Shown here one piece after another: positions 1 through 49,510 of a stretch of 49,510 bases of DNA. Source of the DNA: an uncultured Clostridia bacterium (GTDB taxonomy: Bacteria; Bacillota; Clostridia; Christensenellales; UBA1242); contig CALVNW010000008.1 in assembly GCA_944350015.1 (NCBI GenBank), positions 1-49,510 of the forward strand, given 5' to 3'. Position 1 is the stretch's first letter. The number at the start of each line of letters is the position of its first letter. The notes beneath the pieces were generated by a model that worked only from the letters and a program-made list of their open reading frames with translations, did not search any database and was not told where the DNA came from. The position numbers and the translations under genes are program-made.

Positions 1-22
1 TAGCAAAAATTTATTTTTGCTA
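1..22. repeat. Perfect 10-bp inverted repeat at window edge
   Basis: TAGCAAAAAT at 1-10 and its exact reverse complement at 13-22 enclose a two-base loop. No T tract typical of a terminator follows on the plus strand; a run of eight C residues at 33-40 comes shortly after. It may be a cruciform or part of a mobile element cut by the window edge. Function unknown. Confidence 0.5.
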
Positions 23-205
23 ACCTATTTTACCCCCCCCGCATTTTTTGTCAAGCAAATTGACGTACTTCGCTCGAGATTTTCACCAAAAAATGCTACT
101 TTACTTTATCTCTCCGCAAAAACTGCTAATGAGGATGATTAAAATCGCCGAGCGTAAGGCTCGAAAAAATGTGGGGTCTTTCTAAACTTTAGGGTTTCTA
201 AGGGG

Positions 206-234
206 TATTTTGGTTGCCTTCGGCAACTAAAATA
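206..234. repeat. Long hairpin with GTTGCC/GGCAAC core
   Basis: The core GTTGCC (213-218) pairs with GGCAAC (222-227) around a TTC loop. The stem extends outward through one wobble pair to TATTTT/AAAATA, about 13 bp in all. A second small hairpin, CGCCTTTCGGCG, follows at 237-248, and CGAGCGTAAGGCTCG near 149-163 is a member of the mini-palindrome family of the array downstream. The region 1-514 holds no convincing gene; the short open frames across it follow the repeats. Confidence 0.5.
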
Positions 235-288
235 CGCGCCTTTCGGCGATTAAAGGTGTTGTCGGCATCTTTTTTAGGTTATTCCGAC

Positions 289-514
289 AGACCAAAGTGC
301 AGTAAAATTACAGTAAAACTAAACGATACTTCGCCAAGCCCCTGGGCTTGCAAACTAAGTTTGCCGACACTGATCCAAACTAAGGTTACTGGACCAAAAC
401 GCAACACAATAAAAGGCACACTCAACGATAGTCGCCCAGCGTACAGGCTTTGATGGACCAAGGTAAAACCAAATAACAGATACACTAAACGACAATGATC
501 CAAACTAAGTTTGG
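289..514. repeat. Hairpin-spaced repeat array, copy A (three degenerate 46-47-base units)
   Basis: Three related units lie at 289-335, 391-436 and 455-501. Each begins (G/A)GACCAA, carries an AATAACAG-like centre and an AACGATA motif, and ends in a TCC or CGCC motif. They are separated by short palindromes such as CAAGCCCCTGGGCTTG (335-350), CAAACTAAGTTTG (351-363) and CCAAACTAAGTTTGG (500-514). The last palindrome touches the spoIIE stop codon at 515-517. A second array with the same unit and the same lead-in (TCCGAC before the first unit) lies at 14284-14548. No cas genes are near and the spacers are themselves palindromes, so this is not a CRISPR array. It could be a structured RNA, a REP-like element or a recombination substrate. 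Confidence 0.75.
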
Positions 515-2788
515 TTAGAAGATTTTTACAACAAGCACGGTCATATCGTCAACCGCATAGCCGTTATTGTTGGCAAGCGCCTTCTTCAAAATCTCGTCAG
601 CAAACTCTTGCGGATTGGCTGTTTTAATGGTCAACAAGAAATCCCTCATCTGACTGTCACTGCCAAATGTGTCATTGACACCATCCGAACATAGCACAAT
701 CAAATCCTTTTCGTTAAGCACAACCTTCTTGGTAAACGCCTTGACATCCTGCAAAATTCCAACTGGCAGAGCATTACACTCAATAATCTTGCACGCCTCC
801 TGCCCACGAATGTACGAGGTTGACGCGCCCATCTTAACAAAGTCGGCTATACCATTCTTCAAATCAACGACAGCAATATCAATACTCGAGAATATGTCGT
901 CACGCTCGAGATTTAAAAGCTTGTTTACCGATGAAAGGATGATGTCATTGTCAAAGCCAGCCTTGTAGAAGTTTTCAACAAGCCCGACCGCTGTCTGCGA
1001 TTTTTCACTGGCACCCTCACCACTTCCCATACCATCACATATGGCAAACAAAAACCTGTCCCCATCAAGCCTCTCGATTGCGTGGCTGTCTCCCGAAATG
1101 CCTCCGCCACTCTTAGGCTGACAGGCAAGCCCAAATACGCAGTCGAACATCGGCGCAGTTTTAAGGTTGACATTGATAAGCCCCGCCCGCTCAGTCGGAT
1201 AGACATCATAGACCGCCATCTTCCCGCCACAAATTTTGGACACTATTTGCGACAATTTGAGTTTATTTTTGTCCTCTTCTCGCACAATCAATGAGGCAAG
1301 CGTCGAACGCGCACCCTTTTCATACACCACAGCATCGGTGCAGATTATATTGTTAGAGGCAAGCTCATCAATAATTTTGTTTTCGCGCGAGGAGTCAAAA
1401 CTCACAAGACTGTCCACCTCGCTTGCCAAATTTTTCATAATTCCAGACATACCACTAAGCTGGTCGGAGATGAGCATCTTGCTCGTGTCAACATTGCCAA
1501 CAAGCGTGCGATAGGATTTGTATTGACTTGTCAGCGTGTTAATCTCGCCTATCAATTGCCCCGCCTTGCCACACCTCGACGAAAGGTAACTCGGCAGGTC
1601 TAAAAGGGTTATCTTTCCACGCTCAAAAGCTATAGAAATCAGCTCTTTAAAAATCTTTTTTGTATCCTCGCCAAAAGTGCGGTGACAATGTTTTTGCTCG
1701 CTACAGCCCTTGCAAATACAGTCTTTAAGCTCTTCATAAAGCATATCTTTAACCTCTTCCTCACTCATCTCTTTCTTGATAAGCTTTTTAAAGACCTCAT
1801 TGATATCACAAAAAACCTCGCCAAGACTCGATAGCCTTCGCCCTAAAAGTTCCCTGTTTCTGTTGACCACACTCTTAACAGCAAGCCTCTCATTGCGCGT
1901 AGATAAAAGCACTGAAAGTTGTTTGAAAAAGCCTTTTGGCAAGCACAAAAAGATAAGCGATGCAATTAGAACAGGCAAAATCTCAAGCACAGTAAAACCA
2001 TAGTAGAGGTTGAAGTAAAAGACATTCAGCGCCTCACTTCCAATGAGGGCTAAGGGCAATAAAAATTTGTTTTGCCCTTTAAATATTATGACTGCAAGCG
2101 CCCAAATCATAAAAGGGGCAACATAGACCGGGTTGTTCGATGGCAAAATACTCCCTATACCCATAATGCCTGCAAAAAGTAGGGTTATAGATATGCTTGA
2201 CGAATGCCCAAGCACAAGTAAGGAAAAGCTCACCAGCAATTTTAATATAGAAAAAGGCAGGTTTATCTCAGTTAGTCCCGCGCCAATTGCTATAAAGATT
2301 ATTCCACCGCACACCATTTCGCTAACTGTCAACTTGCTTGACAAGCCTCGCATAATAATGGGCTCAAATATGGTAATCGCGCAGTAAAGAAAGGCAAGCC
2401 CAAATATGACGCTACCAATGATTGAAACAAGGCTTGCTCCACCAAGCACGCCAAACGCTACAAACGCCGTCTGCGACAAAAAGGCAAACAAGAACAGTTC
2501 ATACTTTTTCATAGGTTTTGAGATTAAAATATGTATATAGTAAGGCACAACTAGCGTTAGAATGCTAACAAGGGTGATAATTATATCTTGAAAGGTGTGA
2601 TAAGTTATAATTTGACCGATAAAATATGCCGGTGCCAGCAAATATACCTTTTGGTTCGCCCAAGCAAGCGCAAATAGCATTGCAAAGGCAAACGGAAAGA
2701 TTTGTCCGTAAATATTTGCAAGCGAAAGCACATAAAACAAAATCACATAACCTAAAAATAAAACAACTTGATTTAATTTACTTTTCAT
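515..2788 (-). CDS. spoIIE: Stage II sporulation protein E, SpoIIE
   Basis: SpoIIE is a membrane-bound PP2C-type serine phosphatase. In sporulating cells it sits at the polar septum and dephosphorylates SpoIIAA, which frees sigma F in the forespore. The 757-residue length is close to the family norm. Roughly residues 1-310 are a run of about ten hydrophobic helices. A central regulatory region follows, with a cysteine cluster (CICKGC, then CHRTF). The C-terminal PPM phosphatase domain shows SGDS near residue 565, CDGMGSG near 583, CSDGVND near 700 and a closing DDMTVLV, which supply the metal-binding aspartates. A GGAG site precedes the ATG. The gene stands alone, with a palindromic repeat array directly after its stop. 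A TGTCGCA element at 2853-2859 is only a weak match to a Spo0A box. Identification is firm. Confidence 0.96.
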   Translation of the reverse strand: MKSKLNQVVLFLGYVILFYVLSLANIYGQIFPFAFAMLFALAWANQKVYLLAPAYFIGQIITYHTFQDIIITLVSILTLVVPYYIHILISKPMKKYELFLFAFLSQTAFVAFGVLGGASLVSIIGSVIFGLAFLYCAITIFEPIIMRGLSSKLTVSEMVCGGIIFIAIGAGLTEINLPFSILKLLVSFSLLVLGHSSSISITLLFAGIMGIGSILPSNNPVYVAPFMIWALAVIIFKGQNKFLLPLALIGSEALNVFYFNLYYGFTVLEILPVLIASLIFLCLPKGFFKQLSVLLSTRNERLAVKSVVNRNRELLGRRLSSLGEVFCDINEVFKKLIKKEMSEEEVKDMLYEELKDCICKGCSEQKHCHRTFGEDTKKIFKELISIAFERGKITLLDLPSYLSSRCGKAGQLIGEINTLTSQYKSYRTLVGNVDTSKMLISDQLSGMSGIMKNLASEVDSLVSFDSSRENKIIDELASNNIICTDAVVYEKGARSTLASLIVREEDKNKLKLSQIVSKICGGKMAVYDVYPTERAGLINVNLKTAPMFDCVFGLACQPKSGGGISGDSHAIERLDGDRFLFAICDGMGSGEGASEKSQTAVGLVENFYKAGFDNDIILSSVNKLLNLERDDIFSSIDIAVVDLKNGIADFVKMGASTSYIRGQEACKIIECNALPVGILQDVKAFTKKVVLNEKDLIVLCSDGVNDTFGSDSQMRDFLLTIKTANPQEFADEILKKALANNNGYAVDDMTVLVVKIF

Positions 2789-2993
2789 AACGTCTCCAAT
2801 AAGATTATAATTTTTATTGAAGAAAGTTTGCTAAAAATAACTTGTCTATATATGTCGCATTCAGTCAAACAATGTTGATTTATCTTATTTAACAAATTTT
2901 CGATTGCACTAATATATTATTTATGTTGCAAAACATAATGCAGTATTGACAACAGGTCAAGGCTGTGCTAAACTTGAGTTATAAGGAGAAAAT

Positions 2994-3425
2994 ATGAGAC
3001 TACACTATATAAAATTTACGCTTTCTGGCGGTATGCTTGCCGAGCCTACTACGCCAATCCAAATTCCATCAAGAAATATAAATAAAATCAAAATACCGTC
3101 AACCGCAATAGGCTATGAGCTATTTGATAGAATAATAGATGAAAAAACTCATCAAATCTCAGAGAAACTTGATATAGAATATTTTTATATAGGCAAATTT
3201 GTCCCAATCTCACAATTACAGCACGATGCCCTTTTGTATAGGTATCTGCAAAACAACAATTCTTGCGGTATAATTCAGTGCCAAGGCGGATTTATGGTTG
3301 AGGCAAAAGAAGATATGCTTGAGCGCGTTCTGTCTTACGAGCAAGTTGAGGAGCATAACAAGTCGGCATTAAGCGCTCTTGGAAACCACTCTGACAGCTT
3401 TTATATCGAAGATGAGCGAGAATAA
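2994..3425 (+). CDS. Hypothetical protein, 143 aa
   Basis: A good ribosome binding site (AAGGAGAAAAT) lies directly before the ATG, which supports a real gene. The product is soluble-looking, with no signal peptide or membrane helix. It is rich in Ile, Glu and Gln and contains a CGIIQCQGG segment near residue 90 and an acidic C-terminus ending EDERE. I do not recognise a family. It lies divergent from spoIIE across about 205 bases and ends before a bidirectional terminator at 3533-3569. The start repeats IPS twice (residues 25-36), which may be chance. Confidence 0.7.
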   Translation: MRLHYIKFTLSGGMLAEPTTPIQIPSRNINKIKIPSTAIGYELFDRIIDEKTHQISEKLDIEYFYIGKFVPISQLQHDALLYRYLQNNNSCGIIQCQGGFMVEAKEDMLERVLSYEQVEEHNKSALSALGNHSDSFYIEDERE

Positions 3426-3532
3426 TTTTAATCTATAATTTAACCACAAAAATTAAAAATTATAGTAAAAATCAAAAAATTAACAATAAAAACACAAATT
3501 TTAGCTATATTTTCGCAAAATAATACAAAATT

Positions 3533-3569
3533 AAAAAAATCTATCCTTTTAAATTTGGATAGATTTTTT
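3533..3569. terminator. Bidirectional rho-independent terminator
   Basis: AAAAAAATCTATCC pairs with GGATAGATTTTTT around a ten-base AT loop. The stem is flanked by A and T tracts, so it can stop transcription from both the plus-strand gene at 2994-3425 and the minus-strand gene at 3580-4095. Confidence 0.85.
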
Positions 3570-3579
3570 CAATATTATT

Positions 3580-4095
3580 TTACTTTTGATAATTTAGCTC
3601 ACAATTATTCTTAAAAACCTTTTTAAAATCCTTATAATTTTTAACAATATGATATGATAAATTGTTTTCGTCAAGATACTTCAAAACAAAATCGGTGTTG
3701 TTTTCAAATCTATTTATGAGTCTAAACATATCCCTCACATCTTTTAAAGACTCCTTTAATCCCTTTTCAAGTCCAATTTTCTTTTTTAGATATCTAATAA
3801 CAACTTTCAACTTACATCTGGCTTTTGATTTTTGTATTATGATAATATAGTCAGCTTTTGAAAAGGTCTCAACTGCAAAATTTGTATAAGCCCCTTCTAT
3901 ACACCAATCTTTTTGCATAGCAATGTTGCTAAGCATCTTCTCTCTATCAATGTCATTGCGTCTTTGGTAAGGATATGCCTGTGTGTCCCAGTAGATTTCA
4001 TCTAAATCAAAATGCTTTACTTTGAAGTCCTTTTGTATTCTTTCTGCCAAATAGGATTTCCCCGACCCACTACAACCAAAAATCCTTATTTTCAT
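3580..4095 (-). CDS. P-loop kinase-like protein (DNA topology modulation FlaR-like)
   Basis: A 171-residue P-loop NTPase. The Walker A motif GCSGSGKS is at residues 7-14, followed by HFDLDEIYWD (residues 28-37), which is typical of the FlaR/adenylate-kinase-like small kinases. A second acidic motif, WCIEGAY, lies near residue 64. The C-terminal part is Lys-rich, with LKKKIGLEKGLKESLKD forming a charged lid-like helix. Family members are predicted nucleotide or small-molecule kinases whose substrates are mostly unproven. The start ATG overlaps the tail of a short open fragment upstream (4070-4243), and transcription probably ends at 3533-3569. Family call fairly sure, substrate unknown. Confidence 0.82.
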   Translation of the reverse strand: MKIRIFGCSGSGKSYLAERIQKDFKVKHFDLDEIYWDTQAYPYQRRNDIDREKMLSNIAMQKDWCIEGAYTNFAVETFSKADYIIIIQKSKARCKLKVVIRYLKKKIGLEKGLKESLKDVRDMFRLINRFENNTDFVLKYLDENNLSYHIVKNYKDFKKVFKNNCELNYQK

Positions 4096-4243
4096 TTAAT
4101 TCTCCAGATTTCAAATTTTCAAAAAGCGTTTGTTTGCAACTGCATTTTGTTAAAATATCGTTGATCTCTTGCAATTTTTTATAATCGATTTTGCTGTTAT
4201 CTTTTTTTACAGCTTTAATTAAAATGTTTTTAGGCGACCCTTA
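4070..4243 (-). pseudogene. 3' fragment of an unidentified gene
   Basis: An open stretch of about 57 codons with no start codon. A stop codon lies immediately upstream in frame. It reads with gene-like composition (KKDNSKIDYKKLQEIND, then CSCKQTLFENLKSGE) and its TAG overlaps the first codons of the P-loop kinase gene by 26 bases. It looks like the tail of a gene whose 5' part was lost, at one time perhaps coupled to the kinase. The family is not recognised, and it may be chance reading in AT-rich DNA. Confidence 0.3.
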
Positions 4244-4331
4244 GCGCTTTTAGTCTAATATTTTGAAAACAAGTACAATACAAAGCTTTTAAACACATTT
4301 TGCTCTACTAAAGCTCTATAATTTAAAAATT

Positions 4332-5669
4332 TTAAATATTTTTAATAGCCTTTAATAGCTTTTTATTTGTCTTTTTGTTTTCGGCAAAAAGTTCTTGCTC
4401 GCCATTATCGGTAACTTCCAAAAATCTAATTTTGCCCTTGCAATACTTCTCCATATATTCGCTACGCTTTTCGATACACCTGTCAAGCCCGTCAACTTTA
4501 ACATCATATTTTTTCAAAAAGTAATATAAATCGTGGTCAAACTCTAAGAAAATGTCGTTTGATAGATTTGGTAAACTTTCGCCAAGTCTAGAGCAAATGT
4601 AAAGTTTGATTGGCTCGTTTGAGTTTCTAAAAACAGCTCTTGTAACTAAATTAAGACTGGAGTATTCAAGCAAAGCCCCTTCCTCAAGTGGCATCTCCTT
4701 AGGATGCTCGTTCATCTCCTTGATTAGGTCAAGTCTAACCTTAGCCAAATCTTCACCACTAAACTCTTCATCTTGTGTCAAGGTATTTATAATAAAATCG
4801 GCTTCAAACTCTGACCTAAAAAGCAGACCTTTTTCTTCTAGCTTAAAAGGAAGGTTATTTCCAACATCAAAGACATACTGATTGCGCTTTGACTCCTCTC
4901 TATTGTCAAGCGACATATCAAGTCCTCTCGTAAACGCCTCAATCTCTTTTTTCTTGATTATAGGTAAAAGCAAGGCGCAAAGCACCACTCCGCTGACTAG
5001 GCACAATAGAAAAATGCCAAAGAATACCCAGAATGCCACACCTATAGGGTCACTAAACATAATCATAGGCACGAGAAAGACAAGCGCCATCAAAAGTAGC
5101 GGGATAGGATACTTTAGATACTGCTTTCTTATTATAGACACAGGTATAAATCTGGTGTTTATCAGCTTAAAGGTGTCGGCTCGCACCATCTTTTTTGAGG
5201 TCAAGAATTTTGCCAAAGCAAATATATCAAAGGCAAGAAGCACGCCAAACAGCACTCCAATTATTATTGCACTGATTTGGTAGTTGTCCTTTATAAGTTT
5301 AAGCCCATCTGCCTCGCTAAAACCATAACTTGCACCCGAAAAACCAATCACTTCATCACTTAAAATATATAAGGTTAGACTCTCGCCCTGCAGTGCCAGC
5401 AACTTTTCGCCGTCAAGCTCGCCTGCAACGATTGCATTAACATTATACTCTCGCTCTTGGTCAAGAAGGATGACAAAGCTCTCTTCCCTCTCGGTGACCT
5501 CAACCACCTGCCCAGACACCTGCACAACCTTTTCTTGCTTAACTCCAGCCGACAGTACGCATACCAAAATAAGTATTGCAAGAAAGCCGACAACTGCAAC
5601 CGTAAGCGTAACAAATAATTGCCTATAAAATCTTCTCTTCGAATTTTCAACCGCTTGAATATTTTTCAT
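4332..5669 (-). CDS. Multi-pass membrane protein of unknown function, 445 aa
   Basis: One hydrophobic helix lies at about residues 17-39. A mostly beta-like extracytoplasmic segment follows (about 45-125), rich in Val, Glu and Gln with VSGQVVEVTEREE. Three more helices lie at about 132-155, 190-208 and 213-240. A long charged soluble C-terminal region (245-445) ends in Lys-rich sequence. No catalytic motif is visible. The layout suggests a membrane-anchored sensor or assembly factor, but I cannot name a family. The gene is monocistronic: downstream is the P-loop kinase fragment, and upstream is a very AT-rich 316-base gap that must hold its promoter. Confidence 0.8.
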   Translation of the reverse strand: MKNIQAVENSKRRFYRQLFVTLTVAVVGFLAILILVCVLSAGVKQEKVVQVSGQVVEVTEREESFVILLDQEREYNVNAIVAGELDGEKLLALQGESLTLYILSDEVIGFSGASYGFSEADGLKLIKDNYQISAIIIGVLFGVLLAFDIFALAKFLTSKKMVRADTFKLINTRFIPVSIIRKQYLKYPIPLLLMALVFLVPMIMFSDPIGVAFWVFFGIFLLCLVSGVVLCALLLPIIKKKEIEAFTRGLDMSLDNREESKRNQYVFDVGNNLPFKLEEKGLLFRSEFEADFIINTLTQDEEFSGEDLAKVRLDLIKEMNEHPKEMPLEEGALLEYSSLNLVTRAVFRNSNEPIKLYICSRLGESLPNLSNDIFLEFDHDLYYFLKKYDVKVDGLDRCIEKRSEYMEKYCKGKIRFLEVTDNGEQELFAENKKTNKKLLKAIKNI

Positions 5670-5985
5670 CTTATCCCCTTGTACCTTGAAATTAAATTTA
5701 TTATTTGCAACTTTATTTAAATTAATTTAAGTTTTAATTTAAAATATATTTATTTTGAAATTTTTACTTAAAATTTACTTTATTTTTTTATTTTTTGTAT
5801 ATTTTTATTTATTTTTTGATTTTTTCTATTTTTAAACTATTTTTTATAAATAAAAATGTTTTTTATTAAAATGTTTTTTAATATATTTTAAACTCAATTT
5901 TTAATATAATTATTTATAAAAATTATTATTTTTTTATATTTTAACCTATTTTTTTGATTTTTGGTTATTTTTTAACAGATTTTCT
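5670..5985. other. AT-rich intergenic gap without a gene
   Basis: About 316 bases, almost wholly A and T with many TTTTTA and TTTAATT runs. No open frame with a ribosome binding site is seen on either strand. It separates the guanylate-kinase-like gene (whose 3' end is at 5986) from the membrane protein gene transcribed away from it, so it should contain a promoter for the latter and a transcript end for the former. No clear hairpin was found. Confidence 0.6.
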
Positions 5986-6540
5986 TTAATTACTATTTTT
6001 ATCTATAAAATCACAAATTGTTTCTACTGTTTTATCTAAATCAATATTTTCAACAATCAAATCATAGTGATTTTTATAGCTTCGCTCGAGTTCACTTCGC
6101 GACAATCTTTTTTCAATCTGTTCTTCGCTTTCACCGCGTTTAGCAAGCCTATCGTGCAAAACCTCATCGGGCGCATCCAAAAATATCGATACAATCTTAA
6201 GTCTATCCTTGAAATATTTTTTTAATGACAAAACACCCTTAACATCAATATCGCGGATGTAATGATTATATTTATCAAGTTCTACCTTCTCAAATGCCTC
6301 TTTGAGCGTGCCATAGTAGTTGTCGTGCACAAGTTCATACTCGATGAAGATGCCGTCCTTTATACCCTGCTCAAACTGCTGTTTGGAGATATGGATATAG
6401 GTTTGATTGTTGTCGCCTCTTGGCGCCCTTGTCGTTGCCGTCGAATATTTTAGAACCTTGATATTGTCCGCTTTGCTAGTAAGCGCGTTCATAACCGTGT
6501 TTTTACCACTGCCAGAAATGCCAGAAATTGCAATTAACAT
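5986..6540 (-). CDS. Guanylate kinase-like protein
   Basis: Guanylate kinase converts GMP to GDP with ATP. The Walker A region GISGSGKNT is at residues 7-15, and the GMP-binding segment TTRAPRGDN follows near residues 36-44. After it come IFIEYELVHDNYYGT and a lid-like segment RLAKRGESEEQIEKRLSR. The family usually has GxGK(G/S)T and TTRxPRxGExxGxDY; here the latter is altered (DNNQTYIHIS), so the enzyme may be a diverged paralogue rather than the main Gmk. I chose the internal ATG at 6540 because AAAGGAG lies seven bases before it; the open frame extends nine codons further upstream. At 184 residues it is slightly short of the usual 200. It lies downstream of a terminator at 6602-6622. Confidence 0.82.
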   Translation of the reverse strand: MLIAISGISGSGKNTVMNALTSKADNIKVLKYSTATTRAPRGDNNQTYIHISKQQFEQGIKDGIFIEYELVHDNYYGTLKEAFEKVELDKYNHYIRDIDVKGVLSLKKYFKDRLKIVSIFLDAPDEVLHDRLAKRGESEEQIEKRLSRSELERSYKNHYDLIVENIDLDKTVETICDFIDKNSN

Positions 6541-6601
6541 ATTTGCTCCTTTATTTAAGGATAGCAAAATTTTGCAAATTTGTAAAATGTATTAAAAAAA
6601 A

Positions 6602-6622
6602 TATCTACTTTTTATGTAGATA
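6602..6622 (-). terminator. Terminator after the YhhN-family gene
   Basis: TATCTAC and GTAGATA form a 7-bp stem with a seven-base loop. Read on the minus strand it is followed by an uninterrupted run of T (6593-6600). It lies downstream of the gene at 6742-7479 and upstream of the guanylate-kinase-like gene. Confidence 0.75.
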
Positions 6623-6741
6623 CTTTGGTTTTTATGTGAAGTTTAATAGCTATCCTTGTCGGCGCGATGAGCAATCTCTCACAAAAACAGAAAACTTCGA
6701 CTATAAATGTCTAGTAAATTAAAGGCAGTCAAATATTAATT

Positions 6742-7479
6742 TCACCTCTCCGCGCCTGCCTTCTCATTCCCTGCTTTGACTGGCTTTTGCTCTTTCTTTG
6801 AAAATAGCACGTACACTAGAATTGAAAAGGCAAGCAAAAATTCTGCCGGATAGTAGAGCGCAAGGCAGATTATCCCAACTACTGGAAGTGAAGCAAAGGT
6901 TCCAAGCAAGAGCATAAGGTCAGACAAGAAAAACATAACACTGCCGATGGTGATGATGATGTTTAAAATACTTCTTTCCTTGACGAGATTTGCAACTGCC
7001 TTGCCCACCATAAAGGAGATAATCAGCGCGTATATAACGCAGACAAGCTCCATAAGTATGCCGTCAAACTCAAAGATTGGCGCAAGCACTATAAAGAGCA
7101 TTGAAGGCAAGAATATGACGGCGCCATAAATCAAATCTTTCCAAGAAAACGAGTTTAAAAAGATGTATGACACAAAGAAGAAAATATGACCAATCGCGAA
7201 AAACAGTGCCCCCACTATAAACTCAACTTCAAGAAGGACATCGCCAAGCATTGCAAAAACAAGTCCTATCATCATAATAATGGGAAACTTTAGCTCTACT
7301 TTTTCATTAATAGCAAGCCCAAGATTGACAAGCCCAATCACCACAAAGATGGCGCTTGTCACCCCTTTTATTGTAAGCGTGCCTTTAATAATGTAAACAA
7401 CATCCATCGCAATCAGTGCAAGTAAAAGCACGATGTTGACTATAAACACAATAAATTTTGTTCTATCAAAAATTTTCAT
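6742..7479 (-). CDS. YhhN/TMEM86 family membrane protein (lysoplasmalogenase-like)
   Basis: About eight hydrophobic helices fill almost the whole chain, as in the YhhN family. Characterised relatives (animal TMEM86B and some bacterial members) hydrolyse lysoplasmalogen. The acidic residues typical of the family appear in MLGDVLLE (near residue 84), AIGHIFF shortly after, and FFLSDLMLLLG (near residue 190). The start was placed at the ATG at 7479, where AAAGAGG sits five bases upstream; the frame extends seven codons further. The C-terminal tail is short and Lys-rich. A terminator follows at 6602-6622. A role in ether-lipid breakdown is inferred from the family. A fatty-aldehyde-type dehydrogenase is encoded just upstream on the same strand and could act on the aldehyde product. 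Confidence 0.78.
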   Translation of the reverse strand: MKIFDRTKFIVFIVNIVLLLALIAMDVVYIIKGTLTIKGVTSAIFVVIGLVNLGLAINEKVELKFPIIMMIGLVFAMLGDVLLEVEFIVGALFFAIGHIFFFVSYIFLNSFSWKDLIYGAVIFLPSMLFIVLAPIFEFDGILMELVCVIYALIISFMVGKAVANLVKERSILNIIITIGSVMFFLSDLMLLLGTFASLPVVGIICLALYYPAEFLLAFSILVYVLFSKKEQKPVKAGNEKAGAER

Positions 7480-7607
7480 TTTATCCTCTTTTTGTAACAT
7501 AATTTTATCATAAATTATAAAATTTGTCGAATTTTTACAATAATTTCACTGTTTTTGCGTTAAAATTGCATAAAATTCTTAAAAATTGCTTAAAAATTTT
7601 ATTTTTC

Positions 7608-8972
7608 TCACTTTAAAAACATCTTTATAATCTTATACTTTGATTTAGTAATTGGCTGATAGCGCATAGGAAGGTCAAGTTTTCCTTTTTTGACTATGCT
7701 CTTGTAGTGCGTAAAGGTGTCAAAGCCAGCCTTTCCGTGATATGCGCCCATTCCGCTTTGCTTTATACCGCCAAAGCCAAGTCTCGAGTCAGTTATATGC
7801 ATAATGGTATCATTGATACAGCCACCACCAAAGTCGCAGTTTATAGCAAAACGCCTTTGCACCTTTTTATCCTTTGAAAAGATATAGAGGGCAAGCGGTT
7901 TTGGATATCTTCTTATATTCTCTTCGCACTCGTCAAGACTGTCAAAGGTGACAATTGGAAGAATTGGTCCAAATATCTCATCTTGCATCGCCTCGCTTTC
8001 AAAAGTCGAAGATATAAGTGTTGGCTGTATTTTTAGCGTTTTTTCATCACTTTTACCGCCAAAAATCAAGTTTTCATCATTAATAAAGCCCTTCATCACA
8101 TTAAATTGCTTTAAATTAATCATACGCGGATACTTTTCATTATTGAGCGCATCGCCATACTGCCTATTAATCTCGCGCTTCAATTCTTCCACAAGCCTAT
8201 CTTTTATTGAACTGGCGCAATAGACATAGTCGGGCGCCACACAGGTCTGACCGCTATTTAAAAACTTACCAAATACGATACGTCTTGCAGACATTCTCAA
8301 GTCCGCACTTTCATCGACAATGCAAGGGCACTTGCCACCAAGTTCAAGAGTAAGAGGAGTGAAATGCTCCGACGCTTTCTGCATCACAATCTTGCCAACG
8401 CGCGTGCTCCCCGTATAAAAGATATAGTCAAAGTCTTGGTCTAAAAGATAGGTGCACTCCTCTTTTCCACCAAGCACAACATCAACGTGTCCACGCTCAA
8501 AAGTTTTTTCTATCAGTTTCTTAACAACCTCGCTGACATTCGGCGAAATCTCGCTAGGTTTCAATATCACACAGTTGCCAGCGGTGATAGCGTCAACTAT
8601 AGGCTCTATCGCCAGCATAAAAGGATAGTTCCAAGGGCTTATGACAAGCACGCATCCATATGGCACCGGCACTTTGTAGCCTTTGGCTGGAAACTGCGAA
8701 AATGACAGGTGGACCTTCTTACGCCTGCTAAACTTTCGCCCCTTTTTAAGCATATATGAGATTTCACTCAGCGTCAAGCCAACCTCTGTCATATAGCTCT
8801 CTTCTTCTGACTTGTTTAGGTCTTTTTTTAGCGCCTCAAAAATCTCGCCTTTCATATCAATAATATTTTGTCGCAATTTCTCAAGCGCCTTCTTTCTAAA
8901 AGAAAAGTCGCGCGTCTTGCCTGTCAAAAAATATTCGCGTTGCCCCTCTACCACCTTTAAAATCTCTTCCAT
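7608..8972 (-). CDS. NAD(P)-dependent aldehyde dehydrogenase, class 3 / fatty aldehyde type
   Basis: Oxidises aldehydes to acids. At 454 residues it has the short class 3 architecture. Visible motifs are ISPWNYPF near residue 111, LKPSE near 137, the nucleotide-binding FYTGSTRVGK near 185, ELGGKCPCIVD near 209 carrying the general base Glu, and NSGQTCVAPDYV near 240 with the catalytic Cys. GIKQSGMGAYHG near the end is also typical. AAAGGAGGG lies directly before the ATG. The gene is divergent from a TetR regulator at 9377; the 404-base space between them holds a palindrome that could be the TetR operator. Membrane attachment is possible: the C-terminus is basic with hydrophobic residues (YKIIKMFLK). 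Confidence 0.93.
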   Translation of the reverse strand: MEEILKVVEGQREYFLTGKTRDFSFRKKALEKLRQNIIDMKGEIFEALKKDLNKSEEESYMTEVGLTLSEISYMLKKGRKFSRRKKVHLSFSQFPAKGYKVPVPYGCVLVISPWNYPFMLAIEPIVDAITAGNCVILKPSEISPNVSEVVKKLIEKTFERGHVDVVLGGKEECTYLLDQDFDYIFYTGSTRVGKIVMQKASEHFTPLTLELGGKCPCIVDESADLRMSARRIVFGKFLNSGQTCVAPDYVYCASSIKDRLVEELKREINRQYGDALNNEKYPRMINLKQFNVMKGFINDENLIFGGKSDEKTLKIQPTLISSTFESEAMQDEIFGPILPIVTFDSLDECEENIRRYPKPLALYIFSKDKKVQRRFAINCDFGGGCINDTIMHITDSRLGFGGIKQSGMGAYHGKAGFDTFTHYKSIVKKGKLDLPMRYQPITKSKYKIIKMFLK

Positions 8973-9079
8973 TTTCCCTCCTTTTATTGTTGTTATATTA
9001 ATATGTTGTTTTTAATTGTCTGCTATTGCATCTAACTTTAACTTAGGTCCTATATAATGCTAAAATACAAATATTATAG

Positions 9080-9162
9080 ACTATGTGATGTTAAAACTTA
9101 AACAAGTTAAGTTTTAATTTTGCTAAACGCAAAAACACAATAAATTGTGTTCATCACATAGT
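9080..9162. repeat. Zero-linker cloverleaf palindrome (outer stem plus three hairpins)
   Basis: ACTATGTGATG (9080-9090) pairs exactly with CATCACATAGT (9152-9162). Inside, with essentially no unpaired bases between arms, are hairpin 1 (TTAAAACTTAA 9091-9101 with its complement 9107-9117), hairpin 2 (TTTTGC 9118-9123 with GCAAAA 9129-9134) and hairpin 3 (ACACAAT 9135-9141 with ATTGTGT 9144-9150). The whole is a four-way junction. It lies in the 404-base gap between the divergent aldehyde dehydrogenase and TetR genes. The rest of the gap (9163-9284) holds GC-richer DNA with a CTTGCAAGCAAG palindrome and no gene. It may be a small RNA, a cruciform or a mobile-element footprint. Confidence 0.7.
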
Positions 9163-9284
9163 ATGTATAACCCTCAGCCTCACCCTTGCAAGCAAGTTCG
9201 GCTTCCGGTAATATCACAATAGCGACCTAATCCCACAAAGCGCAAGCAATGCCTAAAATTTTTCTTTACAAATTTTCTTTTATA

Positions 9285-9300
9285 TGATACACTTGTATCA
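9285..9300. promoter_or_regulatory. Probable TetR-family operator palindrome
   Basis: TGATACACTTGTATCA has perfect 7-bp arms around a CT centre. It lies 76 bases before the ATG of the TetR gene at 9377, in the divergent gap with the aldehyde dehydrogenase. Palindromes of this form and length are typical TetR-family sites, so autoregulation of the regulator and control of the divergent dehydrogenase are plausible. Binding itself is inferred. Confidence 0.6.
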
Positions 9301-9376
9301 CCTTATTTTATCAAATATATTGATTTTTTAAAACAATATAACAGCAAAATTTGCGATTGTTATAAAAGGAGTTAAA

Positions 9377-9931
9377 ATGTATCAAATTAACGTGCCTCAA
9401 AAACGTATGTTTGTTAAAGATTATATCACCACCGCCTTTTTCCAACTGCTTGAGAAAAAGGACTTTGACAAAATCACAATATCCAAGATTATAGAGCGTG
9501 CGGGCGTCAGCCGTATGGGCTTTTATCGCAATTTTTCAAGCAAAGAGAGCATCGTTGAAAACTTTGTTTTAGAAAAATTCAAGGAAACGGTCGACGAGAT
9601 TACAGCCTCACGCAAACTTGATTTTCAAATTGATAAAATTATGATAACAACGCTTGTTAATTTCAAGAAGTTTGCCTGCTATATAAAGCTTTTCTTAGAC
9701 AAAAACCTTGACGCTCTTCTTTATAATTGTTACCATAAAGCCTATTACAGCCTATACAATGGCTCAAATAATGCAAAAAACAGCACAATTCGCGATTACT
9801 CCAACGAGATGTTCATTGCAGAACTATTCAATCTTGAAATGTGCTGGGTACGAAAAGGAATGAAGGAGTCGCCTGAGGAGCTTGCCCGCATCTATTCACT
9901 CATTCTCAAACTCCGTTGTAACGCCATTTAA
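9377..9931 (+). CDS. TetR/AcrR family transcriptional regulator
   Basis: A 184-residue protein with an N-terminal TetR helix-turn-helix. KDYITTAFFQLLEKKDFDKITISKI leads into ERAGVSRMGFYRNFSSKESIV, the classic recognition region, at about residues 15-60. The C-terminal ligand-binding half (about 65-184) is diverged, with several Cys and aromatic residues (CYIKLFLDKN, NCYHKAYYSLY). A ribosome binding site AAAGGAG lies six bases before the ATG. A palindrome at 9285-9300 is a good candidate for its operator. The obvious target is the divergent aldehyde dehydrogenase gene. It converges with the accessory operon on the other strand, with 27 bases between the stops. Confidence 0.92.
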   Translation: MYQINVPQKRMFVKDYITTAFFQLLEKKDFDKITISKIIERAGVSRMGFYRNFSSKESIVENFVLEKFKETVDEITASRKLDFQIDKIMITTLVNFKKFACYIKLFLDKNLDALLYNCYHKAYYSLYNGSNNAKNSTIRDYSNEMFIAELFNLEMCWVRKGMKESPEELARIYSLILKLRCNAI

Positions 9932-9958
9932 ACTGCTGGATACATAATTAACAAATTT

Positions 9959-10426
9959 TTATTGCAACCAATCTCTATCAGTTGTATCGTTCCATATATC
10001 TTTTAAGAGTTTATCTTCAACTTGGGCATTATTTTTAAAATCTTCATCATTGCTAAAGATAATCCTTTCTTTTGTTTGTGAATTATAAAGACTAATTACA
10101 AGTTTCTTGTTTTTATCATACACAAGCTCTACAGCATAATAAGTGCCGTTATATTTAAATTGCATTTCGCCGTAATTATGTAGTGCTTCAATATATTCAT
10201 TAAAGTCAGGCTCAAAAGGCTTGCCTTCGCTATAAAGTTTTTTCGCTTTGTTTAATGAAATTAAGTTAGGATATAACACAGCCTTTGGATTTATATCTGC
10301 AAAATGATTATTTTTCCATTTGCAATATGGACAATCACCTTGCTCGTAAATATCTTTTTTTATTATTTCCCCACAAACCGAACAAGGTTTGTCAAAAATT
10401 TCATCGTAAATACTTTTGCTATCCAT
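9959..10426 (-). CDS. Zinc-ribbon protein, paralogue 1, last gene of accessory operon
   Basis: 155 residues. The N-terminus has a CxxC pair (residues 15 and 18) and CPYC (32 and 35), a likely zinc ribbon of the short cysteine-rich CPCC type. The middle holds YPNLISLNKAKKLYSEGKP, PDFNEYIEAL and NYGEM, almost the same segments as in the neighbour at 10543-10980, so the two arose by duplication. The C-terminal part is acidic and ends in a DIWND.TDRDW segment. AAAAGGGAA precedes the ATG. It sits behind a small toxin-like gene, which is the position expected of immunity proteins in polymorphic toxin loci, but this role is inference. No terminator is clear before the convergent TetR gene. Confidence 0.75.
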   Translation of the reverse strand: MDSKSIYDEIFDKPCSVCGEIIKKDIYEQGDCPYCKWKNNHFADINPKAVLYPNLISLNKAKKLYSEGKPFEPDFNEYIEALHNYGEMQFKYNGTYYAVELVYDKNKKLVISLYNSQTKERIIFSNDEDFKNNAQVEDKLLKDIWNDTTDRDWLQ

Positions 10427-10542
10427 AATATTCCCTTTTAATGCCCTTCTATTAACTAAATTGTTAAATTTACTAGGTAAAAATACGAAAACATTGCATA
10501 TTGGATTATGGTACAGTTTAAATTGATATGTTTAAAAGTTTT

Positions 10543-10980
10543 TTATATATAACTCGGGTCTTCTACCTTGTCCCAAATATTTCTTACATACTCATTTCCA
10601 ATTTTAGCATTTTTAATAAAATCTTCTTTATCTTTAAAATATTGAATATTATTAGGGCTCCATCCAAATTCAATTAATGTTTGTTTTTCGCCTTTTAAAA
10701 ACACGCAACAATTTAAATTGTTGTAAGAAAACTTCATCTCACGATAATTGTACAATCCGTCAAGAAAATCGTTTAAGTCTGGTTTTAAAGGTTTACCTTC
10801 TTGAAACAACTTTATGGCTTTATTTAAAGAAATTAGATTGGGGAATATGACTGTATTTTCGTTTTCTTCCCCTAAACTATTATTGTACCATCCGCAATGA
10901 AAGCATTCTCCGTTTCCACCTTGGTTTACAATAATCTTGTGTTTACATACTATACACTGTTTTTCTATTTTTTTATTCAT
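10543..10980 (-). CDS. Zinc-ribbon protein, paralogue 2, of accessory operon
   Basis: 145 residues with CIVC (residues 9-12) and CFHC (26-29) forming a probable zinc ribbon. FPNLISLNKAIKLFQEGKP, PDLNDFLDGLYNYREMKFSYN and a final NIWDKVEDPSY segment align along the length with the protein at 9959-10426. The strongest conservation is in the NLISLNKA block, so that block is probably the functional core. A clear AAAGGAGATAAC site precedes the ATG. The gene begins 12 bases after the stop of the toxin-like gene (10993-11307). Two diverged copies in tandem after a toxin-like gene resemble immunity-gene expansion. I do not know a characterised homologue. Confidence 0.75.
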   Translation of the reverse strand: MNKKIEKQCIVCKHKIIVNQGGNGECFHCGWYNNSLGEENENTVIFPNLISLNKAIKLFQEGKPLKPDLNDFLDGLYNYREMKFSYNNLNCCVFLKGEKQTLIEFGWSPNNIQYFKDKEDFIKNAKIGNEYVRNIWDKVEDPSYI

Positions 10981-10992
10981 ATGTTATCTCCT

Positions 10993-11307
10993 TTAACAAT
11001 AGCTTGAATTTATATTTTCTCCATTTGGCCCTTTATATTCAGGTCTATCTGGATGCTGAGGATTATCCCAAACCCAATAATGGTCGTGAGGAAATTCGTG
11101 AGTATTATTTGAATCATTATGATCCCAATCTCTATCCCATACAGCCTTTCCGTCGGCATCAAACCAACGTTGCTGTAATAACTTACCAGTTTTTTCATCA
11201 TAATAGTCTATTCTTGAATTTGGAGTTTGATTGATAATCTCTTTGATGTTTCGTCCATAAGGCCCATAAACCTTTTCTATTCCACCACTAGGTTTACACA
11301 TTCCCAT
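10993..11307 (-). CDS. Small toxin-like protein with FPHDH motif
   Basis: 104 residues, strongly polar, with many Asn, Asp, His and Trp. The pattern DYYDEKTGKLLQQRWFDADGK, then DRDWDH, THEFPHDHYWVW and a GPNGEN tail, resembles C-terminal domains of polymorphic toxins. Those usually follow an RHS, LXG or WXG delivery module; here the domain stands alone without signal peptide or delivery part. The His-x-Asp-His cluster could be a nuclease centre. Its ATG overlaps the stop of the HNH gene upstream (TAATG at 11307), so the two are translationally coupled. It may be an orphan toxin module or the partner of the HNH protein. Family assignment (for example Ntox-type) is not secure. Confidence 0.6.
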   Translation of the reverse strand: MGMCKPSGGIEKVYGPYGRNIKEIINQTPNSRIDYYDEKTGKLLQQRWFDADGKAVWDRDWDHNDSNNTHEFPHDHYWVWDNPQHPDRPEYKGPNGENINSSYC

Positions 11308-12125
11308 TATAGCACCTCCAGTGGCAAAAGTTCAAAGTTTTTTGAAATTGTTTCTCCGCCTATGCCAATAAGTTTGAATTTTAGATTTTTACCAATTAGG
11401 TTTTTTACTTTTAGTTCGGTTGTAAATAGTCCGGCTGTGTTATACCTTGTTTTAATTTTCTTATCGTCTAAATACCATTCAATTCTGTCTACAAACAGTG
11501 ATTTTATTTGAATAGTTCCCTGAAAATTATCCACTTCAATGGAAACAATTTTAGGAGAGCCTATTAAGTTTTCATTTCTTTTTATTTCAAACAAACTTTT
11601 CGCATCCTTAAAAGAAAGCTTATCCCATTCCACATTTTCATATTGATTTTTTATTAAGGGAATGTTGTTTTGCTTAATTTCAATATCACTTCCACCAAAT
11701 TTTTCTAAATCTGCGACTATCTTCCAACGATAAACAGAATTCCTTTCATTATATTCAAGTAAAGACTTGTTGAGATGGTTTGCAAATTCCATTTCCGAAG
11801 CATTATTAACTTTCATAAAATGCTCTTGTGCTTCTTCACCATATCCAAGTCTAACTGAATTTTTAAAATGTTTAACTCCGTGGCACTTTGAACAAATTGC
11901 AATTATCTGTTTCAAAGCTTGTGTTTTCTTTGCTATATCAAATTCCCATTCCTCGTGAACATCAAGGTCTGCGGTTACATAACCACATATTTCACATTTT
12001 CCATTTGCTCTTTCAAGTGCAAATTCGCGTAGTTTGCCCCAATCTTTTTTAGATATTGTTTTGCTAAAATCGTTGTTCCAGGCACCCTTTGGGAGCATAT
12101 TGATAGTTAGTTTAAAATCTTCCAT
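11307..12125 (-). CDS. HNH-type endonuclease with C-terminal beta domain
   Basis: 272 residues. An N-terminal HNH-like zinc finger spans about residues 36-87: CEICG, then DVHEEWEFD with the core His, then CSKCHGVKH. This is the arrangement of nucleases that cut DNA with a metal ion. The middle (about 88-180) is helical. The last 90 residues read as an Ig-like beta sandwich (VSIEVDNFQGTIQIKS, then FTTELKVKN, ending FELLPLEVL). An HNH domain followed by such a module is unusual. The gene starts ten bases after the DUF4417 gene, behind an AAGGAGCAAATT-type site, and its stop overlaps the next start. Nuclease call good; target unknown. Confidence 0.8.
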   Translation of the reverse strand: MEDFKLTINMLPKGAWNNDFSKTISKKDWGKLREFALERANGKCEICGYVTADLDVHEEWEFDIAKKTQALKQIIAICSKCHGVKHFKNSVRLGYGEEAQEHFMKVNNASEMEFANHLNKSLLEYNERNSVYRWKIVADLEKFGGSDIEIKQNNIPLIKNQYENVEWDKLSFKDAKSLFEIKRNENLIGSPKIVSIEVDNFQGTIQIKSLFVDRIEWYLDDKKIKTRYNTAGLFTTELKVKNLIGKNLKFKLIGIGGETISKNFELLPLEVL

Positions 12126-12135
12126 AATTTGCTCC

Positions 12136-12873
12136 TTATATTTCGGGATAAAGCTGTCCAGCTAAATATTTCCTAGTGAACTCACTTAGTCCAATCTTTT
12201 TTATAAGTTCTTCGCGGTTAAACGGGTCGATTGCTTTAATATTACCTGTCATTTCTTCAAAAAGTGTTCCGTAGCAAATAATTGCGCTTGGCTTAATCTT
12301 TTTCATCATAATTTCGTAGCCTTCCATAAAACCTTTTTTATTATCTTCTCTTGTATACGTTGACACTGCCACAACACAGCCCTCTTCAACGCCGTCACAG
12401 AAGAAGTCAAAGCAATCATACGATCCCCACGATATTGTTGGTATTACAAGCATCCCTTGTTTTTGCCAAAAAGCGCCACACCAACGATTTTTAAAAACAC
12501 TATCAATCTGTCTGGCAAGTGGCATATCTTTATATGTGCTAAATTCAGGGGTAAGCAAAGCATAGTATTTATCTAGTTTTTCTAGAGCTTGCTCGGGTTT
12601 TTCATATACAGTATCAAAATTCCAGTCGTATGTAAAAAAGTGTATGGTTTTATTTTTATTTTCGTCATTATTGTCTCTTATTTTTAGGTAACTTAGTAAT
12701 TCTATTTTATCTAATTCAATATTTTGTTTTTTAATTAGTGGCATACCATACCTACCACTTCTTTCAAACTCATTCCTAACGAGTTTTTGTTTCTTTTTTC
12801 GCTTTTCTTCTTCATAGTCACTTTCATTTCCTGAATTGGAGAAGAAAACACTAAGTTGTTCGTTTGTTATCAT
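12136..12873 (-). CDS. DUF4417 domain protein, first gene of accessory operon
   Basis: The central part matches what I know of DUF4417: HFFTYDWNFDTVYEKPEQAL, LTPEFSTYKDMPLARQI, KNRWCGAFWQKQG, VIPTISWGSYDCFDFFCDG and VAVSTYTR (about residues 75-185). The domain occurs in phage and mobile-element genes and in scattered bacterial operons; its activity is unknown to me. The N-terminus is highly charged (EEEKRKKKQK). I chose the ATG at 12873 because AAAGGAGG sits five bases upstream; the frame runs nine codons further. It is followed after ten bases by the HNH gene. The surrounding operon looks horizontally acquired. Confidence 0.82.
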   Translation of the reverse strand: MITNEQLSVFFSNSGNESDYEEEKRKKKQKLVRNEFERSGRYGMPLIKKQNIELDKIELLSYLKIRDNNDENKNKTIHFFTYDWNFDTVYEKPEQALEKLDKYYALLTPEFSTYKDMPLARQIDSVFKNRWCGAFWQKQGMLVIPTISWGSYDCFDFFCDGVEEGCVVAVSTYTREDNKKGFMEGYEIMMKKIKPSAIICYGTLFEEMTGNIKAIDPFNREELIKKIGLSEFTRKYLAGQLYPEI

Positions 12874-13065
12874 AAAAGCCTCCTTTGATATTTGAAACAA
12901 AAGGAGCCAGAATACTTAAGGTTCTTCCTTTTATTAACTTAATTGCAGGTTATCCTAACAATAGGGCAAGCAAATTTATCTTTATATTAAACTAACGATA
13001 AAATGAATTTCAATACTTTGTGCCAAAAAGTTATAAATTTTTTCGATTTATAATAATATATCTTG

Positions 13066-13761
13066 ATGAAAATTAAATTTATTACAATAAAAAAACGCAC
13101 ATTGTGCGCTATATTGATGGCTTTTATTTTGATTTGCTTATGTTTAGGCATCTGCATTACGGTTAATGCGACGGCGTCACCAAAGCTAGAGTACACCATA
13201 GTCATTGACGCGGGGCACGGCGGACGTGATGGTGGTGCAATTGGCAGTAGTGGAGTCACCGAAAGCGAGCTAAATCTTAAGTACGCAAAGGAGCTAAAGT
13301 CACTTTGCGAAGATTTTGGTATAGGCGTAGTTATGACGCGCAGTGATATGAATGGGCTATATGATGAAAGCGCGCCAAACAAGAAAAAGAGCGAGATGGA
13401 AAGAAGAAAAAATATCATCAATACCAGCAATGCCGACCTTATGATAAGCATTCATATGAATAGTTTTCCTCTTCCATCTAGTAGTGGCGCCTATGTGTTC
13501 TACGCAAACGGCAGTGACGAAGGGTATAGCTTGGCAAAATCAGTGCAAACCTCACTTTGCCAAAGCTTTGATAATGCGAGAGAGTATGTGTCAGTTGGCG
13601 ACTACTTCGTTTTGAATTATTCCTCAATCCCTTCGGTACTGGTCGAATGCGGATTTTTATCTAACCCGCAAGAAGAGGCAAACTTAAAGTCAGACGAGTA
13701 TTGTCAAAAGTTTTGCTACAGCCTCCTTGTCGGCATCCTCTCCTATTTCGAGATGAAGTAA
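13066..13761 (+). CDS. cwlD: N-acetylmuramoyl-L-alanine amidase, CwlD-like
   Basis: A zinc amidase of the Amidase_3 family. In spore formers CwlD cleaves peptide side chains so that muramic-delta-lactam can form in the cortex. An N-terminal membrane anchor spans about residues 10-34. The catalytic set is visible: DAGHGGRDGG (zinc His), TESELNLKYA (zinc Glu), SIHMNSF (zinc His) and LVECGFLSN (catalytic Glu). The length of about 231 residues matches CwlD. The ATG at 13066 is preceded directly by an in-frame TTG at 13063; no good ribosome binding site is seen, so initiation may be weak or leaderless. CwlB-like cell-separation amidases are the alternative, but the size and single domain favour CwlD. 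Confidence 0.85.
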   Translation: MKIKFITIKKRTLCAILMAFILICLCLGICITVNATASPKLEYTIVIDAGHGGRDGGAIGSSGVTESELNLKYAKELKSLCEDFGIGVVMTRSDMNGLYDESAPNKKKSEMERRKNIINTSNADLMISIHMNSFPLPSSSGAYVFYANGSDEGYSLAKSVQTSLCQSFDNAREYVSVGDYFVLNYSSIPSVLVECGFLSNPQEEANLKSDEYCQKFCYSLLVGILSYFEMK

Positions 13762-13904
13762 AAAGCATTTTTAATTGTTACAACATCCTTTAAAATTTAG
13801 TTGTGTTTAGTAAAGAACTAGTTTCTGCAAAAATATGGGCAAGAATTTAAACTCCATATTTCTTTGTCAAATTTTCAAAAAATCGATATCCCACTTTGTT
13901 TACT

Positions 13905-14099
13905 TTATATCGAAAATTTGAAAGCAGCACGGGCGGTGATATTGTTGACGTGGACACTGTTAACTTCGTAGAGATTGCCGTCACGCTTAGCATCCCACGC
14001 ACCATTAGCACGAGACGAGGACGGAAAACGGAGCCAATAGTAGTTTCCCCATGACCTATCCGTTATGGTACTACTTTCTACTCGCCCGTTCGAAGAGAT
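13905..14099 (-). pseudogene. C-terminal fragment of a DUF6273-type surface protein
   Basis: On the minus strand a 64-codon open stretch ends in TAA at 13905-13907 and reads SWGNYYWLRFPSSSRANGAW, then DGNLYEVNSVHVNN and ARAAFKFSI. The YYWLR(S/F)P, G.V and R(P/A)AF.(L/F) pattern is the hallmark of the C-terminus of DUF6273-like domains found in large clostridial cell-surface proteins. No start codon or upstream part remains; GC-rich repeat DNA lies there instead. Base composition is richer in GC than the neighbours. It is probably the scar of a gene lost by recombination. Confidence 0.65.
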
Positions 14100-14116
14100 A
14101 GCGGAGCGACGTGCCT

Positions 14117-14236
14117 CGCGGGGTCTATGGTCCCGCGGGCGCGAGCGGAGCGAAAAGAGCGAGTGCGTCAGCGCGAGCGTATGTGCGAGTGCGTCAGCGC
14201 GAGCGTATGTGCGAGTGCGTTAGCACGAGCGGTATC
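14117..14236. repeat. GC-rich hairpin followed by three 26-base tandem repeats
   Basis: CGCGGG (14117-14122) and CCCGCG (14132-14137) make a GC hairpin. From 14159 a 26-base unit beginning GCGAGTGCGTCAGCGCGAGC is repeated: 14159-14184 and 14185-14210 are identical, and 14211-14236 is diverged. The shorter motif GCGAGCG also recurs before the first unit. The stretch is far richer in GC than the rest of the window. An open frame across it gives a low-complexity Arg/Ser/Cys/Val-rich peptide and is not taken as a gene. Confidence 0.8.
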
Positions 14237-14283
14237 TAAAGTGAGTGTCAATGACACATTTTCTCTTTTAAACATACTCCGAC

Positions 14284-14548
14284 GGACCAAGGCAAAGTCA
14301 ATTAACAGATACTACAAACGATAATGGTCCAACCTAAGGTTGGTGCAAACTAAGTTTGCTGGACCAAAATACAATAAAATAACAGTTGCACTCAACGATA
14401 ATCGCCAAGCGTAAGGCTTGCTGGACCAAGGCACAACACAATAACAGACAAATTCTACGATAAATGTCCAGCATAATGCTGGCGCCGAGCGTGAGGCTCG
14501 CAACCTAAGGTTGGCGCCCAGCGTAAGGCTGGTGCAAGCTAAATTTGG
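14284..14548. repeat. Hairpin-spaced repeat array, copy B (three units, seven short palindromes)
   Basis: Units at 14284-14330, 14361-14406 and 14423-14469 share GGACCAA at the start, AATAACAG in the middle, ACGATAA near the end and, in units 1 and 3, a closing GTCC that is complementary to the opening GGAC. Between and after them come CCAACCTAAGGTTGG, GCAAACTAAGTTTGC, CAAGCGTAAGGCTTG, CCAGCATAATGCTGG, CGAGCGTGAGGCTCG, CAACCTAAGGTTGG and CCAGCGTAAGGCTGG. It matches array A at 289-514 in unit, order and lead-in. It sits just downstream of the rpe terminator in the direction of rpe transcription. Confidence 0.78.
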
Positions 14549-14560
14549 AAAAATCAACTA

Positions 14561-14605
14561 AAAAACACCTTAAATTGCGGCAATTTTCACTTTTAAGGTG
14601 TTTTT
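14561..14605 (-). terminator. Terminator after rpe
   Basis: AAAAACACCTTAAA (14561-14574) pairs with TTTAAGGTGTTTTT (14592-14605); a GC-containing inner loop adds a small AATTGCCGCAATT hairpin. Read on the minus strand the stem is followed by T residues. It closes the rpe transcript and separates it from the repeat array. Confidence 0.85.
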
Positions 14606-14642
14606 GCTTAAAATAAATATTATTTTTTATGTTTTTTGCAAT

Positions 14643-15305
14643 TTATCCCCGCCTTAACTGTTCGATTGCCTCTAGTTTGTCGTGAGATTTATATACAAAG
14701 CTTCCGCTAACTATCATATCTGCGCCAGCCTCAAAAAGCTTTTGTGCAATTTCTGGATTTATTCCACCATCAACTTCAATCTTGTATTTGTAGTCGTTCT
14801 CTTCTCTTAATTGAGAAAGCGCCTTAACTCTGTCAATGGCACTTGGCATAAACTTCTGCCCGCTTGCCCCAGGTTCAACGGACATTACAAGGATAACATC
14901 AAAATCGTGCACGTAAATTTTGACATCTTGCAAATTCGTGCTTGGTTTTATGGCAAGTCCAGCAAGAGCCTTACCTTTTTTTATCTTTGTAATTGCCTCA
15001 ATAATGTCATTTTTATCTTTAAATGCCTCATAATGAATGGTAATAATATTTGCGCCAGCTTTTAGATAGTCATCTATGCTCTTGAGCGGTTCATCACACA
15101 TAAGATGAACGTCAAGCATAATCAAACTATGGTCATTGATGTTCTTTAAAAGTTGATAGTCGTATGTTTTATTCTCAACAAAAACGCCATCCATAATATC
15201 GCAATGCAAAAAGTCGGCATTGCCTTGCATCTCCTTTGCATACTCTGTTATTCTTTGATACTCTTTAATAGGGTCTGTAGAAACAGAAATATAACGATTT
15301 TTCAT
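14643..15305 (-). CDS. rpe: Ribulose-phosphate 3-epimerase
   Basis: Interconverts ribulose 5-phosphate and xylulose 5-phosphate in the pentose phosphate pathway. The 220-residue TIM barrel shows HCDIMDGVFV near residue 34 (metal His and catalytic Asp), LDVHLM near 64 with the second metal His, MSVEPGASGQKF near 141 and the catalytic VDGGIN near 175, followed by GADMIVSGSFVY for phosphate binding. The usual MTVNPGFGGQ is here MSVEPGASGQ, a mild divergence. AAAGGAGATGTT precedes the ATG. It is the last gene of the priA-to-rpe run and is followed by a strong terminator. Confidence 0.95.
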   Translation of the reverse strand: MKNRYISVSTDPIKEYQRITEYAKEMQGNADFLHCDIMDGVFVENKTYDYQLLKNINDHSLIMLDVHLMCDEPLKSIDDYLKAGANIITIHYEAFKDKNDIIEAITKIKKGKALAGLAIKPSTNLQDVKIYVHDFDVILVMSVEPGASGQKFMPSAIDRVKALSQLREENDYKYKIEVDGGINPEIAQKLFEAGADMIVSGSFVYKSHDKLEAIEQLRRG

Positions 15306-15390
15306 AACATCTCCTTTAGATAATTAATTATTACTAAATTTACAAACTAGTAGGTTCTCTTAACCAAAATAAGATATATTTTATCAATTT

Positions 15391-16227
15391 TTAATATTTT
15401 TTTGCATTTTTAAGCTCTTCTAATATCTTTAAGTAGTTTTCATAGCGTAAGAGCGAAATTTTACCCTTTCTAGCCGCCTCAATCACGCCACACTCTCCGC
15501 CTTCGTGCAAGCAGGACCTAAACTTGCATTTTGCCCTTGCCTCTAAAAAATCAGGATAGTAGGAAGAAAGCTCTCTTGGCTCAAGGTCGCTTATATAAGA
15601 CAAATCAAGCATAGAAAAACCAGCCGTATCGGCAAGATATCCGCCTTTTAGCTTATAGAGCGACACAAGTCGTGTTGTCTGCTTGCCTCTTTCAATCTTT
15701 TTAGACAGTCCGTTTGTCTTGGCAAGTTCATCTTGAAAAATTGCATTTATTATAGAAGATTTGCCGACAGCACTTTGCCCTGCCATTGCGCAAATGCCAT
15801 CTATCTCGTCTTCAACCCCCCTTACATCGCCATTTTTAGCTGAAACTTTGATGGTTTTAACAAATTTACCATAAACACCAGTCACTCTTTCTAAAAATTC
15901 GCTATTTGCTATATCATATTTATTTATTATCAGCACCGGCGAAATTGCTTTTAGTGTGCAGTAAATCAAGAGTTTGTCAACAAGCACAAAGTCTGGCTTA
16001 GGGCTTGGACTAATCACAACAAAAAGCTTGTCTAGATTTGCAAGTGGTGGACGAATGAGTAAGTTTTTCCTCGGAAACACCTTTGTAATAGCCTCATCAA
16101 ATTCTACATAGTCGCCAACAAAAACGCCAGAGGTCTTTGTCTTACCGCTAGGTCTTATTTGATACTCTTTTTCGCCACTTTCTATTGTAAAAAGATTGGC
16201 ATTTTTCTTTAATACAATTCCTTTCAT
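15391..16227 (-). CDS. rsgA: Ribosome small subunit-dependent GTPase RsgA
   Basis: A circularly permuted GTPase that helps mature the 30S subunit. An OB fold (about residues 1-65) is followed by G4 INKYD, then G1 GQSAVGKSS, switch residues ERGKQTT and G3 DTAGF, in that permuted order. The C-terminal zinc knuckle shows CKFRSC, H and GGECGV. Length 278 is typical of the shorter Gram-positive form. A GGAGAG site lies directly before the ATG. In many Bacillota the PrkC kinase and PrpC phosphatase genes lie between rlmN and rsgA; here only 97 bases separate them. Confidence 0.95.
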   Translation of the reverse strand: MKGIVLKKNANLFTIESGEKEYQIRPSGKTKTSGVFVGDYVEFDEAITKVFPRKNLLIRPPLANLDKLFVVISPSPKPDFVLVDKLLIYCTLKAISPVLIINKYDIANSEFLERVTGVYGKFVKTIKVSAKNGDVRGVEDEIDGICAMAGQSAVGKSSIINAIFQDELAKTNGLSKKIERGKQTTRLVSLYKLKGGYLADTAGFSMLDLSYISDLEPRELSSYYPDFLEARAKCKFRSCLHEGGECGVIEAARKGKISLLRYENYLKILEELKNAKKY

Positions 16228-16324
16228 CTCTCTCCAAAAATAAATTTATGATTTGATTTTTTATTAATTAATTATAATTTTCTATAAAATCACTCAAAAA
16301 ATCAATTAAAACGGTAAATTTTAT

Positions 16325-17353
16325 TTAATTTTCTGATTTTAGCAACTTATTTCGCAGTTGTCCGCACGCGCCTGCTATGTCTTCGCCCATCGTTCGTCTA
16401 ACTGTTGCAGAGAGCCCAAGCGCCTTTAGCCTATCCGCAAATTTATAAGCTTCAAGCCTTGAAGTTGCTTTGAGAGTGCGCTCTTTAACCTCGTTAAGCG
16501 GTATGACATTGACGTGGCAATTAAAACCTTTTAGCATCTTTGCAAGTCGCAGGCAATCCTCTTCACTATCATTGACGCCTTTGATAAGAGTATACTCAAA
16601 ATAGATGCGTCTGCCCGTCTTTTCATAGTAATCTTTACAAGCTTTAATAATCTCGGCAATCTTATATCTATTTGCTATCGGCATAACCTCGGCGCGTTTT
16701 TCATCTTCGCTTGCGTGCAGAGATATGGTAAGGGTGATATTATAATCCTTCTCCATAAGTTTATATATTTGTGGGACAAGTCCACAAGTTGAAAGCGATA
16801 TATTTCTTTGACTGATATTTAGTCCTTTGCCAGCGCTGACAAGATCAATAAATTTGGTTACGCTGTCAAAGTTATCAAGCGGTTCGCCAGAGCCCATCAT
16901 TACAATATTGGTAATCATTCGTTTCTTTAAACTGCCACCCAAATCTCGGTTTACTAGCAGTACCTGTCCTAAAATTTCGCCGGCAGATAGATTTCTTGCA
17001 AGCCCATAAAGGGTTGACGCACAAAACTTGCACCCCATCCGACACCCTACTTGCGTCGAAACGCAAAGGGTATAACCATACTTATACTTCATAAGCACGC
17101 ATTCAACAATATTATCATCGGCAAACCTTATTATATACTTTTTGGTGCCATCCTTGCTTGTAAAGCACTTTTCTATCTTGTACTTTGGGTAATCTTCGGC
17201 AATGATATCCTTTAGCGCATTTGACAAATTTGAGATTTCTTGTAGTGTCTTTCCGCTATAGATTGCATCAAAAATTTGCTCGCCACGAAATTCTGGCAAG
17301 CCAATTTTCTTTACATAACTTTTAATTTCTTCAAAACTCAAATCTGTTAACAT
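16325..17353 (-). CDS. rlmN: 23S rRNA/tRNA adenine-C2 methyltransferase RlmN
   Basis: A radical-SAM enzyme that methylates A2503 of 23S rRNA and A37 of some tRNAs. The iron-sulfur motif is GCRMGCKFCAST, near residues 103-114. The SAM-binding GSGEPL lies near 155, SLHA near 214, and the substrate Cys is in DIAGACGQL near residue 331. The full 342 residues are present. The gene begins five bases after the fmt stop codon, so it is in the same transcript as fmt and def. Confidence 0.96.
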   Translation of the reverse strand: MLTDLSFEEIKSYVKKIGLPEFRGEQIFDAIYSGKTLQEISNLSNALKDIIAEDYPKYKIEKCFTSKDGTKKYIIRFADDNIVECVLMKYKYGYTLCVSTQVGCRMGCKFCASTLYGLARNLSAGEILGQVLLVNRDLGGSLKKRMITNIVMMGSGEPLDNFDSVTKFIDLVSAGKGLNISQRNISLSTCGLVPQIYKLMEKDYNITLTISLHASEDEKRAEVMPIANRYKIAEIIKACKDYYEKTGRRIYFEYTLIKGVNDSEEDCLRLAKMLKGFNCHVNVIPLNEVKERTLKATSRLEAYKFADRLKALGLSATVRRTMGEDIAGACGQLRNKLLKSEN

Positions 17354-17358
17354 ACAAC

Positions 17359-18267
17359 CTACTTTGCAAATTTTCCTAAAATATCATTGTGACCATTCAA
17401 ATAGTCTCTTCCAGCTATCATCTTCCCAGAAGGTGCCTGACAAGTCAAAATTTCAATAGCGCCATCCTTAGCACCAATGATGAAAGCCTTTTTATAGTTT
17501 AAAATTTGGCAAGGCTCTACATCAAAACCTTCGTTCTTTCTTGCCCTTCCTATTTTAAGAAAGCCACCTTCAAGCTCTACATAGCAGCCAACTTCCTCTG
17601 ACAAGGCGCGAATTTTATTTATAATCTGCTCGCAAGGGTTGTTAAAATCAAGCTTGCCATCCTCTTTGCTTATTTTTTTGACAAAGGTTGCCTTGCTGTT
17701 ATCTTGCGGTGTAAATATTGCCTTTCCGCTTTCTACCAATATAAGCGCCTCTGACGCCATCTCACCGCCAAGCAGAGCGAGTTTTTCTTCAAGCTCCAAG
17801 TAGTACTCGTCCTTTATTTCAAATTCTCTTTGAAGTAAAATATCTCCGCTGTCAACCTCTTTTGCCACTTTCATAATTGTAACGCCTGTGACTTTATCGC
17901 CATTCAAAATAGCTGTCTGCAATGGAGTTGCCCCTCTATATTTAGGAAGAAGTGAAGGATGCACATTTAGTGTTAGTTTATGATTTAAAAACTCTTCTGG
18001 CAAAATCTGTCCAAATGAGGCAACTAAAGCGACATCATAGTCTATAGCTTTAATCTCTTCTATGTGATTTCTCACTTTGTCAAAGGTGTAAACATTGATG
18101 CCGATTGTCTTGGCATATTTTTTCACTTCGGTTTCACTCATCTTATAGCCACGCCCGCTTGGCTTATCCGGTTGTGTGATTACGCCCACAACATTGACGC
18201 CTTTTTCAAGCATCTTCTCAAGCACTACTTTTGAAAAATGTGAACTTCCAAGAAATAATACCTTCAT
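17359..18267 (-). CDS. fmt: Methionyl-tRNA formyltransferase
   Basis: Transfers a formyl group from 10-formyl-THF to initiator Met-tRNA. The Rossmann N-domain starts VLFLGSSHFS and contains VASFGQILPEE (near residue 83), then the signature HPSLLPKYRGATPLQTAIL with the catalytic His and the loop contact near residues 103-121. The catalytic Asp lies in KEVDSGDILLQ. The C-terminal beta-barrel ends GRDYLNGH. 302 residues is normal length. The gene lies 118 bases after def, matching the widespread def-fmt pairing. Confidence 0.96.
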   Translation of the reverse strand: MKVLFLGSSHFSKVVLEKMLEKGVNVVGVITQPDKPSGRGYKMSETEVKKYAKTIGINVYTFDKVRNHIEEIKAIDYDVALVASFGQILPEEFLNHKLTLNVHPSLLPKYRGATPLQTAILNGDKVTGVTIMKVAKEVDSGDILLQREFEIKDEYYLELEEKLALLGGEMASEALILVESGKAIFTPQDNSKATFVKKISKEDGKLDFNNPCEQIINKIRALSEEVGCYVELEGGFLKIGRARKNEGFDVEPCQILNYKKAFIIGAKDGAIEILTCQAPSGKMIAGRDYLNGHNDILGKFAK

Positions 18268-18385
18268 TTATCCTCCAAACTACTATTTTAAATATTAAAT
18301 TAATTACAATAATTTAATGAAAATCACAAAAATTTTCTAAAAAAATTAATAATTAATGCATTTTTTTATTAATTTTGACTAATTT

Positions 18386-18859
18386 CTATAACTTTCCGCC
18401 CTGTTTGATGTACTTGTCTTTATCAAGAGTTTTATCAACAAAAAGTATACCGTCAAGATGGTCAACTTCGTGACAAATACATCTCGCAAGCCATTTTTCA
18501 CATTTGATTGTAAAAGGATAGCCATACCTATCAACTGCCTTAACTGTTATCTCATAAGGTCTTTTAACTCTTCCTCTAAAAGTGCTAATTGATAGGCAAC
18601 CCTCTTCCTCAATGTCCTCGCCTTTCTTTGATATAATCTCTGGATTAATAAGCTCAATAAAAGTATTGTTGACATCAACAATTATAGCCCTTCGCAAAAC
18701 TCCAACCTGTGGAGCTGCAAAGCCCATACCATCATTTGCATACATCGTTTCTTTCATATCGTCAAGAAGTTCCCAAAGGCTTTCATCAAAATCTTTGACA
18801 GGTTTTGATTTCTTTCTAAGTGAACTCTCTCCAATAAAAACAACCTTTCTTATTGCCAT
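18386..18859 (-). CDS. def: Peptide deformylase
   Basis: Removes the N-formyl group from nascent proteins. All three motifs are present: GMGFAAPQVG (near residue 45), EEGCLSI (near 88, with the metal Cys) and HEVDHLDG (near 130, with both metal His and the catalytic Glu). 157 residues is type I length. A strong AAAAGGAGAAAG site precedes the ATG. It lies 30 bases after priA and is followed by fmt. Confidence 0.96.
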   Translation of the reverse strand: MAIRKVVFIGESSLRKKSKPVKDFDESLWELLDDMKETMYANDGMGFAAPQVGVLRRAIIVDVNNTFIELINPEIISKKGEDIEEEGCLSISTFRGRVKRPYEITVKAVDRYGYPFTIKCEKWLARCICHEVDHLDGILFVDKTLDKDKYIKQGGKL

Positions 18860-18889
18860 TTCTTTCTCCTTTTAAGCTTAAAGTTGTCA

Positions 18890-21064
18890 CTATGATAAAT
18901 TTTGCGGATTAATTTCAAAGAATACAGAGGTTTTGCTTGCATTATCAACAATTTCAAAGACCTTTTCTTCTATCTCGTCTGCCTTGTCAAGTTTAAGACG
19001 CATCATAATTTGGTATCTATATTTGTTTTGTATGCGTTTGATTGGCGATTTCATTGCGTCGAGATAGATTATCTCATCGCCATATTGTTCTTTTAGTTTT
19101 TCAATCTCAGTATAGCACACTTTTAAAAGTTCGCGAACATAATTTTCATCGTGGTCAGAAAAAAGTATCCTCAAAATGCGCGTAAAAGGCGGAAATTGTG
19201 AGGTTTGTCTAATATTTTCCTCTTTTCTAAAAAAACCTTTATAGTCGTAGTTTGAAGCGAACTTGTAGACATAGTGCCTTGGCGAATATGTTTGAAGTAC
19301 TACCTTGCCTTCATCTTCACTTCGGCCTGCACGTCCTGAAACTTGAGTAATAAGTTGAAAAGTACGCTCAGTACTTCGATAATCTGCTTGATAGAGGCTT
19401 TGGTCAGCATCAATTATGCCAACAAGCACCACATTTTCAAAGTCGTGTCCTTTAGCTATCATTTGCGTGCCAACAAGTATCCCTGGCAAAGAATTTCTAA
19501 ACTCAGACAATATCTTTTGATGTGCATTTTTGGTAGATGTCGTATCGTTGTCCATTCTTAGTACTTTGACATCTGGGAAATATTCTTTTAGTTTGCTTAC
19601 AACCTGCTCGGTACCCACAGCGCCTTGTTTGATATTCTCGCTTCCACATTTAGGACAGCGGTCAAGCACCTTGTATTGTTTCCCGCAATAGTGACATTTA
19701 AGACGATTATCCTCTCTATGATACACCAAACTTACGTCACAGTCAAGACACTTTGCAATATATCCGCAATCTCGACAGCGTTGAAATGAAGAATATCCTC
19801 TTCTATTGATAAAGAGCATTGCTTGCTTTTTGTGGTTGATTACATTTGCAAGGTCGGCAAGAAGTTGATTCGAAAATATACCACTATTGCCCGTTCTAAT
19901 CTCACTCATCATATCAATAATTTGAATTTTAGGCAGTTCCCTGCCGTTCGCTCTGACAGGAAGCTCGACAAGTTGATACTGGCCTTGTTTTGCCTTCTCA
20001 TAACTTTCTATTGAAGGCGTTGCACTGCCGAGCACAAGAGGACAGCCATTGTATCTTGCTCTAAACTGGGCAACATCGTGCGTATCAAAACGCGGATTTG
20101 ATTCGGATATATAGCTCTGCTCGTGCTCCTCGTCAATGATTATCATACCAAGGTTTTCAATTGGTGCGAAGATTGCCGACCTTGCCCCTATCGCAATCCT
20201 TGCCTCACCCGAAAATAGCCTCTTCCATTCATCAAAACGCTCCCCTGCCGAAAGTCCGCTATGAAGAAGGGCAACGGCATCACCAAATCTTGCTTTAAAG
20301 TTGGACATAATTTGCGGTGTCAGTGATATTTCAGGCACAAGCATTATAGCATTTTTCCCTTGCGATAGCGCCCTTTCGATAAGGTGCATATACACTTCGG
20401 TTTTACCACTGCCTGTAACGCCATTTAATAGATATGTTTTATTTTCGGTTATGGTATTTACCGCATTTTTTTGACTAGAATTTAAAACAACTCGTTTGCT
20501 TTGAGTGGATAATACAAAAGGTTTGCGCTTAACCTCAATTTTTTCTTTAATTAAAATACCTTTTTCGGTCAATGCTTTAATTGCACCATAGCCATACTGT
20601 GAAAGCTGGCTGGACGATGCCCTTCCACCATTATTTGTTAAAAAATCCACAATTTCAAGTTGTTTTTTTGCATTTTTTTGTATTTTGCTTTCATTTTTGT
20701 CGTTAAGAGTATAATAAGTTTCAAAAAGTTCTTTTACCTTACCCTCTCGCATCTCGCTAGGTAAGAAAAGGCGAAGGATTGACGCTAATTTTAAGTGGTT
20801 TTTCTTCGCCATAAATTGCATCAGCGCTAGCATCTCTTCTTTTATCGCAGGAAAGTCATCAATTTTTGATATTATCTTTTTTAATTTGCTTTCATCGTAC
20901 TCGCAATGTTCGTCAAGACCAATCACAAAGCCCTGCAGAACTCGACTGCCAAATGGCACATAGACACGCATCCCGACAACAATATCAAGATTGTCGGGAA
21001 CAATATATTCAAATACCTTATCAAGTGCCTTTGCATCTTGGTCAATTATTATTTTTGCGAACAT
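18890..21064 (-). CDS. priA: Primosomal replication restart helicase PriA
   Basis: PriA reloads the replisome at stalled forks. The N-terminal DNA-binding domain starts FAKIIIDQDAKALDKVFEYIVP. The helicase core holds Walker A GVTGSGKTEVY near residue 220 and the Walker B box IIDEEHEQSY near 308. It continues with GSATPS, a zinc-binding cluster (CRDCGYIAKCLDC and CHYCG, then CPKCG) near 430-480, GTQMIAKGHDF and QVSGRAGR. At 724 residues it is full length. The ATG at 21064 follows an AAAGGATC site; an in-frame TTG stands just before it. coaBC, often found between rpoZ and priA, is absent. Confidence 0.96.
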   Translation of the reverse strand: MFAKIIIDQDAKALDKVFEYIVPDNLDIVVGMRVYVPFGSRVLQGFVIGLDEHCEYDESKLKKIISKIDDFPAIKEEMLALMQFMAKKNHLKLASILRLFLPSEMREGKVKELFETYYTLNDKNESKIQKNAKKQLEIVDFLTNNGGRASSSQLSQYGYGAIKALTEKGILIKEKIEVKRKPFVLSTQSKRVVLNSSQKNAVNTITENKTYLLNGVTGSGKTEVYMHLIERALSQGKNAIMLVPEISLTPQIMSNFKARFGDAVALLHSGLSAGERFDEWKRLFSGEARIAIGARSAIFAPIENLGMIIIDEEHEQSYISESNPRFDTHDVAQFRARYNGCPLVLGSATPSIESYEKAKQGQYQLVELPVRANGRELPKIQIIDMMSEIRTGNSGIFSNQLLADLANVINHKKQAMLFINRRGYSSFQRCRDCGYIAKCLDCDVSLVYHREDNRLKCHYCGKQYKVLDRCPKCGSENIKQGAVGTEQVVSKLKEYFPDVKVLRMDNDTTSTKNAHQKILSEFRNSLPGILVGTQMIAKGHDFENVVLVGIIDADQSLYQADYRSTERTFQLITQVSGRAGRSEDEGKVVLQTYSPRHYVYKFASNYDYKGFFRKEENIRQTSQFPPFTRILRILFSDHDENYVRELLKVCYTEIEKLKEQYGDEIIYLDAMKSPIKRIQNKYRYQIMMRLKLDKADEIEEKVFEIVDNASKTSVFFEINPQNLS

Positions 21065-21263
21065 CAATGATCCTTTTGCATATTATAACACAATTTAAAA
21101 ATATTCTCAAATTTATTGATAGATGAAAAGGACAAAAAATTTAATTAACAAAAAATTCTATACTTTTATTTATATTACAATGAATTTCCAAAAATTTAAG
21201 TTGATAATACTATTTAAAATAGATACCTAAAACTTCAAATATTTTTCATTTTAATCTAAAAAA

Positions 21264-21285
21264 GCAAGACAGAATTTTGTCTTGC
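21264..21285 (-). terminator. Terminator after rpoZ
   Basis: GCAAGACA (21264-21271) pairs with TGTCTTGC (21278-21285), and on the minus strand a run of seven T follows (21257-21263). It lies two bases beyond the rpoZ stop codon, so rpoZ is not co-transcribed with priA, or only by read-through. Confidence 0.85.
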
Positions 21286-21287
21286 CC

Positions 21288-21488
21288 TTAAATTATTTCG
21301 CTTGGAACAACCTTTCCGCTTGCAATCTCTTCACAAGCAATACTAATTGCCTTTTTGTCTTGGTCTGCAAGTTCAAGCCTTCTAACGCTTTCAATTTCCT
21401 TTGCACGTTTTGTAATTATTGCGCAAAGAACATACTTATTGTTATTTGTTTTGCTTAAAAGTTTGTCAATCGATGGTTCAATCATCAT
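21288..21488 (-). CDS. rpoZ: RNA polymerase omega subunit
   Basis: A small subunit that helps assemble RNA polymerase. MIEPSIDKLLSKTNNNKYVLCAIITKRAKEI is the typical omega start, and ELADQDKKAISIACEEIASGKV the typical second half. I start it at the ATG at 21488, about eight bases after AGAGG; a GTG three codons earlier is part of that binding site, and a second ATG follows immediately. About 66 residues, normal for Gram-positive omega. Its place upstream of priA is conserved, although gmk, usually just before it, lies elsewhere in this window (5986-6540). Confidence 0.92.
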   Translation of the reverse strand: MMIEPSIDKLLSKTNNNKYVLCAIITKRAKEIESVRRLELADQDKKAISIACEEIASGKVVPSEII

Positions 21489-21625
21489 AATAATCACCTC
21501 TAAAAATAAATCTAGCCCTAATTATAGCACAAAAAATCAAATTTGTAAAGTACATAGGCAAAATTGTGTTAAAAACATTTGTTTTTGATTAATATTTGTT
21601 AAAATATGGACAAAATCAAGAATTT

Positions 21626-22168
21626 TTATTCCTCAAATAAATCAATTTCGCTAACGCTATTTACTACTTCGAAGTTTTTTGTTGAATCTTTTGAAATCCC
21701 TTCTTTGATAGCTTTATCAATTTGTGCAAGTAGGTCATTGAAATATCCCTCAATATTTACAAGTATAACCTTATTTGAATGCTCTTTTGAGCGTGCGGTT
21801 TCATTGCTATACAAAAATTCTTCTAGCGTTCCACTGCCTCCCGGCAAAACTATTACCTTATCACACCTTTTGATTATATTCAGTCTATCGGTCTCAGCTT
21901 GAACTACCTGTACTTTCAATGCTTTATCACCCATAATTTTTTCTAGCCTTGGAATGTCTAATTCGCAAAACCTTTCAGGGATGACAAATTCAACTTTCTT
22001 GTTATACTTAATAAACTCCCTTAAAGTTTCCCCCATAAGCCCTTCGTCACTACCGCCTTGAATATAGGTGCAATCATTTTCGGCAAGAAGCTTACCTAAA
22101 CTTTTAGCCTCATCATTAATCTTTTGATTTTTGGCTATTCCCATACCAGCACAAACAAAAACCCTCAT
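21626..22168 (-). CDS. LOG-family nucleoside 5'-monophosphate phosphoribohydrolase
   Basis: LOG-family enzymes cut the N-glycosidic bond of nucleoside monophosphates, in plants giving free cytokinin. The chain starts VFVCAGMGIAKN, has QGGSDEGLMGETLREF near residues 37-52 and the signature LPGGSGTLEEF near 110-118, which binds phosphate and carries the catalytic Glu. 180 residues is normal. A GGGAG site precedes the ATG. The family's hallmark Arg just before the PGG motif region is represented by ETDRLNIIKRCDKV. The substrate in this organism is unknown. Confidence 0.9.
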   Translation of the reverse strand: MRVFVCAGMGIAKNQKINDEAKSLGKLLAENDCTYIQGGSDEGLMGETLREFIKYNKKVEFVIPERFCELDIPRLEKIMGDKALKVQVVQAETDRLNIIKRCDKVIVLPGGSGTLEEFLYSNETARSKEHSNKVILVNIEGYFNDLLAQIDKAIKEGISKDSTKNFEVVNSVSEIDLFEE

Positions 22169-22227
22169 ATTTTCTCCCTTGTCAAATTTTATCTTTAGTA
22201 TATCACAGTAAAGACGCAGTTCAAAGC

Positions 22228-22332
22228 CTATTTAACTTTTTTGTGTTTATTTATATGTCTAAAATAAATTGCAACTATAATCACAGTAATAACAACGAAT
22301 ATTGTGCTGACTCTAATAATCACCTTTAACAA
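22228..22332 (-). CDS. Small single-pass membrane peptide, 34 aa, TTG start
   Basis: An open frame preceded by AAAGGAGGAG a short distance upstream, starting at TTG and ending TAG. It encodes a hydrophobic segment of about 20 residues (VIIRVSTIFVVITVIIVAIYF) followed by a basic tail HINKHKKVK, the usual positive-inside pattern. A TATAAT box stands upstream (near 22374-22379 on the minus strand). An ATG in another frame, closer to the ribosome binding site, would give only nine residues. No homologue is recognised. It occupies the 330-base gap between the LOG gene and the terminator at 22469. Confidence 0.4.
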   Translation of the reverse strand: MLKVIIRVSTIFVVITVIIVAIYFRHINKHKKVK

Positions 22333-22468
22333 GGCAAGCCATCTCCTCCTTTCAGCTCATACTGCGCAGTAAAATTATATCAAATAAAATGCCAACCTTT
22401 TTTGTATGCTTGAAACTTATAGATTAATTTTAAAGATTTATTACAATTTTCTTACTATAAATATTCAC

Positions 22469-22497
22469 AAAAAACTACCGAATAATCGGTAGTTTTT
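22469..22497 (-). terminator. Strong rho-independent terminator after the gene at 22500
   Basis: AAAAAACTACCGA and TCGGTAGTTTTT form a perfect 12-bp stem with a four-base loop. A and T tracts on both sides allow it to work in either direction. It lies directly behind the 125-codon gene that follows ppdK. Confidence 0.9.
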
Positions 22498-22499
22498 GA

Positions 22500-22871
22500 T
22501 TAATTAAAGAAATCTAAAATAGTATGTTTGATAGAAAATTTTGACTCATCTACAACATTATACTTGCACCAATCGTATTTGTCTAAATTCCAGCAAATAT
22601 AAACATTGTCTTTGCACTCTATTAAAGGGATAAGTCTTGCACGCTTGATATTAAGCCCAAGTTCTTTTTCGCTATTCAAAACTTCTTGCAATGAATAGAT
22701 TTTATAACAATCTTTATCGTCAAAGACTTGAGGCTGGTCTTTTAAAGTAGATATCATCACCCTAAACTCTTTTGGCGCCAAGATTAACGAGAACTTTTGT
22801 CTAACTAAATTGACATTATCATTCTCTTCGCCTTTTTCTAATATTAATTGCAGATAATCTTTAATCTTCAT
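22500..22871 (-). CDS. Hypothetical protein downstream of ppdK
   Basis: About 123 residues, soluble and acidic, with several Cys and Trp near the C-terminal half (VYICWNLDKYDWCKYNVVDE). No known domain is visible. The ATG at 22871 is 15 bases after the ppdK stop and lacks a good ribosome binding site, so it is probably translated by read-through or coupling from ppdK; an alternative GTG start lies two codons upstream. A strong terminator directly follows. Shared transcription with ppdK does not by itself give it a role. Confidence 0.65.
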   Translation of the reverse strand: MKIKDYLQLILEKGEENDNVNLVRQKFSLILAPKEFRVMISTLKDQPQVFDDKDCYKIYSLQEVLNSEKELGLNIKRARLIPLIECKDNVYICWNLDKYDWCKYNVVDESKFSIKHTILDFFN

Positions 22872-22886
22872 AACCACACACTTTAA

Positions 22887-25514
22887 TTATTTTCTTGGAT
22901 TTTTAAGGTTAGCTTGAGCTGCAGCAAGTCTTGCAATAGGAACTCTGAATGGCGAGCAAGATACATAGGTAAGTCCTGCATTGTGACAGAATTCTATTGA
23001 AGATGGGTCTCCGCCGTGTTCGCCACAGATACCAAGTTTAATATCAGGTCTAGTGCTCTTTCCAAGGTCACTAGCCATCTTAACAAGCTTGCCAACACCA
23101 TTTTGGTCAAGTCTTGCAAATGGGTCAGACTCAAATATCTTCTTAGCATAGTAAACGTCAAGAAACTTGCCAGCGTCATCACGAGAGAAACCATAAGTCA
23201 TTTGAGTCAAGTCATTTGTACCAAATGAGAAGAACTCAGCATACTTAGCAATTTCGTCAGCTGTAAGAGCGGCACGAGGAATTTCAATCATTGTACCAAT
23301 CTTATATGTGAGTTTAACGCCATTTTCTTTGATAACTTCGTCAGCCTTGTTTGCTACGATGTCACGGACATACTTAAACTCTTTCCAGTCACAAGTGAGT
23401 GGAATCATAATTTCAGGTACGATATTGTAACCTTTTTCTTTATTTACTGTGATTGCAGCCTCAATAACTGCTTGAGTTTGCATCTCGGCAATCTCTGGAT
23501 AGGTAACAGCAAGTCTAAGACCACGGTGACCCATCATTGGGTTAAATTCGTGAAGGTCGGCAACTGTTTGCTTTAATCTATCAAATGAAATGCCCATTTC
23601 CTTTGCAAGAGAAGCAATCTCATTATCTTCGTGAGGAAGGAACTCGTGTAGTGGTGGGTCAAGGAAACGAATGGTAACAGGCTTGCCTTCCATAGCGCCA
23701 TAAATACCGATAAAGTCCTTTCTTTGCATAGGAAGAAGCTTAGCAAGAGCTTTCTTTCTCTCTTCAACAGTAGTAGAAACAATCATCTCTCTTACTGCTG
23801 GGATTCTGTCAGCTTCAAAGAACATATGCTCTGTTCTGCAAAGACCAACACCTTCTGCACCAAAATTGAATGCATTTTTAGCATCTCTTGGATTGTCGGC
23901 ATTAGTTCTAACTTGAAGTGCGCGATATTTATCAGCCCATTCCATAATTGTAGCAAATTCGCCTACAATCTTAGCTGGCTCTGTCTTGATTTCGCCATCA
24001 TATATCTTACCAGTTGAGCCATCAAAAGAGATAATATCCCCTTCTTTGTATGTCTTACCATTTAAAGTGAATGATTTTTCGTCTTCAGCAAATTTGAGTG
24101 CTGAGCAACCTGCAACGCAAGCAGTACCCATACCACGTGCAACAACGGCAGCGTGAGATGTCATACCACCACGAGCAGTTAAGATACCTTGGCTTGCAGC
24201 CATACCTTCGATATCTTCTGGAGAGGTTTCAAGTCTAACCAAAACAACCTTTTCCTTATTTGCGCCCATCTCTTTAGCCTTTTCTGCAGTAAAGCAAATC
24301 TTACCACAAGCAGCACCAGGAGATGCAGGAAGAGCCTCTGCAATAGGAGTTGCCTTCTTAAGAGCCTCAGCATCAAATTGAGGGTGAAGAAGGGCATCAA
24401 GTTGTTTAGGGTCAATCATCATAAGAGCTTCTTTCTCTGTAATTAAGCCCTCTTTAACAAGGTCAACGGCAACCTTAAGTGCAGCCTTAGCTGTACGTTT
24501 ACCATTTCTTGTTTGAAGCATATAGAGTTTACCTTTTTCAATAGTAAATTCCATATCTTGCATATCCTTATTATGTTTTTCAAGAGTTTTTGCGATATTT
24601 GCAAATTGTTTATAAACTTCTGGGTTTTGTTTCTCAAGAGCAGAAATTGGAAGTGGTGTACGGATACCAGCAACAACGTCCTCACCTTGAGCGTTCATAA
24701 GATACTCGCCATAGAGTTTGTTTTCACCAGTTGCAGGGTTTCTTGAGAAAGCAACACCTGTACCAGAATCTTCTCCCATATTACCAAATACCATAGATTG
24801 AACGTTTACTGCAGTTCCCCATTCATATGGAATGTCGTGCATTCTTCTATAAACGTTTGCTCTGTCATTATCCCAAGAACGGAATACAGCTTTTACTGCC
24901 TCGATTAATTGTACTTGAGGGTCTTGAGGGAATTCCTCTCCTTGAGACTTCTTGTAAAGGTCCTTAAACATTTCAACGATTTCTTTAAGGTCTTCGGCTG
25001 TCAAGTCCTTATCATATTGAACGCCCTTTTCTTCCTTAACTTTGTCAAGGATACGTTCATACTTAGACTTTTCTTGTTGCATAACAACGTCTGAGAACAT
25101 TTGGATAAATCTTCTATAAGAGTCATAAGCAAAACGAGGGTTGTTTGTAAGTTTGCTAAGTCCTTCAACAACTTCGTCATTAAGACCAAGGTTAAGGATG
25201 GTATCCATCATACCAGGCATAGAAACTCTAGCGCCAGAGCGAACAGATACTAAAAGTGGATTATTTTTATCTCCAAACTTTTTGCCTGTCATCTTTTCAA
25301 GTTCTTTAAGTTTTTCTTCGATTTGAGCTAAAATCTCGTCATTGATTTTACGTCCATCAGCGTAATATTGAGTACAAGCCTCAGTAGTTACAGTAAAGCC
25401 TTGTGGAACAGGCATACCAAGGTTTGTCATTTCAGCAAGGTTAGCGCCCTTACCACCAAAGAGTGCTTTATTTTTGCCGTCAGCTTCTTTAAATAAGTAA
25501 ACAAATTTTTTCAT
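22887..25514 (-). CDS. ppdK: Pyruvate, phosphate dikinase
   Basis: Interconverts pyruvate, ATP and phosphate with PEP, AMP and pyrophosphate; in anaerobic Clostridia it often replaces or reverses pyruvate kinase. The N-terminal nucleotide-binding domain begins KKFVYLFKEADGKNKALFGGKGANLAEMT. The phosphohistidine domain shows ARGGMTSHAAVVARGMGTACV near residue 450 with the swivelling His. The C-terminal PEP/pyruvate barrel includes GVGLCRTEHMFF, TIRFLDPPLHEFLP, FFSFGTNDLTQMTYG and GICGEHGGDP with the catalytic Cys. I chose the ATG at 25514, behind AAGGAGAG; 875 residues matches the family exactly, whereas the longer frame adds 18 residues without support. Confidence 0.97.
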   Translation of the reverse strand: MKKFVYLFKEADGKNKALFGGKGANLAEMTNLGMPVPQGFTVTTEACTQYYADGRKINDEILAQIEEKLKELEKMTGKKFGDKNNPLLVSVRSGARVSMPGMMDTILNLGLNDEVVEGLSKLTNNPRFAYDSYRRFIQMFSDVVMQQEKSKYERILDKVKEEKGVQYDKDLTAEDLKEIVEMFKDLYKKSQGEEFPQDPQVQLIEAVKAVFRSWDNDRANVYRRMHDIPYEWGTAVNVQSMVFGNMGEDSGTGVAFSRNPATGENKLYGEYLMNAQGEDVVAGIRTPLPISALEKQNPEVYKQFANIAKTLEKHNKDMQDMEFTIEKGKLYMLQTRNGKRTAKAALKVAVDLVKEGLITEKEALMMIDPKQLDALLHPQFDAEALKKATPIAEALPASPGAACGKICFTAEKAKEMGANKEKVVLVRLETSPEDIEGMAASQGILTARGGMTSHAAVVARGMGTACVAGCSALKFAEDEKSFTLNGKTYKEGDIISFDGSTGKIYDGEIKTEPAKIVGEFATIMEWADKYRALQVRTNADNPRDAKNAFNFGAEGVGLCRTEHMFFEADRIPAVREMIVSTTVEERKKALAKLLPMQRKDFIGIYGAMEGKPVTIRFLDPPLHEFLPHEDNEIASLAKEMGISFDRLKQTVADLHEFNPMMGHRGLRLAVTYPEIAEMQTQAVIEAAITVNKEKGYNIVPEIMIPLTCDWKEFKYVRDIVANKADEVIKENGVKLTYKIGTMIEIPRAALTADEIAKYAEFFSFGTNDLTQMTYGFSRDDAGKFLDVYYAKKIFESDPFARLDQNGVGKLVKMASDLGKSTRPDIKLGICGEHGGDPSSIEFCHNAGLTYVSCSPFRVPIARLAAAQANLKNPRK

Positions 25515-25619
25515 AAACTCTCCTTTTTTCACAAGGACAATTATATAACATATCCTTTCATTTTCCAAACGATTTACAAAAATTTTTCATAACGGTGAAA
25601 ATAAATTATAATTTAACAA

Positions 25620-25651
25620 AAACTATAGGCACATATATATGACTATAGTTT
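25620..25651 (-). terminator. Probable terminator after the double-XRE gene
   Basis: AAACTATAG and CTATAGTTT form a 9-bp stem around a 14-base loop. On the minus strand T residues follow the stem. It lies about 80 bases after the stop of the gene at 25734 and upstream of ppdK. Confidence 0.6.
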
Positions 25652-25733
25652 AGATTAAATATATTTTCTTTTATTTATACATTGTTATTATTTAAATAAA
25701 AATTTTAAATTACATATTTTACAACAAAAATTA

Positions 25734-26162
25734 TCAATAATTTTCTCTTGTCAGCAAATCATTGAAAGAACAATTAAAATACCTAACAATGTCAAACAAA
25801 GTTTCAATGCCGGGACTAGTGCCAGTTTTCCATCTAGTTAAATTAGCACGTGCAAACTTGAGCTCCCTGCAAAACTGCCTTAGCGAAAGATTGTTTAGTC
25901 TTATAAGCCCGATTAAATTGTCATAAAATTTGCTCTGATCGCTACTATATCTTTTAAAGTTGTTTTCATTAGAAATATAGAACATATAATCAAGGTCAAC
26001 CTCTAAAAAATTTGCAATCTTTAAAAGTGTCTTTAAACTTGGATACCTAACTTTGTACTTATAAAAATTGTTCGCCGATACTACGCCCGCCGAGAATAAG
26101 TCATTAGGTGTTTTGCCCTGCTCATCCAATATGTTGGTAATAATTTCGATAAAATTCAACAT
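25734..26162 (-). CDS. Protein with two XRE-like helix-turn-helix domains
   Basis: 142 residues made of two similar halves. The first half (about 5-62) reads IITNILDEQGKTPNDLFSAGVVSANNFYKYK, then YPSLKTLLKIANFLEVDLDYMF. The second (about 78-140) reads LIGLIRLNNLSLRQFCRELKFARANLTRWKTG, then PGIETLFDIVRYFNCSFNDLL. Both are Cro/C1-type folds: helix-turn-helix followed by the L..I...F......L pattern. Such a tandem could bind an asymmetric or long operator as a monomer. It is divergent from a three-gene cassette at 26286-27032, with about 120 bases between, so it may control that cassette. Confidence 0.78.
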   Translation of the reverse strand: MLNFIEIITNILDEQGKTPNDLFSAGVVSANNFYKYKVRYPSLKTLLKIANFLEVDLDYMFYISNENNFKRYSSDQSKFYDNLIGLIRLNNLSLRQFCRELKFARANLTRWKTGTSPGIETLFDIVRYFNCSFNDLLTRENY

Positions 26163-26285
26163 AATTCTACAAAATCCTCTAAAACTTTTACCTTTTATAA
26201 AAAATTATTGCCCAAAATTTGTTAAATTTTATTGCAACTGCCTAAATAGATGCCATATAATATATTTAATCTTAAGGAGGTGCAT

Positions 26286-26423
26286 ATGAAGGATTTAATC
26301 TTAGAAGCATTAAAATGTTGCTTTGATATGGAGATTGAAAACACTATTATCTATAATGGTGATGAAATTATAGTTTGCCTTAATGATGGCAGTAAGGCAA
26401 AAATAAAAACAAAAAACCTATAA
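26286..26423 (+). CDS. Small protein, 45 aa, first gene of cassette
   Basis: A very strong ribosome binding site (TTAAGGAGGTG) lies just before the ATG. The peptide starts MKDLILEALKCCFDMEIEN, then IIYNGDEIIVCLNDGSKAKIKTK, which looks like one amphipathic helix followed by a small beta hairpin. It resembles the short conserved peptides encoded beside phage-type regulators, but I do not know its family. The next gene begins 18 bases after its stop. Confidence 0.6.
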   Translation: MKDLILEALKCCFDMEIENTIIYNGDEIIVCLNDGSKAKIKTKNL

Positions 26424-26441
26424 AAAGAGACAAGAGAAAAT

Positions 26442-26642
26442 ATGACTAACAAGAGGAAATTTAATTTTGGTTACGGCGAAGAAAATACCGAAATTAAAAA
26501 AGTTTTATTAAATGATTTGCGGGAGTGCAAAGACTATGTAGATAATGCCCTTTCCGAGCTTATCAATGCAAAATACAAAAACGGCAAATTGTATTTTGAC
26601 AATGAAATAATAAAAGTTTCAGTAACAAAAGTCAAAAATTAA
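26442..26642 (+). CDS. Small protein, 66 aa, second gene of cassette
   Basis: Starts MTNKRKFNFGYGEENTEIKK and continues with LNDLRECKDYVDNALSELINAKYK, a likely helical pair, and a short strand-turn-strand end (GKLYFDNEIIKVSVTKVK). A weak AAGAG site precedes the ATG. Its beta-hairpin end is similar in style to the preceding gene, suggesting the two bind related surfaces. No known domain. Confidence 0.6.
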   Translation: MTNKRKFNFGYGEENTEIKKVLLNDLRECKDYVDNALSELINAKYKNGKLYFDNEIIKVSVTKVKN

Positions 26643-26651
26643 AGGTATTAT

Positions 26652-27032
26652 ATGGAATTAAAAGAAAAAGAAGAACTTATTAAATATTTATATCCAACAG
26701 TTAAATCTAGGGAATTTTTAATAAATGATTTATATCAAGAACTAGTTTTGCCAATAGAAAAAATATATAGTAACGACAACTTAGACGTTACTAAAAGAAA
26801 GGAAAATTATTTAATTTGTTATAAAATTATTGAAAATTACCTAAAAAACAATAAAAATTATCAGATTTTAGTAGAAAATATTTATAAAATGCCAATAAAA
26901 GATATCATTGAAGATATCCTAATAGGCTATTGTTTTTATATATCTCAAACTACATTTGATTATGATATTTTTAAAGATAAAAAATCAGTTTTATATGCAA
27001 AAATATCAATAATTAATATTTTAAATATTTAA
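26652..27032 (+). CDS. Helical protein, 126 aa, third gene of cassette
   Basis: Begins nine bases after the previous stop. Almost wholly alpha-helical by composition, very rich in Ile, Lys, Asn and Tyr (IYSNDNLDVTKRKENYLICYK and LKNNKNYQILVENIYKM). The codons are strongly AT-biased, more so than in the core genes, which fits accessory origin. A convergent hairpin terminator follows at 27071-27091. Function unknown. Confidence 0.6.
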   Translation: MELKEKEELIKYLYPTVKSREFLINDLYQELVLPIEKIYSNDNLDVTKRKENYLICYKIIENYLKNNKNYQILVENIYKMPIKDIIEDILIGYCFYISQTTFDYDIFKDKKSVLYAKISIINILNI

Positions 27033-27070
27033 ATTAAAAAATAATATATAAAAACAAATTATCAAAAATA

Positions 27071-27091
27071 AAACCAGCGGAATGCTGGTTT
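27071..27091. terminator. Bidirectional terminator between convergent genes
   Basis: AAACCAGC (27071-27078) and GCTGGTTT (27084-27091) form an 8-bp stem with a GGAAT loop, flanked by A and T residues. It separates the plus-strand cassette from the minus-strand gene at 27097. Confidence 0.8.
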
Positions 27092-27096
27092 ATTTA

Positions 27097-27669
27097 TTAA
27101 TATGCAGTTCTAAGTTCTGATATAACTACATTATCTTTGTTGACACCGATTTTACAATCGTAGACAGAAAACTCAACTATCACATCATAAAGTCCATAAT
27201 CCGAGATATATCTCATAATCTTTGAAAAACCTGGTATATTCCATAATTTGTTATCTTCTATCGTCGTATGCAAATTGTATTGAGGGTTTTCGTAGATGTT
27301 TCGGTGTGTAGCCTCGCTATCCGTTCTTGCTGTTAGGTCAACCATATCTACGCCGTCATAGCCTTTATGCACCTTGATATCTCCTACTAAAATAATATCC
27401 TCTTTGTATGGTCTGTATGAAACATCAACTGTAACCTCATTTGTAAAGTAAGATAGTTTTTCTTTTGCCTGGTTGAAATTTTCAACATAAAAGAAGTTGC
27501 CATTTGTTTTATTAGGACTTCTTAAAACATACTCATCCGCTGGATTATCATCGAAGAATTTTTTGATGCCGTCAATATCTTTAACATCAAACACTTGCAG
27601 TGGAAAATAGTTGAGGCGGAGTTCTTTCATCTTGTTTATACTATCTTTTTTGTCTTTTATTTTTATCAT
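27097..27669 (-). CDS. Hypothetical protein, 190 aa, possible ATP-grasp relative
   Basis: The order is an N-terminal helical segment with NKMKELRLNYFPLQVFD, then KFFDDNPADEYVLRSPNKTNG (near residues 38-58), a beta-rich middle with VTVDVSYRPYKEDIILVGDIKVH, and DVIVEFSVYDCKIGVNKDNVVISELRT at the end. The alternation of strands with EFS and ELRT acidic residues recalls the last part of an ATP-grasp fold, but the nucleotide-binding part is not convincing. AGAGGGTGAA precedes the ATG and a TATAAT box lies about 20 bases further up. It is transcribed away from radC's start, in the same direction. Function unknown. Confidence 0.65.
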   Translation of the reverse strand: MIKIKDKKDSINKMKELRLNYFPLQVFDVKDIDGIKKFFDDNPADEYVLRSPNKTNGNFFYVENFNQAKEKLSYFTNEVTVDVSYRPYKEDIILVGDIKVHKGYDGVDMVDLTARTDSEATHRNIYENPQYNLHTTIEDNKLWNIPGFSKIMRYISDYGLYDVIVEFSVYDCKIGVNKDNVVISELRTAY

Positions 27670-27755
27670 TTCACCCTCTTTATATAAACATTATATCAAA
27701 TTTTTTATTTTTAGCGAAAAATTAAAGTTTTTATTAATTTTTGCAAAAAATACGA

Positions 27756-28523
27756 TTATTCATTTGCCTCATCTTGGTTTGCAAGTGTATTTAATTGGCT
27801 TATCGCCTCTTCATATACATCGCTATTTACAAATGCCCGCATAAGCCTATCTTGCATTATACTATAAATCCCATCAGTGCCGACAATCAAGTCATCCTTT
27901 AACCTACATCCAGAAAACTGAAACAAGCCTTGTAGTTTATCGTGAGAAAAATAATCTTGTGCTGAAGGTGTACTTAACCCATCGGGGTGATTATGCACCA
28001 AGATTACTGCAGGCAAATCATAGGTCGATACAAAAAATGAGATATCTTTTATATTTACCCCGACAATGCTATGTTTGCCTCTTGATAGACATCTTTCAGC
28101 ACATAGCTGTCCCTTACTATCAAGTCCGATTAAATGCACTTCCTCTTTGGTTTTAAAACGAAGAAGGTCCTCTATATAATCATAAATTTCACCAATCGAT
28201 GAGGGATTTACTTCTTTACGCGCCTTTTCCATTACATAGCCCTGAAAGATACCCAAGATGTTATGTAATTTTAGTGCAGAAAGATAGCCCATACCCTCCA
28301 CTTGCTGTAAGTCCTCAATTGGAGCCTCAAGAATGTGCCTTAATTTTTTATACCTATCTAAAAGTCTATGCGCAAGAGGATTTACATCGCCTCTTGGAAA
28401 AACATAGCAAAGTACAAGTTCAACTTGTTGTATTGTTGTCAAATTTTCAAATTCTGACCTATAAGCAAGCTCCATAAGACGTTTGCGATGCCCTGAATGA
28501 ATACACTCATTTTTCTTTTCCAT
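27756..28523 (-). CDS. radC: RadC/JAB-domain protein
   Basis: The N-terminal part is a helix-hairpin-helix region (LEAPIEDLQQVEGMGYLSALKL near residues 70-95). The C-terminal JAB/MPN metalloprotease-like domain shows the motif VHNHPDGLSTPSAQDYF near residues 175-192, with both metal His and the Asp. EEVHLIGLDSKGQL lies upstream of it, with SRGKHSIVGVN between. The family was once thought to act in DNA repair; its true role is unsettled. 255 residues is full length. The Ser in the usual HNHPSG is replaced by Asp (HNHPDG), a known variation. Confidence 0.93.
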   Translation of the reverse strand: MEKKNECIHSGHRKRLMELAYRSEFENLTTIQQVELVLCYVFPRGDVNPLAHRLLDRYKKLRHILEAPIEDLQQVEGMGYLSALKLHNILGIFQGYVMEKARKEVNPSSIGEIYDYIEDLLRFKTKEEVHLIGLDSKGQLCAERCLSRGKHSIVGVNIKDISFFVSTYDLPAVILVHNHPDGLSTPSAQDYFSHDKLQGLFQFSGCRLKDDLIVGTDGIYSIMQDRLMRAFVNSDVYEEAISQLNTLANQDEANE

Positions 28524-28678
28524 AATTATTACCCTATAAAAACATTTTAAAAATTACCTTTTTAATATAAATAAAATATTTCAAAAAGTCAAGAAAAATA
28601 AAGCATTAAAATGCTTAAGTAGAAATTTTTAGCCTTTTTTAATTATTAAGAGTTAAAAAAATAAATTTAAACAAAAAA

Positions 28679-28705
28679 ATTGCCAATGTTTATAACATTA
28701 GCAAT
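28679..28705 (-). terminator. Terminator after the coiled-coil membrane protein gene
   Basis: ATTGCCAATGTT and AACATTAGCAAT form a 12-bp stem with one G-T-type mismatch and a three-base loop; on the minus strand T residues follow. It lies about 30 bases beyond the stop of the gene at 28736. Confidence 0.8.
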
Positions 28706-28735
28706 TCTAAAATTTTTATATTTTGAGTTAGGTTT

Positions 28736-30805
28736 TTAAACTTCAGGCGAGTATTCGGTCATCAATTCAACAGGTATGTTCGATATGCTTACATCTTTAT
28801 CAGTGCTTATTAATTTTGAAAGTTTAGCTTCAAACTCAGCTTTTACATCGTTTACTTTAATATTCCCCTTTCTCATCTCGGAGTCTGCCTTGTAAACCTT
28901 GTAATCAAGAACTTTGCCACTTGCATCTTTTACTACTACAATTGCTTGAGCGGTAATAGTTGTCTTGCCAGTCTTTGCATTATATATAGCATTTACTGAA
29001 TATTTAACATCTGCATTGCCAGAAACCGAACCATTTGCATTATTTATAGTTGCAGTTGAACCATCACCCGCTACTGTTTCCATCTCGCTTTCAAATACAA
29101 GTCTATTTACATTCACATCTTTAAGTCTATTTATAAGGTCAAGTGGAGACAAACTGTCAATACCTGTTGCGATGGTTGCTGTGATGGTGCTTGTATACGC
29201 TTTTCCGCTCTTGCTTACACCACTTATAAGGAGGCTTACTTCGCCATTATTTTTGTTGTACTCGCAGTGGTCAACACCTGTAATTGTACCACCAAGGCTT
29301 GGGCTTATGAGATACTTTGTAATACCCTCGTAATTATCCAAGTCGCTTTGAGTAAATTCAATATTCATTACAGGGTTTGTAAGTTCTTCATTCTGCTCTT
29401 TTTGGAAAGCAGAATATGCATCTGCCGCCTTCAATGCGCAATCGCTTGCACTTGTTGCCATTTCTGCAATAGTCTTAGTTGAATTGTTAATATTGTTCAT
29501 TATGCTGATTACTTTGTTGTAATCGCCAGATGTGTATGCCTGCTCTACTTGGGTTACTAGGTTTCTAAAGTTTTCAAATTCAGCATTAGCTTTAGATTGA
29601 TAGCCTTGAGCTGAAGTTAAAGCACCTCTAATAGTAGTTAAAGTAGCGCCATCTGCACCTTCACTTTGGGCTTTTATTAAATACCCTTGAGTTGCGGTCA
29701 CTGTTTGTTTAATAAGTTCTATTGAGGTTGCAACTGTAGTTTGAAATTCTGGAAGTTGAGCGTAAAGCCCTTGAGCTGTTTGCTCTATCTTCTCAAGTTC
29801 TCCTTGAGCTTCATTTATTATGTTTTCAGCCTCATCTAACAATTCTTGGAATTGCTTGGTAATTGCGTTTGTTTTTTCAGTTACGATGGAAGTTAATACT
29901 GCGATGTCACTAGCGTTTTTGTTGACAGCATCATTTAATTCGCCTACTTTAGCATAATTGCCATTGTCATATTCTACTTGCATTTGTGCTTGACTTTCAC
30001 TCATCGTCACAAGGGTCGAAGTAGCTGTAGACAAAGCAGTTTGTGCCTCTTTCAAATTCTTTTGCATCTCTTCAGACGCAGAAAGTCTTACGTCCATAGT
30101 AAGAGCAGATAATGTCGCACCATTATCGCCTACAAGTCTTCCTTCCACTTGAGCGACAAGTCCATCTGCTGTAGTAACTTGAGTATTAGCACCATTCACT
30201 GCTTTTTCAGCTGTTTCAAGAGCTGTTGCCGAGCTGTCAAGTTGCCCTATTGCGGTTGCAACTATTTGTTCATTTGCGCCTGCTGCCTCTCTTTTTGCCC
30301 TGATATTAGCAGAGGCCCCAAAGTGTCCTAAAGCAAGCACACCTGCCAAAACGAGGGCACCAACTGTTGCAAGAGCAACTTTCATAGGCTTTTTAAGCGC
30401 TGCGACACCTTTATTTTGACCTGAACTGTTTGCTGGAGCTTGCGAGCCACCGATGTCTTGAGTTTCTTCTGGTGAGAGACCGCCAAAGCCACTTTGAGGT
30501 TCCTCTTGTCCTTCCACTTGCTCTACCTCTTCTTCAACGTCTTGCTCAGGCTGAACTTCAGTTTCTTCTTCTGTTTCTTGTTCTATAGGTTGATCTTGTT
30601 CATCACCCTGTTCGGCTTGTGGTACTGAAGGCTCTACCTCTGGCTGTGATGCTGGTGTTGGCTGAGTAGGTTCTACCTCTGGCTGTGTTTGTGGCACATC
30701 TTGAGGTTGTTCTACTTCTGCATCAGTAGCAAAAACGTTCTCAGTATCATTAGCCCGATTTAATCTACCTAATATTTCTTTAATATTACTTTTTCGTGGA
30801 CTCAT
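28736..30805 (-). CDS. Large single-pass coiled-coil membrane protein, 689 aa
   Basis: A three-part protein. Residues 1-135 are a disordered acidic domain rich in Pro, Glu and Gln with the repeated motif QPEVEP. A single membrane helix follows at about 142-161 (VALATVGALVLAGVLALGHF), preceded by Lys-rich sequence (ALKKPMK), so the N-terminus should be cytoplasmic. About residues 165-460 form long Ala/Thr/Gln-rich coiled-coil helices outside the cell. The last 220 residues are beta-rich (TITAQAIVVVKDASGKVLDYKVYK). No catalytic motif is seen. A GGAGG site precedes the ATG. It is probably a lineage-specific envelope structure or adhesin-like spacer; no homologue was recognised. Confidence 0.85.
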   Translation of the reverse strand: MSPRKSNIKEILGRLNRANDTENVFATDAEVEQPQDVPQTQPEVEPTQPTPASQPEVEPSVPQAEQGDEQDQPIEQETEEETEVQPEQDVEEEVEQVEGQEEPQSGFGGLSPEETQDIGGSQAPANSSGQNKGVAALKKPMKVALATVGALVLAGVLALGHFGASANIRAKREAAGANEQIVATAIGQLDSSATALETAEKAVNGANTQVTTADGLVAQVEGRLVGDNGATLSALTMDVRLSASEEMQKNLKEAQTALSTATSTLVTMSESQAQMQVEYDNGNYAKVGELNDAVNKNASDIAVLTSIVTEKTNAITKQFQELLDEAENIINEAQGELEKIEQTAQGLYAQLPEFQTTVATSIELIKQTVTATQGYLIKAQSEGADGATLTTIRGALTSAQGYQSKANAEFENFRNLVTQVEQAYTSGDYNKVISIMNNINNSTKTIAEMATSASDCALKAADAYSAFQKEQNEELTNPVMNIEFTQSDLDNYEGITKYLISPSLGGTITGVDHCEYNKNNGEVSLLISGVSKSGKAYTSTITATIATGIDSLSPLDLINRLKDVNVNRLVFESEMETVAGDGSTATINNANGSVSGNADVKYSVNAIYNAKTGKTTITAQAIVVVKDASGKVLDYKVYKADSEMRKGNIKVNDVKAEFEAKLSKLISTDKDVSISNIPVELMTEYSPEV

Positions 30806-31003
30806 AGTTCCCTCCTTAATTTACATATATTATAACTCACTAGAGCATTTTTGTCAATATGCAATTACTAAATACTTTAGACAATTTATTAAATATTTGC
30901 TAGTATTGCTATAAATTCCTCTCGTTTTAGGTAAATATGTAAATATATTATATAAAAATTTATAAAAACATATTAAAATATTTACAAAAACATATTAAAA
31001 TAT

Positions 31004-31591
31004 TTATTCTGGCAGTTTTTCGTCAAGATATGTAGCAGAAAGGTCGGCAAGATGCGCCAAAAAACAAAGCGGATATTTATAGAAAACATCACTTATCATA
31101 TAACTACCATTCTGCACCCTTATATCAAACTCTCCCATATGCCAATTTATTGCAAGAGCCTCTTCGCGGGTTAGTCGCATAAAAGCAGATATTATATACA
31201 CTGACTTTTCGCCGTGTCCATAAGGCAGGTTATCTTCAACCTTGTAGCAAGGCTTTTTTCTCCAAACGCCGTCATCATCTTTAACATTTCTAAAGTCCTC
31301 AACATAGGTGTCAACCTTGCAAACATCGTGCAGAAGTCCAATGATGGCAACGCTTTCTGGGCTGACTTTCTTTTGCCAGTTTTCACCATATTCTAGAGCC
31401 AAAAGCTTTACAAGCCTTTTATAGACATTGATAGAATGCTCGCATAGCCCGCCCTTAAAGGCATTGTGCCTTCTAGTGCTTGCTGGTGCTGTAAAAAAAT
31501 CAGAGCGCTCAAGCCAGTCAAGTAATTTGTCGGCTCCGTCTCTATCTATATTATCATAAAAGATATCTAAAAATTCCTCTCTAGCGTCCAT
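31004..31591 (-). CDS. HD-domain hydrolase
   Basis: 195 residues with an HD-type metal site: the first His in RRHNAFKGGLCEHSINV (near residues 41-57), the His-Asp pair in IGLLHDVCKVDTY (near 86-98), and a further His-rich stretch PYGHGEKSVY and INWHMGEFD. HD proteins cleave phosphate esters of nucleotides or RNA. This short form, with SDFFTAPASTRRHN before the domain, is like the phage- and Firmicutes-type HD hydrolases. GGAGAATT precedes the ATG. It is the last gene of a same-strand group running from 34561 down. Confidence 0.85.
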   Translation of the reverse strand: MDAREEFLDIFYDNIDRDGADKLLDWLERSDFFTAPASTRRHNAFKGGLCEHSINVYKRLVKLLALEYGENWQKKVSPESVAIIGLLHDVCKVDTYVEDFRNVKDDDGVWRKKPCYKVEDNLPYGHGEKSVYIISAFMRLTREEALAINWHMGEFDIRVQNGSYMISDVFYKYPLCFLAHLADLSATYLDEKLPE

Positions 31592-31616
31592 AATTCTCCT
31601 ATTTTTATCTTATTTA

Positions 31617-31985
31617 CTAATCCAACTTGTTTATTAATGACTTTAATAAATCATCCGATGACTTCTCTAATTTGTTTATTTCATCAAAAAGGTTTTCAAA
31701 TTCTTGTAGTTTCTTGACTGCCTCGGCACTGCTTTCAAGCGCTTGCACGCCTTTTTGGAATAGCATAACTTTCTGCTTTGCAAGTTTCTCGCAATCTAAG
31801 ATATCGTTACAAACTATTCTATAAACATCTACTAAATCTTGGTCTTTATCGTCAACGTGCAACTTTAAAATGCTAAAAGCACTGTCAGTATTATCGCTTA
31901 TATTTTCAATCAGCATCTCCACCTGCTTTTGCATATCCAAAATATGCTCGCTATTATCAAGCCCGTCATCTAAAATATCTTCCAT
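31617..31985 (-). CDS. Hypothetical coiled-coil protein, about 122 aa
   Basis: Almost wholly helical heptad-like sequence (MLIENISDNTDSAFSILKLHV and SSAEAVKKLQEFENLFDEINKLEKSSDDLL), with no signal peptide. I place the start at the ATG at 31985 because AAGGAGAG stands just upstream; the frame extends six codons further. It lies 25 bases before the HD-hydrolase start. It could be a structural partner of a neighbour, but no family is recognised. Confidence 0.65.
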   Translation of the reverse strand: MEDILDDGLDNSEHILDMQKQVEMLIENISDNTDSAFSILKLHVDDKDQDLVDVYRIVCNDILDCEKLAKQKVMLFQKGVQALESSAEAVKKLQEFENLFDEINKLEKSSDDLLKSLINKLD

Positions 31986-32034
31986 AACTCTCCTTACAAA
32001 CACCTATTATACAACAAAGTAAAAATAAAATCAA

Positions 32035-32439
32035 TCAATAAAGCTCCTCATACTCAGGAAATGGGGTTGAATTCATTCTATATTTTGTATTCCCATACAT
32101 ATATAGCATAGAGTCAAATCCTATGCGTTCGTCCACCATTTTATCAAAAATTTCCTTTGCCAATTTTTTATGGTTAACTCTTATAGACAAAAGCCTTAAA
32201 TCAACTCTTGTCTTACCATCTTCGCAAATGATATCTTGGTCAAAAGTAAGCTCATAAAATGACTTTAAAAATTTACTATAACTTTCATCGTTTTTGTTTT
32301 GAAAAAAGTCAATATAATCTTTCCAAGCCTCTCTTGCAAGGTCCATTATTTGGTCCATCTTATTACTGAAAAAGATTTTGTTGACCTTGATGCTATAATG
32401 TTGACTATTAAACATCTTCATAAGTTCTGTTCTATCCAT
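32035..32439 (-). CDS. Hypothetical protein, 134 aa
   Basis: A soluble protein with aromatic-rich helices (WKDYIDFFQNKNDESYSKFLKSFYELTF) and a Tyr/Met-rich C-terminal end (MLYMYGNTKYRMNSTPFPEYEELY). GAGAGGTATAT stands before the ATG. It is in the same-strand group between the two-helix membrane protein and the coiled-coil protein. No motif or family is recognised. Confidence 0.6.
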   Translation of the reverse strand: MDRTELMKMFNSQHYSIKVNKIFFSNKMDQIMDLAREAWKDYIDFFQNKNDESYSKFLKSFYELTFDQDIICEDGKTRVDLRLLSIRVNHKKLAKEIFDKMVDERIGFDSMLYMYGNTKYRMNSTPFPEYEELY

Positions 32440-32525
32440 ATATACCTCTCACATAATAATTATATAATAAAACTCTTTCATTTTCAAGTGGCAAATCAAA
32501 TAAAAAATCAGTCTTTGGATAATAT

Positions 32526-33116
32526 TTAGACTGATGATTTCTCATAAGTTGCCCTTGTTTCGCTATTAAAACTTATGTGGCTATTATATAAGGATAAATT
32601 GCGCTGTCTTTCATAGCGTAGTAAACTTCGTTGAAAGTCAAAACTATCTACAGCTTCCCACACAAAGACCCAGGCAATTATATCAAACACCTCTTCTATG
32701 AGCCAAAAGGCACCAAAGTGATGTACCAAAAATAGCGCGGTTAAAGATATTAAAGAAAAAAGTATCATAACCAAAATCAGTTTTGTGTTGTTGGCTAATT
32801 TTCGCTCAGCCTCAATTGTACTATTAAGGTAATAATTTTTTACCGCCCTACTAAAGACCTCTTCGTCTTCAGGTTTCACTTCTGGACAGTTAAAGGACAA
32901 GTGCAATTCCTGTCTTGGCGGAAAGGATTTTGAAAAGTTATCAAGAAAATTTGCAAATTCATTATTAATTGTTTCCTTGTCTTGTGCGTAAAATGGAGAA
33001 AGCACTTCTGACTTGTCTTTTATCTCAATTTCTATAAGCGCTCTGCCCTTCTCATCCTGTCTAACATCTCCACCAATCAATTTTTTCTCTTTGTAGTATC
33101 TTAAAAAATTCAGCAT
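32526..33116 (-). CDS. Two-helix membrane protein, 196 aa
   Basis: A soluble N-terminal half (about 1-105) with charged helices and LHLSFNCPEVKPEDEEVF is followed by two closely spaced membrane helices (about 113-133 and 138-155: LILVMILFSLISLTALFLVHHFG, then IIAWVFVWEAVDSF). A basic-aromatic juxtamembrane stretch FDFQRSLLRYERQRNL comes next. The VWEAVDSF..R signature looks conserved from other Clostridia proteins, but I cannot name it. Its ATG lies inside the end of the transglutaminase gene (7-base overlap), so the two are coupled. Confidence 0.75.
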   Translation of the reverse strand: MLNFLRYYKEKKLIGGDVRQDEKGRALIEIEIKDKSEVLSPFYAQDKETINNEFANFLDNFSKSFPPRQELHLSFNCPEVKPEDEEVFSRAVKNYYLNSTIEAERKLANNTKLILVMILFSLISLTALFLVHHFGAFWLIEEVFDIIAWVFVWEAVDSFDFQRSLLRYERQRNLSLYNSHISFNSETRATYEKSSV

Positions 33117-34561
33117 ACCGCCACCTTTTCCTCAAGGTAGTAAATCTCACCCGCACCCGCGACGCTCTCCTCTTCTTCAGGGTTCACCTCTGGCTCCTCT
33201 AAAACATTTTCAATTACAATTTCAATGACCTGGTCGCTTTCAAGTATAGTCTGCCCGTTTATAGTTTGAAGCCTAAATTTATAATAGCCACTATCTGCCA
33301 CCTCGCTAAGCGTGAAAGTGTTGTCGCAGACGACATAATCGCCATAGCTCAGTCCATCCTCGCTATAGCAATACGCAAAGGTATAATTGTCCTTTAAGCC
33401 ACTTGCGTTTATTATAATAGTGTTGCTACCGTCATCATTTTCTTTATTGTATATATAATTTATCTCTGGGAATACAAAGTCTGAGGTCTCTATCTGTGGC
33501 ACTGGATAAGAGTAGTAATCTTCTCCGCCATTAAAATAGTAGATATAATTTTGCACATATCTATTATTAGAATAAAAGCCGTTGCCTACTTTCATTTCTC
33601 CACCAATAAGAAGATATTTATGTTTTAAGGCAATCACCTCTTCTTCTGGAAGAAAGGCTATAAATGGGTCGGTTGGGTCATTCCAAGTCACGTCAACACC
33701 ATACCAGTTGCCATATAGTTTAACATAATTCCACATATGACCTTCTTGATGACCGCTACTATTTACAACATAGCCCGCACCTACAACGCAGTCTATACCA
33801 AGACCGTTTAAGAGGTATTTCATAGCATAAGAATAGCCGTCACACACAGCCACACCTCTAACGAGAGCGCCATAGGCTGTATGGATTAAATCTTCTGCAT
33901 CCTTGCTTTCATATTCGAGGTCATAGTCAACATTATCTACAAGATAGTCATTTAAATACACAACCTTTTGATAATCATTTAAGCCCTCAGGCATTTGAGC
34001 GTAAATTTCTTCTCTTGCCTGCTCCATTTGACTGAGCGCATACTCTATTTGAAGAGAATTGTTAAAACCTGTTTTATAAAAATTGCCAGATACTGAGTAA
34101 ATGTTTATTTCAATTATGTTGCTAGTAAAACCACCGCTCTCTTGGTAGCTTACCCCTAAATCCAAAAATGACAGATAAAAAAGTTCTGGATTGTCAAAGA
34201 TAATACCGCTCATTGCACCGCTTAATGCAGGGGCAAGATAACCGCTATTTACAATCTCGTTCATCTCTTTTTGAGTCAAAAACTCACTAAGAAGTATCTC
34301 GTCATTGCCACTTTTAAAGTAGTCAATATGGTCATTAAATGCTTGATACAACTTAGAGGTGTAGTAAGACGCCCTATCATCTTCATTTTCAAGCAGATAG
34401 TCATAATAGCTATTGATGTTGGCAAAACCATCTTGCTGAGCATAGTTACCTCTATAGTTTCTATTACCATCAGAAAAAATCAAATATAAAGTAACAGCAA
34501 TAACAATTGTTACTATTAGTGCTGTTAAAAATATTCTTGTACCTTTCTTTTTTTCGCTCAT
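33110..34561 (-). CDS. Membrane-anchored transglutaminase-like protein
   Basis: A 483-residue envelope protein. An N-terminal anchor spans about residues 10-29 (FLTALIVTIVIAVTLYLIF). The transglutaminase-like cysteine-peptidase core lies near residues 195-300: NDYLVDNVDYD, then RGVAVCDGYSYAMKYLL with the catalytic Cys, SGHQEGHMWNYVK with the His, and WYGVDVTWNDPT with the Asp. The C-terminal 130 residues look like an Ig-like or FN3 module, ending in a Glu-rich tail. Such proteins act as peptidases or crosslinkers at the cell surface or spore. The downstream two-helix protein overlaps it. Confidence 0.88.
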   Translation of the reverse strand: MSEKKKGTRIFLTALIVTIVIAVTLYLIFSDGNRNYRGNYAQQDGFANINSYYDYLLENEDDRASYYTSKLYQAFNDHIDYFKSGNDEILLSEFLTQKEMNEIVNSGYLAPALSGAMSGIIFDNPELFYLSFLDLGVSYQESGGFTSNIIEINIYSVSGNFYKTGFNNSLQIEYALSQMEQAREEIYAQMPEGLNDYQKVVYLNDYLVDNVDYDLEYESKDAEDLIHTAYGALVRGVAVCDGYSYAMKYLLNGLGIDCVVGAGYVVNSSGHQEGHMWNYVKLYGNWYGVDVTWNDPTDPFIAFLPEEEVIALKHKYLLIGGEMKVGNGFYSNNRYVQNYIYYFNGGEDYYSYPVPQIETSDFVFPEINYIYNKENDDGSNTIIINASGLKDNYTFAYCYSEDGLSYGDYVVCDNTFTLSEVADSGYYKFRLQTINGQTILESDQVIEIVIENVLEEPEVNPEEEESVAGAGEIYYLEEKVAVC

Positions 34562-34714
34562 ACGTCTATAATAGCACCTCTACTCCTAAAATTCAAAACA
34601 ATTAACAACATTTTTCTTTAATAAGAATGATGTTTTATTAAAATACAATATATTTATGTATCAATTATATAATGTCTTTTTCCTACATTTTTATCAAAAA
34701 TTTTTAAAAATCAT

Positions 34715-34745
34715 TTGACTTAGAGTTTACTCCAAAATGTATAAT
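34715..34745 (+). promoter_or_regulatory. MerR-type promoter with 19-base spacer
   Basis: TTGACT (34715-34720) and TATAAT (34740-34745) are separated by 19 bases rather than 17. The spacer carries the dyad CTTAGAGT-T-ACTCCAAA, near the well-known MerR-family operator with a CTTAGAGT arm and its complement. MerR regulators untwist such long spacers. It drives the gene at 34776, which starts 30 bases downstream behind AAAAAGGAG. No merR gene is present in this window. Confidence 0.65.
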
Positions 34746-34775
34746 CTTATTGTAAAAAGTTAAAAAGGAGATATT

Positions 34776-35156
34776 ATGGAAAAATCAAAAGTATATTTCA
34801 CTAGAGATATTTCGCCTAGTTCTCTTGTCAGACTTTATGAGAGCGTTGGTAAGACTCTTTGCGGGAATATCGCAATCAAAGTTCACTCAGGCGAACCTGG
34901 TGGGCATAACTTTGTTAAGCCTTCCTTTATGAAGGAACTTGTGCAAAAGCTTGGTGGCACAATCGTTGAGTGTAATATCGTTCCGCTTGTTATAATAGGC
35001 ATAAAACTTTTGCTAGAGAAAAAAAGGATAAACAAAATAACGAATAATACGCTAGGAGGCATTTGTCCTATGGAAGAGGCGGTTTTAAGCATAGACGACT
35101 ATACTGACGGTTATCATATTTTAAAAGAAAAATTAGGAAAATTAAAAAATAAATAA
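34776..35156 (+). pseudogene. N-terminal remnant of a DUF362 (iron-sulfur-type) protein
   Basis: The first 66 residues match the N-terminus of DUF362 proteins: KVYFTRDISPSSLVRLYE, then IAIKVHSGEPGGHNFVKPSFMKELVQKLGGTIVECN. At the point where the family has TAYGGxR and about 200 further residues, the reading changes to unrelated sequence. The 126-residue frame then ends behind a second patch (MEEAVLSIDDYTDGYHILKEKLG) preceded by its own AGGAGG, which may be another gene fragment. Full-length members are over 300 residues. The MerR-type promoter upstream is intact, so the truncated gene may still be expressed. Alternatively it is a genuine short variant. Confidence 0.55.
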
Positions 35157-35192
35157 AAATAATGAGAAAATACCCTCAAAAACATTTAAAAG

Positions 35193-35225
35193 ACGCAAAA
35201 ACCCTATATTTTTGCGTTTTATTTT
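35193..35225 (+). terminator. Terminator after the DUF362 remnant
   Basis: ACGCAAAAA (35193-35201) and TTTTTGCGT (35209-35217) form a 9-bp stem followed by TTTATTTTT. The next 150 bases are very AT-rich and hold only the promoter at 35375-35403. Confidence 0.8.
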
Positions 35226-35374
35226 TGTGAATTTTATATTTTTATTTGATTAAATATTTTTAAATAAAATATTAATAATAAAAATGATTAAAATATCATT
35301 AAAAATTATTGAAAATCAATAATAAAAATAATATTAAATTTAAATTAAAATCAAAACTATATTTTATTTTAACA

Positions 35375-35403
35375 TTGACAAAAATAGCTAATTTTGATAA
35401 AAT
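35375..35403 (+). promoter_or_regulatory. Consensus promoter abutting the MATE-HAD start codon
   Basis: TTGACA (35375-35380), a spacer of exactly 17 bases, then TAAAAT (35398-35403). The GTG start codon is at 35410, six bases beyond the -10 box, where transcription would normally begin. No ribosome binding site is present. The transcript is therefore probably leaderless. Confidence 0.7.
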
Positions 35404-35409
35404 AAAGCA

Positions 35410-37362
35410 GTGAGTAAAACGAAAGATTTTTTTTCTTATTTTGGGCAGACGATAAAAAAGGCAAAATATTTGATAATAAAAGGTGTGGTAATTGCAGTTC
35501 TCTACACCGTTATTTCTGTACTCGCAAATTTACTTGAAGTTGAAGAGCTAACCTACCTTAATGCCCTTCTTGCACTAAACTATTTTGCATCTATGATTTC
35601 TTTCGGTGTCTCTCAAGGCACTAAAATACTCGTCAATCAAAATATTTCAATTAAGCAAAGGGTTGAAAAATCTGTCAAGACTGGCTTTGAACTAACTTTA
35701 ATATTGTCTATTTTAACAACAGCATTGCTTGTGCTATTTCCAAAATTTATTATGGTAGGTGTAATGGGCTACACGCCAGCAAATTACACTTTCTATTATT
35801 TAATGTGTGTTTACTTTTTCTTGACGTGCATATATGGATATCTTGAAAAATCTCTTGAACAACTTGATATGTTTAAGCCAATATTCATATCAAATTCAGT
35901 CAGTTTGACATTTTTAATCGTCAGTTTCTTGCTTTTGTACCTAATTGGCGAATACCTTTTAACATACATCGCAATTGCATATATTTTAAGTGCGGTCATC
36001 CTATGTGCCACCTACTATATATTGCTATATAAGAAAAGTGAGCAAAAAATCAATGTTCTTAAGTTCACAACAATAACCTTAACCAAAAGACAATGGGTTA
36101 TAATACTATCCAATTTTCTCACCGAAATAATTTGGGAAGTTGGCTATTATGCCACAAGCGTCTTTATGATGAGAATGGGTGACACTCTATTTAATAGCTA
36201 CTCCTACCTTGAGAATGTGCTTGACATCTTTAACAGTTTACTTCTCACAGTGCTTGTCGTCATATCACTAGATATTGCAAGAGCGCTAGGCGAAGACAAC
36301 TTCGACCACGCAAAATATATTGCCAAAAATTCGCTACTGATAACGCTATTTCTCTGGGGATTTTATGCTGTCTGCTCGCTTATTTTTATCTATCCTTTCG
36401 CACTTGGAATAAATGACAAATATTTTAGCGCTATGTTTACCATTCTCCCTTGCTATGTCGGCATTCATCTGTTTAGATTCTTTACTTGGAACTTTTCTTC
36501 ATATATGTTAAGGCTCGGCGGAAAAGAAAACTTGCCATTACTTATAATTGAGATTTTATCAACAATTTGGCTCCTTGTGCTTTGTTTTATATCAAGGTTT
36601 ATACCAAATAACACCTTCCTTGTATACTTCTTGATAACCTTGCCCGACATTGTCACCCTTCCAATTCTATTCTATTTATATAAACGCGGGAAATGGCTTA
36701 ATAACTTAAGAAAAGACCCAAACCTTCTTTCAAATAAAATTAAATGCTTTATATTTGATTTTGATGACACCTTATATTACAATATAAATTGGACCTCTTG
36801 GAATAACCTAATAAGAAATTGGACGAGGGAACATTTTGATAGCTATACCGACGAGGAGTATAAGACTTTACTAAAAAATAACCTAGGTAAAAGTCAAATT
36901 GAACAGGGAGAGGATATCATAAGACTACTCATTAAAACCGAAGGCAGTGCAAAAGCCTTTCTAGATTTTAGAGAAACTGCCGACAAAAATCTAAGTGAGG
37001 AAGAAAAAAATGCCACCACGGTGCCAAACAGCGAACTTAAAAAGTTTGCCTCTCAATGCAGAAGCAAAAATGGAAAGATGATAATAGTTTCAAACAACAC
37101 CTTGCAAGGCATCAACGCTTTTGCTATGTATCATAATATTGAATTAAAATTATTTGATGATATACTTGTCAACAAATACCCTGCCGAGGACTTCAGCAAA
37201 AAGCATCTCTATGAAGAAGTGCTTAAAAAATATGGCTTTTCGCCCTGCGAAGTGCTTGTCATTGGTAACAATTTTAAGTCTGACTTACTGCCTGCAAAAT
37301 CGCTAAAAATGCGCACTTTCTTGTGTAAAGATGGCTTTACTTATGAGGAAGTGGTTAATTAA
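35410..37362 (+). CDS. MATE/MOP-type flippase fused to a HAD hydrolase
   Basis: A 650-residue fusion. Residues 1 to about 435 form some 12 hydrophobic helices with the look of the MATE/polysaccharide-flippase (MOP) superfamily (FASMISFGVSQGTKILVNQN in an early loop, FLTEIIWEVGYYATSVFMMRMG at the half-way repeat). Residues from about 445 form a cytoplasmic HAD domain: motif I FDFDDTLYYN (nucleophile near Asp 451), motif II IIVSNNT, a conserved Lys in LVNKYPAEDFSKKH, and motif IV VIGNNFKSDLLPA. All four HAD motifs are intact, so phosphatase activity is expected. The start is GTG with no ribosome binding site behind a perfect promoter. It is followed after eight bases by a lipoprotein gene. Fusion of flippase and phosphatase suggests flipping coupled to dephosphorylation of the carrier or cargo; substrate unknown. 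Confidence 0.88.
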   Translation: MSKTKDFFSYFGQTIKKAKYLIIKGVVIAVLYTVISVLANLLEVEELTYLNALLALNYFASMISFGVSQGTKILVNQNISIKQRVEKSVKTGFELTLILSILTTALLVLFPKFIMVGVMGYTPANYTFYYLMCVYFFLTCIYGYLEKSLEQLDMFKPIFISNSVSLTFLIVSFLLLYLIGEYLLTYIAIAYILSAVILCATYYILLYKKSEQKINVLKFTTITLTKRQWVIILSNFLTEIIWEVGYYATSVFMMRMGDTLFNSYSYLENVLDIFNSLLLTVLVVISLDIARALGEDNFDHAKYIAKNSLLITLFLWGFYAVCSLIFIYPFALGINDKYFSAMFTILPCYVGIHLFRFFTWNFSSYMLRLGGKENLPLLIIEILSTIWLLVLCFISRFIPNNTFLVYFLITLPDIVTLPILFYLYKRGKWLNNLRKDPNLLSNKIKCFIFDFDDTLYYNINWTSWNNLIRNWTREHFDSYTDEEYKTLLKNNLGKSQIEQGEDIIRLLIKTEGSAKAFLDFRETADKNLSEEEKNATTVPNSELKKFASQCRSKNGKMIIVSNNTLQGINAFAMYHNIELKLFDDILVNKYPAEDFSKKHLYEEVLKKYGFSPCEVLVIGNNFKSDLLPAKSLKMRTFLCKDGFTYEEVVN

Positions 37363-37370
37363 GGAGATTT

Positions 37371-38219
37371 ATGAAAACATCAAAATATAAATTTATAATA
37401 ATGCCAATACTTCTACTTTTATCAATTATCATTCTTTTTTCTTGTAAAAAACAAGAAGAAGCTATAAGTCAAGTTTTTGGAGTTTGGTGGTGGAACAGCA
37501 ACCTAGACGAACGATATTTGGAATTCGCAAAGAACAACAATATCAATGAAATTTATTTTTGCGATGATGAACTAGACCAAACTTCCGTCAATTTTACTCG
37601 CAAGGCAAACGATTTTAATATTGATGTATACTGGCTGACTGGAGACTATAGATGGTTACACGATTTTCAGTCGGCGTATAATGAGGTTGATAGATTTATC
37701 GAATATAATCATAAAAATTCTAACCTTTGTTACAAAGGTATACATTTTGATATTGAACCTCATCAAGACCCTAATTTTGGTCAGGCAGAAACAAGAAAAA
37801 CCCTTATATATAATCTTATAGACTTAGCTTATAATCTATCTGTTTTATACCCAGCAATTCAATTTGATTATGATTTGCCTTTTTGGCTCGACGATATTAT
37901 TACATTTAACAACGTCGCAAAGCCAGCTTATCAACATATGATTGACATTGCTGATAGAATATTTTTGATGAGCTATCGAGATAGTGCAGAAGATATGCTA
38001 GAGGTATCTAAAGAAGAACTTGATTATGCCAAAACAGTTGGAAAAACCGTCGTGCTAGGCAGTGAGACAAGTTTTAGCGAGGAAGGTGATAACATAACCT
38101 ATTATGAAGAAGGGAAAGTATATTTGAATAGTCAAATTGACCTTCTTTTTCAAGCATTACCTCAAAGTAGCGGGGTATCAATACATCATATAAAGTCTTG
38201 GTATGATTTAAAAGAATAA
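37371..38219 (+). CDS. Lipoprotein with TIM-barrel hydrolase-like domain
   Basis: 282 residues. A signal peptide ends in a lipobox (ILFSC, Cys near residue 25), so it is anchored outside. The rest reads as a TIM barrel: FGVWWWNSNLDERYLEF, INEIYFCDDELD, FNIDVYWLTGDYRWLH, then KGIHFDIEPHQDP near residue 125. The latter resembles the DxE catalytic strand of GH18-like and related families. RIFLMSYRDSAEDM and VVLGSETSFSEEG are later strands of such a barrel. GGAGATTT before the ATG and the 8-base gap put it in one operon with the flippase-HAD gene. It probably acts on a glycan outside the cell made with that protein's help; the substrate is inferred. Confidence 0.78.
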   Translation: MKTSKYKFIIMPILLLLSIIILFSCKKQEEAISQVFGVWWWNSNLDERYLEFAKNNNINEIYFCDDELDQTSVNFTRKANDFNIDVYWLTGDYRWLHDFQSAYNEVDRFIEYNHKNSNLCYKGIHFDIEPHQDPNFGQAETRKTLIYNLIDLAYNLSVLYPAIQFDYDLPFWLDDIITFNNVAKPAYQHMIDIADRIFLMSYRDSAEDMLEVSKEELDYAKTVGKTVVLGSETSFSEEGDNITYYEEGKVYLNSQIDLLFQALPQSSGVSIHHIKSWYDLKE

Positions 38220-38230
38220 TAAATTAAACA

Positions 38231-38256
38231 AAAAATACCACAAAAGTGGTATTTTT
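38231..38256. terminator. Terminator between convergent genes
   Basis: AAAAATACCAC and GTGGTATTTTT form an 11-bp stem with an AAAA loop and T tract. It ends the flippase-lipoprotein operon and, being symmetric, the spoIIR-sleB-ypeB operon from the other side. Confidence 0.9.
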
Positions 38257-38286
38257 TATTAAAATTCAAGCATTTTATAAATTATC

Positions 38287-39750
38287 TTACATTAAAAGGT
38301 TGCCATTGTCTGTCTTGATGACTTTTAGGACATTTTCAAGGTTTCCGTTCTCTACGTTATAGTAGAAATAATAGGTGTTGCCTTGGTCTTGTCCTTCAAC
38401 TTCAACGCATATGACCTCGCGATTATAGTCAAGCGGAGTGAGAACATACCTTGCCTCTACTATTGTAAATTTTGAAGGCACTTTCTCTTTTGCGCTATCT
38501 AGTGAAAGACTGCCCTTACTTAGCGTTCTATCAGTGTGATTGGTAAAATATGAAGTTGCATCGTAACCTACAATGCTTCCGCTTGCAAGGTTAATTTTAA
38601 CTTTGACAAGGTCTGGATACAATACAATACCATTGGTCGATGGCGCTATATTCATATAGACATCATTTGCAATTGTGTCAGACCAAACCACCGTAGCGCC
38701 TTCAATACCATTGTTCTTCACAAAATCAAGCGCAATATTTTTAGCCTCATCAAAATCTATCTTTTGCTCTCCATCAGCGCCAGCACCGCTTATGGTTAAG
38801 ATATAGCCACCAACTTTAGACACCTGCACAAAGAGCATCTCATCGTTTGCGTTTGTGACATTGAAGTTATATGTATTAAACTTGCCCTTAGTTTCGCTTG
38901 CAAATGTGGCATTCGCACCACTTTTAAAGTATTTTTCAACGTTCTGCTCTGCCTCGGCTTTTGTAACATTGTCGCCACTCAAGCCCTTTACTTTGCTGTT
39001 TACAACTGAGTCAGAAAATGGCCCATCATAAATCATTGTAGGATATTCAACATCGTTATCTTTAAGCGAGGCAAGCGACCTTGAAAACTCATTGGAACTT
39101 GAGTCAATATCCATACTACTATCAACTATAGAATAGCCATTATTGAAGCGCCCAGCAAATTCATTTAATTGATGCTTTAAACTATTTAAGCTTTGGTCAA
39201 TCTCTTCAAGCGAATTTAAGTCGCTTTCGCTCAGCTGTCCGCCTCCTGCTATTTTTTCAGCTAGCGTTGAGGTGTAACCCGATATCTGGTTGACCATCTT
39301 AACAGTCTCTTCAATGTCGTTTTGTGAAAGTGGCAAGGATGCAACGGCAATCTCTGCCTCACTTGCATTTTTTGATGCCTCGAGTAGTGTCTTTCTTTGA
39401 AAATCTGAAGTTGACGAATTTAGCGTTTTAGAAATCTTGGTCTCCAAATTGTTCACGCTATCAACAAGGCTATAAAAGTTGCTTTGATAGGAATTTTCAA
39501 GGTCCGTTCTATACTGTATAGCTTTATTATCTGCTATGCCAAAACCTATACCAAGCCCTACTGTCGATACTGCAAGAAGAGCCGTTGCGATTGAAAGACC
39601 GGTGATAATTTTATTCTTTTTGCTTATTTTTTTGTCTTTTTGACGTAATTTTTTGTTTTTTTCGCTATCTTCGCTCTTTAAAACGCTTTGCTCGCGCTCC
39701 TCTTCTCTTATTTGTTTTCCTTTCTTTTTAGCTTGTAAAATGTCATTCAT
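38287..39750 (-). CDS. ypeB: Germination protein YpeB
   Basis: YpeB is needed to place and stabilise the cortex-lytic enzyme SleB in the spore. The Lys/Glu-rich cytoplasmic N-terminus (about 1-45) leads to a membrane helix (about 48-72, IITGLSIATALLAVSTVGLGIGFG). A long helical region (about 80-250) follows with QSNFYSLVDSVNNLETKISKTL, then PepSY-like repeats (about 260-487, including FDEAKNIALDFVKNNGIEGATVVW and SLDSAKEKVPSKFTIVEARY). That order is typical of YpeB; 487 residues against about 450 usual, the excess being in the N-terminus. AAGGAGGCTAAT precedes the ATG, ten bases after the sleB stop. Confidence 0.93.
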   Translation of the reverse strand: MNDILQAKKKGKQIREEEREQSVLKSEDSEKNKKLRQKDKKISKKNKIITGLSIATALLAVSTVGLGIGFGIADNKAIQYRTDLENSYQSNFYSLVDSVNNLETKISKTLNSSTSDFQRKTLLEASKNASEAEIAVASLPLSQNDIEETVKMVNQISGYTSTLAEKIAGGGQLSESDLNSLEEIDQSLNSLKHQLNEFAGRFNNGYSIVDSSMDIDSSSNEFSRSLASLKDNDVEYPTMIYDGPFSDSVVNSKVKGLSGDNVTKAEAEQNVEKYFKSGANATFASETKGKFNTYNFNVTNANDEMLFVQVSKVGGYILTISGAGADGEQKIDFDEAKNIALDFVKNNGIEGATVVWSDTIANDVYMNIAPSTNGIVLYPDLVKVKINLASGSIVGYDATSYFTNHTDRTLSKGSLSLDSAKEKVPSKFTIVEARYVLTPLDYNREVICVEVEGQDQGNTYYFYYNVENGNLENVLKVIKTDNGNLLM

Positions 39751-39760
39751 ATTAGCCTCC

Positions 39761-40441
39761 TTATAAGCAGAAGACGTGGTTGCCTATTGTGACAACTGTC
39801 TGTCTTGACCAAATCCACGATGATGTGGCAGTTGCAGGATTGTAGTAATAAATGCAACCATATGTAGGATCCCAACCATTCAAAGCATCTTGAGCGGCCT
39901 TGTAAGCTGTACTATTTGGTGTTAAGTTTATCTGACCATCTGTAACAGCGGTGAATGCCCCCTTTTGATAAATTACGCCTGAGATTGTGTTAGGAAATGA
40001 TGGATTTTCAACTCTATTAAGAATTACTGCAGCAACCGCCACCTGCCCTGTGTATGGCTCACCTCTAGCTTCGGCATAGACACATTTTGCAAGTAGATAT
40101 AAATCGTTCGACGATTGTGATGAACCCGAACTTGAAAGCGTCATACCAAGCGCTCTTGCGGTGTTAGGTCCAACTATACCATCAACTGCAAGACCATTCT
40201 TACGCTGGAAATATTTGACTGCCTCTCTTGTTTGCGAGCCGTATATGCCATCAATATTGCCGTTATAATAACCCCATCTTTTCAGTTTTGTTTGAATTGT
40301 TCTATTTTCTGCCGTTGTAGTTGCAGCGTCCGCGGTGTATCTGTCGCTAATGATGTTAGTTGCTTGCGTCACACCAAGCCCGGTAACCATAATTGCAAGC
40401 GCGAACAAAAAAGAGAACATAATTAAAAGCTTGTTTTTCAT
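39761..40441 (-). CDS. sleB: Spore cortex-lytic enzyme SleB
   Basis: A lytic transglycosylase that breaks down cortex peptidoglycan during germination. A signal peptide (about 1-28) is followed by a peptidoglycan-binding domain (about 45-110: IQTKLKRWGYYNGNIDGIYG, then VKYFQRKNGLAVDGIVGPNTARAL). The Hydrolase_2 catalytic domain follows (about 118-226) with LLAKCVYAEARGEPYTGQVAVAAVILNRV holding the catalytic Glu, and WSRQTVVTIGNHVF at the end. 226 residues is usual length. GGAGGAAAA stands before the ATG. It lies 8 bases after spoIIR and 10 before ypeB, so the three form one operon. Confidence 0.96.
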   Translation of the reverse strand: MKNKLLIMFSFLFALAIMVTGLGVTQATNIISDRYTADAATTTAENRTIQTKLKRWGYYNGNIDGIYGSQTREAVKYFQRKNGLAVDGIVGPNTARALGMTLSSSGSSQSSNDLYLLAKCVYAEARGEPYTGQVAVAAVILNRVENPSFPNTISGVIYQKGAFTAVTDGQINLTPNSTAYKAAQDALNGWDPTYGCIYYYNPATATSSWIWSRQTVVTIGNHVFCL

Positions 40442-40449
40442 TTTTCCTC

Positions 40450-40971
40450 CTATATTACACTTTTAATTATCTCCCAAATGCGCGAAATATATACAATATT
40501 GTCAGATTTTTTTGTTTGTGTAAAGCAAAATGCTGGAAAAACTATACACCACCAGTTGTTGCCCTCGCCACTGCCAAGCTCTAAAATGAGCGCGTCATAG
40601 TAACCTTCTTCTAAGGTGACCTCCTCGTATGTACGAGTTGGAAAATACTCATTATCAAGCTTTGCCCTTGATTTGTATGTAAACCCGCTAGCGCTTAGTA
40701 CGCTATTTGCAACATCCTCAATAAGTGAAAAATTTTGCGCTATCTTTACCTTTGCCTCATCAAAACTTTCAATCTCGCTCACAAGCGGAATAAGCGCTTC
40801 AACGACAGCATCCTTGACCTTATATTTCACTGCTTGGTCACACTCTAAATTGGAATTTGCTCTAATATGAATTCTAAGATACTGCACGCTTTCACTGCTA
40901 GTTCCAATAGGACAAAATATTAAAATAACTACAAGTGCAATAGCTGATACAATGCCAATAATATATTTCAT
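40450..40971 (-). CDS. spoIIR: Stage II sporulation protein R
   Basis: SpoIIR is secreted from the forespore under sigma F and triggers SpoIIGA to process pro-sigma E in the mother cell. A signal sequence (about 1-22) is followed by the family core: YLRIHIRANSNLECDQAVKYKVKDAVVEAL (near residues 31-60), a helical middle, then YFPTRTYEEVTLEEGYYDALILELG and GEGNNWWCIVFPAFCF. The length of 173 is shorter than the 220 of B. subtilis but normal for compact clostridial forms. AAGAGGATG precedes the ATG. Being in one transcript with sleB and ypeB joins an early forespore signal with late germination genes. Confidence 0.95.
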   Translation of the reverse strand: MKYIIGIVSAIALVVILIFCPIGTSSESVQYLRIHIRANSNLECDQAVKYKVKDAVVEALIPLVSEIESFDEAKVKIAQNFSLIEDVANSVLSASGFTYKSRAKLDNEYFPTRTYEEVTLEEGYYDALILELGSGEGNNWWCIVFPAFCFTQTKKSDNIVYISRIWEIIKSVI

Positions 40972-41062
40972 AACATCCTCTTGTCATAATAATTGACTTA
41001 AATTGCCCATAAAAAAACAAATTTATATGCTAAAATATAATATTTTTGTCAAAAACAAAGAA

Positions 41063-41089
41063 AAAACATATCAAAAGATGATATGTTTT
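41063..41089 (-). terminator. Terminator after the SPOCS/LysM gene
   Basis: AAAACATATC and GATATGTTTT form a 10-bp stem with a seven-base loop, and on the minus strand T-rich sequence follows. It lies about 25 bases after the stop of the gene at 41113. Confidence 0.75.
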
Positions 41090-41112
41090 ATAGTTTAATC
41101 TGTTATTAACTT

Positions 41113-42624
41113 CTAAGTTCTTTGATAAAACAGTATCAAAGTCGTATCCTCACTGCAAGGGAACGACACATCTGCGTTTTGTGCGACAATTTGTTCCTCT
41201 TTGACTTTGGCGTTCTTGGCAATATCCCAAAGCTCTTCACCCGAGCGAGCGAACAAAACTTCCATTGCATAATCTTTTGGTTGATAGTCCTCAAGTGCGG
41301 TTGCCTCTGATATAATCCCCGCAAGTTTATCATAGCAATAGCTTACGCTTGCCTTGACTTTTGCATCATAGAAAAGCTCTCTACCCTTTTTGACAGCAAC
41401 GTCCACATCATATACAATAGCGTCAACCGAAAGTAAGCCTCCCTCTTGATAGTTAAACTTGTCAGAAAGTGTAAACGGAACATCAATCTGTGCGCTATAA
41501 AGTGAATTATCCTCGTCATTAAGATATATCACATTGGTTTTAGCGATGCCTTCTACAAAAATTTCTCCATCTTTGATATAACTGTTAGTCACCGTGACGC
41601 TATTGCCACCACTGAATAATATCTTGTCTACTCTAGGTTTGTCATCTTCAAGCACTAGCGAGCCTTCAATTTTGCCCTCAACAAGTTCGACAGGACAAAT
41701 ATATGACATATCAAAGGACTCAGTTGTAACCTTAGTCTCACACTTTGTGCTGTAAAGGTCCTTTATCACAGAAAAACTTTCCTCTCCAAACGCGATTGCA
41801 GATAGAGTTAAAGGAACTTTCACAACAATCTTGCATCCCTTTTCATCTTCGACAAGTTCGCAAGTAACATCTTCCTGCGACACAGCTACTTTCCCATCTA
41901 CAAGACTATCCCTAGTTGCGCCTTCAATTTCAATTTCCTCTTTGAAGGTGTCGTATACATAACCGCTTTCAAACTTATCGTTATCATTTATATAGATGAC
42001 CCTTGAAGCCACCTCACCACTTATGGTAACAAAGTTGACTCCACTTTCAACAGATTTTACAATAGCACTGCTTTCAGTGAGCAAAACTTTACTTATCTTA
42101 TCTCTGATATTGATTTCGCTTGTGACTTCAATATTAACACTACCACATCCAATAAACTTTATTATAGATATATCATCATTTTTAACGCAAATATCATCAT
42201 CATTACTTGAAATGGTTTTAATCTCTTTGTTTGCAACGATAAAGCCACACTGCTCAAGAGTTACAACAATTTTGACATTTTCACCATTGATACTTTCAAC
42301 ATTATAGTCAATTATCTTCAAATTAACAATGGCACACTGATTATTCTCTATATTCTCATTTTCAAACTTGGAAGAAAATGGACAAGTTGACGCAACTGTA
42401 TTCAGCCCTCCGTCACCATTTAGCACAACAACCTTTACATCTAAATTGCTAGAAAAATTGACTACGCCGTTTAGAGTTTCACTGCTAATTTTGCCTAGCC
42501 CAAGCGACACTGATAATACCTTTGTAATGTTTTCTCCTGCGTCAATATTGCACTCTACAGAAAACTCACTTCTGCCAAGCGAGAACTTCTTTGCAACATT
42601 AAAATTATTTGTTTCAAATGCCAT
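41113..42624 (-). CDS. SPOCS (DUF3794) and LysM spore protein, SipL-like
   Basis: In C. difficile, SipL has SPOCS repeats and a C-terminal LysM and binds SpoIVA to build the coat basement layer. Here about 503 residues carry three SPOCS-type beta domains (about residues 20-150, 160-290 and 300-420), each with the repeating pattern KVLLTESSAIVKSVESGVN, then ASRVIYINDNDKFESGYVYDTFKEEIEIEG, or INVIYLNDEDNSLYSAQIDVPFTLS in the third. The LysM follows: EVLFARSGEELWDIAKNAKVKEEQIVAQN near the end. Ribosome binding site GGAGGG puts the start at the ATG at 42624; the frame extends seven codons further. It is close to the spore genes at 38-41 kb. SipL is likely, but other SPOCS proteins exist. Confidence 0.85.
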   Translation of the reverse strand: MAFETNNFNVAKKFSLGRSEFSVECNIDAGENITKVLSVSLGLGKISSETLNGVVNFSSNLDVKVVVLNGDGGLNTVASTCPFSSKFENENIENNQCAIVNLKIIDYNVESINGENVKIVVTLEQCGFIVANKEIKTISSNDDDICVKNDDISIIKFIGCGSVNIEVTSEINIRDKISKVLLTESSAIVKSVESGVNFVTISGEVASRVIYINDNDKFESGYVYDTFKEEIEIEGATRDSLVDGKVAVSQEDVTCELVEDEKGCKIVVKVPLTLSAIAFGEESFSVIKDLYSTKCETKVTTESFDMSYICPVELVEGKIEGSLVLEDDKPRVDKILFSGGNSVTVTNSYIKDGEIFVEGIAKTNVIYLNDEDNSLYSAQIDVPFTLSDKFNYQEGGLLSVDAIVYDVDVAVKKGRELFYDAKVKASVSYCYDKLAGIISEATALEDYQPKDYAMEVLFARSGEELWDIAKNAKVKEEQIVAQNADVSFPCSEDTTLILFYQRT

Positions 42625-42745
42625 TATACCCTCCAACTCAAACATTTTTTACAAGATATTACTACGCACCCCAAAAATAAAATATTACAAAAAAGTTTAA
42701 AAACCTTATTTTTAGTCAATAAATATAAAAATTAAAGGAGATGTT

Positions 42746-42976
42746 ATGAGAAAGGTAAACTTAAATATAGATGATATAAAATCAAAAATCTTGTCCTTAA
42801 AGGGCGAAGAGGTGGAGATGAAATACAATCGCGGTAGAAAAAAGTTTGACACAATCAATGGCACAATTCAAGATGTATACCCAAGCGTCTTTACCGTTTG
42901 CGTTAAAGACCAAAATGGGCAAGTACAAACCTTTTCCTACTACGATGTGCTATGTGGCAATGTGATAATATTGTAA
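42746..42976 (+). CDS. veg: Veg protein
   Basis: A conserved 76-residue Bacillota protein, in B. subtilis strongly expressed and linked to biofilm matrix control; its biochemical role is not settled. MRKVNLNIDDIKSKILSLKGEEVEMKYNRGRKKFD, then GTIQDVYPSVFTVCVKD and FSYYDVLCGNVII match the family end to end (an SH3-like barrel). AAAGGAGATGTT precedes the ATG. A terminator follows at 43059-43094. Confidence 0.93.
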   Translation: MRKVNLNIDDIKSKILSLKGEEVEMKYNRGRKKFDTINGTIQDVYPSVFTVCVKDQNGQVQTFSYYDVLCGNVIIL

Positions 42977-43058
42977 ACTATTAATAAACAAGGAATATTG
43001 CAAAAACAAGGCTTAAAAGGATGTTGTTTGCTAAAAACGGACAACGAATAAAAAACGA

Positions 43059-43094
43059 GAACATATTGAAAATTGTAGTCAATATGTTCTTTTT
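43059..43094 (+). terminator. Terminator after veg
   Basis: GAACATATTG (43059-43068) pairs with CAATATGTTC (43080-43089), followed by TTTTTC. It is about 80 bases downstream of the veg stop. Confidence 0.8.
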
Positions 43095-43121
43095 CTTGTA
43101 TAATCTTTAAAAGGAGTATAT

Positions 43122-43163
43122 ATGTATCAAGGAAAAAGAAAAAATAAAAGATGGTCTATTTAG
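43122..43163 (+). pseudogene. Gene start cut after 13 codons by an IS remnant
   Basis: AAAAGGAGTATAT stands before an ATG that opens MYQGKRKNKRWSI and ends in TAG at 43161-43163, two bases before the inverted repeat of an IS-like remnant (43165-43227). A TTGTATAATC -10-like box lies upstream. MYxGKxxKK starts are typical of clostridial envelope proteins (TasA/camelysin- and SipW-neighbour type), so the rest was probably lost when the element inserted and decayed. The remaining 130 bases to 43359 are AT-rich, without a gene. Confidence 0.45.
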
Positions 43164-43164
43164 G

Positions 43165-43227
43165 GTGAACCCCAAAAGTTGGACAAAAAATTTGCACCTC
43201 CTTAAGTGTCTAACTTTTGGGGTGCAC
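43165..43227. mobile_element. Internally deleted IS remnant (inverted ends only)
   Basis: GTGAACCCCAAAAGTTGGACA (43165-43185) and TGTCTAACTTTTGGGGTGCAC (43207-43227) are inverted copies with 19 of 21 matches around 21 bases. The AAGTGxACCCCAAAAxTTxGACA pattern is that of IS3-family ends. No transposase remains. A related end stands at 49435-49480. Confidence 0.65.
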
Positions 43228-43359
43228 TTCAAAATTATCGTGTTTTTTATTTAGTTGATTTAATTTTTTAATAATTTTGATTTTAATCAATTTTAAAAAT
43301 ATTTTTATTATTAAACCAATTTTTTCTAGATTATTTTTGAATTTTTGTTAAATTCAATG

Positions 43360-44286
43360 TTAATTTATCTTTTCTATCTTTTTATCCAAATTTTTAAGGC
43401 TTGGGACTATAATCTCGACGCCCTGTTTAATTACTTCAAAGTCAAAACTCCCAGCGCCGATTTTTTCGCCATCAAGGTTGATAACAGTATCGTCTGTTGT
43501 GTCAATATGGAATTTATCAAGCTCAAGCACCTTCATACTTCTATTGTCCTTATATCTCAATCCTCTTAAAAAAAACATTGCAACCGAACAAATGGAAGTA
43601 AAATTGACCTTATCTTTTTTAGACTTGATTAGCACAACGTCAACAAGCCCATCATTGAGTCTTGCCCTGCGATTTATCATAAAGCCCGCAACACTTCTTG
43701 AATTTAAAATAAGCATAATTGCATATTTGCCTTCAAGCGTTCCGCTATCATATGTCAATTTAAGTTTAACCGCTTGTGTGGTAAAAATTTTCTTAGCGCC
43801 GTGAAGAGCATAGGCAATCTTGCCCATCTTTTTCTTTTGCTGTTGATTTGTCGCATAGCTTGTTTCGGTAAAAAGCCCGCTACAGCATACATATATACCA
43901 TATCTATCATTCATCTTAAAAACATCGTGTGCAAAAACCTGTCCATTTAGTATATTCTTGACCGCCTTCTTTATATCACGAGGAATTCCAAGAGAATGTG
44001 CAACATCATTGACTGTGCCTGTTGGAATATATCCAATTTTAGGTTTTCTTGATAGTCTCATACAAGAATTGACCACTTCATTTAAGGTGCCATCCCCGCC
44101 AGAAACTACAAGCAGGTCTATCCCCTCACCCTTTTCTAAAATCATATCACCGATATGCCCAGGATACTGAGACTGACAAACTTCTACTTGATATTTCTCT
44201 TCAAGTAACTTTACAATTTCTTTTTCTTTTTTTACAATCTTGCCTTTTCCGCTGAGCGGATTATATGCAAACAAACACTTTTCCAT
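43360..44286 (-). CDS. Diacylglycerol/lipid kinase family protein (YegS/BmrU type)
   Basis: Phosphorylates diacylglycerol or a related lipid at the membrane. The first domain has FAYNPLSGKGKIVKKEKEI, then LVVSGGDGTLNEVVNSCM (the nucleotide-binding GGDG near residue 66) and IGYIPTGTVNDVAHSLGIP. The second, beta-rich domain holds KMNDRYGIYVCCSGLFTETSY and INLDGEKIGAG near the end. 308 residues is normal. The start has no ribosome binding site; instead a promoter (TTGACT, 17 bases, TATATC) ends eight bases before the ATG, so the transcript is probably leaderless. It is divergent from yitT across 140 bases. Confidence 0.92.
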   Translation of the reverse strand: MEKCLFAYNPLSGKGKIVKKEKEIVKLLEEKYQVEVCQSQYPGHIGDMILEKGEGIDLLVVSGGDGTLNEVVNSCMRLSRKPKIGYIPTGTVNDVAHSLGIPRDIKKAVKNILNGQVFAHDVFKMNDRYGIYVCCSGLFTETSYATNQQQKKKMGKIAYALHGAKKIFTTQAVKLKLTYDSGTLEGKYAIMLILNSRSVAGFMINRRARLNDGLVDVVLIKSKKDKVNFTSICSVAMFFLRGLRYKDNRSMKVLELDKFHIDTTDDTVINLDGEKIGAGSFDFEVIKQGVEIIVPSLKNLDKKIEKIN

Positions 44287-44294
44287 ATATATAA

Positions 44295-44323
44295 GATATA
44301 CAATAAAATTAAAAATAAGTCAA
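44295..44323 (-). promoter_or_regulatory. Promoter abutting the lipid kinase gene
   Basis: On the minus strand, TTGACT (44323-44318) and TATATC (44300-44295) with exactly 17 bases between. Only eight bases separate the -10 box from the ATG at 44286, leaving no room for a ribosome binding site. Confidence 0.55.
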
Positions 44324-44391
44324 CTAAGAGAGTAAAAATATTAAAATATTGTAACATTAGAATAAAAAATAGATAAAAAAGTCAAAATAAT

Positions 44392-44420
44392 TTTACAAAA
44401 AATTCTAAAACTGCTATATT
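44392..44420 (+). promoter_or_regulatory. Promoter abutting the YitT gene
   Basis: TTTACA (44392-44397), 17 bases, then TATATT (44415-44420). The ATG is at 44427, six bases later, and there is no ribosome binding site in the interval. Spacing is identical to that of the MATE-HAD gene. Confidence 0.55.
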
Positions 44421-44426
44421 CAATAT

Positions 44427-45446
44427 ATGAAAATAAAATCTTTAAATAAACAAACCATATTAAAATTTATTTGTCAAACATTAGTTATGATTGTGGCAGG
44501 AATAATTGGTGGCTCTGCTTTTAAAACCTTCTTTGAAAGTGTCGGGATAATACCTACGGGTGTTTCAGGTTTGTCATTAATTATCCATAATCTTTTTGCA
44601 CGTGGAGATATTAATATACCAACCTCTGTAATATACCTTACAATTAACTCTGCTATAATTTTAACAGCGTTAAAGGTTTTTGGACTGAGGTTTTTGTTAT
44701 TATCTGGCATAGGCATCGGCTCATACACTCTTGCTATGCAGTTTGGAGACCTAAACTCTTTAATAAACAAAACTAGCGAAAGCACCTCAGATTTGCTCCT
44801 GCTCTACTCAATTGTCGGCGGTATGATTATGGGACTAATGATTGGGCTTGCTTTAAGGTATGGCGGGTCTACTGGCGGAAGCGACATTGCGGGAGCCCTT
44901 CTCAATAAATTTTTTCCAAAAATAAAGACAGGGTATTTCCTTCTTGGAATAAACGCAATCGTCATCACTTTAAGTGTTGTTACAACTGGAAGTTTTGTTA
45001 TTGGCTTATACGCGCTTGTGTCTACAATCATCAGCTCAATGGCAACAAACCTTGTCCTCGACGATTCTAAGCGCGTGGTTGCATTCTATATAATCTGCAA
45101 CAAGCCCGAGGCTATAGCTGAGGCTATACTTGATAAATTCCACAGAGGTGTAACTAAACTTGACGTACAAGGAATGTTTTCTCAAAAAGAAAAGACTATG
45201 CTCTTGTCTCTTGTGCCAAAAGGACAAGCTCACGAGATGAAAAAGCTTGTAAACGAACTTGACCGTAACGCCTTCGTCTTTTCATCGACTGTTACAGAAA
45301 CCTTAGGCGATGGCAATTTTATGAAAGAGGCATCAATATTCAAAAATAAAGTTTCAGAAGCAAAAGAAACTTTAAAATCAGATAAATTACTCTCTCGAAA
45401 GATAAAGGCAAAGAAAATATTAAAAAAGAAATACAAATTAAAATAA
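44427..45446 (+). CDS. YitT family membrane protein with DUF2179 domain
   Basis: 339 residues. About five or six membrane helices lie between residues 10 and 205, with the conserved loop GGSAFKTFFESVGIIPTGVSGLSLIIHN and LRYGGSTGGSDIAGALLNKF typical of YitT. The soluble DUF2179 domain follows (about 215-290): VVAFYIICNKPEAIAEAILDKFHRGVTKLDVQGMFSQ, then MLLSLVPKGQAHEMKKLV. A charged Lys-rich tail of about 45 residues extends beyond the usual length. The family is common in Bacillota and its transport or signalling role is unproven. A promoter lies six bases before the start, so translation may be leaderless. Confidence 0.92.
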   Translation: MKIKSLNKQTILKFICQTLVMIVAGIIGGSAFKTFFESVGIIPTGVSGLSLIIHNLFARGDINIPTSVIYLTINSAIILTALKVFGLRFLLLSGIGIGSYTLAMQFGDLNSLINKTSESTSDLLLLYSIVGGMIMGLMIGLALRYGGSTGGSDIAGALLNKFFPKIKTGYFLLGINAIVITLSVVTTGSFVIGLYALVSTIISSMATNLVLDDSKRVVAFYIICNKPEAIAEAILDKFHRGVTKLDVQGMFSQKEKTMLLSLVPKGQAHEMKKLVNELDRNAFVFSSTVTETLGDGNFMKEASIFKNKVSEAKETLKSDKLLSRKIKAKKILKKKYKLK

Positions 45447-45486
45447 AAATATTAAATTAAAATAAAAAAAATATAAATAAAAAATC

Positions 45487-45520
45487 AAGCAGTTTTAATT
45501 AATAAAAATCAAAACTGCTT
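45487..45520 (+). terminator. Terminator after the YitT gene
   Basis: AAGCAGTTTT (45487-45496) and AAAACTGCTT (45511-45520) form a 10-bp stem around 14 AT bases, followed by TTTT. It lies about 40 bases after the stop. Confidence 0.8.
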
Positions 45521-45622
45521 TTTAAAATCATAGTAAAAAATAAAAATATTTTAAAAATTAATTAAAAATCAGTTTTTTGTTATTTTTGATTAATTTTTTA
45601 TTTTTAGGGAAAAATCTATTTA

Positions 45623-46213
45623 TTAATTTTCAAATTTGATATTTTTATAAAAGGTCTCTATTTCTTCATTGATTATTATTTTGATTCGCGTGATTAGTTT
45701 TTGCAAAATTCCATTTTTTATATAATGTGAAATATGAAATTTATATAATATTCTATTTTTTGTTATATGAGCCAAATACATAGAGACGTCTTCTATGCGC
45801 ATTGATGTAATATCCTTATTTTTGACATCTGTTATTCGATTTTTAACACCACTGCCAAGTGTCTCTGATATTATATTTAAATTAACATAAAAATCTTCAT
45901 CATAACATCTTACACCACATAAACTTTTATATTTTTTATCATCTAAACGTTCTAAAATATCATTGCATAAATATCGCACGTTTTTTTCAAGAGGCCACTC
46001 GTCATAGAAGTATTTTCCACCGCTTATTCCGTCAGTAAAAGGTTTTATTCTATCGTAAATTAGTTTTGCTACATAATTTTTTAATTCTAATTTCAAATCA
46101 TCTGGCAAAAATTCTCCTATTGTAAATATTTTCCATTGTGGAAGTTTTATAATTTTACTTTCTGTATCTTTTATTATCTTGTCTAATTCTTTGTTATTTG
46201 TCTTTGAAAACAT
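45623..46213 (-). CDS. Hypothetical protein, 196 aa, in accessory region
   Basis: A soluble Ile/Lys/Asp-rich protein with no signal peptide or clear fold (starts MFSKTNNKELDKIIKDTES; contains GISGGKYFYDEWPLEKNVRYLC and LCGVRCYDEDFYVNLN). TAGGAGGGGAA just before the ATG shows it is translated. It stands at the border of the accessory stretch that runs to the window end and is very AT-rich, which fits recent acquisition. Family unknown. Confidence 0.6.
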   Translation of the reverse strand: MFSKTNNKELDKIIKDTESKIIKLPQWKIFTIGEFLPDDLKLELKNYVAKLIYDRIKPFTDGISGGKYFYDEWPLEKNVRYLCNDILERLDDKKYKSLCGVRCYDEDFYVNLNIISETLGSGVKNRITDVKNKDITSMRIEDVSMYLAHITKNRILYKFHISHYIKNGILQKLITRIKIIINEEIETFYKNIKFEN

Positions 46214-46255
46214 TTCCCCTCCTAATGATATTAATATAGCATATTTAAAATTTTT

Positions 46256-46460
46256 TTCAAAATAAAATCGCGCAAAATGCGAAGTGGAGCATTTACGTTT
46301 GCACGGGCAAGAGAAAAAACAAGCGCCACCGTCGTAACGGCTCGAATAGAGCCTAGACAGAAGCGCAGTCTCTATGGTAGAGATAAGTGGGCTCGAAAAG
46401 ATTCTCTTTAAATGACAATTTAAGGGTTAAAGCCACCGACCCCGCCTTATCAGAAAAGTA
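46256..46460. other. Structured GC-richer non-coding segment
   Basis: Between the hypothetical gene and the BRO gene lie about 500 bases without a ribosome-bound gene. This part has short hairpins GGCTCGAATAGAGCC (46339-46353) and TCTCTATGGTAGAGA (46369-46383), and the motif GCCACCG in two places (46326-46331 region and 46432-46438). Base composition differs sharply from the flanks. It may be the end of a mobile element or a structured RNA. Two minus-strand frames stay open over about 45 codons without a start. Confidence 0.4.
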
Positions 46461-46537
46461 ATGTAAAATGCAAGTCTTTTTATACTTTTCACCAAATCTC
46501 TTTTAAATAAAGACAAACAGACACTCACAAAATCTTT

Positions 46538-46571
46538 TAGTAGTCAACTAATTTGAAGCGGTTGACTACTA
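46538..46571. repeat. 11-bp inverted repeat upstream of the BRO gene
   Basis: TAGTAGTCAAC (46538-46548) and GTTGACTACTA (46561-46571) match exactly around a 12-base spacer, followed by further ACTACTATT copies. No T tract follows, so it is not a simple terminator. It could be an operator for the BRO gene 150 bases downstream, or a recombination site. Confidence 0.55.
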
Positions 46572-46718
46572 TTTACTACTATTGGCACTTTTTGCTACTT
46601 TTTTTACTCTTTTAAACTGTCTAAAACTATACCGAACCATTAAAATTGATTTAGAAAATTTATAAATTTCAATACAAAATAGATTGAATTATGATATACT
46701 CTTTTTAGGAGTAAAGCT

Positions 46719-47558
46719 ATGTCAAATATTAAAGTTTTTGAAGATAGAAAAATTAGAAAGCAATGGAACGAGCAGGAAGAAGATTGGTATTTTTCTGTTG
46801 TTGATGTTGTGTGGATACTAACTGACAGCAAAGATTATCAAACTGCGAGAAAATATTGGAATAAACTAAAACAAAGGTTAAAAGATGAAGGAAGTGAACT
46901 GGTGACATTTTGTCACCGGTTGAAATTAGTTGCTCAAGACGGAAAAATAAGAGAAACTGATGTGCTTAACACCAAAGGCATATTAAGACTTATTCAATCA
47001 ATTCCAAGTCCAAAAGCGGAACCTTTTAAGATGTGGCTTGCTCAAGTTGGAAGTGATAGACTTGACGAAATTGCCGACCCGGAAAAAGCAATAATTCGAG
47101 GTGCAAGTTTTTATCGTGCAAAGGGGTACACAGAAGGTTGGATAAATCAAAGACTTCAAACTATTGAAATACGAAAAGAACTTACTGACGAACGGAAAGA
47201 ACGTGGAATCACAAAGGATAAAGACTATGCAATACTAACAAATGAGATGACAAAGGCTTGGAGCGGACTTTCTGTGCAAGAATACAAAAAGCTTAAAAGA
47301 TTGAAAAAAGAAAATTTGCGTGATAATATGACCAATATAGAACTTGTTCTTAATATGCTTGCTGAAGTCACAACAACTGCCCTTTCAAAACAAGAAAAGC
47401 CACAAACCTTTAAAGAGAACAAAAACATTGCTCGTCGTGGTGGAAATGTTGCAAACACAGCAAAACAAGCCTACGAAGAACAACTTGGGCAAAAAGTAGT
47501 ATCTCCATTATATGCAAAGAACAAGCAAACGCTTGAAATAAAAAATGATGAAGATTAA
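46719..47558 (+). CDS. BRO-N domain protein (phage antirepressor / DinD-like)
   Basis: 279 residues. The N-terminal BRO domain (about 1-110) has FEDRKIRKQWNEQEEDWYFSVVDVVWILTDSKDYQTARKYWNKLKQRL, then LNTKGILRLIQSIPSPKAEPFKMWLAQVG, matching the KilA/BRO DNA-binding family in phages and the DinD-like proteins of bacteria. The C-terminal part (about 120-279) has ERGITKDKDYAILTNEMTKAW, LSVQEYKKLKRLKKENLRDNMTNIELVLNMLAE and a Lys/Asn-rich end, as in DinD-like relatives. TTAGGAGTAAAG precedes the ATG. Such genes are common in mobile elements. It is probably stress- or SOS-linked; no LexA box was recognised. Confidence 0.85.
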   Translation: MSNIKVFEDRKIRKQWNEQEEDWYFSVVDVVWILTDSKDYQTARKYWNKLKQRLKDEGSELVTFCHRLKLVAQDGKIRETDVLNTKGILRLIQSIPSPKAEPFKMWLAQVGSDRLDEIADPEKAIIRGASFYRAKGYTEGWINQRLQTIEIRKELTDERKERGITKDKDYAILTNEMTKAWSGLSVQEYKKLKRLKKENLRDNMTNIELVLNMLAEVTTTALSKQEKPQTFKENKNIARRGGNVANTAKQAYEEQLGQKVVSPLYAKNKQTLEIKNDED

Positions 47559-47600
47559 TTAATGGTAAACTAAGTTAATACTATTTTAAAAGGAGTTTTT

Positions 47601-48152
47601 ATGTTTAGTCTATTAGAAGAATTAAAAAAATATAAACCTTTTGACAAAAGAGAGAAAAAAGATTTAAACAAAACCTTGCATTTTCTTGAAAACAATTCAA
47701 ATTGTTATGATAGGTCAAACAAGATTGGTCATATAACTGCTGGTGCTTTTATTTGTGATAAAAGTGGAAATATTTTACTTAATCATCACAAAAAATCTGG
47801 TATGTGGTTTCAATTTGGTGGACATAGTGATGGCGAAGAAAATAGCCTAAATGTTGCGAGAAGAGAAGTTATGGAAGAAGCAGGTATAACTGATTTTATG
47901 TTAGGTAAGGATTCAATTTTTGATGTTGCTGTTATGAAAATTCCTTATAGTGCAAAGAAAAATGAACCTGAACATTGGCATTATGATATTAATTTTCTTT
48001 TTATTGTTGACAATCATAATTATGAAATATCTAACGAGTCAGTTGAAATTAAATGGGTCACTATCAATGAAGCACTTTCGTTGGTTGATAAAAGAGATGC
48101 TGGAATGATTAGAATGATTGACAAATATAAATCATTTTTGGAAAAATTTTAA
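47601..48152 (+). CDS. Nudix hydrolase
   Basis: 183 residues. The Nudix box is exact: GHSDGEENSLNVARREVMEEAGI near residues 73-95, with the metal-binding REVMEEAG. The strand before it reads AGAFICDKSGNILLNHHKKSGMWFQFGG. HWHYDINFLFIVD and EIKWVTINEAL complete the fold. The enzyme hydrolyses a nucleoside diphosphate linked to another group, or an oxidised nucleotide; the substrate is not readable. AAAGGAGTTTTT precedes the ATG. A terminator follows at 48178-48215. Confidence 0.93.
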   Translation: MFSLLEELKKYKPFDKREKKDLNKTLHFLENNSNCYDRSNKIGHITAGAFICDKSGNILLNHHKKSGMWFQFGGHSDGEENSLNVARREVMEEAGITDFMLGKDSIFDVAVMKIPYSAKKNEPEHWHYDINFLFIVDNHNYEISNESVEIKWVTINEALSLVDKRDAGMIRMIDKYKSFLEKF

Positions 48153-48177
48153 ATATATTTTTATACTTGACAAAAGA

Positions 48178-48215
48178 AAAAAGTGTTAAAAAGCAAAACG
48201 CTGATAACACTTTTT
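48178..48215 (+). terminator. Terminator after the Nudix gene
   Basis: AAAAAGTGTTA and TAACACTTTTT form an 11-bp stem around about 16 bases, with T residues after it. It is 26 bases downstream of the stop codon. Confidence 0.8.
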
Positions 48216-48307
48216 TATTTTTTATATAAATTATATATTATTTCTTTGTTTTGTGTTGAAAGATAAATTTTCAAAAGAAATTAAAATAAAGAAAAGTTTT
48301 CTTTTGG

Positions 48308-48806
48308 TTATCTAAAATTTTCGGGGTTGATAACTCGCACTCTATTTCCATTTTGTTTTGCAAAGCGAACGGTGTTTCCTGTTCCGCTTGGTTTACCATT
48401 CCAACAAGCAATACAAATGGAAGAATGGTCCACCATATACTTATTTCGGTCGTTCATACAAGTCGGTGTGTAATGGTCCGACAATGTGATAACATCATCA
48501 CACCTTTTTAAAATATTTTTATATTTTATTTGTTGGTCAGGTTTCCATTTCAGTTCCTGTCCAACACAAGGCACAACAGCAACAACTTTTATGTTGTGTT
48601 TTTTTCTTAATTCAAGCAAAATCTCTACTCCAATCATATCAAAGCCTTCCGCCATACCCGTCAAAAATGTTGTTATGCCAAACTCTATTGCACCAACAAA
48701 AACCTTTCTTACTTCTTCCTTAAATCTTAAACAACTCTCTCTGTTTTCAGCATATCCCCAAGAGGCGATGCCCTGTCAAACAAATTGTTCGTTCTTTAGT
48801 ATTCAT
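48308..48806 (-). pseudogene. Frameshifted SLOG-fold (DUF1273/YpsA-like) gene
   Basis: The intact part (48308-48664) reads TGMAEGFDMIGVEILLELRKK, then VVAVVPCVGQELKWKPDQQIKYKNILKRCDDVITLSD, the Rossmann-like SLOG fold of YpsA/DUF1273 proteins. Upstream on the same strand a proper start stands at 48806 behind AAAAGGAAA and reads NTKERTICLTGHR; the frame then breaks in a CGCCTCTTGGGG stretch and resumes one frame over as WGYAENRESCLRFKEEVRKVFVGAIEFGITTFL. The family normally has TGHRPxxLPWG, so a few codons plus a partial one were deleted. The product is therefore broken unless frameshifting or a sequencing error explains it. Confidence 0.75.
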
Positions 48807-48960
48807 ATATATTTCCTTTTGGTAGTTTATTGTATTGAACTATATCTATATTTTAGCAATAATGTTTTAAAACTCAAAGCGTTTACTACGGTAAACTAGA
48901 TTTTTAAAAAGAAAATATATAATTCCTTATAGTGAACGCATCATATACTATGGAGGGATT

Positions 48961-49194
48961 ATGAAATTAAATGAGGCTATTGCCGAAAGAACAAAGCAAT
49001 TATTAAATGAAAGAGGTTTATCAAATTATTACTTATTCAAGAAAGGTGGTATTCCGCGTTCTACTATTTCTGCTGTAATAAATGTCAAAAAGAAAAATAT
49101 AACCACAAATACTGTGTATCAAATTAGTTCTACATTAGAAATATCTCTGAAAGAGTTCTTTGATAGTCCAATTTTTGATACTGTTGATGACTAA
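48961..49194 (+). CDS. Cro/C1-type (XRE) helix-turn-helix protein
   Basis: 77 residues. LNEAIAERTKQLLNERGLSNYYLFKKGGIPRSTISAVINVKKKNITTNTVYQISSTLEISLKEFFDSPIF is a compact XRE domain with its recognition helix near residues 31-42 and the conserved closing LKEFF. TGGAGGG stands six bases before the ATG. An in-tandem diverged copy follows at 49212. Target unknown; the pair may regulate a lost mobile element. Confidence 0.88.
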   Translation: MKLNEAIAERTKQLLNERGLSNYYLFKKGGIPRSTISAVINVKKKNITTNTVYQISSTLEISLKEFFDSPIFDTVDD

Positions 49195-49211
49195 AATCAG
49201 TGAAGAAAGAT

Positions 49212-49403
49212 ATGAAATTAAATAAAGCATTTGCATTGCGAGTCAAGGAACTTTTAAAAGAAAAGAAAATGACACAATATAAACTTGCTCAAGAAACCGG
49301 ATTATATCATAGCACAATGACTGATATTTTAAATTGCAAATATGAAACACCTAATTTTACAATTTTGACATCAAATAACACATTTTTAAATAGTTTTAGA
49401 TAG
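49212..49403 (+). pseudogene. Second XRE-type protein, truncated at its C-terminus
   Basis: MKLNKAFALRVKELLKEKKMTQYKLAQETGLYHSTMTDIL aligns with the preceding protein and carries an intact helix-turn-helix. After CKYETPNFT the sequence turns into ILTSNNTFLNSFR and stops, so the closing helix seen in the first copy (ISSTLEISLKEFF) is missing. An IS end lies 30 bases beyond. I start it at the ATG that aligns with the paralogue; a GTG four codons earlier is also open. It is probably damaged, but its DNA-binding part is complete. Confidence 0.6.
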
Positions 49404-49434
49404 AATTAGACCGAAAGTAAAAATTTCGCACTTT

Positions 49435-49480
49435 GAAGTGAACCCCATTTTTGCTACCGCAAAAAAAAGGACACTTTACT
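49435..49480 (+). mobile_element. IS end at the right edge of the window
   Basis: GAAGTGAACCCC followed by GGACACTTTA has the layout of IS3-family ends and shares AGTGAACCCCA with the left end of the remnant at 43165. A small TTTTTGC/GCAAAAA hairpin stands between the two blocks. If it is a left end, the element extends beyond the window. No transposase is visible here. Confidence 0.45.
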
Positions 49481-49510
49481 AAAAATTCCTCTTATGGTAA
49501 AATTCCATAG

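Follow-up and report, generated by a model that had tools for sequence, protein, structure and literature searches.

Does a membrane transporter that shares one polypeptide chain with a phosphatase also share its task? The question is raised by a locus in a 49,510-nucleotide stretch of DNA from an uncultured Clostridia bacterium of the gut (contig CALVNW010000008.1 of assembly GCA_944350015.1; hereafter the window). An initial annotation had described positions 35410-37362 as a MATE-type flippase running into an intact HAD phosphatase, an order of domains that it considered unusual, and had proposed that phosphatase action on the cytoplasmic side might recycle a lipid phosphate carrier. The ORF call returned exactly these limits, with one uninterrupted 650-residue frame on the forward strand and no internal stop (Table 1). 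The genome comprises 1.25 Mb in 28 contigs, is 98.46% complete and holds one match to the fusion protein; ARAGORN placed no tRNA in the window. Promoter-like sites were called by consensus match only, and their 29 occurrences compare with a mean of 19.3 in shuffled sequences. The best of these sites ends 6 bases 5' of the GTG, and the fusion mRNA may be leaderless if that element is used.

Table 1. Features of the fusion locus. Positions are those of the window; residue numbers are those of the fusion protein.
Feature	Positions	Strand	Basis
Promoter-like TTGACA-17-TAAAAT	35375..35403	+	Ends 6 bases before GTG; best of 29 sites, 11/12 matches
MATE-HAD fusion gene, 650 aa, GTG start	35410..37362	+	ORF; Pfam; 26 full-length fused proteins including the window's
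MOP/MATE-like transporter half, residues 1-430, 12 predicted membrane helices	35410..36699	+	Pfam MatE; model helices; Foldseek best 3wbn/4mlb/6hfb; loop charges
Linker, residues 431-444	36700..36741	+	W429-to-motif I distance in homologues; pLDDT block means 84 and 91
HAD domain, residues 445-650, helices between motifs I and II read as C1 cap	36742..37359	+	Pfam Hydrolase/HAD_2; model secondary structure; profile match to 2hoq and 3ddh
HAD motif I, D450 (nucleophile position) to D452 (acid/base position)	36757..36765	+	D450 in 25/26 and D452 in 21/26 fused homologues
HAD motif II, S561	37090..37092	+	S 24/26, T 2/26
HAD motif III, K597	37198..37200	+	26/26
HAD motif IV, G619-N620-x4-D625	37264..37284	+	G 26/26; position 620 N in 15, D in 11; D625 26/26
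Lipoprotein-like gene, 282 aa	37371..38219	+	8 bases downstream of fusion gene; TIM-barrel-like model

Both halves of the protein scored above their Pfam cut-offs, MatE (PF01554) at residues 23-168 with an E value of 4.3e-7 (30.2 bits against a cut-off of 24.9), Hydrolase (PF00702) at residues 444-631 (E 3.5e-9) and HAD_2 at residues 448-637 (E 6.7e-8). The MurJ (PF03023), Polysacc_synt and P-type ATPase families were not listed by Pfam for the window protein at E values up to 1. The NCBIfam model TIGR00797 (matE) gave an E value of 1.9e-9 and 36.9 bits against a cut-off of 147.4, which places the protein among MATE-like transporters outside that subfamily, and several NCBIfam HAD subfamilies (CTE7, YqeG and REG-2-like) matched, each below its own cut-off. 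Among 14 aligned family members, 11 matched the Pfam MatE model at E <=0.01 and two matched Polysacc_synt (PF01943) weakly, the best with E 5.5e-4.

An AlphaFold2 model built with 14 homologues (pLDDT 88.0, pTM 0.79) begins with twelve long helices (residues 2-426), which a short linker connects to an alpha/beta HAD core with a Rossmann-like order of strands and helices; we read the modelled helices 462-533, which lie between motifs I and II, as a putative C1 cap. Foldseek returned 52 matches to this model at E <=0.001, with MATE transporters on top (3wbn, E 2.3e-9), WzxE and MurJ ranking after them and the HAD protein 2hoq at E 3.5e-4; the best alignments (3wbn, 4mlb and 6hfb) share 12-15% identity. 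A transporter from outside the MOP group is therefore rejected on the strength of Pfam MatE and Foldseek. With helix limits placed by eye on the model, the 26 fused proteins described below carry on average 22.2 Lys and Arg in 101.8 inner-loop residues and 2.5 in 51.1 outer-loop residues, an inner excess that predicts a cytoplasmic location for the C-terminal HAD, as initially proposed. Charged residues are also conserved inside the helices (E239 and R356 in 25/26, E268 and D272 in 26/26), and as a test for a flippase they proved not to be decisive. Two unfused relatives from two other families of the class (L103 and L104; MatE E 2.7e-44 and 3.4e-41) end directly after a KKW-type motif, at the point where the linker of the fused proteins begins, which suggests that a complete transporter was joined to a complete HAD. 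Altogether, ORF, Pfam, model and Foldseek agree on an in-frame fusion and show one chain that, judged from sequence and model, unites a complete 12-helix MATE-like MOP transporter with a complete, apparently capped and predicted cytoplasmic HAD.

Full-length fused frames occur in 24 of the 112 genomes of the window's genus, its own genome included, and an intact fusion gene was not found in the other 88; two further genera (G021 and G024) among the 147 genomes of the family also carry a full-length fusion. This yields 26 distinct fused proteins from 26 genomes, 624-666 aa long and 27-92% identical in pairs. A first scan of the genome collection had given seven relatives, six of them full length, and six loci reached by two search routes represent the same proteins and are counted once among the 26. 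The order, class and phylum samples, which overlap, contained the fused form in 6 of 347 genomes (E 1e-20, all of this genus), 4 of 391 (all of this genus) and 1 of 398 (the window's own). For the class and phylum searches the threshold was E 1e-12, no more than three candidates were scored in any genome, and the profile was that of the fusion family itself, so that distant, independently formed MATE-HAD fusions would escape them. None of the three samples contained a fused form outside the family, and no title or abstract opening among the literature listed, mostly without subscription journals, names a MATE-HAD fusion. The domain order is thus as unusual as first suspected, and the protein is a new domain architecture made of known families.

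Elsewhere in the family, HADs and transporters of these kinds also occur as separate proteins, and four relatives (L085, L098, L044 and L045) have the transporter without the HAD, which indicates that the HAD is dispensable in some members. The transporter-only L098 matches Polysacc_synt at E 0.0041, below the cut-off. Copies in five genomes (G907, G892, G933, G879 and G886) are truncated or broken, and two others (G930 and G897) gave partial matches only. At L042 (8090-9448) the transporter half extends to profile position 273 and then continues, in one frame, into an unrelated C-terminal sequence, so that this frame is either a natural chimera or a misassembly. A plasmid or phage origin of the fusion was also considered and dropped: plasmids gave no tblastn match, PADLOC matched no model and PHROG returned a weak HAD match alone (E 0.011).

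A spacing of exactly 20 residues separates W429 from motif I in all but three of the 26 fused homologues; L086 has 13 residues, and L043 and L087 have 11. In the HAD tree the 23 fused members of group A cluster with the solo HADs L094 and L096 (support 100/99), which are perhaps HADs that lost their transporter, and L043, L086 and L087 are placed among the stand-alone HADs. These trees, together with the junction lengths of 20, 13 and 11, offer hints that the same two families were fused more than once, with about a third of the forks unresolved; one clade for all fused HADs is not rejected by the AU test (p 0.161), and a single fusion event is accordingly neither established nor rejected. In the transporter tree the unfused L085 (459 aa) groups with three fused members (support 100/100), likely by loss of the HAD, and the unfused L098 is sister to the fused L086 (support 100/99); the starred branches require no fewer than four changes from one state, fused or unfused, to the other. 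From these changes, the broken copies and the patchy presence, the fusion gene appears to have been gained and lost often and to be non-essential to the genus.

The two halves were compared in ten pairs of fused genes, three of which had at least one saturated half. In the other seven, dN/dS ranged from 0.042 to 0.120 in the transporter and from 0.030 to 0.138 in the HAD; these ratios are rough, as many dS values lie above 1. For the window gene and L002 the values were 0.071 (transporter) and 0.138 (HAD). Both halves are under purifying selection. This, the occurrence in 26 genomes and the near-constant junction dispose of the concern that the fusion is an assembly error. The halves of L081 and L083, which come from two species, do not match in divergence, since the HADs are close (dS 0.35) and the transporters diverged (dS 2.07), with a switch near residue 450 that points to recombination near the domain border. 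In L083 (1498-3432) the switch falls near motif I, where both catalytic Asp residues are missing, and an assembly fault may lie at this border, given a single metagenome-style assembly and the Asp pair nearby. The first 160 codons of the window gene (35410-36000) are nearly identical to those of L002, with 95-100% identical third positions against 65-88% in the remainder of the fusion, a contrast that would be a second sign of recombination within the gene.

The HAD half reads D450-F-D452-D-T454 (DFDDT) at motif I, followed by S561, K597 and G619-N620-x4-D625. The domain had been called intact, which holds for the presence of all four motifs and fails at the first acidic position of motif IV, where Asn (N620) takes its place; the solved HAD 3ddh has Asn at the same position (GNSFKSD). 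In HAD enzymes, as reviewed (PMC8069645), the two Asp residues of motif I serve as nucleophile and general acid-base, in that order; Mg2+ is held by the acids of motif IV, and the cap both shields the active site and influences specificity. T454 is kept in all 26 fused HADs and the two Asp residues of motif I in 21, the window protein included. In all 15 stand-alone relatives compared, the corresponding positions read D, D, T, S, K and D, and 12 of the 15 have D at position 620; these 15 are a subset that omits the truncated L040_6, the remnant L097_5, the partial L099_7 and L062_3 (a second copy of L048_16) and leaves out many further matches from the genus, family and class searches. The window HAD is probably active as a phosphatase, and N620 may weaken its metal binding.

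The acid/base Asp is missing from five of the 26 fused homologues. Four of these (L039, L040, L057 and L072), which form one clade, carry D452R, encoded by AGA in three and CGT in one, and all four retain D450, T454, S561, K597, G619 and D625. The fifth, L083, carries D450A and D452Y, and the rest of its HAD half is close to that of L081. All five are probably impaired as ordinary phosphatases, although some active HAD enzymes have no Asp at the second position of motif I, so that D452R need not mean an inactive enzyme. Within the clade, the L057/L072 pair gave a dN/dS of 0.030 for the HAD, a rough ratio as its dS of 2.24 is near saturation, and 0.095 for the transporter; the L039/L040 pair was saturated. 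Directly 5' of the D452R fused gene of L040 lies a truncated second HAD (5271-5711) with motif I intact.

The neighbours of 12 fused loci and of L008 are common only within small sets, shared upstream by the window, L004 and L008, downstream by the window and L002, and otherwise by L003 and L005 and by L006 and L007. Ten neighbour proteins from five fused loci (L003, L006, L007, L038 and L043) were scanned for families and matched an aminotransferase, an MscS channel, Dus, PGK, PP2C, two class II tRNA synthetases, a threonyl-type tRNA synthetase, an SMC/AAA protein and, at L038, an NAD-dependent sugar epimerase/dehydratase-like protein with Polysacc_synt_2 among its matches. One of these ten thus looks like a sugar-nucleotide enzyme; in the window, the scan covered the two flanking proteins, which are not among the ten. 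In the window's own genome the MatE and MurJ models found one other frame, which is SpoVB-like (TIGR02900, 222.6 bits against a cut-off of 372.3).

The lipoprotein-like gene downstream is probably co-transcribed with the fusion in the window. Its product gave no Pfam, NCBIfam or PHROG match and has a conserved GxHxDxEPHQ stretch; the model (pLDDT 89) has glycosidases among its weak fold matches. The gene occurs in 42 of the 147 family genomes and in 24 of 42 genera, it is found in the window's own genome alone of the six family-sample genomes with the fusion, and it adjoins the fusion at two of 12 fused loci (the window and L002). As it is widespread without the fusion and rarely next to it, we rejected it as a conserved operon partner. 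Upstream of the fusion, a 126-aa ORF (34776-35156) with a DUF362-like start (E 0.036) and a DUF1893/TM1506 end (E 1e-4), both below cut-off, is perhaps a remnant or a chimera.

The reading that we favour, with a probability of roughly 40%, is that of a phosphatase-coupled exporter acting on a cytosolic metabolite. The HAD would sit at the cytoplasmic mouth of the transporter and strip the phosphate from a small metabolite (a sugar phosphate, a nucleotide or similar), and the product would be passed to the transporter and exported; the loss of charge would free the metabolite and hydrolysis would set the direction. A few relatives may have given up hydrolysis and kept the HAD as a binding or gating domain. 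This is the simplest reading of a capped cytoplasmic HAD held at a near-constant distance from a MATE-like exporter. It is favoured by two domains above their Pfam cut-offs with MATE exporters as the best folds, by the 20-residue junction and the constraint on both halves, and by a catalytic Asp pair kept in 21/26 fused and 15/15 stand-alone proteins. Against it stand neighbours that vary between lineages with no pathway apparent, the loss of the acid/base Asp in 5/26 homologues, one of them also without the nucleophile, the N620 of the window protein itself, and the HAD-less relatives, broken copies and 88 genus genomes in which an intact gene was not found. As the YqeG match lies below its cut-off, the substrates described for B. 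subtilis nucleotidases, YqeG among them (PMC5080769), are not applied to the window HAD.

The D452R clade makes a different relation between the halves nearly as likely as dephosphorylation and export, though still only tentative: the HAD would bind a phosphorylated metabolite, or hold a slow aspartyl-phosphate, and thereby open or close the transporter, with catalysis secondary and lost more than once. The substitutions at motif I, D452R in one clade and D450A with D452Y in a single further homologue, would fit such a gate, as would the retention of the remaining motif residues in all four D452R members and the low dN/dS of the L057/L072 HAD, which makes the altered domain look kept by selection, and the near-constant junction length suggests that the HAD is docked and not just tethered. 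Mycobacterial MviN, for which a pseudokinase domain is described (PMC12599244), would be a precedent for regulation of a MOP transporter by a pseudoenzyme. On the other hand, most fused proteins, including that of the window, keep the catalytic pair, D452R need not abolish activity, and the ratio that speaks for selection is rough in one D452R pair and saturated in the other. It is also conceivable, if hardly to be expected, that the aspartyl-phosphate itself drives or gates the MOP transporter, with a phosphorylated metabolite rather than ATP phosphorylating D450. Hydrolysis would then reset the transporter in the manner of a P-type ATPase, in a separately evolved union of MATE and HAD, and in the D452R clade loss of the acid/base residue would stabilize the phospho-state and give a stricter switch.

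We consider it unlikely that the two halves lack any mechanistic coupling and were joined just for co-expression or for membrane placement of a HAD of general use. The stand-alone HADs and transporters of the family, the broken and truncated copies in several genomes and the mismatch between L081 and L083, where one half could change alone, are compatible with such an arrangement, but it leaves the junction length of 23/26 proteins, the constraint on a HAD half without its acid/base Asp and the hint, from poorly resolved trees (AU p 0.161), of repeated fusion of the same two families less easily explained. Least likely of these rival readings, and very doubtful, is the lipid-carrier recycling that was initially proposed, in which the MOP half would flip a polyprenyl-linked substrate and the HAD would dephosphorylate the carrier or the product. 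WzxE and MurJ do appear among the fold matches, Polysacc_synt is weakly matched by two of 14 members and, below cut-off, by L098, and L038 has its sugar epimerase/dehydratase-like neighbour; however, MATE exporters rank first, MatE is matched by 11 of the 14, Pfam lists no PF03023 match to the window protein at E values up to 1, and the other nine neighbours tested are not polysaccharide genes. Cap-bearing HADs of the helical type mostly act on small soluble substrates, and the modelled cap would ally the window HAD with these. Moreover, the genome has its separate SpoVB-like MOP protein, and an intact fusion gene was not found in 88 of 112 genus genomes, unlike an essential flippase. The proposal is at best weakly supported.

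With exporter and phosphatase in one chain, export coupled to dephosphorylation would become open to direct test, and the D-to-R clade provides a natural set of probable pseudophosphatases on a transporter, with catalytically intact sisters for comparison. A functional parallel is found in sugar-phosphate stress of E. coli, where the HAD phosphatase YigL is described as dephosphorylating accumulated sugar phosphates so that the sugar can then leave the cell; the 2014 review marks the pump for the dephosphorylated sugar as unknown, SetA having been tested and found unsupported (PMC4021124). In YigL, as in our favoured reading, the product of a HAD phosphatase exits the cell, but phosphatase and pump are separate proteins there, and the likeness to the window HAD is one of function only.

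Among proteins of known structure, the transporter half resembles the MATE exporters (PfMATE 3wbn, 4mlb and 6hfb; PF01554) in its 12-helix fold, its MatE match above the Pfam cut-off and its end at a KKW-type motif as in the unfused L103 and L104, and differs from them in its low identity (12-15%), its score below the TIGR00797 cut-off and the C-terminal HAD. The HAD half shares with the capped HAD hydrolases (PH1655 2hoq, 3ddh and the CTE7, YqeG and REG-2-like groups) the four motifs and the helices between motifs I and II, and with 3ddh also the Asn of motif IV, whereas it falls below the cut-off of every NCBIfam HAD model listed and is fused to a transporter. P-type ATPases likewise combine a HAD and a transporter in one polypeptide, but their HAD is internal, bears the motif DKTGT and is accompanied by an ATP-binding domain, whereas the window protein has DFDDT, a C-terminal HAD and no Pfam listing for a P-type ATPase family at E values up to 1. 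Mycobacterial MviN, presumably a MOP member, has the same plan of a transporter followed by an enzyme-like domain, and the loss of catalytic residues in some of the fused homologues brings these closer to it. MviN is described as a membrane-spanning peptidoglycan-synthesis protein that carries a pseudokinase domain (PMC12599244), and thus has a kinase fold, whereas the window protein has a HAD fold and, unlike a pseudoenzyme, keeps both D450 and D452.
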